Assembly: GCA_035635555.1 (NCBI GenBank)
Contig: DASQAT010000046.1
Location: forward strand, 248,001 to 312,000
Direction of reading: 5' to 3'
From: Candidatus Dormiibacterota bacterium
GTDB lineage: Bacteria > Acidobacteriota > Polarisedimenticolia > Gp22-AA2
Length of the DNA stretch: 64,000 bases
Below are positions 1 to 64,000 of this stretch, in pieces. The notes beneath the pieces are model-generated. The model saw nothing but the letters and a program-made list of their open reading frames with translations, ran no database searches and was not told the origin of the DNA. Position 1 is the stretch's first letter, and the number at the start of each line of letters is the position of its first letter. The translations under genes were made by a program, and so were the position numbers.

Positions 1-1
1 C

Positions 2-796
2 ACGCCGCAGCAGCTCAGGGGGACGCTGATCTGCGTCCCGGTGGTCAATCGCGTCGGTTTCCTCACCCACACGCGCTACCTGCCGGGCCGCCGCGATCTG
101 AACCGCTATTTCCCGGGCAGCCCCGAGGGGAACGCGGCGGCGCGCTATGCCCACACGCTGTTCACCGAAATCGTCGTGCGATCGAGGTACGGTATCGACC
201 TGCACACGGCGAGTCTCGGCCGGACGAACCTTCCGCACGTGCGAGCCGACATGTCGTGCAAGGACGTCCGGAAGATGGCGCGCGCGTTCGGCACCGAGAT
301 CATCATCGATTCGCCGGGCCCGCCGCGCACGCTGCGCCACGCCGCCACGACCGCCGGCGTGCCGACCATCATCTTCGAGGCGGGGGAGACGTTCCGCTTC
401 CAGCGGAACATGGTGGCGCGGGGTGTCGCCGGCGTGCGCAACGTTCTCGTGGCCCTCGGGATGACGCAGGACACGCGGCGCGAGCCACGTTTCCGCGTCA
501 TCGTGAAGGTGTCGGAATGGGTCCGGTCCGTGAAGGGGGGGATCGCCGACATCGTCGTGCGCCCGGGTGAGATCATCTATGCCGGGGAGGAGATCGCGTC
601 GATCACCAACCCGTTCGGTCGCGAAGTGTCCATGGTCCGTTCCCCTCTTACGGGGCTGATCATCGGGATCACGACCATGCCGATGGTGAACCCCGGGGAC
701 GCCATCTGCCACATCGCCAAGCTCGAGAAGACCCTGGCGACCGTAGAGACCTTCTGCGTCACGGATTCGCGCGGTAAGAAGATGCTGCTCGCGTAG
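2..796 (+). CDS. succinylglutamate desuccinylase/aspartoacylase-family deacylase (5' truncated)
   Basis: The frame is open from the left edge, so the true start lies outside the window. The family (AstE/AspA, M14-like zinc hydrolases) removes acyl groups from amino-acid amides. Visible marks are a stretch reading P-V-V-N near residue 14, then D-L-N-R-x-F-P-G, the zinc/substrate motif D-L-H-T-A, and I-I-F-E-A-G-E with the likely catalytic Glu. The last 90 residues (after about nt 520) form the beta-rich C-terminal domain with a G-E-I/P-G-D-A-I lipoyl-like pattern usual for this family. The first zinc motif (G-x-H-G-x-E) would be upstream and cannot be seen. It ends 19 bp before mutL on the same strand. 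Substrate cannot be assigned. Confidence 0.85.
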   Translation, partial: TPQQLRGTLICVPVVNRVGFLTHTRYLPGRRDLNRYFPGSPEGNAAARYAHTLFTEIVVRSRYGIDLHTASLGRTNLPHVRADMSCKDVRKMARAFGTEIIIDSPGPPRTLRHAATTAGVPTIIFEAGETFRFQRNMVARGVAGVRNVLVALGMTQDTRREPRFRVIVKVSEWVRSVKGGIADIVVRPGEIIYAGEEIASITNPFGREVSMVRSPLTGLIIGITTMPMVNPGDAICHIAKLEKTLATVETFCVTDSRGKKMLLA

Positions 797-815
797 GCGG
801 GGGAGAGCGAAGCGG

Positions 816-2591
816 ATGCCCGTGATCCGGATCCTCGAGTCGAACGTCGCGAACCAGATCGCGGCGGGTGAGGTCGTCGAGCGCCCGGCCTCGGTCGTCA
901 AGGAGCTCCTGGAGAACGCCCTCGACGCCGGGGCCGGCCGGGTGGACATCGCGCTCCACGGCGGCGGCGTCGACCGGATCCGGGTGGCCGACGACGGTTC
1001 CGGGATGGAGCGGGACGACGCGCGCCTGGCGTTCGAGCGCCACGCGACGAGCAAGATCCGCCTGGCCTCCGATCTGAAGGCGATCCACAGCTACGGGTTC
1101 CGCGGGGAGGCCCTGCCGTCGATCGCATCCGTGGCGCGCGTGATCCTGACGACCTGCACCGGCGGCCCGCAGGGGACGCGGATCCGCCTGAGGGCGGGGA
1201 AGATCCTGGCCGTGGAGCCGGCGCCGCACCCGCGCGGCACGACCGTCGAGGTCGAGGGGCTCTTTCAGAACGCGCCGGCGCGTCGAAAATTCCTGCGTTC
1301 GGCCGCCACCGAGACCGGCCACGTTGCCGCGCTCGTCAGCCGCACCGCCGCGGCCCACCCCGGCATCGCCTTTTCGCTCGCGAGCGGCGAGCGCGAGCTG
1401 GCGCGCTTCGCCGCGGCCGCGGACTACCGCGTGCGCGTGGCGCAGATCGTCGGAGCGGCGGAGGCCGCGGTCCTGGTCCCGATCGAGCGGCGATCCGGAA
1501 CCCTGCGGATCGTGGGCCTGGCGTCGGCGCCTGGCTTGAATCGTTCCACGTCCGCCGACGAGAGCCTGTTCGTGAACGGCCGGCCGATCCGCGATCGGCG
1601 GATCCTGCACGCCGTCCAGGCGGCCTACGCCACGCTCCTGCCGCGCGGCAGGTACCCCGTCGTCTTCCTGTTTCTGGAGGTGCCTCCGGACGAGGTCGAT
1701 GTCAACGTCCACCCGGCCAAGGCGGAGGTCCGATTTCTGCGGCCCGGAGCCGTGCACGACCTGGTGCGCGAGGCCTTGCTCGAAGGGCTCGGCGTCAGGC
1801 GGCCATTCCAGCAGATGGCCTCGTTCTCGCCGGGTGTCGCAGAGGCCGGGCCGGGCTTCCGGGGGACGGGATACGGAATCGCCTCGGCGGTGGAGCCGGA
1901 CACGATCCCTCCTGGAGAGACCGCCCCCGGGACGAGTGCCCGGGGTGCCGCCGCTCCGATCGGCGGCGGAGCCGGAATGGGTGGTTTGGAGCGGAACGCG
2001 GGGCTCTTCGACGCGGTGTCACTGGCTCCCCTGGCTCAATTCCGTGACTCCTACATCCTGGCCTCGTCGCCCGACGGACTCGTGATCGTCGATCAGCACG
2101 CGGCGCACGAACGGGTGCTCTACGAGCGGCTCATGGCCCAGAGTCGAACCGGGAGCGTGGCCGTACAGAAGCTGCTCTTCCCGGTGACCGTCGAGATCGG
2201 TCCCGCCCAGCGCCAGGCGTTCGAGGGGGTACGGGACGATCTCCTGGCCCTGGGCCTCTCCGTCGCCCCGTTCGGGGAGGGGACCCTGATCGTCGACGAG
2301 ATCCCGGCGCTCCTCCCGGCAGCGACCGTGGCGCAGCTCCTGCGTGAGCTCCTGGCCGAGGTGCTGGAATGGCGCCGGCCCGAGGGCCTGGAACGGCTCA
2401 GGCACCGCCTCCTGTCGACGGCCGCCTGCCACGCCGCCGTCACCGCCAACCATCCGCTCGACGCTCCCCGGATGCGCGCCATCGTCGGCGATCTTCTGGG
2501 GACGGCGATGCCGATGACCTGCCCTCATGGCCGCCCGGTCCTGCTGCGGCTCAGCCTCGATCAGATCGAGAAGGAATTTCACCGGAAGTAG
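816..2591 (+). CDS. mutL: DNA mismatch repair endonuclease MutL
   Basis: MutL links mismatch recognition by MutS to strand incision. The N-terminal GHKL ATPase is clear: I-A-A-G-E-V-V-E-R-P, then E-N-A-L-D-A-G, then D-D-G-S-G-M and the G-F-R-G-E-A-L ATP lid, all within the first 100 residues. The linker (about residues 335-395) is Pro/Gly-rich. The C-terminal domain carries the metal-dependent nicking motif D-Q-H-A-x2-E-x4-E starting at residue 426, plus A-C-H near the end and the C-P-H-G-R-P motif. This is therefore an endonuclease-type MutL, unlike the E. coli protein. 591 aa is normal for the family. No mutS is in the window. Confidence 0.97.
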   Translation: MPVIRILESNVANQIAAGEVVERPASVVKELLENALDAGAGRVDIALHGGGVDRIRVADDGSGMERDDARLAFERHATSKIRLASDLKAIHSYGFRGEALPSIASVARVILTTCTGGPQGTRIRLRAGKILAVEPAPHPRGTTVEVEGLFQNAPARRKFLRSAATETGHVAALVSRTAAAHPGIAFSLASGERELARFAAAADYRVRVAQIVGAAEAAVLVPIERRSGTLRIVGLASAPGLNRSTSADESLFVNGRPIRDRRILHAVQAAYATLLPRGRYPVVFLFLEVPPDEVDVNVHPAKAEVRFLRPGAVHDLVREALLEGLGVRRPFQQMASFSPGVAEAGPGFRGTGYGIASAVEPDTIPPGETAPGTSARGAAAPIGGGAGMGGLERNAGLFDAVSLAPLAQFRDSYILASSPDGLVIVDQHAAHERVLYERLMAQSRTGSVAVQKLLFPVTVEIGPAQRQAFEGVRDDLLALGLSVAPFGEGTLIVDEIPALLPAATVAQLLRELLAEVLEWRRPEGLERLRHRLLSTAACHAAVTANHPLDAPRMRAIVGDLLGTAMPMTCPHGRPVLLRLSLDQIEKEFHRK

Positions 2592-2614
2592 CCGCATCCC
2601 GAGGCACTTGGACG

Positions 2615-2643
2615 TTGCCTGACCGGGCCGGACGCCGTATACT
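2615..2643 (+). promoter_or_regulatory. sigma-70-type promoter for the transglycosylase gene
   Basis: TTGCCT (2615-2620), 17-bp spacer, TATACT (2638-2643). The -10 box ends 11 nt before the ATG at 2655 and no ribosome-binding sequence is present, so the transcript would begin at or just before the start codon. Confidence 0.6.
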
Positions 2644-2654
2644 CTCTGCATCTT

Positions 2655-3419
2655 ATGGGATGGTTCACGAACCTCGCGGCACGCGGTCTTCGAATCGTCA
2701 TGACGTTCGCCGTGCTCGCCCTGTCCGTCGGTGGCGCGCGCGCCGATGTCGCGCTGCTGCGCAACGGTCGATCGCTCCCCGTGACCGATTATCGGAAGGA
2801 CGGCGACCGGATCCTGCTGATGATCGAAGGAGGCGGGGAGATCACCCTGCCGAACGCGCAGGTGGTGGCGATCCGGCACGAGCCCGCGCCGTCCCCCCCT
2901 CCCGAGAGATCCGCCTCCCCGGCGCCCGCGGATCCGATCCCCGGCCAGCCGCCGCTTCCGGCGCCGGTCGCCCTCGCGGTCCCCGGGGCTCGCATCGACG
3001 CCGACGGACCGATCGAGATCGCCCCCGGGGAGGTGTTCAAGCGGGAGGCGCTGCGCGACCTGGCGGCGCGGATCGCGCGCAAGCATCAGGTCGATGAGGG
3101 ACTCGTCCTGGCCGTGATCGAGGTCGAGTCGCGCTACGACGCCTTCGCGGTGTCGCCGCGCGGCGCCATGGGTCTCATGCAGCTCATGCCGGAGACCGCC
3201 GCGCGCTTTGCCGTGCGTAACACCTTCAATCCGGTGGAGAACGTGGACGGCGGCGTGCGCTATCTGAAGGAGCTCCTGGCGCGCTACAGCGGACAGGTCC
3301 GCCTGGCGCTGGCCGCCTACAACGCCGGAGAGGACGCGGTCGATCAGTTCAAGGGGATCCCGCCCTTCCGCGAGACTCAGCAGTACGTCGTGCGGGTCCT
3401 CAGGGCACTGCCGAGATGA
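2655..3419 (+). CDS. exported lytic transglycosylase (SLT domain)
   Basis: The N-terminus has a basic start followed by a hydrophobic stretch (V-M-T-F-A-V-L-A-L) and a G-G-A-R-A-D cleavage-like site, so it is probably secreted to the periplasm. Residues 30-75 form a small beta-rich region, followed by a Pro-rich linker (about 76-115). From about residue 140 there is a Slt-type lysozyme fold: the putative catalytic Glu158 in V-E-S-R-Y-D, then G-A-M-G-L-M-Q-L-M-P-E-T-A, N-V-x-G-G-V-R-Y-L and A-L-A-A-Y-N-A-G. Such enzymes cleave peptidoglycan glycan strands to 1,6-anhydro products. 254 aa is typical of a small family member. It probably has its own promoter. Confidence 0.9.
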   Translation: MGWFTNLAARGLRIVMTFAVLALSVGGARADVALLRNGRSLPVTDYRKDGDRILLMIEGGGEITLPNAQVVAIRHEPAPSPPPERSASPAPADPIPGQPPLPAPVALAVPGARIDADGPIEIAPGEVFKREALRDLAARIARKHQVDEGLVLAVIEVESRYDAFAVSPRGAMGLMQLMPETAARFAVRNTFNPVENVDGGVRYLKELLARYSGQVRLALAAYNAGEDAVDQFKGIPPFRETQQYVVRVLRALPR

Positions 3420-3429
3420 CCCCCCGCCT

Positions 3430-4971
3430 TCACGGCCGGCAGCGGGCGTGGGGCGGCACCCCTTCCTGAAGCTCCAGGATCCCGCGCTCCGCCGATCGGA
3501 ATCGCCTGACCTCGCTGGCGGCACGGAAGTGAGCCTCTGCCGCGGCGCGGCGACCTCGGGCCTTGTCCACGAGACCACGGTAGAGCTCGATCCACCCCGC
3601 CATCCAGGCGGGAGGATCCGGGGCGCGCTCCTGGGCGGCATCGAGCTCCCGTTCGGCGTCCGCGAATCGGCCCCTGTCGAAATGGATCTTCCCCATGAGA
3701 AACCGCGGCAGGGGGTCGCCCGGATGAGCCCCGGCGAGGGCCCCCAGAAGGGCGATCGCTTCCGAGTCGTCGCCGCGGTCGACCGCCGCGAGCGCCGCGC
3801 GCGCGCGGACCGCCATGCGTGAGGCGGGCGGATTCTTCGCCGCCTGGTCCGCGGGAGGGTGATCGTCCACCGGGAGGCGCGCCGGAGCGATCATCAGATC
3901 GCCCACCTTCTGCGCGATCTCCGTCGTGACGCGCTCGGAAAGCTGGCGTTCCCGCGCCGGCAACGCGCTGAGGTCCCCGATCTCCTTGAGGATGTCGCCG
4001 GCCCGCGCCAGCTGCCAGTCGGCGGTCAGGGCCTCGGCGAGATACACCTTCAGGACGCGCCGCTGCTCCAGGCGTTCGGTGCTCTCGCCCGAAGCGGAGG
4101 ACAACGCCTTTTCGAATGCGCGGACCGCCTCGGGGTAATACCCCAGCCTCATCTTGACGCCGCCGATGGAACCGAGGAGGAGCGGGGACGCCGGGTCCTG
4201 GGCCAGCGCCGCGCTCAGATGACCCAGAGCGTCCTCGTAGCACTGCTCAACCTTGCTGCCGCAGATCAACGCCAGAAGAAGGCGTGCGTCGGTGTTGAAA
4301 TAGGAGCTGGATGAAGCCGTCGTCTTGAGCTGCCTGAGACCGAGCTCCGCGTCCCCCTTGGGCATGAACAGAAGACCACGCGCCAGGCCGGGCAGCCTCT
4401 CGGTGTAGTAGTTGTACGCGCCCAGGCCGAACAGGGCGTCCCGCTGTGACGGATCGATCTGCAGGGCCGCCTCGAGCATCTTCTTGCCGCGTCTCGCCTC
4501 CTGCGCCGCCCTGAAGAAATTCCGGCGCAGGCCCTCCACCTGCGAACGCAGGATGTGGGCCGTGCCGACGCAGGTCAGGAGGCGGACGTCGCCGGGGGTG
4601 GTATCGAGCCTGACTCCGCCGCTCTCGACCACATGTCCTGCGGCCCGGAGAAACGCCTCGTCGAGCGTCCGATCGGACCGATCCTGAATCATGCGCCACC
4701 AGAAGGTGAACGCGATGAACAGATCGGGCGCGGGATCTCCCGGCGCAGCGCGGGCCGCCTGGCGGAAGGAGTCCTCGGCTCTCGCGTAGAGGCCCTCGTG
4801 GAGGTCCTTCAGACCCGAACGGACGAAGGCGTCGGCGGGAGGCGGGAGGGAGGACGCGGCCGGCGATTCCGGCGCGGCGGAAGCCATGGTCATCGCGCCG
4901 GCAAGAGACAAGGCCGCCACGAGGAGAAGGGTGCTTCGACCCGGAAAGCACAGCACGTATCGTGGCTCCAC
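3430..4971 (-). CDS. exported tetratricopeptide-repeat protein
   Basis: No enzymatic domain is visible. The chain begins with a signal-peptide-like segment (S-T-L-L-L-V-A-A-L-S-L-A-G-A) and then carries many degenerate TPR units: alternating helices with A-E-D-S-F-R-Q-A, E-A-V-R-A-F-E-K-A-L and A-E-R-E-L-D-A-A spaced at about 34 residues. It is likely a periplasmic protein-interaction scaffold. The start is uncertain: GTG 4971 lies 10 nt after a TATAGT box, while GTG 4956 has GGAG at good spacing; the frame stays open far upstream but overlaps the HAD gene there, so those longer starts are rejected. It converges on the transglycosylase gene, with only 10 bp between stops. Confidence 0.75.
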   Translation of the reverse strand: MEPRYVLCFPGRSTLLLVAALSLAGAMTMASAAPESPAASSLPPPADAFVRSGLKDLHEGLYARAEDSFRQAARAAPGDPAPDLFIAFTFWWRMIQDRSDRTLDEAFLRAAGHVVESGGVRLDTTPGDVRLLTCVGTAHILRSQVEGLRRNFFRAAQEARRGKKMLEAALQIDPSQRDALFGLGAYNYYTERLPGLARGLLFMPKGDAELGLRQLKTTASSSSYFNTDARLLLALICGSKVEQCYEDALGHLSAALAQDPASPLLLGSIGGVKMRLGYYPEAVRAFEKALSSASGESTERLEQRRVLKVYLAEALTADWQLARAGDILKEIGDLSALPARERQLSERVTTEIAQKVGDLMIAPARLPVDDHPPADQAAKNPPASRMAVRARAALAAVDRGDDSEAIALLGALAGAHPGDPLPRFLMGKIHFDRGRFADAERELDAAQERAPDPPAWMAGWIELYRGLVDKARGRRAAAEAHFRAASEVRRFRSAERGILELQEGVPPHARCRP

Positions 4972-5046
4972 GCCTTCATCTACTATAGCACGCCACTCGC
5001 CGGACCCCGGGGCCGCGCCTCGACCCCGGCGTCCGCGGAGGTGTTC

Positions 5047-5745
5047 ATGCTCAAAGGCACGCACTGCGCGGTGCTCTTCGATCTGTTCGACACGCTCGTG
5101 CGGATCGATTCGGAGGCCTATCTCGAGGGGAAAAGGGAAGAGGCCCGTCTCCTGGGTGTCGATCCCGAGCGGTTCATCGCGGCCTGGACGGATCTCAGCG
5201 ACCGGGCCCAAAGGGGAGAGCTTCCCGATTTCACGGCGCGGCTGCGGCAGGCCGCCCTGGACTGCGGGGTGCATCCGGCCGACCCCACGCTCGCGCGCGC
5301 CGCTCTCCTGGAGGAGCGCATGACCACGATCACGTCGCTCTATCCCGACGTTCTGCCCACGCTCGAACCGCTGCGCCGCGACCGGCGGCTGCGGCTCGGC
5401 CTGGTGAGCAACGCCTCGTCCACGGCCGCTCTCCTGGTGGAGCGGCTGGACCTGGCGCGCCACTTCGATCGCCTGGTCTTCTCGTTCCGCGTCGGTGTCC
5501 TGAAGCCTGACCCCCGCATCTACCTCTTCGCGTGCCGGGCCCTCGGGGTTCGGCCGGCCGACTGTCTCTTCGTCGGGGACGGAAACGGGTTCGAGCTCGA
5601 CGGGGCCCGCGCTCTGGGGATGGAGGCGGTGCGAATCGTGCGTCCGCTCCGGCCGGGACCGTTCCGCAAGGGTGAGAGTCTCACCTTCGATGCCTCCGTC
5701 GACGACCTGACGCGTGTGCTGGCCCTGGTCAGGCCCGGCCCCTGA
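5047..5745 (+). CDS. HAD-superfamily hydrolase
   Basis: A 232-aa haloacid dehalogenase-fold protein. Motif I is F-D-L-F-D-T-L, with the nucleophile Asp12 and Phe14 in the position usually held by the second Asp of phosphatases; haloacid-dehalogenase-like members also lack this Asp. Motif II is L-V-S-N-A-S, motif III is the Lys of G-V-L-K-P-D-P-R, and motif IV is F-V-G-D-G-N-G-F-E. An alpha-helical cap (about residues 18-90) follows motif I. ATG 5047 is preceded by GGAGG (5037-5041) at 5 nt spacing. It is divergent from the TPR gene. The substrate is unknown; a phosphatase or dehalogenase role is possible. Confidence 0.85.
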   Translation: MLKGTHCAVLFDLFDTLVRIDSEAYLEGKREEARLLGVDPERFIAAWTDLSDRAQRGELPDFTARLRQAALDCGVHPADPTLARAALLEERMTTITSLYPDVLPTLEPLRRDRRLRLGLVSNASSTAALLVERLDLARHFDRLVFSFRVGVLKPDPRIYLFACRALGVRPADCLFVGDGNGFELDGARALGMEAVRIVRPLRPGPFRKGESLTFDASVDDLTRVLALVRPGP

Positions 5746-5898
5746 GCGCGACATACGGACAACGCGGAATTACACTTTCCGTCATCGCCGCTACGAAAAT
5801 CGTCGTGGCCCGTGACCCGGCCCGCCGGTTTCGAGTTCGTGATCTCCGCAAGGGTCTCATAGAGCGGGCCTTCCGTCGCCTCTCCCCTCCGTGTCCCG

Positions 5899-5913
5899 TG
5901 GAACGGTTCTTGC
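5899..5913 (+). promoter_or_regulatory. sigma-54-type (-24/-12) promoter
   Basis: TGGAACG-N4-TTGC, with GG (5900-5901) and GC (5912-5913) at the exact spacing required by RpoN holoenzyme; it differs from the TGGCACG-N4-TTGC consensus at one position. Transcription would begin near 5925, leaving a short leader that contains the GGAGGGGA ribosome-binding site of the NtrC-type gene. It lies in the 197-bp gap after the HAD gene. Confidence 0.6.
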
Positions 5914-5942
5914 TGGTCTTCTGGACACTTGCGGAGGGGAGC

Positions 5943-7343
5943 GTGACACCCAAGGCCAACATCCTGATCGTCGATGCGAACAGCGAGGCGGTGCGCGCCG
6001 AATCGGGCGCGCTGACGCGCGCCGGGCACCGGGTCGTCGCGGTGGACCGCGGCGCAATGGCGCTGGAGCGTCTGAAGGCGCAGAGCTTCGACCTGGTGAT
6101 CGTCGACCACGATCTGCCGGACATGGGCGGGCTCGATGCGCTGGCGCGCTTCAAGGAAGCGTCTCCGGAAACGCCCGTGGCGGTGTCCGCCGCCCATCCG
6201 GAGGTCGACGCGACCATCGTGGCGCTGCGCAAGGGAGCGTACGACTATCTCCGCAAGCCCGTGACCGAGGAGGATCTCCTCTCCCTGGCGGACAAGGCGG
6301 CGCAGATCAAGCAGATGGGATACGAGCGCAGACGCGCGGCGGAGGAGCTGCAGTCGGAGAAGGTGAAGAACTTCGAGCTCAGACGCAATCTGCAGAGTCA
6401 GCACACGTTCAGCGCCATCCTGGGCAAGAGTCCCAAGATGAAACAGATCCACGACGTGCTCCAGGAGGTGACCGCCACCGATTCGACCGTGCTGGTCATG
6501 GGCGAGAGCGGCACGGGGAAAGGCCTTCTGGCCCGCATCCTGCACTACAACTCCCCGCGCGCCGACCGGCCGTTCGTGGAGGCGAACTGCGCGGTCTATT
6601 CCGAGGGGATCCTTCACTCCGAGCTCTTCGGTCACGAGAAGGGGGCGTTCACCGGCGCGGTGAAGCAGAAAAAGGGCCGCTTCGAGCTGGCCGATACAGG
6701 ATCGATCTTCCTGGACGAGATCGGCGACATCTCCCCGGCGACCCAGCTCATGCTCCTGCGCTTCCTGCAGGAGCGCCGCTTCGAGAGAGTGGGAGGCGAG
6801 GACACCGTCGAGGTCGACGTGCGCGTCATCGCCGCCACGAACAAGAACCTGCAGGAGGGCATGGAGCGGGGCAGCTTCCGGAACGACCTGTTCTACCGCC
6901 TCAACGTGATTCCGATCCACATTCCCCCTCTCCGCGAACGGGTGGAGGACATTCCGATCCTGGGCATGGAGTTCCTGGAACAGGTCGCCAAGAAGATCGG
7001 CAAGAGCATGCGCGGGTTCAGCAGCGACGCGATGGACGTGATGACCCGGTACTCCTGGCCCGGCAACGTCCGCGAACTGGAGAATGTCATCGAGCGCACC
7101 GTGATCCTCTCCAAGAGGGACCTGATCGAGATCAGCGACCTGCCGCCGAACCTGAAGGACGGGACCACGGAAAGCGCCGAGGTGAAGCTCTCCCTGCACG
7201 AAAACGAGCGCCTGTACATCCTGAAGACACTCGCCGAGTGCAACTGGAACAAGAAGCTGGCGGCCTCCGTGCTCGGCATCAACCGCTCCAGCCTGTACAG
7301 CAAGCTCAAGAAGTACGACATCGGTCGGAGCCCGGTGAACTGA
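5943..7343 (+). CDS. sigma-54-dependent NtrC-family response regulator
   Basis: Three domains are visible in 466 aa. The receiver (residues 5-120) has the phospho-acceptor Asp in I-V-D-H-D-L-P and the Lys of L-R-K-P-V. A coiled linker follows. The AAA+ domain (about 150-385) has Walker A G-E-S-G-T-G-K near 187, the sigma-54-contacting G-A-F-T-G-A loop near 234, and Walker B F-L-D-E-I-G-D. A Fis-type helix-turn-helix ends the protein ([17 protein letters not shown]). It should activate RpoN promoters when phosphorylated. Start: GTG 5943 has GGAGG with 5 nt spacing; the open frame upstream lacks such a signal. It heads an operon with two kinases and is itself preceded by a sigma-54-type promoter. 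Confidence 0.95.
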
Positions 7344-7402
7344 GTGGAGGTGCGCCGCCGGTGGGAGGCGCGCCTGTCCGCGCCGGGGCCGGAGACGCGG
7401 GC

Positions 7403-9370
<1,968 letters not shown>

Positions 9371-9374
9371 CGCG

Positions 9375-10607
9375 ATGGACCAGATGAAGACCTCTCTTCC
9401 GGCCGATGACCCGTCCGCCCCCGCGGAACGGAGCGGCACCGTCCTCGTGGTCGACGACGATCAGCGCAACGTGCGCTTGATGGAATCGATCCTGAGGGGC
9501 AGCGGATACCAGGTTGTGAAAGCCTACAACGGCGAGGATGCACTTCGCCTCGTCGAGACGGCGCCGCCCGACATGCTCCTGCTCGACGTGATGATGCCGA
9601 GGATGAGCGGGTTCGAGCTGTGCCAGAGGCTCAAGGACCGCTACGAGACAAGGCTCCTGCCGATCATCATGGTCACGGCCCTGAACGCGCTCGAGGACAA
9701 GGTCCAGGCGCTGGAGTACGGCGCCGATGATTTCCTGAGCAAGCCGATCAACAAGGTGGAGCTCCTCGCGAAGGTGCGTTCGGTCCTGCGCGTCAAGGCC
9801 CTGCACGACGAGCTGGAGAAGAATCGCCTGGAGATCGAGAAGAAGAACCAGAAGCTCATCCGGATGGAAGGGTTCAAGGAATCGATGATGCAGATGGTGG
9901 TCCACGACCTCAAGAACCCGCTCGCCAGCATCATGGGCAACGTGCAGCTCATCCAGATGAGCGAGGAGACCGTGAACCCCGCGCGGCTCAAAGAACTGCT
10001 GCAGCGCACGCAGGAGAGCGCCCGGCAGCTGATGCGGATGATCCTCAACATCCTGCAGATCGGCAAGCTCGAAGAGCAGAAAATGCCGCTCAACCTGGAG
10101 CGCGTCACCCTGCGTCACCTGGCTCAGGAAAACGTGGACGAGATGACGGGGCTGAGCGCGCGCGACAACATTCGCGTTGAGAACCGGGTCCCTCCGGACC
10201 TGCCGTCGCCGCTGGCGGATCGGGAATTGATCAGCCGCGTCATCGCCAACCTTCTGAACAACGCGTTCAAGCACACGCCGGGCGGAGGTCAGGTGATCAT
10301 CGACGCCCGGCGGGAGGAGGACGCGGTGGTTCTCACGGTCAGCGACACGGGCGAGGGCATCCCCGAAGACCTGCAACCGCGCATCTTCGAGAAGTTCGTG
10401 GGGGGCGAATCGGACACCTCCAAGCGCATGCTCTACGACTCCGGGCTGGGGCTCACGTTCTGCCGTCTCGCGGTCGAGTGCCACGGCGGCAGCATCTGGC
10501 TGAAGAGCAAGCCCGGAGAAGGCACGACCGTCTTCATCTCCCTCGCTCTGGCGGGTCCCTCGGAGGGAAAAGCCGGGGCGCCGCGAGCCGGGGCCACGGC
10601 CGCATGA
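9375..10607 (+). CDS. response regulator-histidine kinase (REC-HisKA-HATPase)
   Basis: This cytosolic 410-aa protein has the order opposite to the preceding kinase: an N-terminal receiver (about 20-140, Asp71 in L-L-D-V-M-M-P-R-M-S-G), a coiled coil, then HisKA with His177 in V-V-H-D-L-K-N-P-L and an ATPase domain with N-L-L-N-N-A-F-K-H-T, D-T-G-E-G-I and S-G-L-G-L. No membrane segment is present. It starts 4 bp after the hybrid kinase, so the two are translated from one message, and phosphate could pass from the first kinase's receiver network to this receiver. Partner specificity is inference. Confidence 0.93.
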   Translation: MDQMKTSLPADDPSAPAERSGTVLVVDDDQRNVRLMESILRGSGYQVVKAYNGEDALRLVETAPPDMLLLDVMMPRMSGFELCQRLKDRYETRLLPIIMVTALNALEDKVQALEYGADDFLSKPINKVELLAKVRSVLRVKALHDELEKNRLEIEKKNQKLIRMEGFKESMMQMVVHDLKNPLASIMGNVQLIQMSEETVNPARLKELLQRTQESARQLMRMILNILQIGKLEEQKMPLNLERVTLRHLAQENVDEMTGLSARDNIRVENRVPPDLPSPLADRELISRVIANLLNNAFKHTPGGGQVIIDARREEDAVVLTVSDTGEGIPEDLQPRIFEKFVGGESDTSKRMLYDSGLGLTFCRLAVECHGGSIWLKSKPGEGTTVFISLALAGPSEGKAGAPRAGATAA

Positions 10608-12151
10608 GCGCGGACACGGCCGCGGCCCCCGCCGGCAGCGATCTGTCGGAGGCTCCGAAGACGCCGCGGGGATTCTGCTCTCCCGCCGCGCTGGCCGAGC
10701 TCATCCGCGACCTCTATCTGGACGAGAAGACCGGCACGCTTCACCTGTCGCGCAGCGGCGTGGAGAAGAGGATTCTCCTCGATCGCGGCATGATCATGAC
10801 GGCGTCCTCCTCCCTGGCGGACGAGACTCTCGCCGCCGTCCTGGTCGAGCGCGGCTGGATGCAGGCGGAGGAGGCCGAGGCGCTGAAGGGCCTGGACGAT
10901 CGTCAGGTGGGTGAAATCGCCGCGCGCCGGGGGCTCCTGACCTCCCCGATGCTGCAGCAGGCCAACCGCGATCTCGCGCAGTGCATCCTCACCGCCCTGT
11001 TCCGCTGGGACGACATCGAGTACCGGTTCGAGGAGGGACCGGTGACCGCGGGGCTTCTGGAGAGCGACGTTGTCGTCAGCTTCGAGATGATCATCCGGGC
11101 CCTGCGCTCGATGGTCGGATTCGAGTCCATCCGCGAGGCTCTCGTGCGGCAGGATCGGACCCTGCGGCTGTCGGACCAGGTCTATCTCCCGGTCGACCGC
11201 CTGACGCTGGCGCCCATCGAAGGGTTCCTCCTCTCACGCGTGGACGGTCAGGCGAAGGTTCGCGACGTCCTGGCGCAGATGCCCCAGGCCGACGAGGAGG
11301 CCGCGACGCGGTTCCTGTTCGGACTCCTGATTCTCGGCCTGGTCAATTTCGCCCCTGCGATCTCGGCCGGCCCCCTCAGCTGCCGGGACCTCGTGCGCGG
11401 CGAGGAAGAGAAGAAGAAGCGCGAAGATCGCGAGCGGTCGGAGGTGACGGACTTCTACAGGGTGGCCCAGCAGGGGACGCCTCAGACGATCCTCGGGATC
11501 ACCGAGGAGGCGACCCAGGAGCGCGTGAAGACGGCCTACCTCGAGCGCAAGGAGCGATTCCAGCCCGCGCGTTTCATGAAAAAGGTTCAACAGGACCTCC
11601 GGGAAGAGCTGCAGATCATCGAAGCGCGCCTCCTCGAAGCGTTTCTCAAGGTTCGATCGGAGAAGCTGTTCGCGGCCAGGGCCGCGGGGCAGGGGACCGA
11701 GAAGGTGGTCAACCTCGACCTGGAGAGCCTGTCGCTCCGCAAGGAGCTGACCAAGACCGAGAAGCAGTCGATGGAGGAGGAGAAGAGCCGCATGGCCGAG
11801 CAGTTCTTCACCAAGGCCAGGGACTACTTCAAGATGGGGGACTACTTCGACTGCATCCGCTACTGCGAGTTCGCCACGTCGTACAGCGATCGGAACGCCG
11901 CAGTCTTCGGTCTCCTGGGGCAGGCCCTGATGCGCAACCCCGACTACCGGTGGCAGAAGAGGGCGGAAACCGCGTTCCTGCGCGCCGCGGAGCTCGAGCC
12001 GTTCAATCCAGGCCACTTCGTGGCCCTGGGGCATTTCTACGAATCGCACGGGCTCCTGGCCAAGGCCAGGAGGGAGTACGAGAAAACGCTGGAGCTCGTC
12101 CCGACCCACGCCGAGGCCCTGGCGTCGCTCCGCGCTCTCGAGAAGAAATAG
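10604..12151 (+). CDS. DUF4388/J-like/TPR protein of the signalling operon
   Basis: ATG 10604 overlaps the kinase stop by 4 bp (ATGA). Three parts can be seen in 515 aa. The N-terminus (about 20-100) resembles the DUF4388 (PATAN) domain, with L-Y-L-D-E-K-T-G-T-L-H-L and R-I-L-L-D-R-G. Around residue 290-330 a DnaJ-like segment appears (I-L-G-I-T-E-E-A-T-Q-E-R-V-K-T-A-Y), without the catalytic H-P-D tripeptide. The C-terminus has TPR-like helices (A-R-D-Y-F-K-M-G-D-Y-F-D-C, A-R-R-E-Y-E-K-T-L-E-L). DUF4388 proteins are often found with receiver domains in other bacteria, so an adaptor or output role for the two-component genes upstream is plausible but unproven. Confidence 0.8.
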   Translation: MSADTAAAPAGSDLSEAPKTPRGFCSPAALAELIRDLYLDEKTGTLHLSRSGVEKRILLDRGMIMTASSSLADETLAAVLVERGWMQAEEAEALKGLDDRQVGEIAARRGLLTSPMLQQANRDLAQCILTALFRWDDIEYRFEEGPVTAGLLESDVVVSFEMIIRALRSMVGFESIREALVRQDRTLRLSDQVYLPVDRLTLAPIEGFLLSRVDGQAKVRDVLAQMPQADEEAATRFLFGLLILGLVNFAPAISAGPLSCRDLVRGEEEKKKREDRERSEVTDFYRVAQQGTPQTILGITEEATQERVKTAYLERKERFQPARFMKKVQQDLREELQIIEARLLEAFLKVRSEKLFAARAAGQGTEKVVNLDLESLSLRKELTKTEKQSMEEEKSRMAEQFFTKARDYFKMGDYFDCIRYCEFATSYSDRNAAVFGLLGQALMRNPDYRWQKRAETAFLRAAELEPFNPGHFVALGHFYESHGLLAKARREYEKTLELVPTHAEALASLRALEKK

Positions 12152-12188
12152 ACCGACCCCCTCCCCGAAACCCTTGTCCCCCGCACAA

Positions 12189-12216
12189 TTGACAAAGATC
12201 TCCTGCGTGCTATAAT
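12189..12216 (+). promoter_or_regulatory. near-consensus sigma-70 promoter of the yceD-rpmF-fab operon
   Basis: TTGACA (12189-12194), 16-bp spacer, TATAAT (12211-12216). Both hexamers match the consensus perfectly. It lies 27 bp before the yceD start and is the only promoter-like sequence seen ahead of the fatty-acid genes. Confidence 0.8.
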
Positions 12217-12242
12217 GCGCCGTCCGCCTGGACCGAACCGTC

Positions 12243-12758
12243 ATGTACATAGAAACAAAGGAGATAGGGCCCGAGGGGCTGTCGATCGGGCGCTCGGTAG
12301 AAGGGTTTCGGCTTCCTTCCGGAGAGGCCGAAGGGATCCAGGTCGATTCGGTGCATCTGAGCGGCGAGCTGAGCAAGCGCGAGGACGGCCTGTCGTTCTC
12401 CGGCCGGATCAGCGCGTCGGCCCATCTCTCCTGCAGCAGGTGCCTGGAGGAGTACTCGCTTCCCCTCGATCTGCCGTTCGACCTGTTCTACACGACCGTA
12501 CCGGACGGGGCGGCGGGAGAGAGGAATCGGATCGACGACGACATGGTCACCCGCGTCCACTATGACGGTGCACGGATCGATCTCGGCACGCTCCTGTCCG
12601 AGCAGGTGTATCTTGGTCTGCCGCTCAAACCGCTGTGCCGCCCGGATTGCCTCGGTCTCTGTGCCCGTTGCGGGACCAATCTCAATGGCGGCGACTGCGC
12701 CTGCGCGGAGCAGAGGACCGAGGATCCTCGTCTCCGGGTCCTGAAGAACCTCCTCTAG
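12243..12758 (+). CDS. yceD: YceD/DUF177 family protein
   Basis: A 171-aa member of the YceD (DUF177) family, which in other bacteria is almost always encoded next to rpmF and has been linked to 23S rRNA accumulation. Cys residues suited to binding metal are seen: C-S-R-C-L-E-E-Y near residue 58-61, and C-R-P-D-C-L-G-L-C-A-R-C-G near residues 135-147. The middle has the family's G-A-R-I-D-L-G-T-L-L-S-E-Q motif. No ribosome-binding site stands out before ATG 12243. It begins the operon with rpmF and the fatty-acid genes. The molecular role is not established. Confidence 0.9.
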   Translation: MYIETKEIGPEGLSIGRSVEGFRLPSGEAEGIQVDSVHLSGELSKREDGLSFSGRISASAHLSCSRCLEEYSLPLDLPFDLFYTTVPDGAAGERNRIDDDMVTRVHYDGARIDLGTLLSEQVYLGLPLKPLCRPDCLGLCARCGTNLNGGDCACAEQRTEDPRLRVLKNLL

Positions 12759-12781
12759 AGACACAGGGAAGGAACGCTCGC

Positions 12782-12964
12782 ATGCCGAATCCGAAACGCC
12801 GTCACTCGCGCGCGCGCCGCGACAAGAGACGCGCCCACGACGCTCTCACTCGTCCGATCCTTTCGAAATGCCCCAACTGCCAGGAGGACAAGCTGCCGCA
12901 CCGGGTCTGCCCTCATTGCGGGTTCTACAAGGGAAGGGAAGTCATCGAGGTCGGCGAGATCTAG
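12782..12964 (+). CDS. rpmF: 50S ribosomal protein L32
   Basis: A 60-aa basic protein beginning M-P-N-P-K-R-R-H-S and containing the zinc-ribbon cysteines C-P-N-C and C-P-H-C-G. Both CxxC pairs are intact, so this is the zinc-binding form of L32. Length and N-terminus match the family. GGAAGGA lies just upstream of the ATG. The yceD-rpmF-plsX-fab order is conserved in many bacteria and couples ribosome and lipid gene expression. Confidence 0.97.
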   Translation: MPNPKRRHSRARRDKRRAHDALTRPILSKCPNCQEDKLPHRVCPHCGFYKGREVIEVGEI

Positions 12965-13073
12965 GACGGGGTTCGGACGTCCGCACCGCCGGCCCGCACG
13001 AGCCGCCTCACCACCGCCGGCCGGTCTTCCAGCCAGGTCCGTTCCGGCGCACGCGTCCGGGAAGGGTGCACAC

Positions 13074-14144
13074 GTGGAGATGTCGATCGCCATCGACGCG
13101 ATGGGAGGCGATTTCGCCCCCTCGAATCCCGTGGCCGGCGCGGTCCTGGCGGCGCGTGAATACGGGGCGCGGCTCATTCTGGTGGGCCGGAGTGAGGCGA
13201 TCGAGTCCGAGCTCGCGAAGCATCGCGCCCGCGGGCTGCCGATCGAGATCGTCCACGCCAGCGAAGTCGTCGAGATGCACGAGTCGCCCGTCACCGCCTT
13301 CCGGAGAAAGAAGGACTCCTCCATCCGCATCGCCGCGACCCTGGTGCGCGATGGGCGCGCGGCGGGAGTGGTCAGCGCCGGGAACACGGGGGCGGTGATG
13401 ACCACCGTCAAGATGATCTGCGGCGTCCTGGAGGGGGTGGAGCGGCCCGCCCTGTGCGCGGTCGTTCCGAACCTCAAGGGACCGTCGGTCTGGCTCGATG
13501 TCGGCGCCAACATCGACTGCAGACCGGAGCACCTCGTGCAGTTCGCCGTGATGGGGCACCTCTACGCCCGCGAAGCGCTCGGTGTTGCGAACCCCAGGGT
13601 CGGTCTGATGAGCATCGGCGAGGAGGACAGCAAGGGAAACGAAGTCACGCGGGAAGCGTTTCGCGCCCTCAAGGAGGCTCCTCTCAACTTCATCGGCAAC
13701 GTCGAGGGTCGGGATATCTTCAACGGCAAGGCGGACGTGATCGTCTGCGACGGGTTCATCGGGAACGTTTCCCTCAAGGCCGTCGAAAGCGCCGCGGAGG
13801 CGATCCTTCATTTCATGAAGGAGGAAATCGCCAAGTCGTCGCTGGCCAAGGTGGGTTACTTCCTGGCGCGCCCGGCGTTTCGCAATTTCCGTAAGAAGGT
13901 CGACTACGCCGAGTACGGGGGCGTGCCGCTCCTCGGCGTGCGGGCGGCGGCGATCATCTGTCACGGCGGCTCGTCCGTGCGGGCCATCAAGAACGCCGTG
14001 CGCGTGACGCAGGATTTCGTGAGGAACCGGGTGAATGATCGCATCCACGACGAGATCCTCAGGATGACTGCGAGCCGCGGCGTGGGCGGCGGGATCCACG
14101 CCGCCGGCGACATGAAGCTGGGGAGTCTCGATGACGCGCGGTGA
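13074..14144 (+). CDS. plsX: phosphate acyltransferase PlsX
   Basis: PlsX converts acyl-ACP and phosphate to acyl-phosphate, the acyl donor for PlsY in phospholipid synthesis. Family marks are I-A-I-D-A-M-G-G-D at the start, V-S-A-G-N-T-G-A at about residue 100, L-D-V-G-A-N near 143, and D-G-F-I-G-N-V-x-L-K near 224. 356 aa is about standard. GTG 13074 has GAAGGG upstream at suitable spacing; ATG 13080 is an alternative two codons in. Its 3' end overlaps fabH by 14 bp, which suggests coupled translation. Confidence 0.95.
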   Translation: MEMSIAIDAMGGDFAPSNPVAGAVLAAREYGARLILVGRSEAIESELAKHRARGLPIEIVHASEVVEMHESPVTAFRRKKDSSIRIAATLVRDGRAAGVVSAGNTGAVMTTVKMICGVLEGVERPALCAVVPNLKGPSVWLDVGANIDCRPEHLVQFAVMGHLYAREALGVANPRVGLMSIGEEDSKGNEVTREAFRALKEAPLNFIGNVEGRDIFNGKADVIVCDGFIGNVSLKAVESAAEAILHFMKEEIAKSSLAKVGYFLARPAFRNFRKKVDYAEYGGVPLLGVRAAAIICHGGSSVRAIKNAVRVTQDFVRNRVNDRIHDEILRMTASRGVGGGIHAAGDMKLGSLDDAR

Positions 14145-15129
14145 GAGGCGAGCCATGATCCGGGGCACGGGCTCGTCCCTGCCGGCGCGTGTCCTGACGA
14201 ACGCCGACCTGGAGAGGATGGTGGATACTTCGGACGAGTGGATCATCTCGCGCACCGGAATCCGCGAGCGACGCATCGCGCAGGACGACGAATACATGTC
14301 GCAATTCGCGACGCGGGCCGCGGAGGCGGCGCTCCAGGCGGCCGGTCTTCCGGCCTCGGAGGTCGACCTGATCATCTGCGCGACCGTCACCCCCGACATG
14401 CCGATCCCCGCGACGGCCTGCATCGTCCAGAACAATCTGGGGGCGACCGGGGCCGCCGCCTTCGACCTGGCCGCGGGGTGCTCCGGCTTCATCTACGCGC
14501 TGGCCGTCGCCGACCGCTTCGTGACCACGGGAGACTACCGCGCCGTCCTGGTCATCGGGGCGGAACTCCTGTCGAAGTACACCGACTGGCGCGATCGGAC
14601 GACGTGCGTCCTGTTCGGCGACGGCGCGGGGGCCGTGGTCCTGACACCCGGCGCGGCCCCTTACGGGGTGCTGGCGTCCGAGATGCACGCCGACGGCGGC
14701 ATGGCGGACTTCATCTACGTCCCGGCCGGCGGCACGCGCGAACCGGCGTCGGAACGGAGCGTGACCGAGAGACGCCACTTCATCCGCATGCGCGGCAACG
14801 AAACGTTCAAAATGGCGGTCCGCTCGATGGAGGAAGCCTCCCGCGCGGTGCTCGAGAAGGCCGGTCTCGCTCCCGCCGACGTCAACCTGTTCATCCCGCA
14901 CCAGGCGAACCGCCGGATCATCGACGCCGTGGGCAGTCGCCTCGGCCTGCGGGAGGACCAGGTCTATGTGAACATCGAGCGCGTCGGCAACACCTCGGCG
15001 GCGTCGATCCCCGTGGCCCTGGATGAAGCCGTGCGCAAGGGGCTCGTCCACAAGGGGGACAACCTTCTCTTCGCGGCGTTCGGCACCGGATTGACCTGGG
15101 GCGCGGCCGTCTGCAAGTGGGGCTGGTGA
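14131..15129 (+). CDS. fabH: 3-oxoacyl-ACP synthase III (FabH)
   Basis: FabH starts fatty-acid synthesis by condensing an acyl-CoA primer with malonyl-ACP. The triad is complete: Cys117 in A-A-G-C-S-G-F, His in P-H-Q-A-N-R-R, and Asn in G-N-T-S-A-A-S. The N-terminal R-x-G-I-R-E-R-R motif of the family is present near residue 50. 332 aa is normal. The ATG overlaps the end of plsX. A second in-frame ATG at codon 9 (M-I-R-G-T-G-S) corresponds to where many FabH proteins start. Confidence 0.95.
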   Translation: MTRGERRAMIRGTGSSLPARVLTNADLERMVDTSDEWIISRTGIRERRIAQDDEYMSQFATRAAEAALQAAGLPASEVDLIICATVTPDMPIPATACIVQNNLGATGAAAFDLAAGCSGFIYALAVADRFVTTGDYRAVLVIGAELLSKYTDWRDRTTCVLFGDGAGAVVLTPGAAPYGVLASEMHADGGMADFIYVPAGGTREPASERSVTERRHFIRMRGNETFKMAVRSMEEASRAVLEKAGLAPADVNLFIPHQANRRIIDAVGSRLGLREDQVYVNIERVGNTSAASIPVALDEAVRKGLVHKGDNLLFAAFGTGLTWGAAVCKWGW

Positions 15130-16103
15130 GCTCCGTCCGGGGGGTGGCCCTGCTGTTCCCGGGCCAGGGATCCCAGAGCGTGGGGATGGGGCGATCCCTC
15201 TACGAGACGGAGCCGGCGGCGCGCGACCTCTTCGATCGCGCCGACCGGGCCCTGGGCTTTCCGCTCACCCGGACCTGTTTCGAGGGCCCGGAGGAGACCC
15301 TGAAGCTCACGGCCGTCACGCAGCCCGCGCTCCTGACGGCGAGCGTCGCCGGTTTTGCGGCGCTGCGCGCGCACGCCCCCGGCGGCCTGCGGGATTCGAT
15401 CGTGTGCGCCGCGGGGCATTCGCTCGGAGAGTACTCGGCGCTCGTCGCGGCAGGGGCGCTCGAGTTCGAGGACGCGCTCGTGACCGTGCGACGTCGCGGA
15501 GAGTACATGCAGGAGGCGGTGCCTGTCGGCGCCGGGGCGATGGCCGCCGTCCTGGGCCTGCCTCTGGAGCAGGTGGAGTCGTTGTGCCGCGACGCGTCGG
15601 ATGGCGAGGTCCTTGCGCCGGCCAACCTGAACGCGCCGGACCAGACCGTCGTTGCCGGGAGCGCGGCGGCCGTGGAGCGGCTGGCCGTCCTGGGCAGGAA
15701 GCGTGGCGCGAAGAGAATCGTCCTCCTCCCGGTCAGCGCACCGTTTCATTGTGAACTGATGGCGCCGGCCCGCGAGCGTCTGGCCGTAGACTTGAAGAAT
15801 CTGCCGTTCCGGGACGCGGAACTCCCGGTGGTCCTGAACGTGACCGCGCAGCCGGAGACCCGGGCCGCCGCCTTGCGGGCCGCTCTCGTCGACCAGGTCA
15901 CCCGGCCGGTGCGCTGGGTCGAGAGCGTCCTGAAGATCAAGGAGATGGGAGCGGAGCTCATGCTCGAGGTCGGTCCGGGGCGCGTGCTCTCCGGTCTGGT
16001 CAGACGGACCATCCCCGGCTCGGCGCCCCTGAACGTGGAGGACCAGGCGACGCTCCTGAAGACCTGCGCCGAGCTCGAACACGCGGGGGAACGGACGGAA
16101 TGA
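15126..16103 (+). CDS. fabD: malonyl-CoA:ACP transacylase (FabD)
   Basis: Transfers malonyl groups from CoA to ACP for chain elongation. The N-terminal L-L-F-P-G-Q-G-S-Q, the nucleophile Ser99 in G-H-S-L-G-E-Y, and the catalytic His in V-S-A-P-F-H-C are all present. Start: GTG 15126 overlaps the fabH stop (GTGA), matching the 4-bp junction style of this operon; GTG 15117 is an in-frame alternative. 325 aa is slightly longer than usual, with no extra domain seen. Confidence 0.94.
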   Translation: MSSVRGVALLFPGQGSQSVGMGRSLYETEPAARDLFDRADRALGFPLTRTCFEGPEETLKLTAVTQPALLTASVAGFAALRAHAPGGLRDSIVCAAGHSLGEYSALVAAGALEFEDALVTVRRRGEYMQEAVPVGAGAMAAVLGLPLEQVESLCRDASDGEVLAPANLNAPDQTVVAGSAAAVERLAVLGRKRGAKRIVLLPVSAPFHCELMAPARERLAVDLKNLPFRDAELPVVLNVTAQPETRAAALRAALVDQVTRPVRWVESVLKIKEMGAELMLEVGPGRVLSGLVRRTIPGSAPLNVEDQATLLKTCAELEHAGERTE

Positions 16104-16849
16104 GCGGGGACGAGCTCAAGGAGCGCGTCAGCTTCGTCACGGGCGCGTCGCGGGGCATCGGACGTGCCATCGCGCTGGAGCTGGCGTCGAGGGGATCCGA
16201 TCTGGTCCTCCTGGCCCGCGGCATGGACGATCTTCAGCGCGTCGCCCGGGAGTGCGAGGGCCGGGGGGCGCGTTGCCGGGCGATCGCCATCGACCTCGCG
16301 GACGCGGCCTCGATCTCCGCCGCCGCGGGGGATGCTCTGAAGGCCTTCGGCCGCGTCGATCATCTGGTGAACAATGCCGGGATCACGTGCGACGGGCTCC
16401 TCCTCAGGATGAAGCGGGCGGACTGGGACCGGGTCCTCACGGTCAATCTGACCGGCGCGTTCGAGATGACGCGCGCGGTCCTGCCCGCGATGGTGCGGGC
16501 CCGCTACGGCCGCATCGTCAACGTCAGCTCGGTCGTCGGTCTCATGGGCAATCCCGGGCAGGCGAATTACTGCGCGTCCAAGGCCGGGCTGATCGGTTTC
16601 ACGAAATCCCTGGCGCGGGAAGTGGCGTCGAGGTCGATCACGGTGAACGCGGTGGCCCCCGGCTTCATCGACACCGACATGACCCGGGCGCTGGCGCCGG
16701 AGGCCCGCGAAACGATGTCGGACCACATCCCGGCCGGCCGGCTGGGGACGGCCGAAGACGTGGCGTCGGGCGTGGCGTTTCTCCTCACGCCAGGCGCCTC
16801 CTACATCACCGGCGAGGTGCTCAACATCAGCGGCGGTCTTTACATGTGA
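16100..16849 (+). CDS. fabG: 3-oxoacyl-ACP reductase (FabG)
   Basis: A short-chain dehydrogenase that reduces 3-oxoacyl-ACP with NADPH. It shows the cofactor motif T-G-A-S-R-G-I-G (residues 14-21), N-N-A-G near 92, the catalytic Ser in N-V-S-S-V and the Y-x-x-x-K pair in Y-C-A-S-K. The C-terminal sequence G-x-x-x-Y-I-T-G-E-V-L-N-I-S-G-G is typical of FabG. 249 aa. ATG overlaps the fabD stop by 4 bp. Confidence 0.95.
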   Translation: MSGDELKERVSFVTGASRGIGRAIALELASRGSDLVLLARGMDDLQRVARECEGRGARCRAIAIDLADAASISAAAGDALKAFGRVDHLVNNAGITCDGLLLRMKRADWDRVLTVNLTGAFEMTRAVLPAMVRARYGRIVNVSSVVGLMGNPGQANYCASKAGLIGFTKSLAREVASRSITVNAVAPGFIDTDMTRALAPEARETMSDHIPAGRLGTAEDVASGVAFLLTPGASYITGEVLNISGGLYM

Positions 16850-16954
16850 ATGGGGGCGAACAATAATCAGCCTGCCGTTCCGGCGTCAAACGAAGGCCCG
16901 GACGGCGCAGACAGGAACAGGGCATTCGAGGGCGTCCCGCATGGAGGGGAGCAG

Positions 16955-17191
16955 ATGGCGCAGAACATCGAGGAGAAGGTCAAAGGCATCATCGTCGAGC
17001 AGCTGGGCGTCGACCCCGAGGAGGTGACGACGGAGGCCTCCTTCGTGAACGATCTGGGGGCGGACTCGCTCGACACGGTCGAGCTGGTCATGGCGCTGGA
17101 GGAGGCGTTCAAGATCGAGATCAGCGACGAGGACGCCGAGAAGATCCACACGGTCGGAGACGCCATCAAGTACATCCAGACCCACGCCTGA
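16955..17191 (+). CDS. acpP: acyl carrier protein
   Basis: A 78-aa acidic four-helix carrier. Ser38 in [10 protein letters not shown] is the phosphopantetheine attachment site. ATG 16955 is preceded by GGAGGGG at ideal spacing. The frame is open 35 codons further upstream to an ATG at 16850 directly after fabG, but that extension looks nothing like ACP and lacks a ribosome-binding site. Confidence 0.97.
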
Positions 17192-17216
17192 GGCCCGGCA
17201 GCAGGGGCGAACCGAC

Positions 17217-18458
17217 ATGGACAGGCGCGTCGTCATCACGGGGGTGGGCATGGTCTCACCCCTGGGGATAGGTAATCGGGAGAACTGGCAGGCGCTGCTC
17301 GAAGGGCGAAGCGGGATCGGTCCGATCACCCGATTCGACGCGAGCGACTATGCCTGCCGCATCGCCGGAGAGGTCAAGGGATTCAATCCCGAAGACTGGG
17401 TCCCGAAGAAAGATGTCAAGAAGATGGATCTCTTCATCCATTACGCCATGGCCGCGGCGGAGATCGCCATGCGGGACGCCGGCTTCCAGGTCGAGGCGTC
17501 GGAAGCGGACCGGGTCGGCGTGTACATCGGCTCGGGCATCGGCGGGCTCCCTTCGATCGAGCGTCAGCACGCCATCCTGCTGAAAGAGGGTCCGCGCAGA
17601 ATCTCCCCCTTCTTCATCGTCGGTCTGATCGTCAACATGGCGTCGGGGCAGGTCTCGATCCGCTATGGCGCCAAGGGGCCCAACCAGGCGGCGTGCACGG
17701 CCTGCGCGACCGGCACGCACGCCATCGGCGACGCGTTCGAGATCATCAAGCGAGGGGACGCCGACGTCATGATCGCGGGGGGGTGCGAGGGCGTCATCGC
17801 GCCCCTGTGCGTGGGAGGCTTCTCGGCCATGCGCGCGCTGTCCACGCGGAACGACGATCCCGGGGGTGCCTCGCGCCCCTTCGATGCGGACCGCGACGGG
17901 TTCGTGATCAGCGAGGGGGCCGGGATCGTGATTCTCGAAGAGCTCGGACACGCCGTGCGCCGCGACGCCGCCGTGCATGCCGAGGTGGCCGGTTACGGGG
18001 TGTCGGGTGACGCATTTCACGTGTCCGCCCCCTCCGAGGACGGGGACGGACCGGTGCGGGTGATGCGCAGGGCCATCCAGGACGCGGGGATCGATCCGTC
18101 GGCCATCGATTACGTGAACGCCCACGGCACCTCGACCCCGCAGGGGGACGCGGTCGAGACGTGCGCCCTGAAGAAGGTCTTCGGGGATCGGGCGCGCACG
18201 GTGGCCGTGAGCAGCACCAAGTCGATGACCGGACATCTTCTGGGAGGGGCCGGCGGCCTGGAGACCGCGATCGTCGCGCTGGCCATACGCGAGGGGATCG
18301 TCCCACCGACGATCAACTACGTCACGCCCGACCCGGAGTGCGATCTGGACTACGTCCCCAACGAAGCGCGCAGGATGAGGGTCAATTACGCGTTGAACAA
18401 TTCGTTCGGTTTCGGGGGGACGAACGCGGCGCTTGTCTTGAAGAAGCCGGAGGGGTGA
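17217..18458 (+). CDS. fabF: 3-oxoacyl-ACP synthase II (FabF)
   Basis: Elongating condensing enzyme. The Cys-His-His triad is intact: Cys163 in A-C-T-A-C-A-T-G-T-H-A, His in N-A-H-G-T-S-T, and His in S-M-T-G-H-L-L-G-G-A-G. The F-G-F-G-G-T-N-A glycine-rich end is present. 413 aa is standard. It closes the operon; its stop faces that of the GAPDH-like gene 57 bp away. No fabZ, fabI or accB is in this operon. Confidence 0.96.
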   Translation: MDRRVVITGVGMVSPLGIGNRENWQALLEGRSGIGPITRFDASDYACRIAGEVKGFNPEDWVPKKDVKKMDLFIHYAMAAAEIAMRDAGFQVEASEADRVGVYIGSGIGGLPSIERQHAILLKEGPRRISPFFIVGLIVNMASGQVSIRYGAKGPNQAACTACATGTHAIGDAFEIIKRGDADVMIAGGCEGVIAPLCVGGFSAMRALSTRNDDPGGASRPFDADRDGFVISEGAGIVILEELGHAVRRDAAVHAEVAGYGVSGDAFHVSAPSEDGDGPVRVMRRAIQDAGIDPSAIDYVNAHGTSTPQGDAVETCALKKVFGDRARTVAVSSTKSMTGHLLGGAGGLETAIVALAIREGIVPPTINYVTPDPECDLDYVPNEARRMRVNYALNNSFGFGGTNAALVLKKPEG

Positions 18459-18515
18459 TACCGGAGCCCGGGGAAGCCCCCATGGCCCGCGGAGCACCGT
18501 CCCCCCGTCCCGCCC

Positions 18516-19589
18516 TCAGACCTCGTCGAAGATCGAGTCCTTCAGGCAATTCAGCTTCTGTTCGTACGATTCCGGATACAGGAACCAGCACGCCGCGGCC
18601 ACGCTGCTGATGAGCGCGTTCCCGTCCTGCGGGGTGAAGCAGAACCCGACGACCTCGGTGCCACGGTGCACCGCCAGGGTCGGCACGACCAGGACGCCCT
18701 GGTTGAGGATGCGCCCGTAATGGCCGTAGTCACGCCCGAACGAGAACACCGAGTTGGCGGATTGCTTGTACGTGAGCGCCATGCGATCGTCGTTCTTGAT
18801 CCGTTCGAGAATCGCCTCGACCGTTGTCGGCTTCCTGAGCCGGATGTTGAAATGGATCGCGTGCATGTACTGGCTGTTGACCTTGAGGGCCGAGGAGAAC
18901 AAGTCGAGCTCGTGACCCAGGGTGTTGAACAGGTACCATGCGTCGCGTGCGTGATGGGTTCCGAAGCGTTCGTCCTTGTGCCGGTTGACCTGCGGCGAAG
19001 GAACGAACGAGGTGTCCTGGCTGATGTCGTTGGCGCGACGGATGCAGGTGAATCGACCCTCGACAAAGTCGTCGACCCCGCCGGCCCGCAGGCCGATCAG
19101 GTCGATCAGGACCGCCAGGTTGTGCGTGTTGCAGGACACGACCTGGATGTACTGGTCGACGCCCTTCTTCAGCGTGCGATCGTTGATGCCGCGGGCGTAC
19201 ATCTTGCCGAAGCCGAATTCCGAGCCCTGGGCGATGAAGCCCAGCGTGCTGTGCGCGTATTTCTCGTAGATCTCCCTCTTGTTCTGGAGCCCGACGTCGG
19301 AGGGAGTGCAGTCGATCACCACGGTCGCCTGGCGCAGCGCCTCGTGGTGCTCGTAGCCCGGCTCGATGCCGATGTCCCGGAATCCGCGCCGCGCCGAGTC
19401 ATCGCACGCCAGGCGCGCGCCGCGCTTGATCAGGTTGACCACCTTGGATCGATCCGTGAGCAGAGGGGTGCGCTTGTGGAAGGTGACCTCGTCGAAGCCG
19501 AGCAGGTCTTTCCTGTCGGAGAACAGGCCGATGAGGGGCTCCCCGATGGTCCCCGTGCCGATGATGTGGACGACTCTTTTCGAAGCCAT
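18516..19589 (-). CDS. type II (archaeal-type) glyceraldehyde-3-phosphate dehydrogenase-like protein
   Basis: The 357-aa sequence has the layout of the archaeal/type II GAPDH family, not of ordinary bacterial GapA. It opens with a Rossmann motif (G-T-G-T-I-G-E-P), then V-V-I-D-C-T-P-S-D-V-G-L-Q-N-K near residue 105, the nucleophile region V-V-S-C-N-T with Cys153, and later I-R-R-A-N-D and T-H-H-A-R-D, which parallels the S-H-H-A-P-D of archaeal enzymes. The family oxidises glyceraldehyde 3-phosphate; whether this divergent member does so is uncertain. ATG 19589 has GGAGG at 5 nt spacing. It is divergent from hprK, a regulator responding to glycolytic intermediates in other bacteria. Confidence 0.75.
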   Translation of the reverse strand: MASKRVVHIIGTGTIGEPLIGLFSDRKDLLGFDEVTFHKRTPLLTDRSKVVNLIKRGARLACDDSARRGFRDIGIEPGYEHHEALRQATVVIDCTPSDVGLQNKREIYEKYAHSTLGFIAQGSEFGFGKMYARGINDRTLKKGVDQYIQVVSCNTHNLAVLIDLIGLRAGGVDDFVEGRFTCIRRANDISQDTSFVPSPQVNRHKDERFGTHHARDAWYLFNTLGHELDLFSSALKVNSQYMHAIHFNIRLRKPTTVEAILERIKNDDRMALTYKQSANSVFSFGRDYGHYGRILNQGVLVVPTLAVHRGTEVVGFCFTPQDGNALISSVAAACWFLYPESYEQKLNCLKDSIFDEV

Positions 19590-19635
19590 CGCGGCCTCCG
19601 GATACGTCGGGCAGGAACTCCCGCTTCCACCGCGA

Positions 19636-19664
19636 AACATATCATTCCGCAGCGGGGCGGTCAA
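19636..19664 (-). promoter_or_regulatory. promoter of the GAPDH-like gene
   Basis: On the minus strand: TTGACC (19664-19659), 17-bp spacer, TATGTT (19641-19636). It leaves a leader of about 40 nt including the GGAGG site. Confidence 0.6.
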
Positions 19665-19719
19665 TGCGGGACATTCCGGCCACCCCCAAGGCCTCGACAG
19701 CCGTCCCGGCGGCTCTTTC

Positions 19720-19748
19720 TTGACAGTCATCGGCCCAAGTCCTAGAAT
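19720..19748 (+). promoter_or_regulatory. sigma-70 promoter of the hprK-PTS operon
   Basis: TTGACA (19720-19725), 17-bp spacer, TAGAAT (19743-19748). It stands 65 bp before the preferred TTG start of hprK and back to back with the GAPDH-like promoter. Confidence 0.75.
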
Positions 19749-19813
19749 GACAGTGACTTGCGGCATTGTCGGGAGCGCTCCAGTCTGGCTTGGATGGGGC
19801 GCGGAGGACGAGG

Positions 19814-20767
19814 TTGAGCCAGCGTGAAGCACCCCGTCCCACGCTCCCGGTGGGTGACCTGCTCGCCGAGGCCCCGTCGGAGCTGACGCTTCGTCTTCTG
19901 GCGGGACGGAGCGGTCTGAAGCGCGAGATCACCATCGCCGTCCCCGAACGGCCGGGACTGGCTCTCACCGGACAGCCCGAGGCGCTGCAGGGAGGCGCCG
20001 TCCAGGTCCTGGGGAAAAGCGAGGCCGTGTATCTGGGACGTATCCCGGACGAGCAGCGCCGTCACCTGCTCCAGCGACTGGGGAACTCCCCGATTCCGTG
20101 CCTTCTCCTGACGCAGGCCGAGGCGGCTCATCCCGACCTTCTGGAGGCGTCGGATCGCCTGGCCATCCCGCTCCTGTCGACACCGCGCACGACCGAACGG
20201 GCCATCGATCTTCTCGGGCGGTACCTCGAGGAGCGCCTGGCCCCGTCGGTAGCCCTGCACGGAACGCTCATCGACATCTACGGCGTGGGTGTGCTGATCC
20301 TGGGAGAGAGCGGGGTGGGAAAGAGCGAATCCGCCCTGGAACTCATTCTTCGCGGGCACCGTCTTGTCTCCGACGACACGGTGACGATTCGCCGGGTCGG
20401 AACGCTCCTGAACGGCACCGGTCCCGAGGTCAGCCGGTACCACATGGAGCTGCGTGGGATCGGGATCATCAACATCAAGGACCTCTACGGCGTGGCCGCC
20501 GTGCGCGAGCGGAAGGACCTCGACCTGGTGGTCCGTCTCGACCCGTGGCAGGAGGACAAGGAGTACGACCGCCTGGGCCTTGATGAGAAGAAGCACACAA
20601 TCCTGGGGGTGGAGCTGCCGTTCATCGAAATGCCCGTCGGTCCGGGGCGCAACCTGTCCATCCTGCTGGAAGTCGCGGCGCGACATCACTTATTGAAGCG
20701 CAAGGGTTACCATGCGGCCAAGGAGCTGGCGGGGCGGATCCAGGACGCCCTGGGGAGGAAGACGTGA
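19814..20767 (+). CDS. hprK: HPr kinase/phosphorylase
   Basis: HprK phosphorylates HPr on Ser46 and removes that phosphate, linking carbon state to gene control. The C-terminal kinase half has the Walker A G-E-S-G-V-G-K-S at residues 164-171, L-V-S-D-D-T-V, and E-L-R-G-I-G-I-I-N-I. The N-terminal half (1-130) matches the regulatory DRTGG-like domain of the family. Start: TTG 19814 follows GGAGGACGAGG; TTG 19766 is in frame but only about 11 nt from the expected transcript start and lacks a ribosome-binding site. 317 aa is the standard length. Confidence 0.93.
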   Translation: MSQREAPRPTLPVGDLLAEAPSELTLRLLAGRSGLKREITIAVPERPGLALTGQPEALQGGAVQVLGKSEAVYLGRIPDEQRRHLLQRLGNSPIPCLLLTQAEAAHPDLLEASDRLAIPLLSTPRTTERAIDLLGRYLEERLAPSVALHGTLIDIYGVGVLILGESGVGKSESALELILRGHRLVSDDTVTIRRVGTLLNGTGPEVSRYHMELRGIGIINIKDLYGVAAVRERKDLDLVVRLDPWQEDKEYDRLGLDEKKHTILGVELPFIEMPVGPGRNLSILLEVAARHHLLKRKGYHAAKELAGRIQDALGRKT

Positions 20768-21654
20768 GCGCGGCGGAGCCGTCCCCCGAGCGCGAGTTCG
20801 AGATCGTCGTGATCACCGGGCTCTCCGGCTCCGGGAAGACCCTGGCCATCCGGGCCTTCGAGGACTTTGGTTACTTCTGCGTCGACAACCTGCCCGTCGC
20901 CCTCATCCCCGTGTTCGCCGACCTGTGCGCCCGGCGACCGGACCTGAGACGCGCCGCCCTGGTGGTGGACGTGCGTGAGGGAACCTTCCTTAAGGAATTC
21001 CCGGCCATCTTCGACGGCCTGCGCCGCACACCGGGACGCCGCGGCCGCCTTCTGTTTTTCGAGGCCGACGACGAGGCCCTGATGCGCCGGTTCTCCGAGA
21101 CCCGCCGTCCCCATCCGCTGGCCTCGGGGGGCGGTCTCGAGGACGGAATCCGGCGCGAGCGGGAGATGCTCCAGCCCTTGCGTGACCGGGCCGACCTGAT
21201 CATCGACAGCAGCCTCTTCAACGTCCACGAGCTGAGACGCTACATCCGCGACCACTTCGCCCCGCGCGGCGGGGCCCAGCCGATGGGGATCTCGATCGTC
21301 TCGTTCGGCTACAAGCGCGGCGTCCCACCGGAATCGGACCTCCTGTTCGACACGCGCTTCCTCCCCAATCCCTTTTTCGTGGACACGCTGCGCGGCAGGA
21401 GCGGTCTGGACCGCGAGGTCATCGACTATCTGGAGGCGATGCCGGAGTACCGTGAGTTCCGCGCGCGCATCGTCGACCTGATGGCGTTCCTGATCCCCCA
21501 GTACCTGCGCGAGGGGAAGAGCTACCTGACCGTGGCCATCGGATGCACGGGCGGCCGGCACCGCTCGGTGGCCATGGCCGAGGCCGTGAGCCAGGCGCTC
21601 CGCGCGAGGGGGTACGAGGTGAAGGCGTCGCACCGGGACCTGGAGAAGGAGTGA
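20764..21654 (+). CDS. rapZ: RNase adapter/nucleotide-binding protein RapZ (YvcJ family)
   Basis: P-loop protein with Walker A G-L-S-G-S-G-K-T near residue 18, V-D-N-L-P-V-A-L, and the C-terminal G-C-T-G-G-x-H-R-S-V motif of the family. In E. coli RapZ controls RNase E cleavage of the GlmZ RNA; elsewhere the role is less clear. GTG 20764 overlaps the hprK stop by 4 bp. Linkage of hprK, rapZ and PTS genes is widespread in bacteria. Confidence 0.94.
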   Translation: MSAAEPSPEREFEIVVITGLSGSGKTLAIRAFEDFGYFCVDNLPVALIPVFADLCARRPDLRRAALVVDVREGTFLKEFPAIFDGLRRTPGRRGRLLFFEADDEALMRRFSETRRPHPLASGGGLEDGIRREREMLQPLRDRADLIIDSSLFNVHELRRYIRDHFAPRGGAQPMGISIVSFGYKRGVPPESDLLFDTRFLPNPFFVDTLRGRSGLDREVIDYLEAMPEYREFRARIVDLMAFLIPQYLREGKSYLTVAIGCTGGRHRSVAMAEAVSQALRARGYEVKASHRDLEKE

Positions 21655-22106
21655 TGGCCATCGTCATCGAGGCGGCGGGCGAGGCGCGCTTCGGCGGCCT
21701 GGTGGTCACTCACGGCGGGCTGGCCTTCGAACTGGTGCGGGCCCTGGAGCGCATCGTCGGCAAGGTGGACGGTCTGAAGGCCCTCACGATCGGCTGGAAC
21801 GACGACCTGACGCAGGCGCGCCGGGCCGTCGAGCAGGCGATCGCCGATGTCGATCCGGGCGGCGGCGTCCTGATCCTGACGGACATGTTCGGCGGGACCG
21901 CGACCAACGTCACGCTGGCGTACCTTCGTGAGGGCGTCGAGATCGTCACGGGTGTGAACCTGCCGATGCTGATCAAGTACGCCAACATCCGGGACAAGTG
22001 CTCGCTCCAGGAGGCCGCGGCCCGGATCAAGGAGCAGGGCCAGCGATCGATCGCGATCGCGACGGAGTACCTGGGGTCGCCGGGACGCGGGGGGACGAAG
22101 GAGTGA
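21654..22106 (+). CDS. PTS EIIA component, mannose/fructose (EIIA-Man) family
   Basis: A 150-aa stand-alone EIIA domain. The phosphorylated His is His20 in V-V-T-H-G-G-L-A; the acidic region T-D-M-F-G-G-T-A-T-N-V is the second family signature. The start ATG overlaps the rapZ stop by one base. No EIIB, EIIC or EIID genes are nearby, so the protein probably passes phosphate for regulation and not for sugar uptake; that is inference. Confidence 0.9.
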   Translation: MAIVIEAAGEARFGGLVVTHGGLAFELVRALERIVGKVDGLKALTIGWNDDLTQARRAVEQAIADVDPGGGVLILTDMFGGTATNVTLAYLREGVEIVTGVNLPMLIKYANIRDKCSLQEAAARIKEQGQRSIAIATEYLGSPGRGGTKE

Positions 22107-22372
22107 TCTGCCGGGAGGCGGTCATCTCGAACGCGCTCGGACTGCACGCGCGCGCCGCCGCGCGCTTCGTGCAGCTGGCCAGCCGGTTCAAGAGCCGTAT
22201 CCAGATCGCGAACGGAGGGCGGACGGCGGACGGGAAATCGATTCTGGGTCTTCTGGCCCTCATCGGCAGCGAAGGAACGCGTCTGACCATCAGCGCCGAC
22301 GGTTCGGACGAGCAGGAGGCGCTGCGCCAGCTGATCGACCTGGTCGAGGCGCGTTTCGGGGAGGATCGGTGA
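22103..22372 (+). CDS. ptsH: phosphocarrier protein HPr
   Basis: An 89-aa HPr. His15 (in G-L-H-A-R) is the EI phosphorylation site and Ser46 (in G-K-S-I-L-G) the HprK target, both at exactly the canonical positions. The residue after Arg17 is Ala where most HPr proteins have Pro. GTG start overlaps the EIIA stop by 4 bp. Presence of Ser46 together with hprK supports a working regulatory circuit. Confidence 0.95.
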   Translation: MICREAVISNALGLHARAAARFVQLASRFKSRIQIANGGRTADGKSILGLLALIGSEGTRLTISADGSDEQEALRQLIDLVEARFGEDR

Positions 22373-24168
22373 GGTCGTTCGGGGGGGCTCCCGAGGGGTC
22401 GACGACGCTGCGGGGAACGGGCGTCTCCGCAGGCATCGCCATCGGCCGGGCGCTCGTCCTGGAGGGTCCGAACGTCGCCATATTCCGCCTGGGTGTTCCG
22501 GACGGCGAGACCGAGGGCGAGGTGCTCCGGTTCCAGCGCTCGGTGCGGCGCGCCTGGCGCCAGCTCCGGCATCTGCGCGACCGGGTCCGCAGCGAGGCCG
22601 GCGAGCCGTACGCGCGAGTGTTCGAAGCGCAGATCCTGATCCTGAAGGATCGGACGCTCCTGCAGGAGACCGCCGGACTCATCCGCCGCGAGCGTGTCAA
22701 TGCCGAATGGGCCTTCCACACCGTGGTAGGGCGGTACACGCAGGTGTTTTCGCAGCTCGGCGACCAGGCGCTCCGGGACCGCGGCACCGACATCGAGGAC
22801 GTGGCGGCGCGCGTCCAGGCGATCCTGACGGGGAGCAAGAGGCGGCACGATCTGTCCGAGCTCACGGAGGACGTCATCGTCGTGGGCGCCCAGTTGTCCC
22901 CCTCGGACGCGGCGGGCCTGAACCGGGAGCACGTCATCGGCCTGGCCATCGACGGCGGCGGCCCGACCTCGCACACGGCGATCATCGCGAGCGCCCTCGG
23001 AATCCCGGCCGTGGCCGGGCTCCGGGACGCCAGCTCCCGGGTGCAGAGCGGTGACCTTCTGGTGCTGGACGGAACGGACGGCGTGGTCCTGCAGAATCCG
23101 TCGGAGGAGGAGACCCTGGTCTGGCGGGAACGTCGCGCAGCACGGGCGCAACGCGAGGTGGACCTGATGGCGCTGCGGGATCTCCCGGCGGTGACGCAGG
23201 AGGGACTGCGCGTCAGGCTCCAGGCCAACATCGAGCTCCCGGAGGAGATGCTCGCGGCGCGACGGTTCGGAGCCGAGGGGGTCGGTCTGTACCGCTCGGA
23301 GTTCCTGTACCTGCGCGAGGCCCCGGGGCTGCCGGGAGAGGAGGAGCATTACCGCACGTACCGCGAACTGGCCGAGAAGGCGCTGCCGAACGAGGTCGTG
23401 ATCCGGACCCTCGACCTCGGGGGCGAGAAGTACTTCTCCACCATCCTGGAGAGGCGCGAGAGCAATCCCGTCATGGGGCTGCGCGGCATCCGGCTGTGCC
23501 TGAAGCGCGAAGACATGTTCCGCGCCCAGCTCCGCGGCGTGTTCCGCGCCGCGGCGCACGGCAAGTTGCGCATGATGTTCCCGATGGTGAGCGGCATGGA
23601 CGAATACCTGAAGGCCCGATCCATCGTGGACGAGGTGCGGCGCGACCTCTTGCGGCAGCGGATCCCCTGCGATCCCGACGTCCCGGTCGGCGTGATGATC
23701 GAAGTCCCGGCGGCGGCCCTCATCGCCGACCGGCTGGCCGAGCAGGTGGATTTCTTCTCGATCGGCACGAACGACCTGATCCAGTACGCCCTGGCGATCG
23801 ATCGGGGGAACGAGTCGGTGTCGTACCTCTACCAGCCTCTGCATCCGGCCATCCTGCGTCTCCTGCGCGGAGTGGTCGAAGCGGCCGCGCGGCGCGGGCT
23901 GCGCCTGTCGGTGTGCGGGGAGATGGCGGCGCGTCCGGCTGCGGCCGTCGTGCTGATCGGGCTGGGAATCACCGAGCTGAGCATGAATCCCGCGGCCATC
24001 CCGTCCGTCAAGCAGACGATCCGCGCCCTGGGCCTGAACGAGGCCCGTGGCCTGGTGGAGGAGGCGATGAGGCTCGACTCGGCCGAGGCGATCGAGGAGC
24101 TGGCGCGGCGCAGGGTCCAGGAGCTCGTACCGACCGATCCGCGACCCGTTCTGGAGGTGAGGCCATGA
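22369..24168 (+). CDS. ptsI: phosphoenolpyruvate-protein phosphotransferase (EI)
   Basis: EI transfers phosphate from PEP to HPr. The active-site His202 is in G-G-P-T-S-H-T-A-I; the PEP-binding C-terminal barrel has L-Y-R-S-E-F-L, R-T-L-D-L-G-G-E-K, N-P-V-M-G-L-R-G-I-R, F-S-I-G-T-N-D-L and the catalytic Cys in S-V-C-G-E-M-A. 599 aa is a little above the usual 570 because of a short N-terminal extension and loop. GTG overlaps the HPr stop. Confidence 0.96.
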   Translation: MRSFGGAPEGSTTLRGTGVSAGIAIGRALVLEGPNVAIFRLGVPDGETEGEVLRFQRSVRRAWRQLRHLRDRVRSEAGEPYARVFEAQILILKDRTLLQETAGLIRRERVNAEWAFHTVVGRYTQVFSQLGDQALRDRGTDIEDVAARVQAILTGSKRRHDLSELTEDVIVVGAQLSPSDAAGLNREHVIGLAIDGGGPTSHTAIIASALGIPAVAGLRDASSRVQSGDLLVLDGTDGVVLQNPSEEETLVWRERRAARAQREVDLMALRDLPAVTQEGLRVRLQANIELPEEMLAARRFGAEGVGLYRSEFLYLREAPGLPGEEEHYRTYRELAEKALPNEVVIRTLDLGGEKYFSTILERRESNPVMGLRGIRLCLKREDMFRAQLRGVFRAAAHGKLRMMFPMVSGMDEYLKARSIVDEVRRDLLRQRIPCDPDVPVGVMIEVPAAALIADRLAEQVDFFSIGTNDLIQYALAIDRGNESVSYLYQPLHPAILRLLRGVVEAAARRGLRLSVCGEMAARPAAAVVLIGLGITELSMNPAAIPSVKQTIRALGLNEARGLVEEAMRLDSAEAIEELARRRVQELVPTDPRPVLEVRP

Positions 24169-24512
24169 GCGTGACACGCCTGCCGAAGCCGTGGGGCGAG
24201 GAGCTCCTGTTCGCCCGCACGACGCACTACGCCGGGAAAATCCTGCGCATCCGCGCGGGCGAGTCTCTGAGCCTGCAGTACCACGAGCGCAAGGACGAGA
24301 CCATCTACCTGTACCAGGGACGGCTCAGGCTCCTGCTCCCGGACGACGCCGATCCCGGCGCCCAGAGGATGCTCGCCGAGGGGGAGTCCGTGCACCTGCC
24401 TCCAGGGACGCGTCACCGCCTCGAGGCTCTGACCGATTGCGTGGTCTTCGAGGTGAGCACGCCCGAGCTGGACGATGTCGTCAGGCTCGAGGACCGTTAC
24501 GGGCGGGCCTAG
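24165..24512 (+). CDS. cupin-domain protein, mannose-6-phosphate isomerase type II-like
   Basis: 115-aa single cupin. It begins K-P-W-G-E-E and contains the metal-site pattern S-L-Q-Y-H-E-R-K-D-E with a second half P-P-G-T-R-H-R-L, as in the C-terminal isomerase domain of type II phosphomannose isomerases. ATG overlaps the ptsI stop by 4 bp, so it belongs to the PTS operon. It may isomerise or sense a phosphosugar; the substrate cannot be read from the sequence. Confidence 0.82.
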   Translation: MSVTRLPKPWGEELLFARTTHYAGKILRIRAGESLSLQYHERKDETIYLYQGRLRLLLPDDADPGAQRMLAEGESVHLPPGTRHRLEALTDCVVFEVSTPELDDVVRLEDRYGRA

Positions 24513-24513
24513 A

Positions 24514-24532
24514 GGCGTGTCCGAGACACGCC
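24514..24532 (+). terminator. perfect hairpin after the PTS operon
   Basis: GGCGTGTC-CGA-GACACGCC: an 8-bp perfect stem with a 3-nt loop, starting 2 bases after the cupin stop. No run of T follows, so it is a stem-only candidate terminator or RNA-stability element. Confidence 0.5.
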
Positions 24533-24641
24533 CCGGGTCCCGTTCCCGGCCCCGGATACCAACTTTGTAGGCCGCTCACCCGGCTTTCGTGGGAGAATCC
24601 GGGGCGCCGGGGCGTAGGTTCCGCCCCCCGGGGTCCAGACC

Positions 24642-25058
24642 ATGTCGGACGGCACGCCACGCAAGACGTTCTACAAGATCGGGGAAGTCTGCCAGATCAC
24701 CGACACGCAGCCTTACGTGCTGCGCTTCTGGGAATCTGAATTCCCTCAGCTCGCCCCGAAGAAGAGCCGGAGCGGACAGCGGCTCTACCGCCAGAAGGAC
24801 CTCGATCTGGTGCGGCAGATCAAGCGTCTGCTCTATGACGAAGGATTCACCATCGCCGGGGCCCGCAAGAAGCTGGGAATGGGGGAGGGGCAGGGCGCCC
24901 TCGACGACCTCTTCGAGCCGCTGCCGGCCGACGAGCCGGAGCGCATTCCCGACCCGCCGCGCCCCCTCGGCTCGCTCCTGTCCTCCGTGACCGAGCGGCT
25001 CGAGGAGATTCTCAAGGTCATGGACGATACGGATCGCCGCTTGCGGGGGAAGAAGTGA
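24642..25058 (+). CDS. MerR-family transcriptional regulator
   Basis: A 138-aa protein with an N-terminal winged helix (Y-K-I-G-E-V-C-Q-I, Y-V-L-R-F-W-E, G-Q-R-L-Y-R-Q-K-D-L-D-L-V). This matches the MerR subgroup with W-E-S-E-F-P that lacks an effector-binding domain. The rest is a Pro-rich linker and a short C-terminal coiled coil for dimerisation (about residues 108-135). No Cys metal site is visible. It starts 129 bp after the PTS operon and is coupled to the next gene. Confidence 0.87.
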   Translation: MSDGTPRKTFYKIGEVCQITDTQPYVLRFWESEFPQLAPKKSRSGQRLYRQKDLDLVRQIKRLLYDEGFTIAGARKKLGMGEGQGALDDLFEPLPADEPERIPDPPRPLGSLLSSVTERLEEILKVMDDTDRRLRGKK

Positions 25059-25933
25059 GACGCGCAGGGACCTGCGCGTCCTGCGCGGTCCTGGCGGTCT
25101 TCTCCACCCTGCTGGCGGCTCCTGCCTCCCCGCCGATCTTCGATCCCACGCGCTCCGACCCGAGGGCCATCGTCATCGCCGACCTGGTGATGGCGGCGCT
25201 CGGCGGGCGCCAGGCCTGGGAGCAGACGCGGTTCGTGTACTTTGCCTTCGCCGTGGAGCGCGACGGGAAGAGAGTGGCCTACCGGACGCACCTGTGGGAC
25301 CGCTGGGAGGGGCGGCTGCGATACGAGACGCGCGGGAAGGACGGCGCGCCGCTTGTCGTCCTCCTCAATGTCGACACCCGACAGGGAGACGCCTACAGGC
25401 TGCCCGCGGAGGCCCGCGCCGCAGGCGGGGCGCCGGCCGCGCCCTCGAAGATGGACGCGGAGACCGCCAAACCGATCCTGGAGGAGGCGTACGAAGCGTG
25501 GATCAACGACACCTACTGGCTCCTGATGCCTTACAAGATGAAAGATCCGGGCGTGCACCTGGGCTACGCCGGAGAGGAGACGCGCGACGGCGAGGAGTAC
25601 GACCTCGTCGAGCTGACGTTCGAGGACGTCGGCCTGACGCCGCGCGACCGCTACTGGGCGCACGTCAATCGCAGGACGCACCTCATGGACAGGTGGTCGT
25701 ACGTCCTGCAGGACGACCCTCCCGGCAGTCAGCCGACCGTGTGGGACTGGAAGGGATGGACCCGCCGCGGACGGGTCCTCCTCTGTCCGGAGAAGACCTC
25801 CGCGCGCAGGGGAGCGACGCTCCGGATCCTCCATCCGATCATGGAGGTCTACGACACGCTCCCCGCCGAGTATTTCACGACTCCCGGCCCGCTACCCGGC
25901 AACCTGGGGGAGCGACCGCAGCCCGCCAACTGA
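25055..25933 (+). CDS. exported protein resembling DUF6503
   Basis: GTG 25055 overlaps the MerR stop (GTGA). The N-terminus is a signal peptide with a hydrophobic run (A-V-L-A-V-F-S-T-L-L-A) and A-P-A-S cleavage region. The body has G-G-R-Q-A-W-E-Q-T-R, H-L-W-D-R-W-E-G-R-L-R-Y, N-D-T-Y-W-L-L-M-P-Y and H-L-M-D-R-W-S-Y, a pattern of Trp/Tyr-rich beta strands like the DUF6503 family of envelope proteins. No catalytic residues are evident. 292 aa. Function unknown; coupling to a MerR regulator suggests shared expression. Confidence 0.7.
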   Translation: MRRAGTCASCAVLAVFSTLLAAPASPPIFDPTRSDPRAIVIADLVMAALGGRQAWEQTRFVYFAFAVERDGKRVAYRTHLWDRWEGRLRYETRGKDGAPLVVLLNVDTRQGDAYRLPAEARAAGGAPAAPSKMDAETAKPILEEAYEAWINDTYWLLMPYKMKDPGVHLGYAGEETRDGEEYDLVELTFEDVGLTPRDRYWAHVNRRTHLMDRWSYVLQDDPPGSQPTVWDWKGWTRRGRVLLCPEKTSARRGATLRILHPIMEVYDTLPAEYFTTPGPLPGNLGERPQPAN

Positions 25934-25964
25934 TACGCCGAAGGTCCGTAAGAAGACCCGGACG

Positions 25965-27152
25965 CTAGATCACCCCGAGGGTCCGGCCGACCTCGGCGAA
26001 GACGCCGAGCGCCTCGTCGAGGTCCGCCCGCGTGTGGGTGGCCATGACGATCGTTCGCACGCGTGACTTCTCCTCGGCGACCATCGGAAAGAAAATCCCC
26101 TGGGCGAAGACACCGCGCTCGAACAGATCGTCGGAGAATCGGGCCGCCTTGGCCCCGGAACCGATGATCACAGGGGTGATCGGAGTGACCGAAGAGCCGG
26201 TGTTGAAGCCGAGCCGCCGGAGCCCCTCCTTGAAGAAGCGCGTGTTGTCCCACAAACGCGTGTGCAGCTCCGTCTCGGTCTCCATCACGTCGACCGCCGC
26301 GATGCAGGCCGCAATGACGGCCGGGGGATGCGACGATGAGAAGAGGAACGGCCGCGCCTTGTGCGTGTAGAACTCCACGAGGGGGCGAGGACAGCAGACA
26401 TAACCTCCCATCACACCGAACGCCTTGGACATGGTGCCGATCTGGATGTCCCAGTCGTCCTTCAGCCCGAAATGGTCCACGGTCCCCCGGCCGTTCTTCC
26501 CCATGACTCCCGTGGCGTGCGCGTCGTCGACCATGGTGATGGCGTCGAACTCGCGCCCCAGGGACCGTATCGCCTGGAGGTCCGAGACGTCGCCGTCCAT
26601 CGAGAAGACCCCGTCGGCCACGATCAGAATCTTGCCCGTCGTCTTCCGTCGGGCGTCCCCCAGGATCTGGCGCAGGTGGTCGTAATCGAGGTGACGGTAG
26701 ACGGCCCGGTTTGCCTTGCAGAGCCGGCAGCCGTCGATGATGCTCGCGTGGTTCAGCTCGTCCGAGACGATGAGATCCCCTTCCTGCATCAGCGTGGACA
26801 CGACCCCGACGTTCGCGGTGTATCCGGACTGGAAGACGAGCGCCGCCTCGGTCGACTTGAACCGTGCCAGACGCGTCTCGAGCTCCAGGTGCAGGGACAT
26901 CGTGCCCGCGATCGTGCGCACGGCGCCGGGCCCCGCGCCGAACTCCTCGATCGCCCGGCGCGCCGCGGCCACGACCTTCGGGTGCGTCGTCAGGCCCAGG
27001 TAGTTGTTGGACGAGAGCTGGATGATGTCGCGTCCGTCCATGCGCACGCGCGCCCCGGCGGCGCTCTGAAGCACGCGAGGCATCCGGAAGATGCCCTTGG
27101 ATTTGAGGGCGAGGATCTCGCCTTCGAGATACGACTCGAGCCGTGGGTTCAT
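25965..27152 (-). CDS. kbl: glycine C-acetyltransferase (2-amino-3-ketobutyrate CoA ligase)
   Basis: PLP enzyme of the alpha-oxoamine synthase family. It cleaves 2-amino-3-ketobutyrate with CoA to glycine and acetyl-CoA. Seen are N-N-Y-L-G-L, the H-A-S-I-I-D-G segment, V-D-D-A-H-A-T-G-V and the PLP Lys in T-M-S-K-A-F-G. 395 aa is the expected size. It lies 8 bp after tdh on the same strand; together they convert threonine to glycine. Related enzymes (KAS, 8-amino-7-oxononanoate synthase) are possible, but the tdh neighbour decides. Confidence 0.94.
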   Translation of the reverse strand: MNPRLESYLEGEILALKSKGIFRMPRVLQSAAGARVRMDGRDIIQLSSNNYLGLTTHPKVVAAARRAIEEFGAGPGAVRTIAGTMSLHLELETRLARFKSTEAALVFQSGYTANVGVVSTLMQEGDLIVSDELNHASIIDGCRLCKANRAVYRHLDYDHLRQILGDARRKTTGKILIVADGVFSMDGDVSDLQAIRSLGREFDAITMVDDAHATGVMGKNGRGTVDHFGLKDDWDIQIGTMSKAFGVMGGYVCCPRPLVEFYTHKARPFLFSSSHPPAVIAACIAAVDVMETETELHTRLWDNTRFFKEGLRRLGFNTGSSVTPITPVIIGSGAKAARFSDDLFERGVFAQGIFFPMVAEEKSRVRTIVMATHTRADLDEALGVFAEVGRTLGVI

Positions 27153-27160
27153 GATCGACC

Positions 27161-28300
27161 TCAGTCCTGGTCCATGCGCAGGATGACCTTGCCGCTCTCC
27201 CGCGCGATCATCTTCTGGAACGCCTCCTCGTAACGCGCGAACGGGACGCTGTGCGTGATGACGGTGCGGATCTTCGCGCGCACGTCCGGCCGGGACACCA
27301 GCTCCCGCGTGCGCTTCCAGGTATCGAAGAGCTTCCGGCCGATGATCCCCTTGAGGGTCACGCCCCCGAAGATCACGTCCTCGGCATAGCGCTCGAAGGT
27401 GACCGCAGCCTGCTTCGGGAGACCGAAGAGGACGACCTTGCCGCCCCGGCGCACGGCGCGCAGAGCCGTGTCGATGGCGTCCGGATGGCCGCTCATCTCG
27501 AAGACGAGGTCGGCTTCGTACGGCGAGGCCGCCTCGCGGATCAGGCCGACGAGCCGCTCACGCTCGAGCGCCCGTGCCGCGGCGTCGCCCTCCGGAGCGG
27601 GTGTCGAGCGGAGCGTCGCGTGGGCCCCGACGCGTGACGCCAGGTCGAGCCGGAAGGGGGTCGTGTCGATCGCGACGATGCGGGCGGCGCCGTAGGCGGC
27701 GGCGACGATGATCGTGAACAGTCCAATCGGTCCGGAGCCGACGATCACGACACACTGGCCGCGCGTGTCGTATTCGGTGGCGGCGTGCACGGCGTTGCCG
27801 AACGGCTCCTCGACGCAGGCCACCTCCACGGGGACCACCGCGGGGTCGTTGATCCAGGCGCAGGAGGCCGGGAGGGCGATGTATTCCGCGAAGCCGCCGT
27901 CGCGGTGCACGCCGAGGATCTTCTCCCGCGTGCAGACGTGGAACTGTCCGCGGCGGCACTGATAACACTGTCCGCACACGATATGCGACTCTGCGGAGAC
28001 GAGGTCGCCCACCCGGATCGGCTCGGAGGCGCGCTCGCCGACCCCCCGCACCTCGCGTCCGACCTCCACGACCTCGCCGCAGAACTCGTGCCCGATGATC
28101 CGCGGGCGGCGGAGCTGGTCGGTGGTGGAGAGGATCATGTCGCGCACGGAACCGTCCCAGTTGTAGATGTGCGCGTCCGTGCCGCACAGCGAGGCCGCGC
28201 GCACCCGCATCAGGACTTCCGAAGGACCGCAGGCCGGCACGTCAACATCGGCCCATTCCAGGGCGCCGGGCCGGGGGGCCGTCTTGCGTATCGCTTTCAT
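27161..28300 (-). CDS. tdh: L-threonine 3-dehydrogenase-type zinc alcohol dehydrogenase
   Basis: A 379-aa medium-chain dehydrogenase. Catalytic zinc residues are in S-L-C-G-T-D-A-H and G-H-E-F-C-G-E-V; the structural zinc cysteines in C-G-Q-C-Y-Q-C-R-R-G-Q-F-H-V-C; the NAD fold in I-V-G-S-G-P-I-G-L. It should oxidise threonine to 2-amino-3-ketobutyrate for the kbl product. ATG 28300 follows GGAAGAGA. It is somewhat longer than E. coli Tdh (341 aa) because of loop insertions at about residues 60-65 and 235-245. Confidence 0.9.
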   Translation of the reverse strand: MKAIRKTAPRPGALEWADVDVPACGPSEVLMRVRAASLCGTDAHIYNWDGSVRDMILSTTDQLRRPRIIGHEFCGEVVEVGREVRGVGERASEPIRVGDLVSAESHIVCGQCYQCRRGQFHVCTREKILGVHRDGGFAEYIALPASCAWINDPAVVPVEVACVEEPFGNAVHAATEYDTRGQCVVIVGSGPIGLFTIIVAAAYGAARIVAIDTTPFRLDLASRVGAHATLRSTPAPEGDAAARALERERLVGLIREAASPYEADLVFEMSGHPDAIDTALRAVRRGGKVVLFGLPKQAAVTFERYAEDVIFGGVTLKGIIGRKLFDTWKRTRELVSRPDVRAKIRTVITHSVPFARYEEAFQKMIARESGKVILRMDQD

Positions 28301-28356
28301 TCTCTTCCTTGGCCGGGAGGGAAGATGAAACGCGGATGCGACTCGTACGGAGGGTG

Positions 28357-28386
28357 ATTATATCGGCAGGGTCGCGGGCGTAGCAA
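28357..28386 (-). promoter_or_regulatory. promoter of tdh-kbl
   Basis: On the minus strand: TTGCTA (28386-28381), 18-bp spacer, TATAAT (28362-28357). No glycine-riboswitch-like structure was noticed in the leader of about 50 nt. Confidence 0.6.
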
Positions 28387-28448
28387 CTCTGGACGGAGAG
28401 AGGCGGGGTCCGTCCCGCACTACGGGGGTCCGCGACTCGAACGCGCTC

Positions 28449-30446
28449 CTAGAACCCCCAGGTGATCTTCAGACGGTAATTCCTGCCGTCCTGCTGGAGC
28501 ATGTCCTGCACGTGATGATCCGACCCGGGATCGAAGTAGGTCGTGTCGAACAGGTTGTAGACACTGGCGGAGATTTCCAGGCCCCTGGCGATCTGCCGGC
28601 TCAGCAGGGTCAGGTTCACGATCGTGAAGCTGGGGGTGTAATCACCGCCGAGGTTCAGGCGCCGGCTGGTGTACTGCGCTTCGAGCGCCGCGGACAGCCG
28701 CTCCCGCTTGAGGGGAACATGCACGTTGAGCTTCGCCAGGTGGTGCGGGGAGTTCGTCAGCAGACGCTGCGTTTCGGCGTCCCGGCTGTCCTGCAGCGTC
28801 GAGCTGTACATCAGGCCCCAGCCGCTCCGGAACGTCTTGTCGATCTCGAGCTCGATCCCTTGGCTCTCCACCCTGTCCACGTTTTCGAACAGGCTGGTCG
28901 TCGTGTTCACGCTGACCAGATCGGAGATCAGGTATTTGTAGACGGAACCGGCGATAAGCAGGTTCTGGCGGGCATAATGCTCCACGACCCCCTCGAAGGT
29001 GCGGATCTTCTCAGGTATCAGGTCCGGGTTGGCGTGGGATCCGTAGTACAGCTCGTAGACGGTCGGCGCACGGAAGGCGTCACCGAAAAGGGCCTTGAGC
29101 GTCGTGTGCTCGCCGGGGTTGAAGATGATCGCCGCCCGCGGATTGGTCGAGCCCCCGAAGACCTGGTACTGGTCGCGCCTCAATCCGAGGTTGAGCGCCA
29201 CGCTTTTCGACACGGCGATCTCGTCCTGGACGTAGACGCCCCCTTCGGCGGAGCTCCGCCTGTCGTCGAAGTCCACGGGCCCCGGGTCGACGTTTTTCCA
29301 GAGGAATCGCTGCTCGAGATTGTCGCGGTACTCCAGGCCGCCCGTGAGGGTCTGTCGTGCCGTCGGGCGCAGGGTCACCTTGGAATCGGTCCCCACCCAG
29401 TACCCCCACGAATGCTCGACGTAGTGCAGGATCGTGGGATAGGGTGAGTAGTAGGGATAGATGCCGCGGTAGTAGTAACGATCGTAATAGAAGCGGGCCT
29501 GCACCGCGGTCCCCGAGGGCAGGGTGTGGTCGTAGCGCATGTCGAAGTAACGCCGCTCGTCGAGGGTCGACGTGTCGGGGTCGTTGTAGGGCGTTCCGTA
29601 CGCCCCGGTCGGGATGCCCTTGTCCCGGTTGTTGTAGGCGAGCTGGAACGTGAAGTCCTTGAACGTGGCGGTCGTGAACAGACGCCGGTACCGATCGTAG
29701 TCGCCCTTGTCGACGACCCCGTTGTTGCTCAGAGGATCGTCGTACTCCTTGTAGAAGAGGGATTGGCCGCGGCTCCCGTACGCCGAACCGGAGGCGAGGA
29801 CCGACGGCCCCCCCTCGAAGGCGCGCGCGAACGTGACGCTTCCCGAGGGTGTGCCGTAGCTCGCGCCCCCGCCGCTCAGGTGCAGCCCCGGGTAGCTCGC
29901 GGGCTTGCGTGTGACCACGTTGACCACGGCGAAGAACGCGCTCGTGCCGTACAGGGACGAGCTGGGGCCGCGGATGATCTCGACCCGGTCGATCAGGTCG
30001 ACGTCCACCAGACTCTCCGTGCCGACGTAGGCGCTGCCGTAGAAATCGTCGTTCATCCTGTGTCCGTCGAGGAGCAGCAGGAAGCGGGAGTTGTAGTCCG
30101 AGGGACGGCTGAATCCGCGCACGCCCAGGTACGTGTAGTTGCGGTCGTACGTGGTATAGAACCCGTGCACGCTGCGCAGGACGTCCGCCAGCGTGCGGTA
30201 ACCATAGCGGGCGATGTCCTCCGAGGTGACGACGCTGACGAAGGACGGCGCCTCGGTGACCTTCTGCTCGTGCTTGGAGGCGCCGTACACCACGTCGATG
30301 GACATCAGCTGCTCCAGCGGCAGCTGCGTCAGATCGGTGGGCAGCGGCTGCGCCAGAGCACGCCCCGCGCACAGGATCCAGACTGCCATGGCCAGGAGAT
30401 ACCGCGCCGGCGGAAATAACCTCGGGTCATTCTGATCGTCAGTCAT
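28449..30446 (-). CDS. TonB-dependent outer-membrane receptor
   Basis: 665 aa with a signal peptide (Y-L-L-A-M-A-V-W-I-L-C-A-G-R-A-L-A). The plug domain (about 55-180) shows S-V-V-T-S-E-D-I, T-L-A-D-V-L-R-S-V, G-V-R-G-F and the R-V-E-I-I-R-G-P-S-S-S-L-Y-G-T motif. The remainder is a 22-strand-type barrel rich in alternating aromatic residues, ending in a C-terminal Phe (I-T-W-G-F) as required for BAM insertion. ATG 30446 follows GGAGGGGAGGA; more upstream in-frame codons run into yfiR and are rejected. It is 28 bp behind the YfiR-like gene. Ligand unknown. Confidence 0.92.
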   Translation of the reverse strand: MTDDQNDPRLFPPARYLLAMAVWILCAGRALAQPLPTDLTQLPLEQLMSIDVVYGASKHEQKVTEAPSFVSVVTSEDIARYGYRTLADVLRSVHGFYTTYDRNYTYLGVRGFSRPSDYNSRFLLLLDGHRMNDDFYGSAYVGTESLVDVDLIDRVEIIRGPSSSLYGTSAFFAVVNVVTRKPASYPGLHLSGGGASYGTPSGSVTFARAFEGGPSVLASGSAYGSRGQSLFYKEYDDPLSNNGVVDKGDYDRYRRLFTTATFKDFTFQLAYNNRDKGIPTGAYGTPYNDPDTSTLDERRYFDMRYDHTLPSGTAVQARFYYDRYYYRGIYPYYSPYPTILHYVEHSWGYWVGTDSKVTLRPTARQTLTGGLEYRDNLEQRFLWKNVDPGPVDFDDRRSSAEGGVYVQDEIAVSKSVALNLGLRRDQYQVFGGSTNPRAAIIFNPGEHTTLKALFGDAFRAPTVYELYYGSHANPDLIPEKIRTFEGVVEHYARQNLLIAGSVYKYLISDLVSVNTTTSLFENVDRVESQGIELEIDKTFRSGWGLMYSSTLQDSRDAETQRLLTNSPHHLAKLNVHVPLKRERLSAALEAQYTSRRLNLGGDYTPSFTIVNLTLLSRQIARGLEISASVYNLFDTTYFDPGSDHHVQDMLQQDGRNYRLKITWGF

Positions 30447-30474
30447 CCTGTCCTCCCCTCCGGTATCGTGACAT

Positions 30475-31095
30475 TCATCGTTCGTGCTCGAGGTTCGCTG
30501 CGTCGCGCACGATCGTCGCGAGCTGCAGGAGCTTCGAGCTGATCCGGAGACCGGCCCGGTCGGCGGCCTCGGGATTGATCTCGAAGCGTACGCGGTTGTC
30601 CTGCATGATGAAGTTGATGATGCCGCCTTGTCGCGTGAAGCCCGGCGCATTTCCGACGGTCAGAACGGCGGTCGTCCGGACCGACTTGAGGAGTGCTACG
30701 AGCCGTGATGTGTCGCTTCCGCCCAGGTAGAGCATCCTGCAGGACCTGGTGTCGTCCAGGTTCTGAAGACGCCGGACACGGAAGACGCGCCCTTCCACCG
30801 TCTTGCCGCTGACGGCCTGGTCGAGCGCCTGCGCCAGGCTCTCGTCCTCGAACACGCAGATCACGAAGCCGTCCTCCGCGTCCCGCGGATTGTCAGAGGG
30901 CCATTCGACAAACTTGGCGAAATTGAAGAGAAAAGCGGCCTTGACCTGATATTCGAGTGGGGAAGCGCTTTCCTGCGCGACGGCGCGCTGCAGGAATGCC
31001 AGGGCCAGAGCGCAGAGAACCGCCGGCACGAGGCGCGGGGCGCGGCCGATCGAGCGGCTGTACCGTCGGGGATGGCCAGGACATTCCACGGTCAT
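30475..31095 (-). CDS. YfiR/DUF4154 family periplasmic protein
   Basis: 206 aa with a signal peptide (V-L-C-A-L-A-L-A-F-L-Q-R-A-V-A). The mature part matches the YfiR family: Y-Q-V-K-A-A-F-L-F-N-F-A-K-F-V-E-W-P near its start, I-C-V-F, G-R-V-F-R-V-R-R-L and G-G-I-I-N-F near the end, N-R-V-R-F-E-I-N. In Pseudomonas YfiR is a periplasmic inhibitor of the diguanylate cyclase YfiN. No GGDEF gene is adjacent here; the next gene is a TonB receptor, an arrangement known from other Gram-negatives. Confidence 0.88.
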   Translation of the reverse strand: MTVECPGHPRRYSRSIGRAPRLVPAVLCALALAFLQRAVAQESASPLEYQVKAAFLFNFAKFVEWPSDNPRDAEDGFVICVFEDESLAQALDQAVSGKTVEGRVFRVRRLQNLDDTRSCRMLYLGGSDTSRLVALLKSVRTTAVLTVGNAPGFTRQGGIINFIMQDNRVRFEINPEAADRAGLRISSKLLQLATIVRDAANLEHER

Positions 31096-31271
31096 GCACG
31101 ACCCCTGCTCGTCGAGCGGGTCCCGCGATCACGGATCTGTATCCACGCCACGCCATGCTCAAATATAGGCAACGGAAGTCCCCTGACCAGTCCGAGGCGC
31201 CCGGGGGCCCACCCGGCCAGGGCGTGCGCGTCCCGTGTGGGGCAACAGCGGCAACCGTGTCCGTGCTTGCT

Positions 31272-31301
31272 TGACGCGCTCGCGTCGCAACACCTAGAAT
31301 G
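31272..31301 (+). promoter_or_regulatory. promoter of tRNA-Pro(GGG)
   Basis: TTGACG (31272-31277), 18-bp spacer, TAGAAT (31296-31301), 56 bp before the mature tRNA end. The same architecture precedes the other two tRNA genes in the window. Confidence 0.7.
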
Positions 31302-31357
31302 GCGATTCTTTGGGGCGCCGTCCCGGGCGGACGTGACGGACGGCCCAGCGGACATTT

Positions 31358-31434
31358 CGGGGCGTAGCGCAGCCTGGTAGCGCACCTGCTTGGGGTGCAG
31401 GTGGTCGCTGGTTCAAATCCAGTCGCCCCGACCA
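31358..31434 (+). tRNA. tRNA-Pro (anticodon GGG)
   Basis: Complete 77-nt cloverleaf with encoded CCA. Acceptor CGGGGCG pairs with CGCCCCG; the anticodon stem CCTGC/GCAGG encloses loop TTGGGGT with anticodon GGG; T arm carries GGTTCAAATCC. C at position 1 is the tRNA-Pro identity feature. It lies upstream of surE on the same strand. Confidence 0.96.
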
Positions 31435-31456
31435 ATCCAGTTCAAGCCGGCGGCTT

Positions 31457-31503
31457 CCGGAGCGGGGCACGGGCCGCGTGCGCCGTGGTCCTTGCCGCTC
31501 CGG
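31457..31503 (+). other. long-armed hairpin between tRNA-Pro and surE
   Basis: CCGGAGCGG (31457-31465) and its exact complement CCGCTCCGG (31495-31503) could form a 9-bp stem around a GC-rich 29-nt loop. It could be a processing or attenuation element in a tRNA-surE transcript. Confidence 0.4.
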
Positions 31504-31546
31504 GACGATTCTTCAGGGGAGGGTCGTCCCAGAAGTCGCGGGACCC

Positions 31547-32305
31547 ATGCAGCCCTTGAGCATCCTGATCACCAATGACGACGGGTACGGGACGGAGGGG
31601 CTGAAAGCGTTGGAGGAGAGCCTCGCGCCGATGGGCGCCGTCTGGGTGATCGCTCCCGACCGCGAGCAGAGCGGGCAGGGGCACGCCCTCACTCTGAATC
31701 ACCCGCTTCGATTTCAAAGGCGCGGTCCGCGTCACTTCGTCGTGCAGGGGACGCCGACCGACTGCGTCTACCTGGGGATCCACACGATCCTGAAGGAGGA
31801 GGGGCGCCCGCGGCTGGTCGTGAGCGGCATCAACCGCGGATACAACCTGGGCGACGACATCACCTACTCGGGCACGGTCTCCGCCGCATTCGAGGCGACG
31901 TTGATGTCGCTCCCGTCGTTCGCGATTTCGCAGGAGATCGGGAGGGACGCCCCGATCAGTTTCGAGGCGGCGGCCCGTTTCGCGCGCGTCCTGGCGCAGG
32001 AGATCCTGGAGCGCGGCATGCCTACCGACACGCTGCTCAACGTCAACGTTCCCAGGCAGCCGCCGCGCGGAGTGCGCATCACCCGGCAGGGCCGGCGGAT
32101 CTACCCGGGGGGGGTCATCGAGCGCATCGACCCGAAGGGACGGGCCTACTACTGGATCGGCGGTCAGTCGGCGGACTGGGAGGACGAGCCCGAGAGCGAC
32201 TTCAGGGCGCTCGCCGACGGGTTCGTCTCCGTCACTCCGCTGCACCTGGACCTGACCCACTACAAGGTGATGGACCTGGTCCGCCGCTGGAATCTCGACA
32301 TCTAG
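31547..32305 (+). CDS. surE: 5'/3'-nucleotidase SurE
   Basis: Metal-dependent nucleoside-monophosphate phosphatase. It has the N-terminal I-L-I-T-N-D-D-G-Y metal site, A-P-D-R-E-Q-S-G and the S-G-I-N-R-G-Y-N-L-G-D-D-I-T-Y-S-G-T-V-S-A stretch (Asn and Ser ligands) of SurE. 252 aa is normal. ATG 31547 is 112 bp after the tRNA and no separate promoter was seen, so it may be read from the tRNA promoter. Confidence 0.95.
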   Translation: MQPLSILITNDDGYGTEGLKALEESLAPMGAVWVIAPDREQSGQGHALTLNHPLRFQRRGPRHFVVQGTPTDCVYLGIHTILKEEGRPRLVVSGINRGYNLGDDITYSGTVSAAFEATLMSLPSFAISQEIGRDAPISFEAAARFARVLAQEILERGMPTDTLLNVNVPRQPPRGVRITRQGRRIYPGGVIERIDPKGRAYYWIGGQSADWEDEPESDFRALADGFVSVTPLHLDLTHYKVMDLVRRWNLDI

Positions 32306-32319
32306 GAGAGCCGAGCCGC

Positions 32320-32952
32320 TTGGTCACCGATGTCCTGAAATGGGTCGCGGCGTTCATCACCGCCGCCATCAGCAGCCTGGGTTACTTCGGGGTTTTTCTG
32401 ATGATGGCCGTCGAGAGCGCCGCCATCCCTCTCCCGTCCGAGATCATCATGCCGTTCTCGGGGTATCTCGTGTTCCGCGGTGAATTCACCCTGCACGGCG
32501 CGGCCTTCTGGGGGGCCTCCGGGTGCGTACTCGGCTCCTGGGCGGCCTACGCGATCGCGGCCTGGGGAGGGCGGGCCTTCGTCCTGAAATACGGCCGGTA
32601 CGTTCTGATCTCGCGGCACGATCTCGATCTCGCCGAGAGGCTCTTCAACCGGTACGGCAGCCCCATCATCTTCTTCAGCCGCCTCATGCCGGTGGTCCGC
32701 ACCTTCATCTCCCTCCCCGCAGGACTTGCGCGCATGCCGCTCGTCCGGTTCACGGTGTACACGTTCCTCGGCTCCTACCCGTTCTGCTACGCCCTCGCCT
32801 ACGTCGGGTGCGCGCTGGGCGAGCGCTGGCACGCGCTCGAGTCCGAGTTCCGGAAATTCGATCTGGTCGTCGGAGCCGTTCTCGTTCTCGGCGTCGTCTG
32901 GTGGGTGAAACGTCACCTGGCGGCGCGCGTCGCACCCGAGGCGCGGAGCTGA
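32320..32952 (+). CDS. DedA-family membrane protein
   Basis: 210 aa with four to five hydrophobic segments. The DedA (SNARE-associated/VTT) signature is present: E-S-A-A-I-P-L-P-S-E-I-I-M-P near residue 31, then F-x-R-x-M-P-V-V-R-T-F-I-S-L-P-A-G-L-A-R-M near 124. Family members take part in lipid-carrier (undecaprenyl phosphate or phosphatidylethanolamine) transport and membrane homeostasis. TTG 32320 is the probable start, 14 bp after surE, with GGAG upstream. Confidence 0.9.
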   Translation: MVTDVLKWVAAFITAAISSLGYFGVFLMMAVESAAIPLPSEIIMPFSGYLVFRGEFTLHGAAFWGASGCVLGSWAAYAIAAWGGRAFVLKYGRYVLISRHDLDLAERLFNRYGSPIIFFSRLMPVVRTFISLPAGLARMPLVRFTVYTFLGSYPFCYALAYVGCALGERWHALESEFRKFDLVVGAVLVLGVVWWVKRHLAARVAPEARS

Positions 32953-34085
32953 TGGTCCACGCGTCCTACGTATGGGTCGACAGCGAACGGGATCTGGAGC
33001 GCATGGCCGAGCCCTTGTCGAGGGCGACGTCCCTGGCGGTCGACACGGAAGCCGATTCCTTCTACCACTACCACCACAAGTGCTGCCTCATCCAGGTCTC
33101 GGACGGGGAGGCGGTCTATCTCGTCGATCCTCTGGCGCTGAAGCGTCTCGAACCGCTGGGGGAGGTCCTCGGCTCGCGCCGCACCGTCAAGGTTCTGCAC
33201 GCCGCCGAGCAGGATGTCCTGTATCTTCGTCGGGACTTCGGCTTCCACATGGAGCCCGTGTTCGACACGATGATCGCGTCGCAGCTTCTGGGAAAGACCG
33301 GGATCGGCCTGGCCAGCCTCCTCCTCGCCTACTTCGGCGAGAAGCTCGACAAGGGATCGCAGCGCGACGACTGGTCGCATCGTCCACTCACGGAGCGCCA
33401 GAAGGCCTATGCGGCGGAAGACGTCCGGCACCTGATTCGCCTGAGCCAGGTCCTGATGGACGAGCTCAAGACCGTCGGGCGGCTCTCCTGGGCGGAGGAA
33501 GAGTTCGCGCTGGTCGCGCGCCGCGCCTGGGAACCGCGCGTGTTCGACCCGGAAATGTTCTGGACCATCAAGGGGGCCCGCGATCTCCCGTCCCAGGAGG
33601 CGGCGGTGCTGCGCGAGCTGTACGCCATGCGCGACCGGCGGGCCGGCGAGGCCGATCTGTCGCAGTTCCGGATTCTTTCCGACGAGACGCTCCTGGCGCT
33701 CGCGAAGAAGCGGCCGGTCGAGTCCTCCGATCTGAACGGCGTGCGGGGCGTCACCCCGCTCGTGCGGCGCCGGATCGGGACCGATATCCTTCAGGCCGTC
33801 CAGGCGGGGCTCGAGGTGCCCGAGGCGGACCGCCCGGTGCCGCCGCGCGGCCGCCCGCGCAGGAAGTCGGCGGCATCCCAGGCCCGCCTGGAGCGTCTGC
33901 GTGAATGGCGCAAGACGCGCGCCTCCGAGCTCGGTCTGGATCCGGGGGTCCTGTGTCCGCAATCCACTCTCGAGGCCCTCGCCGCCGCCGGTCCCGGGGC
34001 TCTCGACCGGCCCGAGGAGATCCCGGGGCTGCGGGCCTGGAGGGTCGGTCTGATCCGCCCCGAGGCGCACCGGCTGCTGGGCTGA
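32952..34085 (+). CDS. rnd: ribonuclease D (DEDDy 3'-5' exonuclease with HRDC domain)
   Basis: 377 aa. DEDDy motifs: A-V-D-T-E-A-D (ExoI), L-H-A-A-E-Q-D-V-L-Y-L and V-F-D-T-M-I-A-S (ExoII), Y-A-A-E-D-V-R-H-L (ExoIII with Tyr and Asp). HRDC-like helical region from about residue 210 (E-A-A-V-L-R-E-L-Y-A-M-R-D) and a second helical domain at the end. RNase D trims tRNA 3' ends, which is apt for an operon headed by tRNA-Pro. Its ATG overlaps the DedA stop by one base. Confidence 0.92.
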   Translation: MVHASYVWVDSERDLERMAEPLSRATSLAVDTEADSFYHYHHKCCLIQVSDGEAVYLVDPLALKRLEPLGEVLGSRRTVKVLHAAEQDVLYLRRDFGFHMEPVFDTMIASQLLGKTGIGLASLLLAYFGEKLDKGSQRDDWSHRPLTERQKAYAAEDVRHLIRLSQVLMDELKTVGRLSWAEEEFALVARRAWEPRVFDPEMFWTIKGARDLPSQEAAVLRELYAMRDRRAGEADLSQFRILSDETLLALAKKRPVESSDLNGVRGVTPLVRRRIGTDILQAVQAGLEVPEADRPVPPRGRPRRKSAASQARLERLREWRKTRASELGLDPGVLCPQSTLEALAAAGPGALDRPEEIPGLRAWRVGLIRPEAHRLLG

Positions 34086-34129
34086 GCGCGCTCCGCGGCT
34101 CGAAGCCGGGACCGGACGAGGCCCGGCGG

Positions 34130-34158
34130 TTGCGCCCGCACCTGCCTGCCTGTAAGAT
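34130..34158 (+). promoter_or_regulatory. promoter of the acyl-CoA carboxylase operon
   Basis: TTGCGC (34130-34135), 17-bp spacer, TAAGAT (34153-34158). The -10 box ends 11 nt before ATG 34170 and there is no ribosome-binding site between, so a leaderless message is likely. A weak 5-bp hairpin at 34096-34108 follows rnd. Confidence 0.5.
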
Positions 34159-34169
34159 TCCGGGCCGGT

Positions 34170-35780
34170 ATGGTCCCGATCGAATCGAAAATCCGCACCG
34201 ATGATCCCGCCTTCCGGGCGAACGCGGAATTCAACACGGCCCTCGCCGACGAGCTGAAGAGCCACCTCGCGCGGGTCCGCCGCGGCGGCGACGCTCCGGC
34301 GCACGACAGGCACCGGCAGCAGAACAAGCTTTTCGTCCGCGATCGGATCGAAAGGCTCCTCGATCCCGGGTCGCCCTTCCTCGAGCTCTCGCCGCTCGCG
34401 GCGCACGGGATGTACGACGATGAGGCCCCATCGGCCGGCATCGTCACGGGCATCGGACGCGTGTCGGGTCGCGAATGCCTCATCGTCGCCAACGACGCGA
34501 CCGTGAAGGGTGGGACCTACTACCCGATGACGGTCAAGAAACACTTGCGGGCCCAGAGCATCGCCGCGGAGAACCGCCTGCCCTGCCTGTACCTGGTCGA
34601 TTCGGGCGGCGCGTTCCTGCCGCTGCAGGCTGACGTGTTTCCCGACCGCGAGCACTTCGGCCGCATCTTCTTCAACCAGGCGCGCATGAGCGCCCTGGGC
34701 GTTCCCCAGATCGCCGTCGTCATGGGGTCCTGCACCGCCGGCGGCGCCTACGTCCCGGCCATGAGCGACGAGACGATCATCGTGAAGGGCACCGGCACGA
34801 TCTTCCTGGGCGGGCCGCCCCTGGTGAAGGCGGCCACGGGCCGTGAGGTGACGGCCGAGGAGCTCGGCGGGGCGGACGTGCACGCGCGCAAGTCCGGTGT
34901 CGCCGATCACTACGCGCTCGACGACGAGGACGCGCTCGACCGGGCGCGGCAGATCGTCGCCACCCTGAACCGGAAGAAGCGCGTGACGCTCGAGGTCGCC
35001 CCCCCCGAGGAGCCGATCTTCGATCCCCGCGAGATTTACGGCATCGTGCCGCGCAGTCTCCGGGAGATCTACGACGCGCGCGAGGTGATCGCCCGCATGG
35101 TGGACGGAAGCCGCTTCCGGGAGTTCAAGGCGCTGTACGGCACCACGCTGGTGTGCGGTTTCGCGCGCATCGAGGGGTACCCGGTCGGGATACTGGCGAA
35201 CAACGGCGTGCTGTTCAGCGAGAGCGCCCTCAAGGGGACGCACTTCATCGAGCTGTGCGCCGCGCGTGGCATCCCGATCCTGTTCCTGCAGAACATCACC
35301 GGCTTCATGGTGGGGAAGGAGTACGAGGAGGGCGGTATCGCCAAGGACGGCGCGAAGCTCGTGCACGCCGTCGCCAACGCCGCCGTCCCCAAGATCACCG
35401 TCATCCTGGGCGGGTCGTTCGGTGCCGGGAACTATGGGATGTGCGGGCGGGCCTACGACCCCCGCTTCCTCTTCATGTGGCCGAACGCCCGCATCAGCGT
35501 GATGGGGAAGGAGCAGGCCGCGAGTGTGCTCCTCACCGTACAGAAGGAGCAGCGGGCCCGCCGGGGGGAGGCCCCGCTCTCGACCGCGGAAGCCGGAACC
35601 TTCCAGCAACCGATCCTGGACAGCTACGAGCGCGAGGGGAGTCCGTATTATTCGACGGCGCGCCTGTGGGACGACGGCATCCTCGACCCGCCGGAGACCC
35701 GGCGCGTTCTGGGGCTGGCCCTGTCGGCCTGCCTGAACGCCCCGATCGAGGCGACGCGCTTCGGCGTGTTCCGGATGTGA
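34170..35780 (+). CDS. acyl-CoA carboxylase carboxyltransferase subunit (methylcrotonyl-CoA carboxylase beta type)
   Basis: 536 aa with both crotonase-fold halves of a biotin-dependent carboxyltransferase. The N-terminal half has [14 protein letters not shown] and [13 protein letters not shown]; the C-terminal half has [13 protein letters not shown] and [13 protein letters not shown]. These are the marks of MCC-beta rather than propionyl-CoA carboxylase. MCC acts in leucine breakdown. The biotin subunits follow 4 bp downstream. Substrate is inferred from family resemblance. Confidence 0.9.
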
Positions 35781-35784
35781 TCCG

Positions 35785-37314
35785 GTGCCGTCCCGCCCTA
35801 TCACCCGGCTCCTGATCGCCAACCGCGGCGAGATCGCCGTGCGGATCGCGCGCGCCTGCCGCGAGCTCGGCATCCTGCCGGTCGCCGTCGCCAGCGAGGC
35901 CGACCGCGGCGCCCTGCACACGCGTGTCGCTGCGACGACCGTCCCGATCGGTCCGGCGCCGGCGGCCGAGAGTTATCTCCGCATGGATCGGCTGATCTCG
36001 GCGGCCCGCGACTTCCGCTGCGAGGCGATCCATCCGGGCTATGGCTTCCTCGCGCAGAGCGCCGAGTTCGCCGAGGCGGTGGAGCGAGCCGGTCTCATCT
36101 TCGTCGGACCGGGTCCGGCCTCCCTGAAGCTGATGGGCGACAAGATGGCCGCGCGGCGCGCCATGGCGGCGGCGGGCGTTCCGGTGATCCCCGGCTGGGA
36201 AGGGACAGGTGAGGAGGAGGCCACCGTGCTCCGTCGCGAAGCGGATCGCATCGGCTATCCGGTCCTCGTGAAGGCGGCCGCCGGGGGCGGCGGCCGGGGC
36301 ATGCGGGTCGTCGCCACGCCCGACGACCTGGAGGCGGCCGTCGCAAGCGCCCGGCGCGAGTCGCTCAAGGCGTTCGGCGATGCCCGTTTGTTCCTGGAGA
36401 GAGTCGTCGACCAGGCCCGTCACGTCGAGGTGCAGATTCTGGCGGACGCGCACGGGGAGTGCATCCATCTGTTCGAGCGCGAGTGCTCGATCCAGAGGCG
36501 TTTCCAGAAGATCGTCGAAGAGTCGCCTTCACCGCTCCTGGACGAGGGACAGCGCGCCGAGATGGCGCGATCCGCGGTCACCGCGGCGCGCGCCTGCGGC
36601 TACGTCAACGCCGGGACGATCGAATTTCTCGTCGACCGCGGCCACCGGTATTTTTTTCTCGAGATGAACACGCGTATCCAGGTGGAGCATCCGGTCACGG
36701 AGATGGTCACGGGAGTCGACCTGGTGCAGGCGCAGATCCGCATCGCTTCCGGCGAACCGCTCCCCGTGCGTCAGGAGGGGGTCACGCGGCGCGGGCACGC
36801 GATCGAGTGCCGCGTGAACGCCGAGGATCCGGCGCGCGAGTTCGCTCCGTGCAGCGGCAGGGTTCTGCACGCGTCTTTTCCGTCCGGCCCCGGCATCCGC
36901 GTGGACGCGGGCCTGGCGACCGGCGACCGCGTGACTCCGTATTACGACTCCCTGGTCGCGAAGATCATCGTCCAGGCGCCGGACAGGCCGGCGGCCCTCG
37001 AGCGCATGCGGGAGGCGCTCGGCAGGACGGCGATCCTCGGGGTCGAGACCAACATCGCGTATCTGAGGGCGATTCTGGCGCACCCCCTGTTCCAGAAGGG
37101 CGAAGCGACCACGACGTTCACCGAGCGGGAGCTGGCCTCGTGGCGTCCCGCGGGGACCCCCCCGACCGACGACGCGCTCGTCGTCGCGGCGGTCGTCGAC
37201 GTCCTCCGCGCGCGGTCGGATTCGGCGAGGTTCGACGCCCCCCTGGAGAACGAGGAGGAGGACTCCCACAGCCCGTGGGATCGCGGCGACGGCTTCCGGA
37301 CGGGAGCGCCGTGA
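35785..37314 (+). CDS. biotin carboxylase subunit of acyl-CoA carboxylase
   Basis: ATP-grasp biotin carboxylase of 509 aa. Seen: L-I-A-N-R-G-E-I-A-V-R at the start, A-I-H-P-G-Y-G-F-L, the ATP loop A-A-A-G-G-G-G-R-G-M, E-x-V-x-x-x-R-H-V-E-V-Q and E-M-N-T-R-I-Q-V-E-H. It ends with S-P-W-D-R-G-D-G-F-R, which in fused MCC alpha subunits leads directly into the BT and biotin-carrier domains. Here a TGA intervenes and those domains form the next gene. GTG 35785 is 4 bp after the beta-subunit stop. Confidence 0.93.
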   Translation: MPSRPITRLLIANRGEIAVRIARACRELGILPVAVASEADRGALHTRVAATTVPIGPAPAAESYLRMDRLISAARDFRCEAIHPGYGFLAQSAEFAEAVERAGLIFVGPGPASLKLMGDKMAARRAMAAAGVPVIPGWEGTGEEEATVLRREADRIGYPVLVKAAAGGGGRGMRVVATPDDLEAAVASARRESLKAFGDARLFLERVVDQARHVEVQILADAHGECIHLFERECSIQRRFQKIVEESPSPLLDEGQRAEMARSAVTAARACGYVNAGTIEFLVDRGHRYFFLEMNTRIQVEHPVTEMVTGVDLVQAQIRIASGEPLPVRQEGVTRRGHAIECRVNAEDPAREFAPCSGRVLHASFPSGPGIRVDAGLATGDRVTPYYDSLVAKIIVQAPDRPAALERMREALGRTAILGVETNIAYLRAILAHPLFQKGEATTTFTERELASWRPAGTPPTDDALVVAAVVDVLRARSDSARFDAPLENEEEDSHSPWDRGDGFRTGAP

Positions 37315-37829
37315 TGCTCCTGCGCTACAGCCTGGGAGAGGCGATCAGGGCGGTGCGCATCGAAACGCGAAACGGCGGGTTTCGGGCGAGCGTTGACGAT
37401 CGATCATTCGATGTCGCGCTGATCCGCTCGGACGACCCGTCGTTTCAGCTTCGCATCGACGGCCGCACGGTTGCGGCGATCGTCGTCAGGGACGGCGACC
37501 GCCTGATCGTCAAGATCGACGATGCCGACCCGGTGACCCTCGTGCGGTCCGCGAGACCGCGCGCGGGCGGACGCGTCGCCGGCGGCCTCGACGGACGTCT
37601 GACGGCCGTCATGGACGGTCAGGTGGCGGCTGTCCTGGTGAGACCGGGCGAACGCGTCGACGCCGGGGCGCCTCTCGTGGTTCTCGAGGCCATGAAGATG
37701 GAGATGAAGGTGGTCGCCCCATTCGCCGGCCGCGTGCGGGCGGTGTCGTGCGCGCCGGGGGACGTGGTCGAGCGCAGCCGCGTCCTGGTCGAGATCGATC
37801 CGGAGCCTGACGCCGGCGCAGGTTCCTAG
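37314..37829 (+). CDS. biotin carboxyl carrier protein with BT-like N-terminal domain
   Basis: 171 aa. Residues 1-80 resemble the BT linker domain of fused alpha subunits. Residues 90-165 are a biotinyl domain with the lysine to be biotinylated, Lys128, in E-A-M-K-M. The ATG overlaps the biotin carboxylase stop (TGATG), so translation is probably coupled. Together the two proteins total 680 aa, about the length of an unsplit MCC alpha subunit. Its last 4 bases overlap the convergent CitE-like gene. Confidence 0.93.
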   Translation: MLLRYSLGEAIRAVRIETRNGGFRASVDDRSFDVALIRSDDPSFQLRIDGRTVAAIVVRDGDRLIVKIDDADPVTLVRSARPRAGGRVAGGLDGRLTAVMDGQVAAVLVRPGERVDAGAPLVVLEAMKMEMKVVAPFAGRVRAVSCAPGDVVERSRVLVEIDPEPDAGAGS

Positions 37830-38788
37830 GATCGGCGACCGCGAGCCTCCGTGGCGGCGCCCGCCCTCGCCAGGACGGCCCGGGCCGCGCGCACCATCGG
37901 CATGTCGACCATCCGCCCTTCCAGGGCGAACACCCCCGTCCCCTTCTCCTGCTGTCGTTCGTGCTCGTCGATCAGGCGCCGGGCCTCTTCGACCTCCTGC
38001 GGGAGCGGCGTCAGCGTCTCCTGGATCGGCTCGACCTGTCCCGGATGGATGGCCATCTTGCCGGTGTATCCGAGGCTGAGCGCCTCGCGCGTTTCGGCAA
38101 CCAGCCCCTGGATATCCTTCAGATCGACAAAAGGGGTGTCGATCGCCTGAAGGCGTCGCGCGGCCGCGTGGATCGCCACGGCGGAGCGCGCGAACGCGAC
38201 CTCGCGTCCTTCGCGCGTCCGCACGGCCCCCATGTCGCCGCACAGGTCCTCCGCTCCGAACAGCAGGGCGTCCAGCCGCGGATCGCTCGCGGCGATCGAC
38301 GCGAGGTTGACGATCCCGAGCGCCGACTCGATGATGGCCAGGATGCGTATCCTCCCCGGCGGCAGCCGGGCCCGCCGTTCGACACCCAGAAGCAACCGGG
38401 CGAACGCCTTGATCTGAGCAGCCGAATCGACCTTGGGGAGGACATAGCCGTCCGGCGGCCGGCGGCCCCCCGCGGTCGCCCGCACGTCGTCCTCCTGTCC
38501 GGAGCCGGGGGGATTCACCCGCACCAGGCGCTCGGTCCGGCCGAAGTCCAGTTCCGTGAGCGCGCGCGCCGCCGCCGCGCGAGCCTCGGCCTTGCGCGAT
38601 CGCGCCACCCCGTCCTCGAGGTCGATGATCAGGCCGTCCGCCCCGAGGGTCGCCGCCTTTTCGAGCTTCCTCCGATCGGTGGCGGGACAGAACAGGAGGG
38701 CGCGGCGGCGGGGCCTGATCCCCACGACCGGGGCGGACCGCGGGATCCGCCCGGATCGCCGGGCGGCCCGGTGTCCCGGGCGCCTCAC
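37826..38788 (-). CDS. HpcH/HpaI aldolase-family (CitE/CLYBL-like) lyase
   Basis: 320 aa with a TIM-barrel fold typical of CitE and malyl/citramalyl-CoA lyases: L-L-F-C-P-A near residue 33, I-I-D-L-E-D-G-V, V-R-V-N, L-P-K-V-D, the metal-binding Glu in I-I-E-S-A-L-G and G-A-E-D-L-C-G-D, and G-K-M-A-I-H-P-G-Q. It likely cleaves an acyl-CoA such as citramalyl-CoA or malyl-CoA. GTG 38788 overlaps the MaoC stop; the first 25 basic residues are unusual and V24 (GTG) is an alternative start. Confidence 0.85.
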   Translation of the reverse strand: MRRPGHRAARRSGRIPRSAPVVGIRPRRRALLFCPATDRRKLEKAATLGADGLIIDLEDGVARSRKAEARAAAARALTELDFGRTERLVRVNPPGSGQEDDVRATAGGRRPPDGYVLPKVDSAAQIKAFARLLLGVERRARLPPGRIRILAIIESALGIVNLASIAASDPRLDALLFGAEDLCGDMGAVRTREGREVAFARSAVAIHAAARRLQAIDTPFVDLKDIQGLVAETREALSLGYTGKMAIHPGQVEPIQETLTPLPQEVEEARRLIDEHERQQEKGTGVFALEGRMVDMPMVRAARAVLARAGAATEARGRRS

Positions 38789-39240
38789 GGCGATGGTCGC
38801 CGCAGGAAGAGCACCGTGCGGTCCACCTCGATCACGACCTCGCCGCGCTGATTCAGGCCGCGGTGACGCAGACGGACGATGCCACGGTCCGGCTTCGATG
38901 CCGACGGTCGTGTCTCGAGGATCTCCGACTCGGCGTAAAGAGTGTCGCCGAGGAAGACGGGACGAGGGTGGACCACGCGGTCGTAGCTGAGGTTCGCGAC
39001 AATCGTCCCCTCCGTGAGATCGGAGACCGTCAGACCGACGACCAGTCCGAGGGTGAAGATCCCGTTGACGATCCTCTGGCCGAACTCGCTTTTCGCCGCG
39101 AAGTCCTGGTTGAGGTGCAGCGGCTGAGTGTTCATGGTCAGCGCGCAGAACAGCGTGTTGTCGGACTCGGTGATCGTCCGGCCGGTCGTGTGCCGGTGGA
39201 CCTGACCGGTGGCGAGATCGTCGAAATGCTTGCCGGGCAT
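38785..39240 (-). CDS. MaoC-family dehydratase (hot-dog fold)
   Basis: 151 aa from ATG 39240. MaoC signature: R-T-I-T-E-S-D (the catalytic Asp-His pair region), N-T-Q-P-L-H-L-N, G-x-x-I-V-N-G-I-F-T-L-G-L. The family hydrates enoyl-CoA esters such as mesaconyl-CoA. ATG 39240 is chosen because a TTGACG-17-TAGCCT promoter ends 10 nt before it; a TTG at 39279 would lie on the -35 box. It is translationally coupled to the CitE-like gene, giving a hydratase-lyase pair. Confidence 0.85.
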   Translation of the reverse strand: MPGKHFDDLATGQVHRHTTGRTITESDNTLFCALTMNTQPLHLNQDFAAKSEFGQRIVNGIFTLGLVVGLTVSDLTEGTIVANLSYDRVVHPRPVFLGDTLYAESEILETRPSASKPDRGIVRLRHRGLNQRGEVVIEVDRTVLFLRRPSP

Positions 39241-39250
39241 GATGCGGTTG

Positions 39251-39279
39251 AGGCTACCCGCAAGGCGAGGGTGCGTCAA
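39251..39279 (-). promoter_or_regulatory. promoter of the maoC-citE pair
   Basis: On the minus strand: TTGACG (39279-39274), 17-bp spacer, TAGCCT (39256-39251). The -10 box is 10 nt from ATG 39240. Confidence 0.55.
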
Positions 39280-39326
39280 GTGGCACGCGGCGTCCCCGCC
39301 GTGATTCAGGGTATAGACTTCGCGGG

Positions 39327-40070
39327 ATGATCCTCGAGCGATCCATGGATCCCGGATGGCTGTCGAACGCCTACCTCGTGGCGGACCGGGACGGGGGCAC
39401 CGCCGTCATCGTCGACAGCGGCGCGCCGCTTCGTCCCCTGTTCCAGGCGATCGAGCGTCACCGTCTGAAAGTGGCGGCGATCCTGACCACGCACCGCCAC
39501 CTGGATCACATCCAGGGGCACGCCGAGCTGGGACGCCGGACCGGGGCGCCGGTGTACGCGCTCGCTCCCGAGACTCCGCACGTCCCCTCCGCCCTGGCCC
39601 TCGAGCCGGAAGGGGAGAGCTCCTGGGGCGGCCTGACCGTTCGCGTCGTGCCGCTTCCGGGCCACACCGCGGGGCACGCCGGATATCTCCTCGAGGATGT
39701 CGGTCTGTTCACCGGAGACTGCCTGTTCGCCGGGTCGCTCGGGGGGACCGTCGGCGCCGGCGCCAGCGGCTTCGAGGATGCGCGCCGCGCGGTCCTGCGG
39801 ATTCTTTCCCTCCCGGACGGGACTCGCATCCATCCGGGACACGCCGGCCCGACCAGCGTCGGGTCGGAGCGCGCCGGGAACCCGTTCATCCGCGTGCTGA
39901 CGGGACGGGACGCGGAAGGGGAGGGTCGTTGCACGGCCCTCGGCCATCCCGCCCGCCTGGTCGTCCTGGCGCGCGACTACGACGGCGGAACCAAGGCCTG
40001 GGTCCGCTTCGACGACGGGCAGGACGCTCTGGTGCCCGGCAGCCGCGTGGTCCTCCCGGACGCTCCTTGA
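39327..40070 (+). CDS. metallo-beta-lactamase-fold hydrolase (glyoxalase II-like)
   Basis: 247 aa. The zinc-binding motif is T-H-R-H-L-D-H near residue 54, followed by P-G-H-T-A-G-H, the bridging Asp in F-T-G-D-C-L-F and H-P-G-H-A-G-P. This layout matches hydroxyacylglutathione hydrolases and related thioesterases. ATG 39327 is 9 nt after a TATAGA box with a poor -35. The tRNA-Pro(CGG) promoter begins at its stop codon. Substrate uncertain. Confidence 0.88.
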   Translation: MILERSMDPGWLSNAYLVADRDGGTAVIVDSGAPLRPLFQAIERHRLKVAAILTTHRHLDHIQGHAELGRRTGAPVYALAPETPHVPSALALEPEGESSWGGLTVRVVPLPGHTAGHAGYLLEDVGLFTGDCLFAGSLGGTVGAGASGFEDARRAVLRILSLPDGTRIHPGHAGPTSVGSERAGNPFIRVLTGRDAEGEGRCTALGHPARLVVLARDYDGGTKAWVRFDDGQDALVPGSRVVLPDAP

Positions 40071-40096
40071 CCGGCCTCCGGCCACTCGCATAGAAT
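40067..40096 (+). promoter_or_regulatory. promoter of tRNA-Pro(CGG)
   Basis: TTGACC (40067-40072), 18-bp spacer, TAGAAT (40091-40096). The -35 box contains the stop codon of the preceding gene. The -10 box is 22 bp from the tRNA 5' end. Confidence 0.7.
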
Positions 40097-40118
40097 CCGC
40101 TCTCCTTTGCTGAGCCGT

Positions 40119-40195
40119 CGGGGCGTAGCGCAGCCTGGTAGCGCACCTGGTTCGGGACCAGGGGGTCGGTGGTTCAAATCCACTCGCCCCGACCA
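40119..40195 (+). tRNA. tRNA-Pro (anticodon CGG)
   Basis: Complete 77-nt gene with encoded CCA. It is nearly identical to the tRNA-Pro at 31358 but the anticodon stem-loop reads CCTGG-TTCGGGA-CCAGG (anticodon CGG), with minor changes in the variable loop and T stem. It ends 13 nt before the acylphosphatase ATG. Confidence 0.96.
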
Positions 40196-40208
40196 TTCTC
40201 TTCTCACG

Positions 40209-40481
40209 ATGAAAGCCACCCGGTTCCTGGTCAGCGGTATCGTGCAGGGTGTCGGATACCGATTCTTCACCGCGCGCGCGGCCAGGAGCCTCGGGATCCA
40301 CGGTTACGTTCGCAATCTTCCCGACGGCCGGGTCGAAGTCGTGGCCGCGGGAACGGAGGACGCTCTCCGGGAGTTCCAGGAGGTCCTGCGGCGGGGGCCG
40401 GCGGGGGCGCTGGTGGACAACGCCGCCGCTTCGGAGTCGGCGCTGGACAACGAGATGGACGGGTTCGAGATCCGCCATTGA
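40209..40481 (+). CDS. acyP: acylphosphatase
   Basis: A 90-aa acylphosphatase hydrolysing carboxyl-phosphate bonds. The catalytic Arg is in G-V-G-Y-R-F-F near residue 18 and the catalytic Asn in V-R-N-L-P-D-G. Length and fold motifs are typical. It has no promoter of its own and no clear ribosome-binding site between the tRNA and ATG, so it probably shares the tRNA transcript. Confidence 0.93.
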   Translation: MKATRFLVSGIVQGVGYRFFTARAARSLGIHGYVRNLPDGRVEVVAAGTEDALREFQEVLRRGPAGALVDNAAASESALDNEMDGFEIRH

Positions 40482-40502
40482 CCGTGGCGTGAAGAGGGCG
40501 GC

Positions 40503-41015
40503 ATGGACCTCAGGACATACATCCGCGACGTGCCGGATTTTCCCAAGAAGGGAATCGTCTTCAAGGACATCACCCCTCTCCTGGGCGACAAGGATGCCCT
40601 GCACTACGCCCTCAACGCTCTCGCCGATCGGTTCAAGGATCGCGGCATCGACAAGGTCGTCGGCATCGAATCGCGCGGCTACATCTTCGCGCCCGCCATC
40701 GCGCTGGGTCTCGGGGCGGGATTCGTGCCCGTGCGGAAGCCGGGAAAGCTCCCGTGGCGGACGGTGGTGGAGGAATACGAGCTCGAGTACGGCAAGGATC
40801 GTCTCGAGATCCACGTCGATGCGATCCGCCCGGGGGAAAGGGTGCTGATCGTCGACGATCTCCTGGCGACTGGGGGCACCGCCTCGGCGGCGCACAGGCT
40901 CGTGAAGCGCCTGGAGGGCATCGTCCTCGGATCCGGTTTCCTCGTCGAGCTGGCCTTTCTCGAGGGACGCGCCCGTCTGCCGGGGATGGACGTCGTCAGC
41001 CTGATCCAGTACTGA
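40503..41015 (+). CDS. apt: adenine phosphoribosyltransferase
   Basis: Purine-salvage enzyme turning adenine and PRPP into AMP. 170 aa with F-P-K-K-G-I-V-F-K-D-I-T-P-L, I-E-S-R-G-Y-I-F-A, K-P-G-K-L-P and the PRPP loop V-L-I-V-D-D-L-L-A-T-G-G-T. These are standard for Apt. It lies 21 bp after acyP and one base of its stop is shared with the next gene. Confidence 0.96.
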   Translation: MDLRTYIRDVPDFPKKGIVFKDITPLLGDKDALHYALNALADRFKDRGIDKVVGIESRGYIFAPAIALGLGAGFVPVRKPGKLPWRTVVEEYELEYGKDRLEIHVDAIRPGERVLIVDDLLATGGTASAAHRLVKRLEGIVLGSGFLVELAFLEGRARLPGMDVVSLIQY

Positions 41016-42346
41016 TGCCTGCCTCCCGAGGCCTGCGGCGCCTGTCCCTTCTCGCCTGCATGCTCCTGTCCCTCGCACCGGTCCACGCCGCGGGTGTTTC
41101 GGCGCCGGCCGTCGATTCGTTCATCGACAAGGAGTACACCTCCCTCGACTCTCTGTACCGGGACCTTCATGTCCATCCCGAACTGTCCCTGCACGAGCAG
41201 GAGACGGCCGCGCGGATCGCCTCCGAGCTGAAGGCGGCCGGCTTCGAGGTGAGCACGGGGGTCGGAGGGAACGGAGTCGTCGCCGTGCTGCGGAACGGCA
41301 AGGGACCGACGGTGATGTGGCGCTCCGACCTCGACGCGCTGCCGGTCAAGGAGGAGACCGGTCTTCCCTACGCCAGCGCGGTCACGACGACCGACGATAC
41401 CGGCCGACAGGTCCCGGTCATGCACGCCTGCGGGCACGACATCCATATGACCACGCTCGTCGGACTGGCACGGGGGCTCAAGATGTTTCAGGCACGCTGG
41501 TCGGGGACGGCGATCCTGATCGGACAGCCGGCGGAAGAGAGGGTGATGGGTGCCCAGGCGATGATCAAGGATGGCCTGTTCACCCGTTTCCCGCGTCCGG
41601 ACGTCATCCTGGCCCTGCACGTGAAAGCGGACCTGGCGGTGGGGGTCATCGGCTACCGCGCCGGGCCGGCGTTCGCCAACGTCGACAGCGTGGACATCCG
41701 GGTCTACGGTCTCGGGGGGCACGGTGCGTCGCCGCACAAGACCGTCGATCCGATCGTGATCGCGGCCCGCATCGTCATGGCCCTGCAGACGATCGTGGCG
41801 CGGGAGATCGACCCGATCGAGGCGGCAGTCGTGACGGTCGGATCGATCCATGGGGGGACGAAACACAACATCATTCCCGACACGGTCGATCTGCAGCTGA
41901 CCGTCCGCTCCTACACCGAGGAGACGCGGAGAAGGCTCCTGGACGGGATTCGCCGCAACGTCCTGGCGGAGGCGCAGGGGGCGGGGGCGCCGAAGCCGCC
42001 CGACATCGCGATCGGCGAGAGCACCCCGGCGACGGTCAACGATCCCGATCTGGTCCGGCGCACCGTGGCGGAGCTGAAGAAGGCCTTCGGCGACGACCGG
42101 GTCGTCGAGGTCCCGCCGGTCATGGGATCGGAGGACTTCACCTATTACGGCCGCGAGCGGATCCCGATCTTCATGTTCAACCTCGGGACGATCCCGCGCG
42201 AACGCATCGACGAGAGTACCCGCCCCGACGGCAAGCCGCTGCCGTCTCTGCACTCATCGCAGTACGCTCCGGAACGGGAAGGCTCCATCCGCTCCGGCGT
42301 GCGAGCGGCGCTCGTGGCCGTCCTCGGGCTGCTGCAGGCGCGCTGA
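41015..42346 (+). CDS. exported M20-family amidohydrolase/peptidase
   Basis: 443 aa with a signal peptide (L-S-L-L-A-C-M-L-L-S-L-A-P-V-H-A). M20D (IAA-amino acid hydrolase/hippuricase-like) marks: D-L-H-V-H-P-E-L-S, R-S-D-L-D-A-L-P, the metal ligands in A-C-G-H-D-I-H, P-A-E-E, and G-S-E-D-F-T-Y-Y near the C-terminus. It should hydrolyse N-acyl amino acids or peptides in the periplasm. ATG overlaps the apt stop by one base. Confidence 0.92.
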   Translation: MPASRGLRRLSLLACMLLSLAPVHAAGVSAPAVDSFIDKEYTSLDSLYRDLHVHPELSLHEQETAARIASELKAAGFEVSTGVGGNGVVAVLRNGKGPTVMWRSDLDALPVKEETGLPYASAVTTTDDTGRQVPVMHACGHDIHMTTLVGLARGLKMFQARWSGTAILIGQPAEERVMGAQAMIKDGLFTRFPRPDVILALHVKADLAVGVIGYRAGPAFANVDSVDIRVYGLGGHGASPHKTVDPIVIAARIVMALQTIVAREIDPIEAAVVTVGSIHGGTKHNIIPDTVDLQLTVRSYTEETRRRLLDGIRRNVLAEAQGAGAPKPPDIAIGESTPATVNDPDLVRRTVAELKKAFGDDRVVEVPPVMGSEDFTYYGRERIPIFMFNLGTIPRERIDESTRPDGKPLPSLHSSQYAPEREGSIRSGVRAALVAVLGLLQAR

Positions 42347-42366
42347 ATCCCGGGAACGGACGCGTG

Positions 42367-44136
42367 TCAGGGAGGCGGTCCGGCCGTGCCGGGCGCTTCT
42401 CGTGCCGCCAGAACGTCCGCCCCGCCCGGGTTCCGCCTCGTGTCGGCCGCCGCCTCCATGCGGCTGTTCGTGAAAACACGAACGGCGGCCACCTCGCCCA
42501 GTCCGTCCGACGGGCGCACGTTGTGACCCCGGCGGATCAGCCCGGACATCTCGTCCGGCGACAGCGCGTCCTTTTCCGCGACGATCTCGTCGGGAAGCCA
42601 CTGGTGGTGGATGCGCGGCCGATCGAGCGCCATCTGGAGAGAATCCCCGTCGACGATCAGGTTCAGCAGGACCTGCGTGATCACCGTCGGGATGCGCGAG
42701 CCGCCGCGCGAGCCGAGCGCGATCGTCTCGCCACCGCGCCAGGCGACCACCGGGCTCATCGAGGAGAGCATGCGCGCGCCGGGACGGACCGCGTTGGCAT
42801 CCCCCTGGACGAGACCGTACAGGTTCGGACGCCCCGGCGCGGTCACGAAATCGTCCATCTCGTCGTTCAGAAAGAATCCCGCCCCGGGCACGTACAGACC
42901 GCAGCCGAACCACTCGTTGAGCGTCGTAGTCAACGACACGACCATCCCCGAGCCGTCGGCCACGGAGAGGTGCGTCGTCGCCGCCGGCCTCATGCCGCCG
43001 TCGGCGGCGGACACCGGCTGTCCCGGCCACGGACGGATGTCCCGGGACGGAGTCGCCTTGGACGGGTCGATGTCGGCCGCGCGCCGGGCGATCCAGCCGT
43101 CCGAGAGCAGCTGCGCCTCCCCCGCGCGCGCGTTCTCCGGATCGCCGAGGACGAAGCGATCGGCGTAGGCCCGCCTCCAGGTCTCGGCCAGGAGATGATC
43201 GCGCTCGGCGCTCCCCCGGGGGCGCTGCGGGTAGCGCAGCGTCTCGAGGATCGCCAGGCTCTGCGCCAGGATGATCCCGCCGGAGGACGGGAGGGGCATC
43301 GAGGCGAGCTCCCATCCGAAGGCCTTGAACCGCAGAGGCTCCCGCCACACGGGGCGATACGACGCGAGGTCGGCGGCGGTCAGGACGCCACCGTGTGCGC
43401 GGGACGCCGACTCCACCGCGGCGGCCACGTCGCCGGACGTCAGCGCGTCCGGCCCGCGCTCCAGGTAGAGACGCAGCGTCGCCGCGAGCTCCGGGAGACG
43501 GAGCAGGCTGCCGGCGGCGGGCGGCTTCCCGTCCTGAAGCCAGACCCTCGCCGTCTCGGGAAAGCGCGCCAGGGTCTCCTTGTACCACTCGATCGCCTCC
43601 TGCAGCCGGGGTGTGACGGTGAACCCGTCGCGCGCGAGCGCGAGCGCCGGTGACACGACGGCGTGCCACGGGAGGCGGCCGTAGCGCCGGTGCAGCTCGA
43701 ACAGACCGTCGGGGGACCCGGGGACGCCGGCGGCGAGAGGACCCACGACCGACGCCTCATCGATGGGCGAGCCGTTCCGGTCCAGAAACATCGTCTCGGT
43801 GGCGGCCCGGGGCGCCGTCTCCCGGAAATCGAGAGCCGCCACGCTGTCACCGGTCTTGACGACCGCGAATCCGCCGCCGCCGAGGTTCCCCGCCTGCGGG
43901 TGCACGACCGCGAGAGCGAGGGCCACGCCGACGGCGGCGTCGGCCGCGTTGCCGCCGGCACGAAGAATCTCGATTCCGACCCGGGTTGCCGCAGGCTCCC
44001 CCGAAGCGACGGCGCCGGCGGCGAAGACCGGCGGGGCGCCGGCCGAAGGCGGGGCGGGCGCCTGGGGCAGGCAGCCCAGCGCCAGGGAAACGGTCAGACA
44101 CGCCGCAGAGATCCCCCTCGCCGCGCTTCGTTTCAC
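42367..44136 (-). CDS. ggt: gamma-glutamyltransferase, probable lipoprotein
   Basis: 589-aa Ntn-hydrolase proenzyme that transfers gamma-glutamyl groups from glutathione. Autoprocessing and catalysis use Thr387 in A-T-T-H-L-S-V. Also seen: G-G-N-A-A-D-A-A-V near the start, N-L-G-G-G-G-F, R-E-T-A-P, and the substrate loop M-L-S-S-M-S-P. The N-terminus ends in S-L-A-L-G-C, a lipobox, so a lipid anchor is likely. GTG 44136 follows AGGAGGA; a start 15 codons upstream is in frame but less supported. Confidence 0.92.
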   Translation of the reverse strand: MKRSAARGISAACLTVSLALGCLPQAPAPPSAGAPPVFAAGAVASGEPAATRVGIEILRAGGNAADAAVGVALALAVVHPQAGNLGGGGFAVVKTGDSVAALDFRETAPRAATETMFLDRNGSPIDEASVVGPLAAGVPGSPDGLFELHRRYGRLPWHAVVSPALALARDGFTVTPRLQEAIEWYKETLARFPETARVWLQDGKPPAAGSLLRLPELAATLRLYLERGPDALTSGDVAAAVESASRAHGGVLTAADLASYRPVWREPLRFKAFGWELASMPLPSSGGIILAQSLAILETLRYPQRPRGSAERDHLLAETWRRAYADRFVLGDPENARAGEAQLLSDGWIARRAADIDPSKATPSRDIRPWPGQPVSAADGGMRPAATTHLSVADGSGMVVSLTTTLNEWFGCGLYVPGAGFFLNDEMDDFVTAPGRPNLYGLVQGDANAVRPGARMLSSMSPVVAWRGGETIALGSRGGSRIPTVITQVLLNLIVDGDSLQMALDRPRIHHQWLPDEIVAEKDALSPDEMSGLIRRGHNVRPSDGLGEVAAVRVFTNSRMEAAADTRRNPGGADVLAAREAPGTAGPPP

Positions 44137-44224
44137 CCGTCCTCCTGTCCCGTCGGTCGCGGGCGGGGAAGTGTCGCACACCCGGCCGCGCGCGCGAAAG
44201 GGCTCCGTGGATCCGCGACGCTCC

Positions 44225-44254
44225 TTGACGGGCTTCCACGCCGCCGGGTAGAGT
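44225..44254 (+). promoter_or_regulatory. promoter of tRNA-Arg
   Basis: TTGACG (44225-44230), 18-bp spacer, TAGAGT (44249-44254), ending 14 bp before the tRNA. Confidence 0.65.
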
Positions 44255-44268
44255 GAGGGTCTTCGGAG

Positions 44269-44345
44269 GGGCCTGTAGCTCAGGTGGATAGAGCACCGGA
44301 TTCCTAATCCGGGTGCCGCGTGTTCAAGTCACGCCAGGCCCACCA
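44269..44345 (+). tRNA. tRNA-Arg (anticodon CCT)
   Basis: Complete 77-nt gene with encoded CCA. Acceptor GGGCCTG/CAGGCCC; anticodon stem CCGGA/TCCGG around loop TTCCTAA, anticodon CCT. A small CCCTC-GGA-GAGGG hairpin (44347-44359) follows directly, then the TPR gene. Confidence 0.96.
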
Positions 44346-44371
44346 TCCCTCGGAGAGGGAAGGAACGGACG

Positions 44372-45097
44372 ATGAAGAAGACGGAACGACACCAGATCAA
44401 GCGCGACGAACTGGTCACGGCCATCGAGAGGGGCACGTTCTACGTCGAGAACCACGCCCGGCGGCTGGCGATCGCGACCGTGGCCCTGGTCATCCTGGCG
44501 GCCGGTCTCTTCGGAGGCTGGGTCTGGTGGTCGGGCCGGGAAGACAAGGCCTCGTTCGTGCTCGGAGAGATCATCCAGACGTACCGGGCCCCCGTGTCGG
44601 TCTCGCTCGATGCGCTCCAGCAGTCCACGCCCGGCGCAAGGACCTTTTCGTCGGTCGAGGCGAAAGACCTGGAGGTGGTGAAGCTGGCCGACGAGATCCT
44701 CGGGCGCTATGGATCGTCGCACGCGGCTCCGAAGGCGCTGTATTACAAGGGGCTGGCGCTGGCCGAGATGAAAAAGACGGAGGACGCGGGCAAGGCGCTG
44801 CAGGAGCTGCTGTCGAGATACGCAGGTGATTTTCTCGCGCCCCTGGCGCGTTTCGAGCTGGCGCGCCTGAAGGAGGCCCACGGAAATCCCTCGGAGGCGC
44901 TGATCCAGTACCAAGCCCTGGCCGAGGACGCGCAGAGTTTCTTCCCGAGGGAGGAGGGCCTCATGGGTGTGGGGCGCTGCCAGGAGGCGCTCGGTCGCCG
45001 GGGGGATGCGCTCAAGACCTACCAGAAGATCGTCAGCGACTTTCCCAATTCCGATTACCAGTTCGAGGCGAAGAAGAAGGTCGAAGAGCTCTCGTAG
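44372..45097 (+). CDS. single-pass membrane TPR protein (YfgM/BamD-like architecture)
   Basis: 241 aa. A basic N-terminus and one transmembrane segment (A-I-A-T-V-A-L-V-I-L-A-A-G-L-F-G-G, about 34-50) place the TPR part in the periplasm. TPR helices occupy about 105-240 (A-L-Y-Y-K-G-L-A-L-A-E-M, A-L-I-Q-Y-Q-A-L-A, A-L-K-T-Y-Q-K-I-V-S-D-F-P). The topology resembles YfgM, a chaperone-linked periplasmic TPR protein. It starts 26 bp after tRNA-Arg. Confidence 0.85.
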   Translation: MKKTERHQIKRDELVTAIERGTFYVENHARRLAIATVALVILAAGLFGGWVWWSGREDKASFVLGEIIQTYRAPVSVSLDALQQSTPGARTFSSVEAKDLEVVKLADEILGRYGSSHAAPKALYYKGLALAEMKKTEDAGKALQELLSRYAGDFLAPLARFELARLKEAHGNPSEALIQYQALAEDAQSFFPREEGLMGVGRCQEALGRRGDALKTYQKIVSDFPNSDYQFEAKKKVEELS

Positions 45098-45102
45098 GAC
45101 GC

Positions 45103-45252
45103 ATGCGTCGATTCGTGAACATCGCCAAGAGCGGCCGGATGGCCGCGACGCGCCGCGTGCCGCCCCCGGCCCCGAAACCCCTGCGGAAGGAGGCGCACCG
45201 TCCGCGGCGCGGCACGACTCCTTCGGCCGCGGCCGCGAGGCGCCGCGGCTGA
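45103..45252 (+). CDS. doubtful small basic ORF
   Basis: 49 codons starting 5 bp after the TPR gene stop. The product would be extremely rich in Arg, Pro and Ala, and no family is recognised. There is no ribosome-binding site beyond the end of the previous gene. It may be a chance frame in GC-rich DNA between convergent genes. Confidence 0.2.
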   Translation: MRRFVNIAKSGRMAATRRVPPPAPKPLRKEAHRPRRGTTPSAAAARRRG

Positions 45253-45289
45253 CGCCTCATGGAGTCGCGAGCGACTCCCGGGCACGTGC

Positions 45290-45715
45290 TCAGAACGGAA
45301 TGTCGTCCTCGGGTGGCGGTCCGGCCTCGTCGCCCGCGGGCTCGGGGGTGGAGGCGGCCGCGCTCATCTTGGCCTCGCCCGGCTCGGGCCGGCCCAGCAT
45401 GAGAACGCGCAGGGCCTTGATTTCGGTCGTCTGGCGCTTGTTCCCCTCGCGATCGTCCCACTGGCGGGTCTGGATCGATCCCTCGATGTAGACCTGCTTT
45501 CCCTTCGTCAGGTGCTCGCGCACGATCTCCGCCTGCTTGCCCCAGACGACGATGCGGTGCCACTCGGTACGCTCCTGGCGCTCGCCCCCCTTGTCGGTCC
45601 AGACTTCGTTGGTGGCGAGAGTGAAGTTTGCCACGGCCGAGCCGTTCTGCGTGTAGCGCACCTCCGGGTCCCGTCCGAGATTACCGATCAGAATGACTTT
45701 GTTGAGACTTGCCAT
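45290..45715 (-). CDS. ssb: single-stranded DNA-binding protein
   Basis: 141 aa with an OB fold: [32 protein letters not shown] flexible Pro/Ala-rich tail ends in the acidic D-D-I-P-F tip that recruits SSB partners. It is transcribed divergently from murJ. Confidence 0.96.
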
Positions 45716-45778
45716 GGCCGTCCCCTGTGTCCGAAAGGCTCCCGTGCACTAGCCTACCACACCCCTCGGGCGGAAAGG

Positions 45779-45807
45779 TTGCATGCCCCGTGCGCGGCAC
45801 GTAGAAT
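45779..45807 (+). promoter_or_regulatory. promoter of murJ-dtd-xerD
   Basis: TTGCAT (45779-45784), 17-bp spacer, TAGAAT (45802-45807). Leader of about 35 nt with GGGGAGGA before ATG 45847. Confidence 0.65.
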
Positions 45808-45846
45808 CCCCCCGCCCCGGGCGAGCCCGGGAGTGTGGGGAGGACG

Positions 45847-47406
45847 ATGGACAAGGATCGCGGGCTGATCCGCGCGGCCGGCTCGATGAGCGTCGTGACG
45901 ATGCTGAGCCGGATCGCCGGCTATTTCCGGGACAGCCTGCAGGCGACCATCCTGGGGGCGGCGAACTCCTCCGATGCCTTCGTCATCGCCTACCGCATTC
46001 CGAACATGCTGCGCCGGCTGGTGGCCGAGGGTGCCCTGACCTCCGCCTTCGTCCCGACGTTCGCGCGCTACATCCGCTCCGGGGATCGCGAGGCCATGTG
46101 GCGCTTCGCCGCTTCGGTGCTGTACGCCATGGCGGCGCTCCTGGCCGTCATCACCGGGCTCGGCGTCGCGTTCTCGCCCCTTCTGGTGAAGGCCCTCGCC
46201 TGGGGGTTCGCGGTCTCGCCCGAGAAGGTCGCCCTGACGATTTCGCTCAACCGGATGATGTTTCCGTACATTTTCTTCATCTCGCTCTCGGCCATCATGT
46301 CGGGAATCCTGAACGGGTTCGACGTCTTCGCGTTGCCGGCGTTCACCCCTGTCCTGCTCAACGCGGCCATCATCGCCTGCGCCTGGGGGCTGCGCAACCA
46401 CTTCGCAGATCCCGCGTACGGTTTCGCCGTGGGGGTCCTCATCGGCGGCTTCCTGCAGCTGATCGTGCAGATCCCCGCGCTCTGGCGGCACGGCATGAGT
46501 CTGCGTCCGCCCGCGAGCCTCGACCTCGTGGGTCTCAAGGAGGTGGGCCGGCTGATCCTGCCACGCGTGTTCGGCGTCGGCATCATCCAGGTGAACCTGG
46601 TGATCGACTCGCAGTTCGCGACCTCCCTGCAGTCCGGAAGCGTCTCCTTTCTCTACTACGCCAACCGCGTGACCGAGCTGACCCTGGGAATCTTCGCGAT
46701 CAGCCTGTCCACCGTGATTCTGCCGACCCTGTCGCGCGCCACCGCGGATCGCGACGCCGAGAAGGTGCGCGGCCTGCTGTCGACGGCGATGCGCCTGCTT
46801 CTCTTCGTGACCGTCCCGGCCACCCTCGGTCTCATCGTGCTGCGCGTGCCGATCATCCACGTCCTGTTCGAGCGCGGCCGGTTCACCCGGGAGGACACCC
46901 TCCTGACCGCCAGCGCCCTGGCCTATTACTCCATCGGACTGCTCCCTTTCGCGGCGGTGAACATCCAGGCTACGGCGTTCTACGCGCATCGGGACACGCG
47001 CACGCCGGTCAAGGTCGGGGCGCTCACGTTCTTCCTGCACCTCCTCCTCAACTTCGCGCTGCGCGGGCCGATGCGGCACAGCGGTATCGCGCTCTCCACG
47101 TCGATCTCCGCGCTCGCGGACAGCGCGTTGCTCGCCTGGATGCTCAGGCGCCGCGCCGGGGAGTACCTGGACGCCGGCGTGGCGCGGTCGGCGTGGCACA
47201 CGCTCGTGGCGGCGGGGGCGATGGCCGCGGTCCTGATGTTCGGGCTGCGGGTCGTCGACGTCGTCGCTCTCCACGGTCTCGCCGCCAAGGTCCTGTCGCT
47301 GGGCGGCCTCATTGCGGGGGGGGGGGCGGTCTACTTCGGAGCGATGGCGCTGCTCGGCAACGATGAAATGAGAATGCTGCGATCGGGACTGGGGCCGGGA
47401 CGATGA
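45847..47406 (+). CDS. murJ: lipid II flippase MurJ
   Basis: Polytopic MOP-superfamily protein of 519 aa with about 14 transmembrane segments. It flips lipid II for peptidoglycan synthesis. The N-terminal part has T-M-L-S-R-I-A-G-Y-F-R-D, Y-R-I-P-N-M-L-R-R-L-V-A-E-G-A-L-T-S-A-F-V-P, with the Arg and Glu residues essential in MurJ. Y-F-Y-A-H-R-D-T-R-T-P-V-K-type motif occurs near residue 380 (A-F-Y-A-H-R-D-T-R-T-P). ATG 45847 chosen for GGGGAGGA. Confidence 0.95.
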   Translation: MDKDRGLIRAAGSMSVVTMLSRIAGYFRDSLQATILGAANSSDAFVIAYRIPNMLRRLVAEGALTSAFVPTFARYIRSGDREAMWRFAASVLYAMAALLAVITGLGVAFSPLLVKALAWGFAVSPEKVALTISLNRMMFPYIFFISLSAIMSGILNGFDVFALPAFTPVLLNAAIIACAWGLRNHFADPAYGFAVGVLIGGFLQLIVQIPALWRHGMSLRPPASLDLVGLKEVGRLILPRVFGVGIIQVNLVIDSQFATSLQSGSVSFLYYANRVTELTLGIFAISLSTVILPTLSRATADRDAEKVRGLLSTAMRLLLFVTVPATLGLIVLRVPIIHVLFERGRFTREDTLLTASALAYYSIGLLPFAAVNIQATAFYAHRDTRTPVKVGALTFFLHLLLNFALRGPMRHSGIALSTSISALADSALLAWMLRRRAGEYLDAGVARSAWHTLVAAGAMAAVLMFGLRVVDVVALHGLAAKVLSLGGLIAGGGAVYFGAMALLGNDEMRMLRSGLGPGR

Positions 47407-47849
47407 AAGCGGTCGTGCAGCGGGTTTCGCGTGCCGAGGTGCGCGTCGGTGGCGAGGTCGCGGGACGGATCGGCCGCGGGCTCCTCGTGTTGTTCGCCGT
47501 GGAGAAGGGGGATACCGCCGGCGAACTTGACTGGTTCTCCGACAAAGTGCTTAATATGCGCATCTTCGAAGATCAAGACGGCAAGATGAACCTTTCCGCC
47601 CTCGAGACGCGCGCCGAGATTCTCGTCGTGTCGCAATTCACGCTCGCCGGCGACCTGAGCCGCGGGCGGCGCCCCGGATTCGAAAGGGCGGCGCCACCGG
47701 AGGAGGCCGAGCCGCTGTATCGCGCCTTCGTCGAGAAGCTCTCGCAGGGCCCGCTGAAAATCGAGACCGGCCGGTTCCGGGAGTTCATGGCCGTGGAGCT
47801 GGTCAATGACGGGCCGGTCACGCTGATTCTCGAGGGCCGGTCTCGATGA
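47403..47849 (+). CDS. dtd: D-aminoacyl-tRNA deacylase
   Basis: 148 aa. DTD removes D-amino acids from mischarged tRNA. It has the opening M-K-A-V-V-Q-R-V-S-R-A-E-V, D-K-V-L-N-M-R-I-F, the S-Q-F-T-L-A-G-D motif and N-D-G-P-V-T-L near the end. ATG overlaps murJ and its stop overlaps xerD, both by 4 bp. Confidence 0.95.
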   Translation: MKAVVQRVSRAEVRVGGEVAGRIGRGLLVLFAVEKGDTAGELDWFSDKVLNMRIFEDQDGKMNLSALETRAEILVVSQFTLAGDLSRGRRPGFERAAPPEEAEPLYRAFVEKLSQGPLKIETGRFREFMAVELVNDGPVTLILEGRSR

Positions 47850-48736
47850 AATCCGATTTCCTGATCGACGATTTCGTGCACTATCTCACGGTCGAGCGCG
47901 GGCTCGCCAAGAACTCTCTCCTCGCGTACGGTCGCGATCTGGTCAAATTCAGCCGCTACCTCAAGGCCAAGGGGCGGAACCCGCGGCAGGTGCGCCAGGG
48001 GGAGATCAACGAGTTCGCGCGCCGCCTCTCGGCCGAAGGACTGGCGCCCAAGTCGATCGCCCGGGCCCTGAACGCCGTCCGCATGTTCTACCGGTACCTT
48101 GTGATGGAGAAGATCGTCGCCGAGGATCCCACCGCGCAGGTCCGCGGACCCCGCACCACCAAGTCCCTGCCGCGCTACCTGACGCTGGAGGAGGTGGACC
48201 AGCTCCTGTCCTCCGCGGATGTCTCGACGCCCCTCGGCGTGCGCGACGCCGCCATGGTCGAGCTTCTCTACGCCACCGGGCTGCGCGTCTCCGAAATGGT
48301 GTCCCTGCGCGTCCGCGACCTGAGCCTTGAGGCGGGGTACCTGCGCTGCGTCGGAAAGGGGAGCAAGGAGCGTCTGGTGCCCCTGGGGCGCGGTGCGGCC
48401 GATCGCCTGCGCCCCTACCTCGACGGGGCGCGGCCCCGGCTTCTCAATGGCGCCGCCCGTCCCTCGCTGTTCCTCAACAACCGCGGCTGTCCGATGACCC
48501 GGCAGGGCTTCTGGAAGATTCTCAAGAAGCACGGTCGCGCCGTCGGCCTCAGGGGGAAGCTCAGTCCGCATGTCCTGCGCCACTCGTTTGCCACCCACCT
48601 GCTCGAGCGCGGCGCCGACCTGCGATCGGTGCAGATGATGCTGGGCCACGCCGACATCTCCACCACGCAGATCTACACGCACATCAACCGTGAGCGCCTG
48701 CGCGCGATCTACCGCGACTTCCACCCGCGCGCCTGA
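47846..48736 (+). CDS. xerD: site-specific tyrosine recombinase XerD/XerC
   Basis: 296-aa recombinase for chromosome-dimer resolution. N-terminal SAM-like core-binding domain (L-T-V-E-R-G-L-A-K-N-S-L-L-A-Y), then catalytic residues Arg in T-G-L-R-V-S-E, Lys in G-K-G-S-K-E-R, H-V-L-R-H-S-F-A-T-H, H in L-G-H-A-D-I-S-T-T-Q and nucleophile Tyr in I-Y-T-H-I. Ordinary spacing and context (no phage genes) favour XerD over an integrase. Confidence 0.93.
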   Translation: MKSDFLIDDFVHYLTVERGLAKNSLLAYGRDLVKFSRYLKAKGRNPRQVRQGEINEFARRLSAEGLAPKSIARALNAVRMFYRYLVMEKIVAEDPTAQVRGPRTTKSLPRYLTLEEVDQLLSSADVSTPLGVRDAAMVELLYATGLRVSEMVSLRVRDLSLEAGYLRCVGKGSKERLVPLGRGAADRLRPYLDGARPRLLNGAARPSLFLNNRGCPMTRQGFWKILKKHGRAVGLRGKLSPHVLRHSFATHLLERGADLRSVQMMLGHADISTTQIYTHINRERLRAIYRDFHPRA

Positions 48737-48810
48737 TCGCCCGTCTCCGCAGACACGACGCGCGGATTCCGGGATCGACGACACGGAGGCCGCAGATCGG
48801 ATCCGGTTGC

Positions 48811-48839
48811 TTGACACGTTCGGAGGCGTGTGCTTGACT
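48811..48839 (+). promoter_or_regulatory. possible extended -10 promoter of accA
   Basis: Perfect TTGACA (48811-48816), 17-bp spacer ending in TGC, then TTGACT (48834-48839), a weak -10 helped by the TGn extension. It ends 7 nt before ATG 48847, and no ribosome-binding site lies between. Confidence 0.4.
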
Positions 48840-48846
48840 ACCTCGC

Positions 48847-49809
48847 ATGGCCGCCGAGGAAGACGATTTCGAACGGCCGCTGCGCGAACTGGAGAAGAAG
48901 ATCGAGGAGCTCTCCGGCGTGCCGGGCGGTGAGGATCGCGCCGACGAAATCGAGCGACTCGACCGGCGCCTGCAGGCGCTGCGTCAGGAAGTGTACGCGC
49001 GGCTGACGCCGTGGCAGAGGGCGCTGGTGGCGCGCCATCCGAAGCGACCCTACACCCTGGACTACATCCGTCTTCTCTTTTCCGACTTCGTGGAGATCCA
49101 CGGCGACCGGAAGTACGCGGACGATCCCGCCATCGTCGCCGGGTTCGCGTCCTACAAGGGAGCGCCGGTTGCGGTCCTCGGTCATCAGAAGGGACGCGAC
49201 ACGCGCGAGAAGGTCCGCCGCAACTTCGGCATGCCGCGACCCGAGGGCTATCGCAAGGCGGTGCGCATCATGGACCTGGCCGAGAAGTTCCAGAGGCCGC
49301 TGTTCACGTTCGTCGACACGCCGGGCGCCTACCCCGGCAAGGGGGCGGAGGAACGCGGCCAGGCGGAGGCGATCGCCACGAGCCTGCGCACGATGGCCCG
49401 TCTCAGCGTCCCGATCATCGTGACGGTGACCGGCGAGGGTGGCAGCGGTGGCGCCCTGGCGATCGCCGTGGGGGACCGCATCCTGATGCTCGAGCACGCC
49501 GTCTATTCGGTGATCAGCCCGGAGGGTTGCGCGGCGATCCTCTGGTCGGACCAGGGCAAGGCCAAGGACGCGGCCCGCGCCATGCGGATCACCGCGCCGG
49601 ACCTGCGCGAACTCGAGATCGTCGACGGCATCGTGCCGGAGCCGCCGGGCGGAGCCCAGGCCGATCACGCGAGGCAGGCGGCGATCCTCGACGAGCACCT
49701 GGCGTGGGCGCTGGACGATCTCAGGAGCGCGGCGCCCGCCGAGCGCGTCGAGGCGCGCTACCAGAAGTTCCGTCGGATGGGGACCTTCGGCCAGGCGAAG
49801 TTTTTTTGA
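48847..49809 (+). CDS. accA: acetyl-CoA carboxylase carboxyltransferase subunit alpha
   Basis: 320 aa. AccA pairs with AccD to make malonyl-CoA. Marks: P-Y-T-L-D-Y-I near residue 69, [28 protein letters not shown], and [11 protein letters not shown]. accD is not in the window. Its last 89 nt are antisense to the mazG 3' end. Confidence 0.95.
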
Positions 49810-50578
49810 GCGACCTCTTGGCCTCCTCCCACAGCGCTTCCATGCGTCCCCTGTTCTCGGGCGCCGTCTCGAGGCCCTCCTTCCGCAGCCGCTCCTCGAC
49901 GTAACGGAATCGATCCACGAACTTTCGATTCGCATCCTGGAGCGCCAGCTCGGGGTCGATGTCCGCGTGACGAGCGACATTGACGATCGTGAAGAGCAGG
50001 TCGCCGATCTCCTCCCGGATCGCCCCGCGCTTCCTCGAACGCAGCGCCCGGCGCATCTCGTCGGCCTCCTCCTCGAATTTCTCGAGGAGTCCCTTGAGAT
50101 CGGCCCAGTCGAACCCGACGCGCGCGGCCTTCGAGGAGATGCGCAACGCCTTCAGGAGCGCGGGCAGCGCGGGAGGGACGCTGCCGAACATCGAGCCGTC
50201 GGGCTTGCCGCGTCGCTCCTCGACCTTGATCTGCTCCCATTGTCGGAGGACCTGGTCGGCATCGCCCAAACGCGTGTCCCCGAAGACATGCGGGTGCCTT
50301 CGTATGATCTTGTCGCCGATGTCCCGCATGACGGCCTCCATGTCGAACTCGCCGCGTTCGCTGGCGATGCGGCACTGGAACACGATCTGGAACAGGAGGT
50401 CGCCCAGCTCCTCGCGGTGGGCGGCCGGCACGCCGGAACGCATCGCGTCGACCACCTCGTACGTCTCCTCCAGGAGGAAAGTTGCGAGCGTCTCGTAGGT
50501 CTGCTCGCGATCCCAAGGACAGCCGTCGGGACCGCGAAGGCGATCCATGATCTCCGTGAGTCGCTTCATCTCCGACAC
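49721..50578 (-). CDS. mazG: nucleoside triphosphate pyrophosphohydrolase MazG
   Basis: 285 aa, two MazG repeats. The first has [18 protein letters not shown] and E-E-L-G-D-L-L-F-Q; the second has E-E-E-A-D-E-M and E-E-I-G-D-L-L-F-T. It hydrolyses dNTPs/NTPs to monophosphates. GTG 50578 is preceded by GGGGAG. The basic C-terminal tail (about 28 residues) is encoded antisense to the end of accA and has no counterpart in the core fold. Confidence 0.93.
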
Positions 50579-50602
50579 TACAGTCTCCCCGGCGCGCCGC
50601 GC

Positions 50603-50631
50603 ATCTTAGTCCACCGCGGGGGGCGGAGCAA
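50603..50631 (-). promoter_or_regulatory. promoter of mazG
   Basis: On the minus strand: TTGCTC (50631-50626), 17-bp spacer, TAAGAT (50608-50603). Leader of about 18 nt to GTG 50578. Confidence 0.5.
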
Positions 50632-50665
50632 CGGCAGGGAGGAAACGCCGCCGCGATACGAGCGC

Positions 50666-50695
50666 TTGTGCGGGGCTACGCCGCGGTGCTATCCT
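50666..50695 (+). promoter_or_regulatory. promoter of the DUF1844 gene cluster
   Basis: TTGTGC (50666-50671), 18-bp spacer, TATCCT (50690-50695). Weak -10 match, but well placed between the divergent genes. Confidence 0.4.
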
Positions 50696-50732
50696 CCGCG
50701 CCGCGAGCACGGTGTGGCGGAGACGCGGCACG

Positions 50733-51203
50733 ATGATGGAGAAAAAGGACGAGAGGAAACGCGAGGAGATCCGCGTCGTCGATCGGCGCCTGTTCACGCC
50801 CGACGGGACGCGGCGGACTCCCGACGCGCCTTCCGAGGAGTCCCCGCCTCCGCACCCGGCGCCCCCGGGGCATTCGCGGGTCACCGCAGCGGACGCTCAG
50901 CCTCCCGCTGCGGCGACGTCGACCCGGGAGGAGCAGGCCGCGTCGGCCCACTTCGTGGGGCTCGTTCGCAACCTGGCGGCGACCGCCGCGGCCAATCTGG
51001 GTGAGATGCCCAACCCCTTCAGCGGCCAGGTCGAAATGGACCTCGACGGCGCCCGGCAGGTGATCGATCTCCTTCAGGCCCTCCAGATCAAAACGCGCGG
51101 AAACCTGACGCCTGACGAGGCGAGGCTGATGGATTCGCTTCTCTACGATCTCAAGCTCGCGGTCGTCAAACTCCAGAAGCAGAAGACATCGAAGACGTCG
51201 TGA
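50733..51203 (+). CDS. DUF1844 family protein
   Basis: 156 aa. The first 80 residues are basic, then Pro/Ala-rich and probably disordered. Residues 85-150 match DUF1844: F-V-G-L-V-R-N-L-A, A-A-N-L-G-E, A-R-Q-V-I-D-L-L-Q-A-L-Q-I-K-T-R-G-N-L-T with an L-L-Y-D-L-K-L end. The domain is all-helical and of unknown function, common in Acidobacteriota and Deltaproteobacteria-like groups. ATG 50733 and 50736 are both possible starts. Confidence 0.82.
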   Translation: MMEKKDERKREEIRVVDRRLFTPDGTRRTPDAPSEESPPPHPAPPGHSRVTAADAQPPAAATSTREEQAASAHFVGLVRNLAATAAANLGEMPNPFSGQVEMDLDGARQVIDLLQALQIKTRGNLTPDEARLMDSLLYDLKLAVVKLQKQKTSKTS

Positions 51204-51225
51204 GCCGTCCGCGCGCCCTGCGCCC

Positions 51226-53241
51226 ATGGTCGAGCGTCCGTCCTTCATGAGAAGGTGCTTGACCCGCGGCCCGGCGACCGTCGCCGTGGCGCTGCTCCTC
51301 GGGTCCACCGTCGCTCCCGCGCGCGGGCAGGAGCCCGAGGTCATCGTCCTCGATCCGAACCACCCGATCATCCAGAACCCGGGGACGATCCCCCCGCCTG
51401 CCGGCGGCGGGGCGGGTCCTTCAGGGGAGACGGCGGCCGCCGACGTGGCGCCCCTCCTGGAGGGCGTGAACGCGCGCGAGGTCCTCGCCGAACTGTGGTT
51501 CAAGGAGCGTGCGCTGCTGCAGCGCGGGGAATCGGTCGAGGCCGCCCGACTGATCGAGACGGCACTCGATTTCATGAAGCGCGAAGGGCTCAGGGGAGCG
51601 CCCCAGATCGCCGGGGCCTTCTTGGCCGAGGCCCGCCGCCACCTGGACGAGGGTGATTACCGCGGAGCGCAGGAGAATTTCCGGCTCGCGTCCCGTTTCG
51701 ATCCGGCGCTGGTCGCGGCCCACCTGGGTCTGGCGATCGCCCTCGTGCGCGGGGACCGGGACCTTTCGGGGGCTGTCGGAGAGACCTGGTCCGCCCTCAA
51801 GATCTGGGTGAGCGACGCGGACTCCGTGTACCAGCAGACCGGCAATGGACTGCTCATCGTCTACCTGGGGCTGTGTCTCGGAGTCGCCGCTGCTCTCCTG
51901 CTGATCTGTCTGCACATTTCGCCGGCGTTCTTCCACGACCTGCGGGAGCGCTACGCGAGGACCCTGTCCGACGAATCGGCGCGTCTGCTGGGCTGGGCGC
52001 TCATGGTGCTGCCGATTCTTGTCCTGGCACCGTTCGTCTGGCTCCTGTCCTCCTGGACGGTGCTGTTCTTTCCCTATTTCAGGAGGGCGGAGAGACTCCT
52101 CGCGCTCCTGGCGCTGGGCCTGCTGATCGGGACGGGTCCCGTGGGATGCGTGGTGGACTGGATCGCGGGGACCGCGGTCGATCCCGGGGCGCGGGCGCTC
52201 ATTCGAACGCTCCGCGGAGGCTACGACGTCCAGGATCTCAAGGCGCTCGAGCGGCTGGCCACGGAGCATCCGGACGACCCGATGTTTCCGTTCGTCCTGG
52301 CCTCGATGCACCGCATGGCCGGAAGGTTCGACGAGGCGATGAACCTGTACAAGCGGGTGCTTGCAATCGATCGGGGGAACGCGCGCGCCATGGTGAATCT
52401 CGCCAACTTGAACGCGCTCCGCCAGGAGTTCTCGATCGCCCAGAATCTGTATAAGAAGGCGGGGGACATCGACCCGACCCTCGCGATCGCCCATTACAAC
52501 AGCCACCTCGCCCATCTCGAGGCCTTCCACCTCGAATCGGCGGACCAGGAACTGAAGGCCGCGCGACGCATCGACGACGCGCTGGTCACCGCGCTTCTGG
52601 CGCAGGGGAACGAAGGTCGCGCCAAGAGGACGCCGGCCGACCTCGGATACACGCGCGCGGAGATCTGGAAGCGGGCGCTCTCGCTGCGGCTCGAGCAGGG
52701 CGTGCGGTCGACCTGGTCGCGCGCTCTCTCGGCCCCGGCGACAGTCGCCGGCGGAGCCGGGCTCCTTCTGGCGCTCATCCTTCCCGGGTTCGGAGTGGCG
52801 CCCCGCTCCACCGCGGCGCGGCGGTGCCGGCGCTGCGGGAGGCCGTTCTGCCGGCGCTGCCGGGTCGGTTCGAAGGACCCCGACCACTGTTCCCAGTGCG
52901 TGCATCTGTTCATCCTGCGCGACGGGCTGGCGCCAACCGTCAAGAGCAGGAAGATGGAAGAGGTCGTGCGGTACCGGCGCCGCGTCTGGGTCGGGCGGAG
53001 ACTGCTGAGCCTTCCGCTCCCGGGGAGCGGACATGTCCTGGGCGGCAGGTCCTGGCTCGGATCGCTCCTTCTTGCCTGCTGGTGCGGGGTCTGGCTGGGA
53101 ATCCTCCTGAAGGACCAGCTTCTCGTCCCCGCGGAGGCGATCACCTCGGCCAATCTGGGAGCCGACGCGGTGCTCGGTTCGTTCGGACTGCTCGTCTGGC
53201 TGATCGGAAATCTGTCGTCGCAGGAAGCCGAGAAGGAGTGA
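51226..53241 (+). CDS. polytopic membrane protein with TPR repeats and a zinc-finger module
   Basis: 671 aa. Signal or anchor (A-T-V-A-V-A-L-L-L-G-S-T-V-A-P-A-R-G), helical TPR-like region (about 85-185), membrane segments near 205, 260 and 290, a second TPR region (about 335-455: A-G-R-F-D-E-A-M-N-L-Y-K-R-V-L-A-I-D), another hydrophobic stretch (about 505-525), then a cysteine module C-R-R-C-G-R-P-F-C-R-R-C with a later C-S-Q-C, and two final hydrophobic segments. No known enzyme domain. ATG 51247 is an alternative that fits a signal peptide better. It stands 6 bp upstream of the DUF4388 gene. Confidence 0.72.
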   Translation: MVERPSFMRRCLTRGPATVAVALLLGSTVAPARGQEPEVIVLDPNHPIIQNPGTIPPPAGGGAGPSGETAAADVAPLLEGVNAREVLAELWFKERALLQRGESVEAARLIETALDFMKREGLRGAPQIAGAFLAEARRHLDEGDYRGAQENFRLASRFDPALVAAHLGLAIALVRGDRDLSGAVGETWSALKIWVSDADSVYQQTGNGLLIVYLGLCLGVAAALLLICLHISPAFFHDLRERYARTLSDESARLLGWALMVLPILVLAPFVWLLSSWTVLFFPYFRRAERLLALLALGLLIGTGPVGCVVDWIAGTAVDPGARALIRTLRGGYDVQDLKALERLATEHPDDPMFPFVLASMHRMAGRFDEAMNLYKRVLAIDRGNARAMVNLANLNALRQEFSIAQNLYKKAGDIDPTLAIAHYNSHLAHLEAFHLESADQELKAARRIDDALVTALLAQGNEGRAKRTPADLGYTRAEIWKRALSLRLEQGVRSTWSRALSAPATVAGGAGLLLALILPGFGVAPRSTAARRCRRCGRPFCRRCRVGSKDPDHCSQCVHLFILRDGLAPTVKSRKMEEVVRYRRRVWVGRRLLSLPLPGSGHVLGGRSWLGSLLLACWCGVWLGILLKDQLLVPAEAITSANLGADAVLGSFGLLVWLIGNLSSQEAEKE

Positions 53242-53247
53242 CGCGGC

Positions 53248-54480
53248 ATGGCGCTGAAGGGGACGCTGAAGGATTTCAGTCTGGCGGACATCTTCCAGCT
53301 CATCGGCATCCAGCATAAGACCGGCGTGCTGACTCTCAAGAGCGACAAGGAAGTGGTCACCGTCTCGTTCGTCGAGGGGAACGTCGTCTCGGCCGATGCG
53401 CTGCACCGGAGGCTTGAGGACAGGATCGGCACCGTGCTCGTGAAATCCGGGCGCATCACCGAGGCGCAGCTCCAGGAGGCCCTGCGCATCCAGAAGAGCA
53501 CGCTGAAACGGATGGGAAACATCCTGGTCGAGAACAAGTTCATCGACCCCAACATTCTGCGGGAGGCCCTGCAGATCCAGATCAGCCACATGGTCCACCG
53601 GCTGTTCCGTTGGCGCGACGGCGAGTACGACTTCTCGCAGGAGGAGCGCGTCGACTACGACAAGGAGCATGTCGTTCCGATGTCCGCGGAGAGCATCCTC
53701 ATGGAGGGCGCCCGCATTCTCGACGAATGGCCGATGATAGAGAAGGGGATACGATCCTTCTCGGCCGTCTACCGGCACGCCAACGTCGAAATCGCCGCCG
53801 CCCCGAAGGGGGCCGCCGCGACCGCGGGCAAGGACGACGCGGCCCGCGCCATCACCTTGAGCGATGAAGAGCGCAAGGTCTACCAGCTGGTGGACGGCCA
53901 CCGCACGGTGCAGGAGATCGTCGAGCGTTGCAGTCTGAGCGAATTCGACACCTGCCGGCTCCTCTACGAACTGATTGGACGCCAGCTCCTCGAGGAGGTC
54001 AAGAGCGTCGGCCCCAGGACGGCACCGGCGGCCTCCCCGGCCCGGGCGGTCTCCGGAACCCCGGCAGCCTCCAGAGCGCTTGTCGCCCTCGGGTATCTGA
54101 TCCTGGTGCTCCTGGCGGGGGGCCTCGTGACGCGCCACGCCGAAACCATTGCGCGCGGGCTCCTGCGAGGGGAGGCGGCTGCGCCGTACCTGAATCCTCT
54201 CATCGGCGGGGAGCAGGCGCGCTCGATCCGGGGTTCGATCACCCTCAGCCGGATGCAGCGGGTCGATTTCGCGATCCAGGTCTACTTCCTGCTTAACCGG
54301 GGATATCCCGAGAACCTGAGATATCTCGTCACGAGCCATCTTCTCAAGCCACAGGCCATCCTGGATCCTCTCGGCAGACCGTTCGAGTATCGGATCACGC
54401 CCGGTGGATACAGTATCTCCTTCGCGCCGGATGGGAATCCTGTCAATCGAGTCGAGATTAGCAGTGCGCCATCCGGGTAG
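53248..54480 (+). CDS. DUF4388 protein with C-terminal pseudopilin-like domain
   Basis: 410 aa. Residues 1-100 match DUF4388 (G-T-L-K-D-F-S-L-A-D-I-F-Q-L-I-G and T-G-V-L-T-L). A helical region (about 65-160, with I-T-E-A-Q-L-Q-E-A-L) and a winged-helix-like part (about 205-255, V-Y-Q-L-V-D-G-H-R-T-V-Q-E-I) follow. One transmembrane segment lies near 275-292 (L-V-A-L-G-Y-L-I-L-V-L-L-A-G-G). The final 80 residues contain R-G-Y-P-E-N-L-R-Y-L and L-D-P-L-G-R-P-F-E-Y-R, like the globular end of type II secretion major pseudopilins. Unusual fusion; function unknown. Confidence 0.75.
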   Translation: MALKGTLKDFSLADIFQLIGIQHKTGVLTLKSDKEVVTVSFVEGNVVSADALHRRLEDRIGTVLVKSGRITEAQLQEALRIQKSTLKRMGNILVENKFIDPNILREALQIQISHMVHRLFRWRDGEYDFSQEERVDYDKEHVVPMSAESILMEGARILDEWPMIEKGIRSFSAVYRHANVEIAAAPKGAAATAGKDDAARAITLSDEERKVYQLVDGHRTVQEIVERCSLSEFDTCRLLYELIGRQLLEEVKSVGPRTAPAASPARAVSGTPAASRALVALGYLILVLLAGGLVTRHAETIARGLLRGEAAAPYLNPLIGGEQARSIRGSITLSRMQRVDFAIQVYFLLNRGYPENLRYLVTSHLLKPQAILDPLGRPFEYRITPGGYSISFAPDGNPVNRVEISSAPSG

Positions 54481-54491
54481 CTGTCTACCTG

Positions 54492-54540
54492 ACAAGTAAC
54501 TTACAAATAACGACTTATTGAACGTACGAAGCACAAATAA
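54492..54540 (+). repeat. ACAAATAA repeats in the AT-rich leader of dnaK
   Basis: ACAAGTAAC (54492-54500), ACAAATAAC (54503-54511) and ACAAATAAT (54533-54541) are spaced 11 and 30 bp apart, about one and three helical turns. They lie in the most AT-rich stretch of the window, upstream of the dnaK promoter. Confidence 0.45.
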
Positions 54541-54543
54541 TAA

Positions 54544-54564
54544 CTTGACAATGATACACTCAAT
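54544..54564 (+). promoter_or_regulatory. HAIR-like HspR operator
   Basis: CTTGACA-N7-ACTCAAT matches 11 of 14 conserved positions of the actinobacterial HAIR element (CTTGAGT-N7-ACTCAAG). It covers the -35 box and half the spacer of the dnaK promoter, and the hspR gene is in the same operon. Confidence 0.6.
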
Positions 54565-54573
54565 ATTTATACT
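54545..54573 (+). promoter_or_regulatory. sigma-70 promoter of the dnaK operon
   Basis: TTGACA (54545-54550), 17-bp spacer, TATACT (54568-54573). Leader of about 35 nt with AAGGAGG before ATG 54617. Confidence 0.75.
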
Positions 54574-54616
54574 GCGACGTGGCTAAGAAGAATATATCGA
54601 CTCAAGGAGGACTTAC

Positions 54617-56560
54617 ATGAGCAAGATTATCGGCATCGATCTCGGGACGACCAACTCAGTCGTCGCCATCATGGAAGGTGGCAAGCCGGTCGTCATACCG
54701 AATGCCGAGGGGTCCAGGACCACGCCTTCCGTCGTGGCATTCACCGAAAAGGGGGAGCTCCTCGTCGGACAGGTGGCCAAGCGGCAGTCGATCACCAACC
54801 CGGAAAACACCGTTTTCTCCATCAAGCGCTTCATGGGCCGGCGCATGGATGAGGTCAATGAAGAGATGAAAATGGTGCCCTATCGCATCGTGGCCGGTCC
54901 CGGCAACGCGGTCAGGGTCCGCATCCGGGGGAAGGACTACAGTCCTGAGCAGATCTCGGCCCACATCCTGCAGAAAATGAAGCAGTCCGCCGAGGACTAC
55001 CTGGGCGAGAAGGTGACTCGCGCGGTCATCACCGTTCCCGCCTATTTCAACGATGCGCAGCGCCAGGCCACCAAGGACGCCGGCAGGATCGCGGGCTTCG
55101 AGGTCGAACGGATCGTCAACGAGCCGACCGCGGCCGCCCTGGCGTATGGCCTGGACAAGAAGAAGGACGAAGTCATCGCCGTCTACGATTTCGGCGGCGG
55201 AACATTCGACATCTCGATCCTGGAGGTCGGCGAGGGGGTGGTGGAGGTCAAATCGACCAACGGGGACACGCACCTGGGCGGCGACAACATCGACCAGCGC
55301 GTGGTGGACTGGATCACCTCCGAGTTCAAGAAGGACCAGGGGATCGACCTCTCCAAGGACCGCATGGCGCTGCAGCGCCTCAAGGAGGCGGCCGAGAAGG
55401 CCAAATGCGAGCTGTCCACGGTGATGGAGACGGAGATCAACCTGCCGTTCATCACGGCGGACGCTTCCGGACCGAAACATCTCCAGCTGAAGCTGACGCG
55501 CGCCCAGTTCGAGCGGCTGGCGAACGATCTCTTCGAGCGCTCCATCCCGCGGGTCGAGCAGGCCCTCAAGGACGCCGGTCTCAAGGCCTCGGACATCGAC
55601 GAGGTCGTGCTGGTCGGGGGCAGCACCCGCATCCCGAGGATCCAGGACCTGGTCAAGCAGTATTTCGGCAAGGAGCCGCACAAGGGAGTCAATCCGGACG
55701 AGGTCGTGGCGATCGGCGCCGCGGTGCAGGCCGGAGTGCTCGGGGGTGAGGTCAAGGATCTCCTGCTCCTGGATGTCACGCCGCTGTCGCTCGGCGTCGA
55801 GACCCTGGGGGGCGTCATGACCAAGCTCATCGAGCGCAACACCACGATTCCCACGCGCAAGAGCGAGACCTTCTCCACCGCGACCGACAACCAGACGAGC
55901 GTCGAGATCCACGTGCTTCAGGGAGAGCGCGAGCTCGCCCGGGACAACCGCACGCTCGGGCGCTTCCATCTGATCGGTCTCCCGCCGGCGCCGCGCGGGA
56001 TTCCCCAGGTCGAGGTGACCTTCGACATCGACGCGAACGGCATCCTGAACGTTTCCGCCAAGGACATGGCGACCTCGAAGGAGCAGAAGATCACCATCAG
56101 CGGCACCGGAACCCTGGCGAAAGACGATATCGACAAGATGGTGAAGGAGGCCAAGGCGAACGCCGAGGAAGACCTTCGCAAGCGAGAAGACATCGAGGCC
56201 CGCAACACAGCCGACAGCCGCGTCTACCAGATCGAGAAGCTCCTCGAGGAAAACCGGGACAAGGTGTCGGCCGACGACGAGCGCGCCATCCGGGCCGGTA
56301 TCGAGGATGTGCGCAAGGCGATGGAGGGCGGCGGCAAAGACGCGATCAACGAGGCCTTGAAGCGTCTCGAGCAGGCGTCCCATCGCCTGGCCGAGGTCCT
56401 GTACCGGACGTCGGGGACGCAACCCGGAGGTTCGCCGGGAGCGGCGACCGGTGAGGAGGGCGCCCCGGGAGGCGCGGCTCCGGGTTCGACGGGGGGCGCT
56501 CACAAGGAAGGGGATGTGATCGATGCGGAGTACGTCGACGTCGACGAGTCGAAGCGATGA
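54617..56560 (+). CDS. dnaK: molecular chaperone DnaK (Hsp70)
   Basis: 647 aa. ATPase domain with [17 protein letters not shown] and Y-D-F-G-G-G-T-F-D; linker [11 protein letters not shown]; substrate-binding beta domain and helical lid; Gly-rich end followed by [10 protein letters not shown]. All standard. It is followed, with a 4-bp overlap, by hsp20. Confidence 0.98.
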
Positions 56561-57033
56561 GCGTCCGCGCCGCGCGTCCCCGGCGCGGCGTGAACAGGTC
56601 CGTTCCGTGGAACCCGCTCCGCGACCTGATGAGTCTCAAGGATCGCCTGAACCGGCTGCTCGAGTCGGTCCTGCGCAAGGGTGATTTATCGAGCGAGGGG
56701 CTGGCCCGCTGGAGTCCTCCGATCGACCTGCGCGAAGACCGCGAGTCGTTCGTCCTGACGTCCGAAGTGCCCGGCGTCCGGCCCGACGACCTGACGATCC
56801 GCGTCGAGGGAGGGATCGTGACGCTGGAGGGACGCCGTCCGCTCGAGGAGGAGGCGCGCTCGGCGCTGCGCGTCGAGCGACCCTACGGCTCCTTCTCGCG
56901 CACCCTGCACCTTCCCGCCCCGGTCGACGAGAGGAAGGTCAGCGCCCGTCTGCGTCGCGGTGTCCTGGAGGTTGTCCTGCCCAGGTCCTCGGACGCACGG
57001 GTGCATTCGATCAAAGTGCAGGTCAGGTCGTGA
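56557..57033 (+). CDS. small heat-shock protein Hsp20
   Basis: 158 aa. The alpha-crystallin domain (about 50-140) has [24 protein letters not shown] and the [13 protein letters not shown] signature. It holds unfolded proteins for DnaK. It occupies the slot where grpE sits in the actinobacterial dnaK operon. ATG overlaps dnaK and its stop overlaps dnaJ, both by 4 bp. Confidence 0.93.
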
Positions 57034-58157
57034 TCGACTACTACGCCGTGCTGGGTGTGGAAAGGAAGGCCCGGCTGGGCGAGATCAAGAAGGCCTACAG
57101 GAAGCTCGCGCGCAAGTTTCACCCCGACCTCAATCCCGGGGACAGGCGCGCGGAAGAACGGTTCAAGCAGATCACCGAAGCCTACGACGTCCTGTCGGAC
57201 GCCGACAGGCGCAGGAAGCACGACAGGGAGCATCAGTACGGGGAGGGGTTCGCTCCGGGTGGCGTGGCGGCGCGCCCCTGGGCCTCCGGCTCCGCGCAGG
57301 ACTTCGGATTCGATCTCGGCGACCTGGGCGGAGGGGGCCACGGGCTCTCGTCGTTCTTCTCGGAGATCTTCGGCCGTAGTGACGGAGAATCGCACGTGGG
57401 CCAAGGGCCGCGCCGGGGGGACGACATCACACGCGCCCTGAGCCTCGGGTTCTTCGACGCCCTCCACGGCCTGACGACGGAGATGGCCATCGAAGCCGAG
57501 GCCTCCTGCCTGCGGTGCACCGGTTCAGGACGGGTGCCCTCGCGCACGCGACGACCGTGTCCGGATTGCGCGGGGACGGGGCGGATCAGCCATGTCTCGG
57601 GTCTCCTTCGCTTCGCGACCACCTGCCGGCGCTGCTCCGGCGGGGGCGTGCTCGGCGACGAAGGGTGCGGCAATTGCCAGGGGAGCGGCGTGCTGCGCAG
57701 ATCGGAGACGATCAAGATCCCCATCCCCGCCGGCGTGGACAACAGCTCTCGCGTGCGCGTGCCGGGGAAGGGACGGGCCGGGCGGCAGGGCGGTCCGCCG
57801 GGCGATCTCTTCATCGTCACGCAGGTGGCTCCGCACCCTTTCTTCAGAAGAATTGGTGATAATATTCACTGCACCGTGCCGATCACGGTGACCGAGGCCG
57901 CCCTGGGGGCGCGGATCGAGGTCCCGACGATCGACGGCCGGGCCAGCGTCAAGATCCCGCCGGGCACGGAGAGCGGCCAGAAATTCCGGCTGCGCGGCAA
58001 GGGCGCTCCGCTCATGCGAGGCTCCGGACGCGGGGACGAGTACGTGGAAGTCCACATCGTCACCCCCCGCGCGGCGGACGAAAAATCCCGGCAATTGCTC
58101 AGAGAGCTCGGCGTGTTGGCACCGGGAGAGGAGTTGCGCCGTGGCATCCGCCTCTGA
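57030..58157 (+). CDS. dnaJ: chaperone protein DnaJ
   Basis: 375-aa type I Hsp40. J domain D-Y-Y-A-V-L-G-V with the H-P-D tripeptide near residue 31, Gly/Phe-rich linker (about 75-130), four CxxCxGxG zinc motifs ([32 protein letters not shown]), C-terminal peptide-binding domains. GTG 57030 start, coupled to hsp20. It overlaps hspR by 17 bp. Confidence 0.96.
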
Positions 58158-58575
58158 ACCTCGCGCGAGACGCCGGGCCGGACGGGGGGCGCACAAGGAC
58201 AAGGCCTATTACATGATCAGCGTCGTGGCCAGGCGGTTCGAGGTCCATCCCCAGACTCTCCGCCTTTACGAGCGGGAAGGCCTGGTCAAGCCGTCGCGCA
58301 CTCAAGGAAACACGCGCCTGTACTCGGAGGAGGACCTGGAGCGGCTGTCGTTCATCCTGAACCTGACGCGCGATCTGGGGGTCAATCTCGCCGGCGTCGA
58401 GATCATCGTGAACCTGCGCCGCAAGATCGAGACCATGCAGCAGGAGATGGACCGCTTCGTCGCGCAGGTGCGGGACGAATTGGGAAAGCGTGTGCAGGAG
58501 GGTGCGATCGAATCGTCACGGGCGCTGGTCAGGATTTCGGCCCCGGGGCGTTCCTTCAAGGTCGAAAAGAGGTGA
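58141..58575 (+). CDS. hspR: heat-shock repressor HspR (MerR family)
   Basis: 144 aa. After a basic tail there is a MerR helix-turn-helix ([31 protein letters not shown]-type core, residues about 22-55) and a coiled coil. This is close to HspR of Streptomyces and mycobacteria, which represses the dnaK operon with DnaK as corepressor. GTG 58141 overlaps dnaJ. A matching operator lies before dnaK. Confidence 0.9.
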
Positions 58576-58578
58576 CGG

Positions 58579-59445
58579 GTGGAAGAAGAACGGGCGCCCA
58601 GCAGGCGGACGGCAGGCTCTTCCGAGACCCTCAAGAAGTATCTTCAAGAGATCTCGAAGCTGCCGCGCATCACCCCCGAGGAGGAGAAGGTCCTGGGGGA
58701 TCGAATCCAGCGCGGTGACAACAAGGAGGCGCTGCGCAAGCTGGTCGAGGCGAATCTCCGCTTTGTGGTCAGCTTCGCGAAGAAATACCGGAACTGCGGC
58801 CTGTCTTTCCTGGACCTCATCAACGAAGGGAACATCGGGCTGATCGAGGCCGCCAAGCGCTTCAACCCGAAGAAGAACGTCAAGTTCATCACGTACGCGG
58901 TCTGGTGGGTTCGGCAGGCCATCATCCACGCCCTGTCGGACCAGAGCGGGGCGTTCCGCCTCCCCCAGAAGCAGGCCAACCTCCTGTACCGCATCGGCAA
59001 GACGATCTCGCAGCTGACCCTCGACCTGGAGCGCAACCCGACGCCGGATGAGATTGCCGCCAAACTGGAGATCCCGGTCGAGGAGGTCACGGGGCTCCTT
59101 CAGGTGGCGGACGAGAACGTGTCGCTGTCCACGGTGATCGACGAGGAGCACGAATTCCATCTGTCGGACAAGCTCGAGCAGGACGTGATCCCGGCGGCCG
59201 ACCTGGCCCTGCTGCGCTCGTCCCTCAAGGATCACCTGTATGCGTGCCTCGGCGAGCTCGACCCGAAGGAGCAGAAGGTGCTGCGACTCCGCTTCGGGCT
59301 GGATGAAGGGGAACCGAAGACCCTGAAGGAGATCGGGGAGATGATGGGGCTGTCACGCGAGCGTATCCGGCAGATCGAGGCCCAGGCGCTCGAGAAGCTG
59401 AACCGCTCGCAGAAGTGTCAGCAGCTCCAGGGCTACCTCAACTAG
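58579..59445 (+). CDS. group 2-like sigma-70 factor
   Basis: 288 aa with regions 1.2 to 4.2 and no region 1.1: L-K-K-Y-L-Q-E-I-S-K-L-P, N-L-R-F-V-V-S-F-A-K-K-Y, D-L-I-N-E-G-N-I-G-L, the -10 reading part F-I-T-Y-A-V-W-W-V-R-Q-A-I, and the 4.2 helix-turn-helix T-L-K-E-I-G-E-M-M-G-L-S-R-E-R-I-R-Q-I. Too short for a housekeeping RpoD and without the RpoH box; it resembles RpoS-like or SigA-like alternative factors. It follows hspR by 3 bp and so probably belongs to the heat-shock operon. Confidence 0.9.
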   Translation: MEEERAPSRRTAGSSETLKKYLQEISKLPRITPEEEKVLGDRIQRGDNKEALRKLVEANLRFVVSFAKKYRNCGLSFLDLINEGNIGLIEAAKRFNPKKNVKFITYAVWWVRQAIIHALSDQSGAFRLPQKQANLLYRIGKTISQLTLDLERNPTPDEIAAKLEIPVEEVTGLLQVADENVSLSTVIDEEHEFHLSDKLEQDVIPAADLALLRSSLKDHLYACLGELDPKEQKVLRLRFGLDEGEPKTLKEIGEMMGLSRERIRQIEAQALEKLNRSQKCQQLQGYLN

Positions 59446-59453
59446 GTGCGTGT

Positions 59454-59483
59454 CCGGCGCCTTCCGTTGCGCGCCGGCGCCGG
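59454..59483 (+). terminator. perfect hairpin after the sigma-factor gene
   Basis: CCGGCGCC (59454-59461) and GGCGCCGG (59476-59483) form an 8-bp GC stem around 14 nt. No T-run follows. It may end or attenuate the heat-shock transcript before the dnaC-like gene. Confidence 0.4.
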
Positions 59484-59497
59484 GGCGGAGGTGAGCG

Positions 59498-60280
59498 ATG
59501 GGCGAGTTGGACGAGGGCCCGTGCGCGCATTGCGGCGGGACCGGTTTCGTCATCCTCGAGCACGAGGGTGCCCGCCGCGCGCGGCCCTGCGGTTGCCGGC
59601 GCGCCCCGCGGTCCGGGCGCACCGAGATCCAGGAGTTCCTGGAGAGCGCGCGCATCCCGAGGCGCTACCATGACTGCGAGTTCGAGAATTTCGCAGCCTA
59701 CGGCCCGCACCAGCTCTCCCTGCAAGGGGCGAAGACCTGGGCGGGGCGCTTCGCGGAGGAATACCCCCTGAACGACCGCGGCCTGCTCCTCATCGGGCCG
59801 CCGGGCGTCGGCAAGACGCACCTCGCCGTGGCGACGCTGCGGCGTCTGGGAGTCGAGAAGGGGGTGCCGTGCCTGTTCTGCGACGTGCAGGACCTGCTGC
59901 GGCAGCTGCAGGCGACCTTCGACCGCCAGTCGGGCATGAGCGAGCTCGAACTTCTGCAGCCGGTGCTGCAGAGCGAAGTCGCCCTGCTGGACGACCTAGG
60001 CGGCCGGCAATTCAGCCCCTGGGTGGAGGAGACCTTGTCGCACATCGTGACGACACGCTACAACGAGGGGCGCTCCACGCTCGTGACCACCAACTACCAG
60101 GACGACGCGTCCGCCGGGCGCGGGACGACGCTCAAGGAGCGGATCGGGCCGCGGGTCTACTCCCGCCTCCACGAGATGTGCCACCTGGTCAAGGTCGAGG
60201 CGCAGGATTTCAGACAGACGATCAAGCGCGCCGACCACCACCTGGGCCCCGGTGTCGAGCGCCCCAAGGAGAGCCGATGA
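59498..60280 (+). CDS. DnaC/DnaI-like AAA+ ATPase with N-terminal zinc finger
   Basis: 260 aa. The N-terminus has C-A-H-C-G-G-T-G and C-G-C, a likely zinc site, followed by a helicase-loader-type AAA+ domain: L-L-I-G-P-P-G-V-G-K-T-H near residue 93, Walker B V-A-L-L-D-D-L-G and sensor motif L-V-T-T-N-Y. The fold is that of DnaC/DnaI helicase loaders or IstB. With no transposase nearby, a chromosomal helicase-loading role is preferred. Start ATG has GGAGG upstream. Confidence 0.85.
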   Translation: MGELDEGPCAHCGGTGFVILEHEGARRARPCGCRRAPRSGRTEIQEFLESARIPRRYHDCEFENFAAYGPHQLSLQGAKTWAGRFAEEYPLNDRGLLLIGPPGVGKTHLAVATLRRLGVEKGVPCLFCDVQDLLRQLQATFDRQSGMSELELLQPVLQSEVALLDDLGGRQFSPWVEETLSHIVTTRYNEGRSTLVTTNYQDDASAGRGTTLKERIGPRVYSRLHEMCHLVKVEAQDFRQTIKRADHHLGPGVERPKESR

Positions 60281-61488
60281 GCGGCCGGGCCCCCGTCTTC
60301 GATGCCGTGGTCGTGGCCGGCGCGCGAACGCCGATGGCCGAGTACAACACCTTCTTCAAGGACCTGACCGAGGTGGAGCTCGGTGCTCTGGCCGCGCGCG
60401 AGGCGCTCCGGCGCTCGGGTGCCGACGCGGGGCGGGTCGATCACGTGGTCTTCGGAAACGCCATGCAGACGAGCGGCAACGCCCTGTATGGCGCGCGGCA
60501 CGTCGGTCTGAAGGCCGGGTTGCCCGACGCCGTCCCCGCGCTGACCGTCAATCGCCTGTGCGGTTCCGGGATCCAGTCGATCGTCACCGCGGCCTCGCTC
60601 CTCCGCCTGCAGGAGGCGGAGGTGGTTCTCGCCGGGGGCATGGAGAACATGACGCAGGCCCCGCACGTGGTGCGGGGTCTGCGCTCCGGGCTGCGCATGG
60701 GTCACGCACAGCTCGAGGACTCCCTCCTGGTGGGGCTGATGGATACGCATTGCGGCTGCGCGATGGCGCAGACCGCCGAGAACCTGGCGGTCGAGCGCGG
60801 TATCAGCCGTGAGGAGGCGGACCGTTACGCCCTGCGCAGCCAGCAGGCCGCCGACGCGGCGTTCCGCGCGGGCCGGTTCAGGGACGAGATCGTCCCGGTC
60901 ACCGTGCGCGATCGGGGTAAGGAGATCGTCGTGACGGATGACAATCACCGACGCCCGGACACCACCCTGGAGGTGCTCGCGAAACTTCCGCCGGCGTTCC
61001 AGGGACGGGGCTTCGTCACCGCGGGCAACGCCTCGGGGATCGTGGACGGGGGGGCGGCGGTGGTTCTGGCGTCCCCCTCGGCGGCTCGAGGGTTGAAAGG
61101 GGAGCCTCTCGGACGGGTGATCACCTACGGCGTGAGCGGCGTGCCGCCGCGTCTGATGGGGATCGGTCCCGTGCCGAGCATCCGGATGGCGCTCGAGCGC
61201 GCCGGCCTGGCGCTCGGCGAGATCGATCTGTTCGAGATCAACGAGGCATTCGCCGCGCAGTACCTCGCCGTGGAGAAGGAGCTCGGCCTGGATCGCGACC
61301 GGGTCAACATCAACGGCGGAGCGATCGCGCTCGGTCACCCGCTGGGGGCCACGGGCACACGGCTGGTCCTGACGCTCCTCCACGAGCTCCGCAGGCGGGG
61401 GGGGCGTTACGGCATCGCCAGCGCCTGCATCGGCGGTGGCCAGGGGATCGCCGTGGTTGTCGAGGCGGCCGGGGGCACGAAGCGCTAA
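60277..61488 (+). CDS. acetyl-CoA C-acetyltransferase (thiolase)
   Basis: 403 aa. Catalytic Cys in N-R-L-C-G-S-G-I-Q, His in G-H-P-L-G-A-T-G and second Cys in A-C-I-G-G-G-Q-G. It condenses or cleaves acetoacetyl-CoA or 3-ketoacyl-CoA. ATG overlaps the DnaC-like stop. It begins a three-gene set for interconversion of acetyl-CoA and crotonyl-CoA. Confidence 0.93.
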
Positions 61489-61527
61489 TTCTCATCAGCG
61501 GCCCGTTCCAGGGTCGGAGGTGCGTTG

Positions 61528-62430
61528 ATGCAGATCAAGAAGGTCGGCGTGCTGGGGTGCGGGCTCATGGGTTCCGGAATCGCGCAGGTGGCGGCCCAGT
61601 CCGGACACCCGACGACGGTCCTGGAGGTGACGCAGGCGCTCGTCGACGCCGGCCTGAAGCGGATCGACCAGTTTCTCGCAGGCGGGGTCGCCAGGGGCAA
61701 GGTCAGACCCGAAGACAGGCAGGCCACCCTGTCCCGCCTCGCCGGGACGACCGACTACGCCGCGCTGGCCGATTGCGACATCGTGATCGAAGCCGTGGTG
61801 GAGAATCTCGGGGCGAAGCGGGAGGCGTTTCAGAGCCTCGAGCGGACCCTCAAGCCCGAGGCGATCCTGGCCAGCAACACCTCCTCCCTGTCGATCACGG
61901 AAATGGCGGTCCAGACGAAGAGGCCGAAGCGCTTCGTCGGGCTGCACTTCTTCAACCCGGTCCCTTTGATGAAGCTGGTCGAGGTCACGCGGACCATCCA
62001 GACCGATCCGGGGGTCGAGGAGACGGTCCTGGAGTTCGCCCGTGGCCTGGGGAAGACCCCCATCCGCGCCCTGGACCGGACCGGCTTCATCGTGAACAGG
62101 CTGCTCGTTCCCTACATCCTGGACGCCATTCGCGCCCTGGAAGAGGGCGTGGGCACGATCACCGACATCGATCAGGGGATGAAGCTCGGCTGCGGGCACC
62201 CGATGGGACCTTTCACGCTCCTGGATCTGGTCGGGATCGACACCACGTATTACATTGCCAACATCATGTTCGACGAATTCAGGGAAAAACGGTTCGCCCC
62301 GCCCCCGCTCATGAAACGCATGGTGCTGGCGGGGTTTCACGGGCGCAAGACCGGAAAGGGGTTCTACGACTATTCGAGCGAGCCGGCGAAGCCCAACGAT
62401 TTCCTGGCGGTGGGCGGGGAGCGACGATGA
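61528..62430 (+). CDS. 3-hydroxybutyryl-CoA dehydrogenase
   Basis: 300 aa. NAD-binding G-C-G-L-M-G-S-G-I near residue 11, the catalytic His in L-H-F-F-N-P-V-P-L-M-K, Ser in S-N-T-S-S-L and the C-terminal D-x-G-M-K-L-G-C-G-H-P-M-G-P motif. ATG 61528 has GGAGG at 7 nt spacing. Monofunctional size, hence not the beta-oxidation fusion. Confidence 0.93.
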   Translation: MQIKKVGVLGCGLMGSGIAQVAAQSGHPTTVLEVTQALVDAGLKRIDQFLAGGVARGKVRPEDRQATLSRLAGTTDYAALADCDIVIEAVVENLGAKREAFQSLERTLKPEAILASNTSSLSITEMAVQTKRPKRFVGLHFFNPVPLMKLVEVTRTIQTDPGVEETVLEFARGLGKTPIRALDRTGFIVNRLLVPYILDAIRALEEGVGTITDIDQGMKLGCGHPMGPFTLLDLVGIDTTYYIANIMFDEFREKRFAPPPLMKRMVLAGFHGRKTGKGFYDYSSEPAKPNDFLAVGGERR

Positions 62431-63212
62431 GCGGCTCGACCCGGGTGATTTACGAGGCGAAGGACGGCGTGGCCCGCCTCACGGTGAACCGGCCCGAGAA
62501 GCTCAACGCCCTGGACCGCCAGACGATGAGGGACATCGACGCGGCCGTGGGGGCCTCCGGTCAGGATGCGTCGATCGGGGTGCTGGTCGTCACCGGAATG
62601 GGGGACAAGGCGTTCGTGGCCGGCGCCGACATCGCCGAGCTGTCGTCGCAGACCCCGGTCGAAGGAGCGGCGTACGCGCGGCTGGGGCAGGCGGTCCTGG
62701 GACGGCTGGAAAGGCTGGGCAAGCCGAGCATCGCGGCGATCAACGGATACGCTCTGGGCGGCGGGCTGGAGCTTGCGATGGCCTGCACGCTCCGCGTGGC
62801 CTCGGAATCCGCCCGCCTCGGGCAGCCGGAGGTGGCGCTCGGGATCATCCCGGGGTACGGGGGCACACAGCGCCTGGCGCGCCTGGTGGGGCCGGGCCGC
62901 GCGCTGGAGCTGGTCCTGACGGGCGAGCCGATCGACGCCCGCGAGGCGCACCGCATCGGACTGGTGAACCGCGTCGTGCCCCAGACGGATCTGGCCGGCG
63001 CCGTCGAGACCCTGGCGCGGACCCTCCTGTCGCGCGGGCCGGCGGCCCTGCGATTCGCTCTGCAGGCCGTGCACGAGGGGCTGCAGATGACACTCGAGGA
63101 AGGGCTGTCGATGGAGGCGGCCCTGTTCGGTTTGTGCTGCGCCACCGAGGACATGCGCGAGGGCACGCGGGCGTTCGTCGAAAAGCGCAAACCCGCCTTC
63201 AAGGGGCGTTGA
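62427..63212 (+). CDS. enoyl-CoA hydratase (crotonase family)
   Basis: 261 aa. N-R-P-E-K-L-N-A-L near the N-terminus, the oxyanion-hole A-G-A-D-I and G-Y-A-L-G-G-G, and the two catalytic Glu in G-G-L-E-L-A and Q-P-E-V-A-L-G-I. It hydrates crotonyl-CoA. Coupled to the dehydrogenase by a 4-bp overlap. Confidence 0.93.
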   Translation: MSGSTRVIYEAKDGVARLTVNRPEKLNALDRQTMRDIDAAVGASGQDASIGVLVVTGMGDKAFVAGADIAELSSQTPVEGAAYARLGQAVLGRLERLGKPSIAAINGYALGGGLELAMACTLRVASESARLGQPEVALGIIPGYGGTQRLARLVGPGRALELVLTGEPIDAREAHRIGLVNRVVPQTDLAGAVETLARTLLSRGPAALRFALQAVHEGLQMTLEEGLSMEAALFGLCCATEDMREGTRAFVEKRKPAFKGR

Positions 63213-63219
63213 ACGCGAC

Positions 63220-64000
63220 ATGAAGGATGCATCCCGGCACGAGACGCAGACGATCCACTGGCGCCCCATGCGCGCGGTCATGCTCCTGCGCTTCCTGATC
63301 CTCCTGGTCCTGGCGGGTTTCAGCCTGGCGGTGATCATGAGTTACGGCCGGAAGGGCTCGCCCCAGACCGACATCACGATGGAACCCGGCTCCCCGACGC
63401 CCGCCACGCAGGGGCCGGTGGTCGACCGGTCCGATCAGTTCGAGGTGAACGGCAGCCGCGAGGGACGCCCGGCATTCACCCTGAAGGCCCGGAGCGTCAC
63501 GGGGTTCGCCGGAGATCGCAAGTTCCTCCAGGGCGTCGAGCTCCTCATCCACGATGACCACGGCGGCGACGTCAAGGTCTCCGGGATCGAGGGACAGTTC
63601 GACGTCACCGAGCGGCGGGCGCGGCTGTCGGGGGACGTGACCGTGGAGAGCGAAGCCGAGGGGCTGAAACTCAGCACGGGCACGCTGTTCTACGACAACG
63701 AACGCGACATGATTTTCACGGCGGACGACATCGTGTTCAGCGTCGGCGGCCTCTCCGGGCAGGGCCGCGGGATGAATTACATGCTCGCGGAACGGCAGAT
63801 CAAGATACCCGACCGCGTGCTCCTGCGAGTCTCGGCGGAGACGGCCGGCCTTCCGGCGTCGATCTCGTCGGGGGACATGGTCGCTGCGCTCGAGACCGAC
63901 TCGGCGGTGTTCACCGACAACGTCCGGCTCGAACGGGGCGGCGACGTGCTGTACTCCAACTATCTCAAGGTGCAGTTCGACGAGGGGCGCAAGTCGGTGC
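63220..64000 (+). CDS. lptC: LptC-like LPS export protein (3' truncated)
   Basis: The frame is open to the right edge (260 codons seen). One transmembrane segment (L-R-F-L-I-L-L-V-L-A-G-F-S-L-A-V-I) is followed by a beta-jellyroll-type sequence with F-T-L-K-A-R-S-V-T-G-F, V-S-G-I-E-G-Q-F-D and later N-V-R-L-E-R-G-G, as in the LptC/OstA family that moves lipopolysaccharide across the periplasm. It starts 7 bp after the hydratase gene. The repeated OstA-like strands suggest a long LptC or LptC-LptA-type protein. Confidence 0.75.
   Translation, partial: MKDASRHETQTIHWRPMRAVMLLRFLILLVLAGFSLAVIMSYGRKGSPQTDITMEPGSPTPATQGPVVDRSDQFEVNGSREGRPAFTLKARSVTGFAGDRKFLQGVELLIHDDHGGDVKVSGIEGQFDVTERRARLSGDVTVESEAEGLKLSTGTLFYDNERDMIFTADDIVFSVGGLSGQGRGMNYMLAERQIKIPDRVLLRVSAETAGLPASISSGDMVAALETDSAVFTDNVRLERGGDVLYSNYLKVQFDEGRKSV

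What the first reader, a model, noticed from the sequence alone, without database searches (positions are those of the whole stretch)
53248..54480. DUF4388 joined through a membrane segment to a pseudopilin-like domain
The C-terminal R-G-Y-P-E-N-L...L-D-P-L-G-R-P-F-E-Y pattern resembles the globular part of GspG, but here it follows an internal transmembrane helix and a cytoplasmic DUF4388/winged-helix part. A cytoplasm-to-periplasm link between DUF4388 and a secretion-like fold would be new to me.
Basis: partly seen in the sequence, partly recalled or inferred. Interest (0 to 1): 0.6.

Follow-up and report, generated by a model that had tools for sequence, protein, structure and literature searches.

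The report
Membrane c-di-GMP receptor with pseudopilin domain
This soil-bacterium gene encodes a membrane protein whose inner half looks built to sense the signalling molecule c-di-GMP and whose outer half is folded like a building block of a secretion filament, a combination kept across much of the phylum Acidobacteriota for which I found no published description.

Summary
The 410-aa ORF at 53248-54480 is real: DUF4388/PATAN, then a winged helix, one internal TM (277-294) and a C-terminal pseudopilin-type domain. The window's C-terminus alone has no Pfam match, but 26 of 29 orthologue C-domains match T2SSG, four full-length orthologues pass Pfam's cut-off, the profile matches true pseudopilins (hhalign 70.7 against at most 16.5 for shuffles), and the AlphaFold model aligns best with PulG/GspG (Z 10.6).

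So this is probably a transmembrane c-di-GMP receptor with a tethered, non-processable pseudopilin domain. It lacks a prepilin signal and the aspartate-rich end of GspG, so it is not a pilin.

It occurs widely in Acidobacteriota, with a TPR/zinc-ribbon membrane protein encoded immediately upstream in nearly every locus. The pilin domain is ancient but absent in some lineages that keep the rest and still have pilus/T2SS platforms.

Best mechanism (0.45): c-di-GMP-controlled inner-membrane adaptor linking a type IV pilus/T2SS motor to the periplasm. The link to pili rests on domain analogy. New variant of a known kind.

The parts
53248..54480 (+). Whole gene, 410 aa: DUF4388/PATAN with embedded MshEN motif - winged helix - TM - pseudopilin-type domain
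53257..53730 (+). DUF4388 (PATAN) domain, residues 4-161, matched in two overlapping pieces of the profile
   Evidence: PF14332 E 5e-33; two hits
53422..53493 (+). First 24-residue MshEN c-di-GMP motif, RIGTVLVKSGRITEAQLQEALRIQ (residues 59-82)
   Evidence: NF053729 58.4 bits, cut-off 38; VIA-align Z 10.6 to MshE with c-di-GMP, 40% identity over 60 residues; motif as defined in PMC5013675
53509..53580 (+). Second 24-residue MshEN motif, RMGNILVENKFIDPNILREALQIQ (residues 88-111), after a 5-residue spacer; Gly10 is Lys here
53854..54006 (+). Winged-helix domain (residues ~203-253; aligned range in the model 163-253)
   Evidence: VIA-align Z 8.7 to the GATOR1 winged helix; weak PF24409
54076..54129 (+). 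Single predicted transmembrane segment (residues 277-294), not a prepilin signal
   Evidence: hydropathy and motif scan over 72 orthologues: no prepilin-type motif in any; 3.3 K+R in the 20 residues before, 2.2 in the 20 after; model helix 274-306
54139..54210 (+). Low-confidence linker (residues 298-321) between TM and the pilin-type domain; a true pseudopilin has none
   Evidence: pLDDT about 50 in this stretch; PulG residue 26 aligns with model residue 322
54211..54471 (+). Pseudopilin (GspG/T2SSG)-type periplasmic domain, residues 322-408
51226..53241 (+). Partner gene directly upstream: TPR protein with several TM segments and a Cys-rich zinc-ribbon-like stretch
   Evidence: TPR families, hydropathy, adjacency conserved in class and phylum
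54545..54573 (+). Sigma-70-like promoter of the downstream dnaK: dnaK is probably a separate transcription unit
   Evidence: 11 of 12 consensus matches; 0.4 sites expected in shuffles of the region

Best explanation
An inner-membrane, c-di-GMP-responsive adaptor. The cytoplasmic head (PATAN with an embedded tandem MshEN motif, then a winged helix) binds c-di-GMP, and through PATAN probably touches a PilB/GspE-type motor ATPase. One TM helix carries this state to a periplasmic, tethered pseudopilin-type domain, which cannot be processed or extracted into a filament but can pair with pilin-like folds or the assembly platform at the inner membrane. With the TPR/zinc-ribbon protein from the same operon it would switch pilus or T2SS assembly according to c-di-GMP. 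Shown by computation: domain make-up, motif conservation, pseudopilin fold, gene pair. Inferred: c-di-GMP binding, topology, complex with the TPR protein, motor contact, effect on assembly.
For: MshEN model 58.4 bits against a cut-off of 38, and the modelled region overlays MshE-c-di-GMP and T. thermophilus PilF GSPII-B-c-di-GMP structures. The key Gly3 and Gln24 are in 51-52 of 53 pilin-bearing orthologues in both motifs. The genome has many GGDEF proteins and at least three GspE/PilB-type ATPases. Published work: MshEN motifs bind c-di-GMP (PMC5013675); PATAN domains bind PilB of cyanobacteria (PMC10519157; PMC9090330). Pseudopilin fold. Conserved gene pair.
Against: No pilus or secretion motor/platform genes in the window. 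The pilin domain is missing in 15 sampled orthologues that keep the rest, and those genomes still have T2SSF platform proteins, so it is not essential to the core function. T2SSG-type domains also sit on lipoproteins and other anchors in this phylum, so the domain need not mean contact with a filament. No complex was modelled.
Confidence: 0.45

Rival explanations
1. A c-di-GMP-binding transmembrane regulator in which the pseudopilin-type domain is only a generic periplasmic interaction module. Its true business is with the TPR/zinc-ribbon partner (for example envelope or polysaccharide export), not with pili.
For: The TPR partner is more constant than the pilin domain: a hit in 70 of 75 loci, against 15 orthologues without a pilin domain. 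Lipoprotein-anchored and zinc-ribbon-TM-anchored T2SSG domains are common in the phylum. Loss of the pilin domain is tolerated where T2SSF platforms remain.
Against: PATAN and MshEN are both known chiefly from pilus or secretion-motor settings (PMC5013675, PMC7690835, PMC10519157), although MshEN also occurs on glycosyltransferases; a third pilus-derived part in one chain is suggestive.
Confidence: 0.35
2. A membrane-bound transcription factor of the ToxR/CadC style: the winged helix binds DNA and the periplasmic pilin-type domain senses the envelope.
For: Winged helix at about 203-253 in the model, cytoplasmic, on the same chain as a TM and a periplasmic domain.
Against: The closest structures to the winged helix are protein-interaction winged helices (GATOR1, RPC39), with RiPP leader-binding domains lower down; family matches to DNA-binding winged helices stay below their cut-offs.
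Confidence: 0.1
3. A chimaera or chance resemblance: a frame or assembly artefact, or a pattern that only looks like GspG.
For: On its own the window's C-terminus has no significant family match.
Against: Full-length orthologues in 40 of 41 class genomes and in other families of the phylum; shuffled controls clean; fold match to pseudopilins.
Confidence: 0.01

Closest known systems
GspG/PulG major pseudopilin of type II secretion (PF08334, TIGR01710)
   Same: Fold of the periplasmic domain; helix, YP..L turn, DP-G-P-Y strand pattern
   Different: No prepilin peptidase motif, an extra linker after the TM, a 275-residue cytoplasmic N-terminus, and no aspartate-rich C-terminal end as in GspG
MshE/PilB N-terminal MshEN (GSPII) domain
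   Same: Two 24-residue motifs separated by 5 residues; overlays the c-di-GMP-bound structures
   Different: Embedded in DUF4388 instead of heading an ATPase; Gly10 of the second motif often replaced
PATAN-domain regulators of cyanobacteria (PixE, PixG, PatA) and DUF4388 proteins at large
   Same: PATAN fold with alpha-helical insertion; published PATAN proteins touch PilB
   Different: Those are PATAN-receiver proteins, not membrane-anchored with a periplasmic domain
LapD-type transmembrane c-di-GMP receptors (inside-out signalling)
   Same: Works like: c-di-GMP bound inside, output domain outside
   Different: LapD has degenerate GGDEF/EAL and HAMP parts; no shared family
GspL / PilM-PilN inner-membrane platform proteins
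   Same: Cytoplasmic motor-facing part, one TM, periplasmic part (from general knowledge)
   Different: No sequence or fold relation was found or claimed

Membership tests
DUF4388 / PATAN | Match to PF14332 over its curated cut-off | tested here: met
   114 bits, cut-off 25
MshEN c-di-GMP receptor | Two 24-residue motifs separated by 5 residues, with conserved R/L/G...L...L..Q | tested here: met
   NF053729 58.4 bits, cut-off 38; key residues counted over 68 orthologues. Gly10 of motif 2 is Lys, and many orthologues fail the paper's stricter regular expression
MshEN c-di-GMP receptor | Binds c-di-GMP | not testable with these tools
   needs a binding assay
T2SSG/GspG pseudopilin domain family | Profile match over the curated cut-off | tested here: inconclusive
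   window protein itself below threshold; orthologues L041, L138, L145, L048 above 21 bits; 26 of 29 members at E <= 1
T2SSG/GspG pseudopilin domain family | Pseudopilin fold | tested here: met
   VIA-align Z 10.6, 85 residues, 2.5 A to PulG
Pilins/pseudopilins as filament subunits | N-terminal type III (prepilin) signal G-[FY]..[LIV]E and processed N-terminus | tested here: not met
   no such motif near the TM in any of 72 orthologues; TM lies about 275 residues from the N-terminus
GspG | Aspartate-rich C-terminal end (calcium site, from general knowledge) | tested here: not met
   the window's C-terminus SFAPDGNPVNRVEISSAPSG has no such run, unlike the GspG sequences of L054-L057
Type II secretion / type IV pilus locus | Neighbouring motor, platform, secretin or prepilin genes | tested here: not met
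   T2SSE and T2SSF hits of the genome lie outside the window; neighbours are a TPR protein, dnaK, hsp20, dnaJ. Secretin and prepilin peptidase families were not searched

The most novel reading that the evidence does not exclude
A tethered, non-extractable pseudopilin under direct c-di-GMP control: one protein reads c-di-GMP and the motor in the cytoplasm and caps, captures or primes pilin-type subunits at the inner membrane, giving a direct switch for pilus or T2SS assembly in Acidobacteriota.
Probability: 0.25. Interest if true: 0.78.

Novelty: new variant of a known kind. Interest (0 to 1): 0.55.

Why it matters
c-di-GMP control of type IV pili and secretion is known through motor ATPases and PilZ-type partners. 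A protein that joins PATAN, a MshEN receptor and a pseudopilin domain across the membrane would be a single-chain route from the messenger to the periplasmic side of the machine, conserved across a large, poorly cultivated soil phylum. It also suggests that the GspG fold is reused off the filament: in this phylum it appears on lipoprotein and other membrane anchors as well.

Tried and rejected
The window's own C-terminus against Pfam, NCBIfam and PDB sequences found nothing: the case rests on orthologues and fold. Foldseek alone gave only weak E-values; the VIA-align second look settled it. The full-length Foldseek list was filled with actin-like and other weak rows over short stretches and was disregarded. 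Idea that loss of the pilin domain tracks loss of pili/T2SS: all 34 genomes tested, with and without the domain, have T2SSF platform proteins, so not supported. Idea that dnaK next door is functionally linked (DnaK1 binds PilB in cyanobacteria, PMC9239167): weak, because dnaK has its own promoter-like site, and among the sampled loci outside the class it is next door in only two (L137, L138). Literature: DUF4388 appears in one unrelated paper, no paper on this architecture was found; subscription journals are mostly missing from that library. Occurrence outside Acidobacteriota was not tested beyond one scan that reaches close relatives only.

Full report
What is there. The finding is one gene of 410 codons at 53248-54480 (+), 6 bases behind a 671-codon gene (51226-53241) and 136 bases ahead of dnaK. 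Codon-position composition is coding-like. A relative covering the gene is present in 40 of 41 genomes of its class at E <= 1e-49; the remaining genome is 63% complete and shows only a weaker match. The close relatives found by name are Acidobacteria MAGs.

Domains. Pfam finds DUF4388 at E 5e-33, in two overlapping pieces. NCBIfam finds the MshE-related c-di-GMP motif at residues 59-111, 58.4 bits against a cut-off of 38. This stretch is two 24-residue motifs with a 5-residue spacer, exactly the layout described for MshEN (PMC5013675). Over 53 pilin-bearing orthologues, Gly3 is kept in 52 and 51 and Gln24 in 52 and 51 (motif 1, motif 2); Gly10 of motif 2 is often replaced, and most orthologues fail the paper's stricter whole-motif regular expression for that reason among others. 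Two of three DUF4388 paralogues of the genome that were tested fall below the motif's cut-off; the third reaches 53.6 bits.

Structure. The full-length AlphaFold model (29 orthologues, pLDDT 78, pTM 0.50) shows separate parts whose mutual arrangement is not reliable. VIA-align places residues 55-116 on MshE with c-di-GMP (Z 10.6, 40% identity) and on the c-di-GMP-bound GSPII-B domain of T. thermophilus PilF, residues 163-253 on winged helices, and residues 322-410 on PulG (Z 10.6). The C-domain alone (pLDDT 87) aligns with pilins and pseudopilins in each of its 27 best rows, PulG first.

Is the C-domain truly pseudopilin-related? Alone, the window's sequence matches nothing. As a family it does: 26 of 29 members match T2SSG, best E 1.6e-7; 15 match GspG; four full-length orthologues exceed Pfam's curated T2SSG cut-off with DUF4388 on the same chain. 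Profile-profile comparison with ten true pseudopilin domains scores 70.7; 30 column-shuffles reach at most 16.5 and the reversed profile 9.6.

Is it a pilin? No. In 72 orthologues there is no prepilin-type motif at the TM. The TM lies about 275 residues into the protein, and a low-confidence linker separates it from the part equivalent to PulG residue 26. The aspartate-rich end seen in the GspG sequences is absent. Positive residues are somewhat more frequent before the TM than after it (3.3 against 2.2 in 20 residues), which agrees with a cytoplasmic head and a periplasmic tail but is not strong.

Family and neighbourhood. A profile of the orthologues finds matches at E <= 1e-20 in 103 of 199 genomes sampled over the phylum (some of these are paralogues). 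In 75 distinct loci examined, 70 carry a hit to the upstream TPR protein; of the five others, L147 and L162 are cut by a contig end. DnaK follows in the class and in two other families only. Fifteen sampled orthologues lack the pilin domain and end in a tail of 19-96 residues; on a tree of the head domains the label changes three times at least. So the domain is ancient and inherited, but dispensable in some lineages. All 34 genomes tested, with and without it, have T2SSF platform proteins. The head-TM-TPR pair is therefore the core, and the pilin-type domain a widespread but optional output.

The fold off the filament. In the phylum sample, T2SSG-type domains also occur without a prepilin signal: on lipoprotein-like anchors (for example L020 in this genome, 31 bits over a cut-off of 21; L061, L069, L070, L075) and behind a zinc ribbon and TM (L065, L082). 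This weakens any automatic inference from 'pilin fold' to 'pilus function'.

How it most likely works. Shown by computation: a cytoplasmic-type c-di-GMP receptor head, one TM, a pseudopilin-type domain, and a constant partner gene. From the literature: MshEN motifs bind c-di-GMP (PMC5013675); PATAN domains bind the PilB motor in Synechocystis (PMC10519157, PMC9090330). Inferred: the protein reads c-di-GMP and a motor ATPase in the cytoplasm and presents a tethered pilin-like surface in the periplasm, modulating pilus or T2SS assembly. I put this at 0.45, with 0.35 for the same receptor acting on another envelope process through its TPR partner.

Limits. No binding, topology or interaction was tested. 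No complex was modelled. Occurrence outside Acidobacteriota was not properly searched. The literature library lacks most subscription journals, so absence of a published description is not proof of novelty.

Noticed in passing
window 10478-12151 (+): A second DUF4388 protein, followed on the same chain by a J-domain-like stretch and TPR-like repeats, just behind a response-regulator/histidine-kinase gene at 9375-10607 (the J-domain and TPR assignments are by eye).
   Followed up: no
L020 (own genome C6:43945-44214), L061, L069, L070, L075; L065 and L082: GspG-type (T2SSG) domains on lipoprotein-like anchors or behind a zinc ribbon and TM, without a prepilin signal: the fold seems to be reused off the filament in Acidobacteriota.
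   Followed up: partly
L008 (own genome C17:10932-11378): Another DUF4388 protein with a long linker, a hydrophobic segment and a C-terminal region with no Pfam match: a second candidate DUF4388-TM-periplasm fusion in the same genome.
   Followed up: partly
window 51226-53241 (+): The partner protein: signal-peptide-like start, TPRs, several TM segments and a CxxC-rich zinc-ribbon-like stretch; kept next to this gene across the phylum, with no family name found beyond TPR.
   Followed up: partly
L127-L129, L161, L164 (family code f32): Orthologues in which an unrelated-looking, proline-rich tail of 85-96 residues stands in place of the pilin domain.
   Followed up: no
window 51421-54534 (-): A 1037-codon open frame on the opposite strand, taken to be a shadow frame of the G+C-rich genes.
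   Followed up: no
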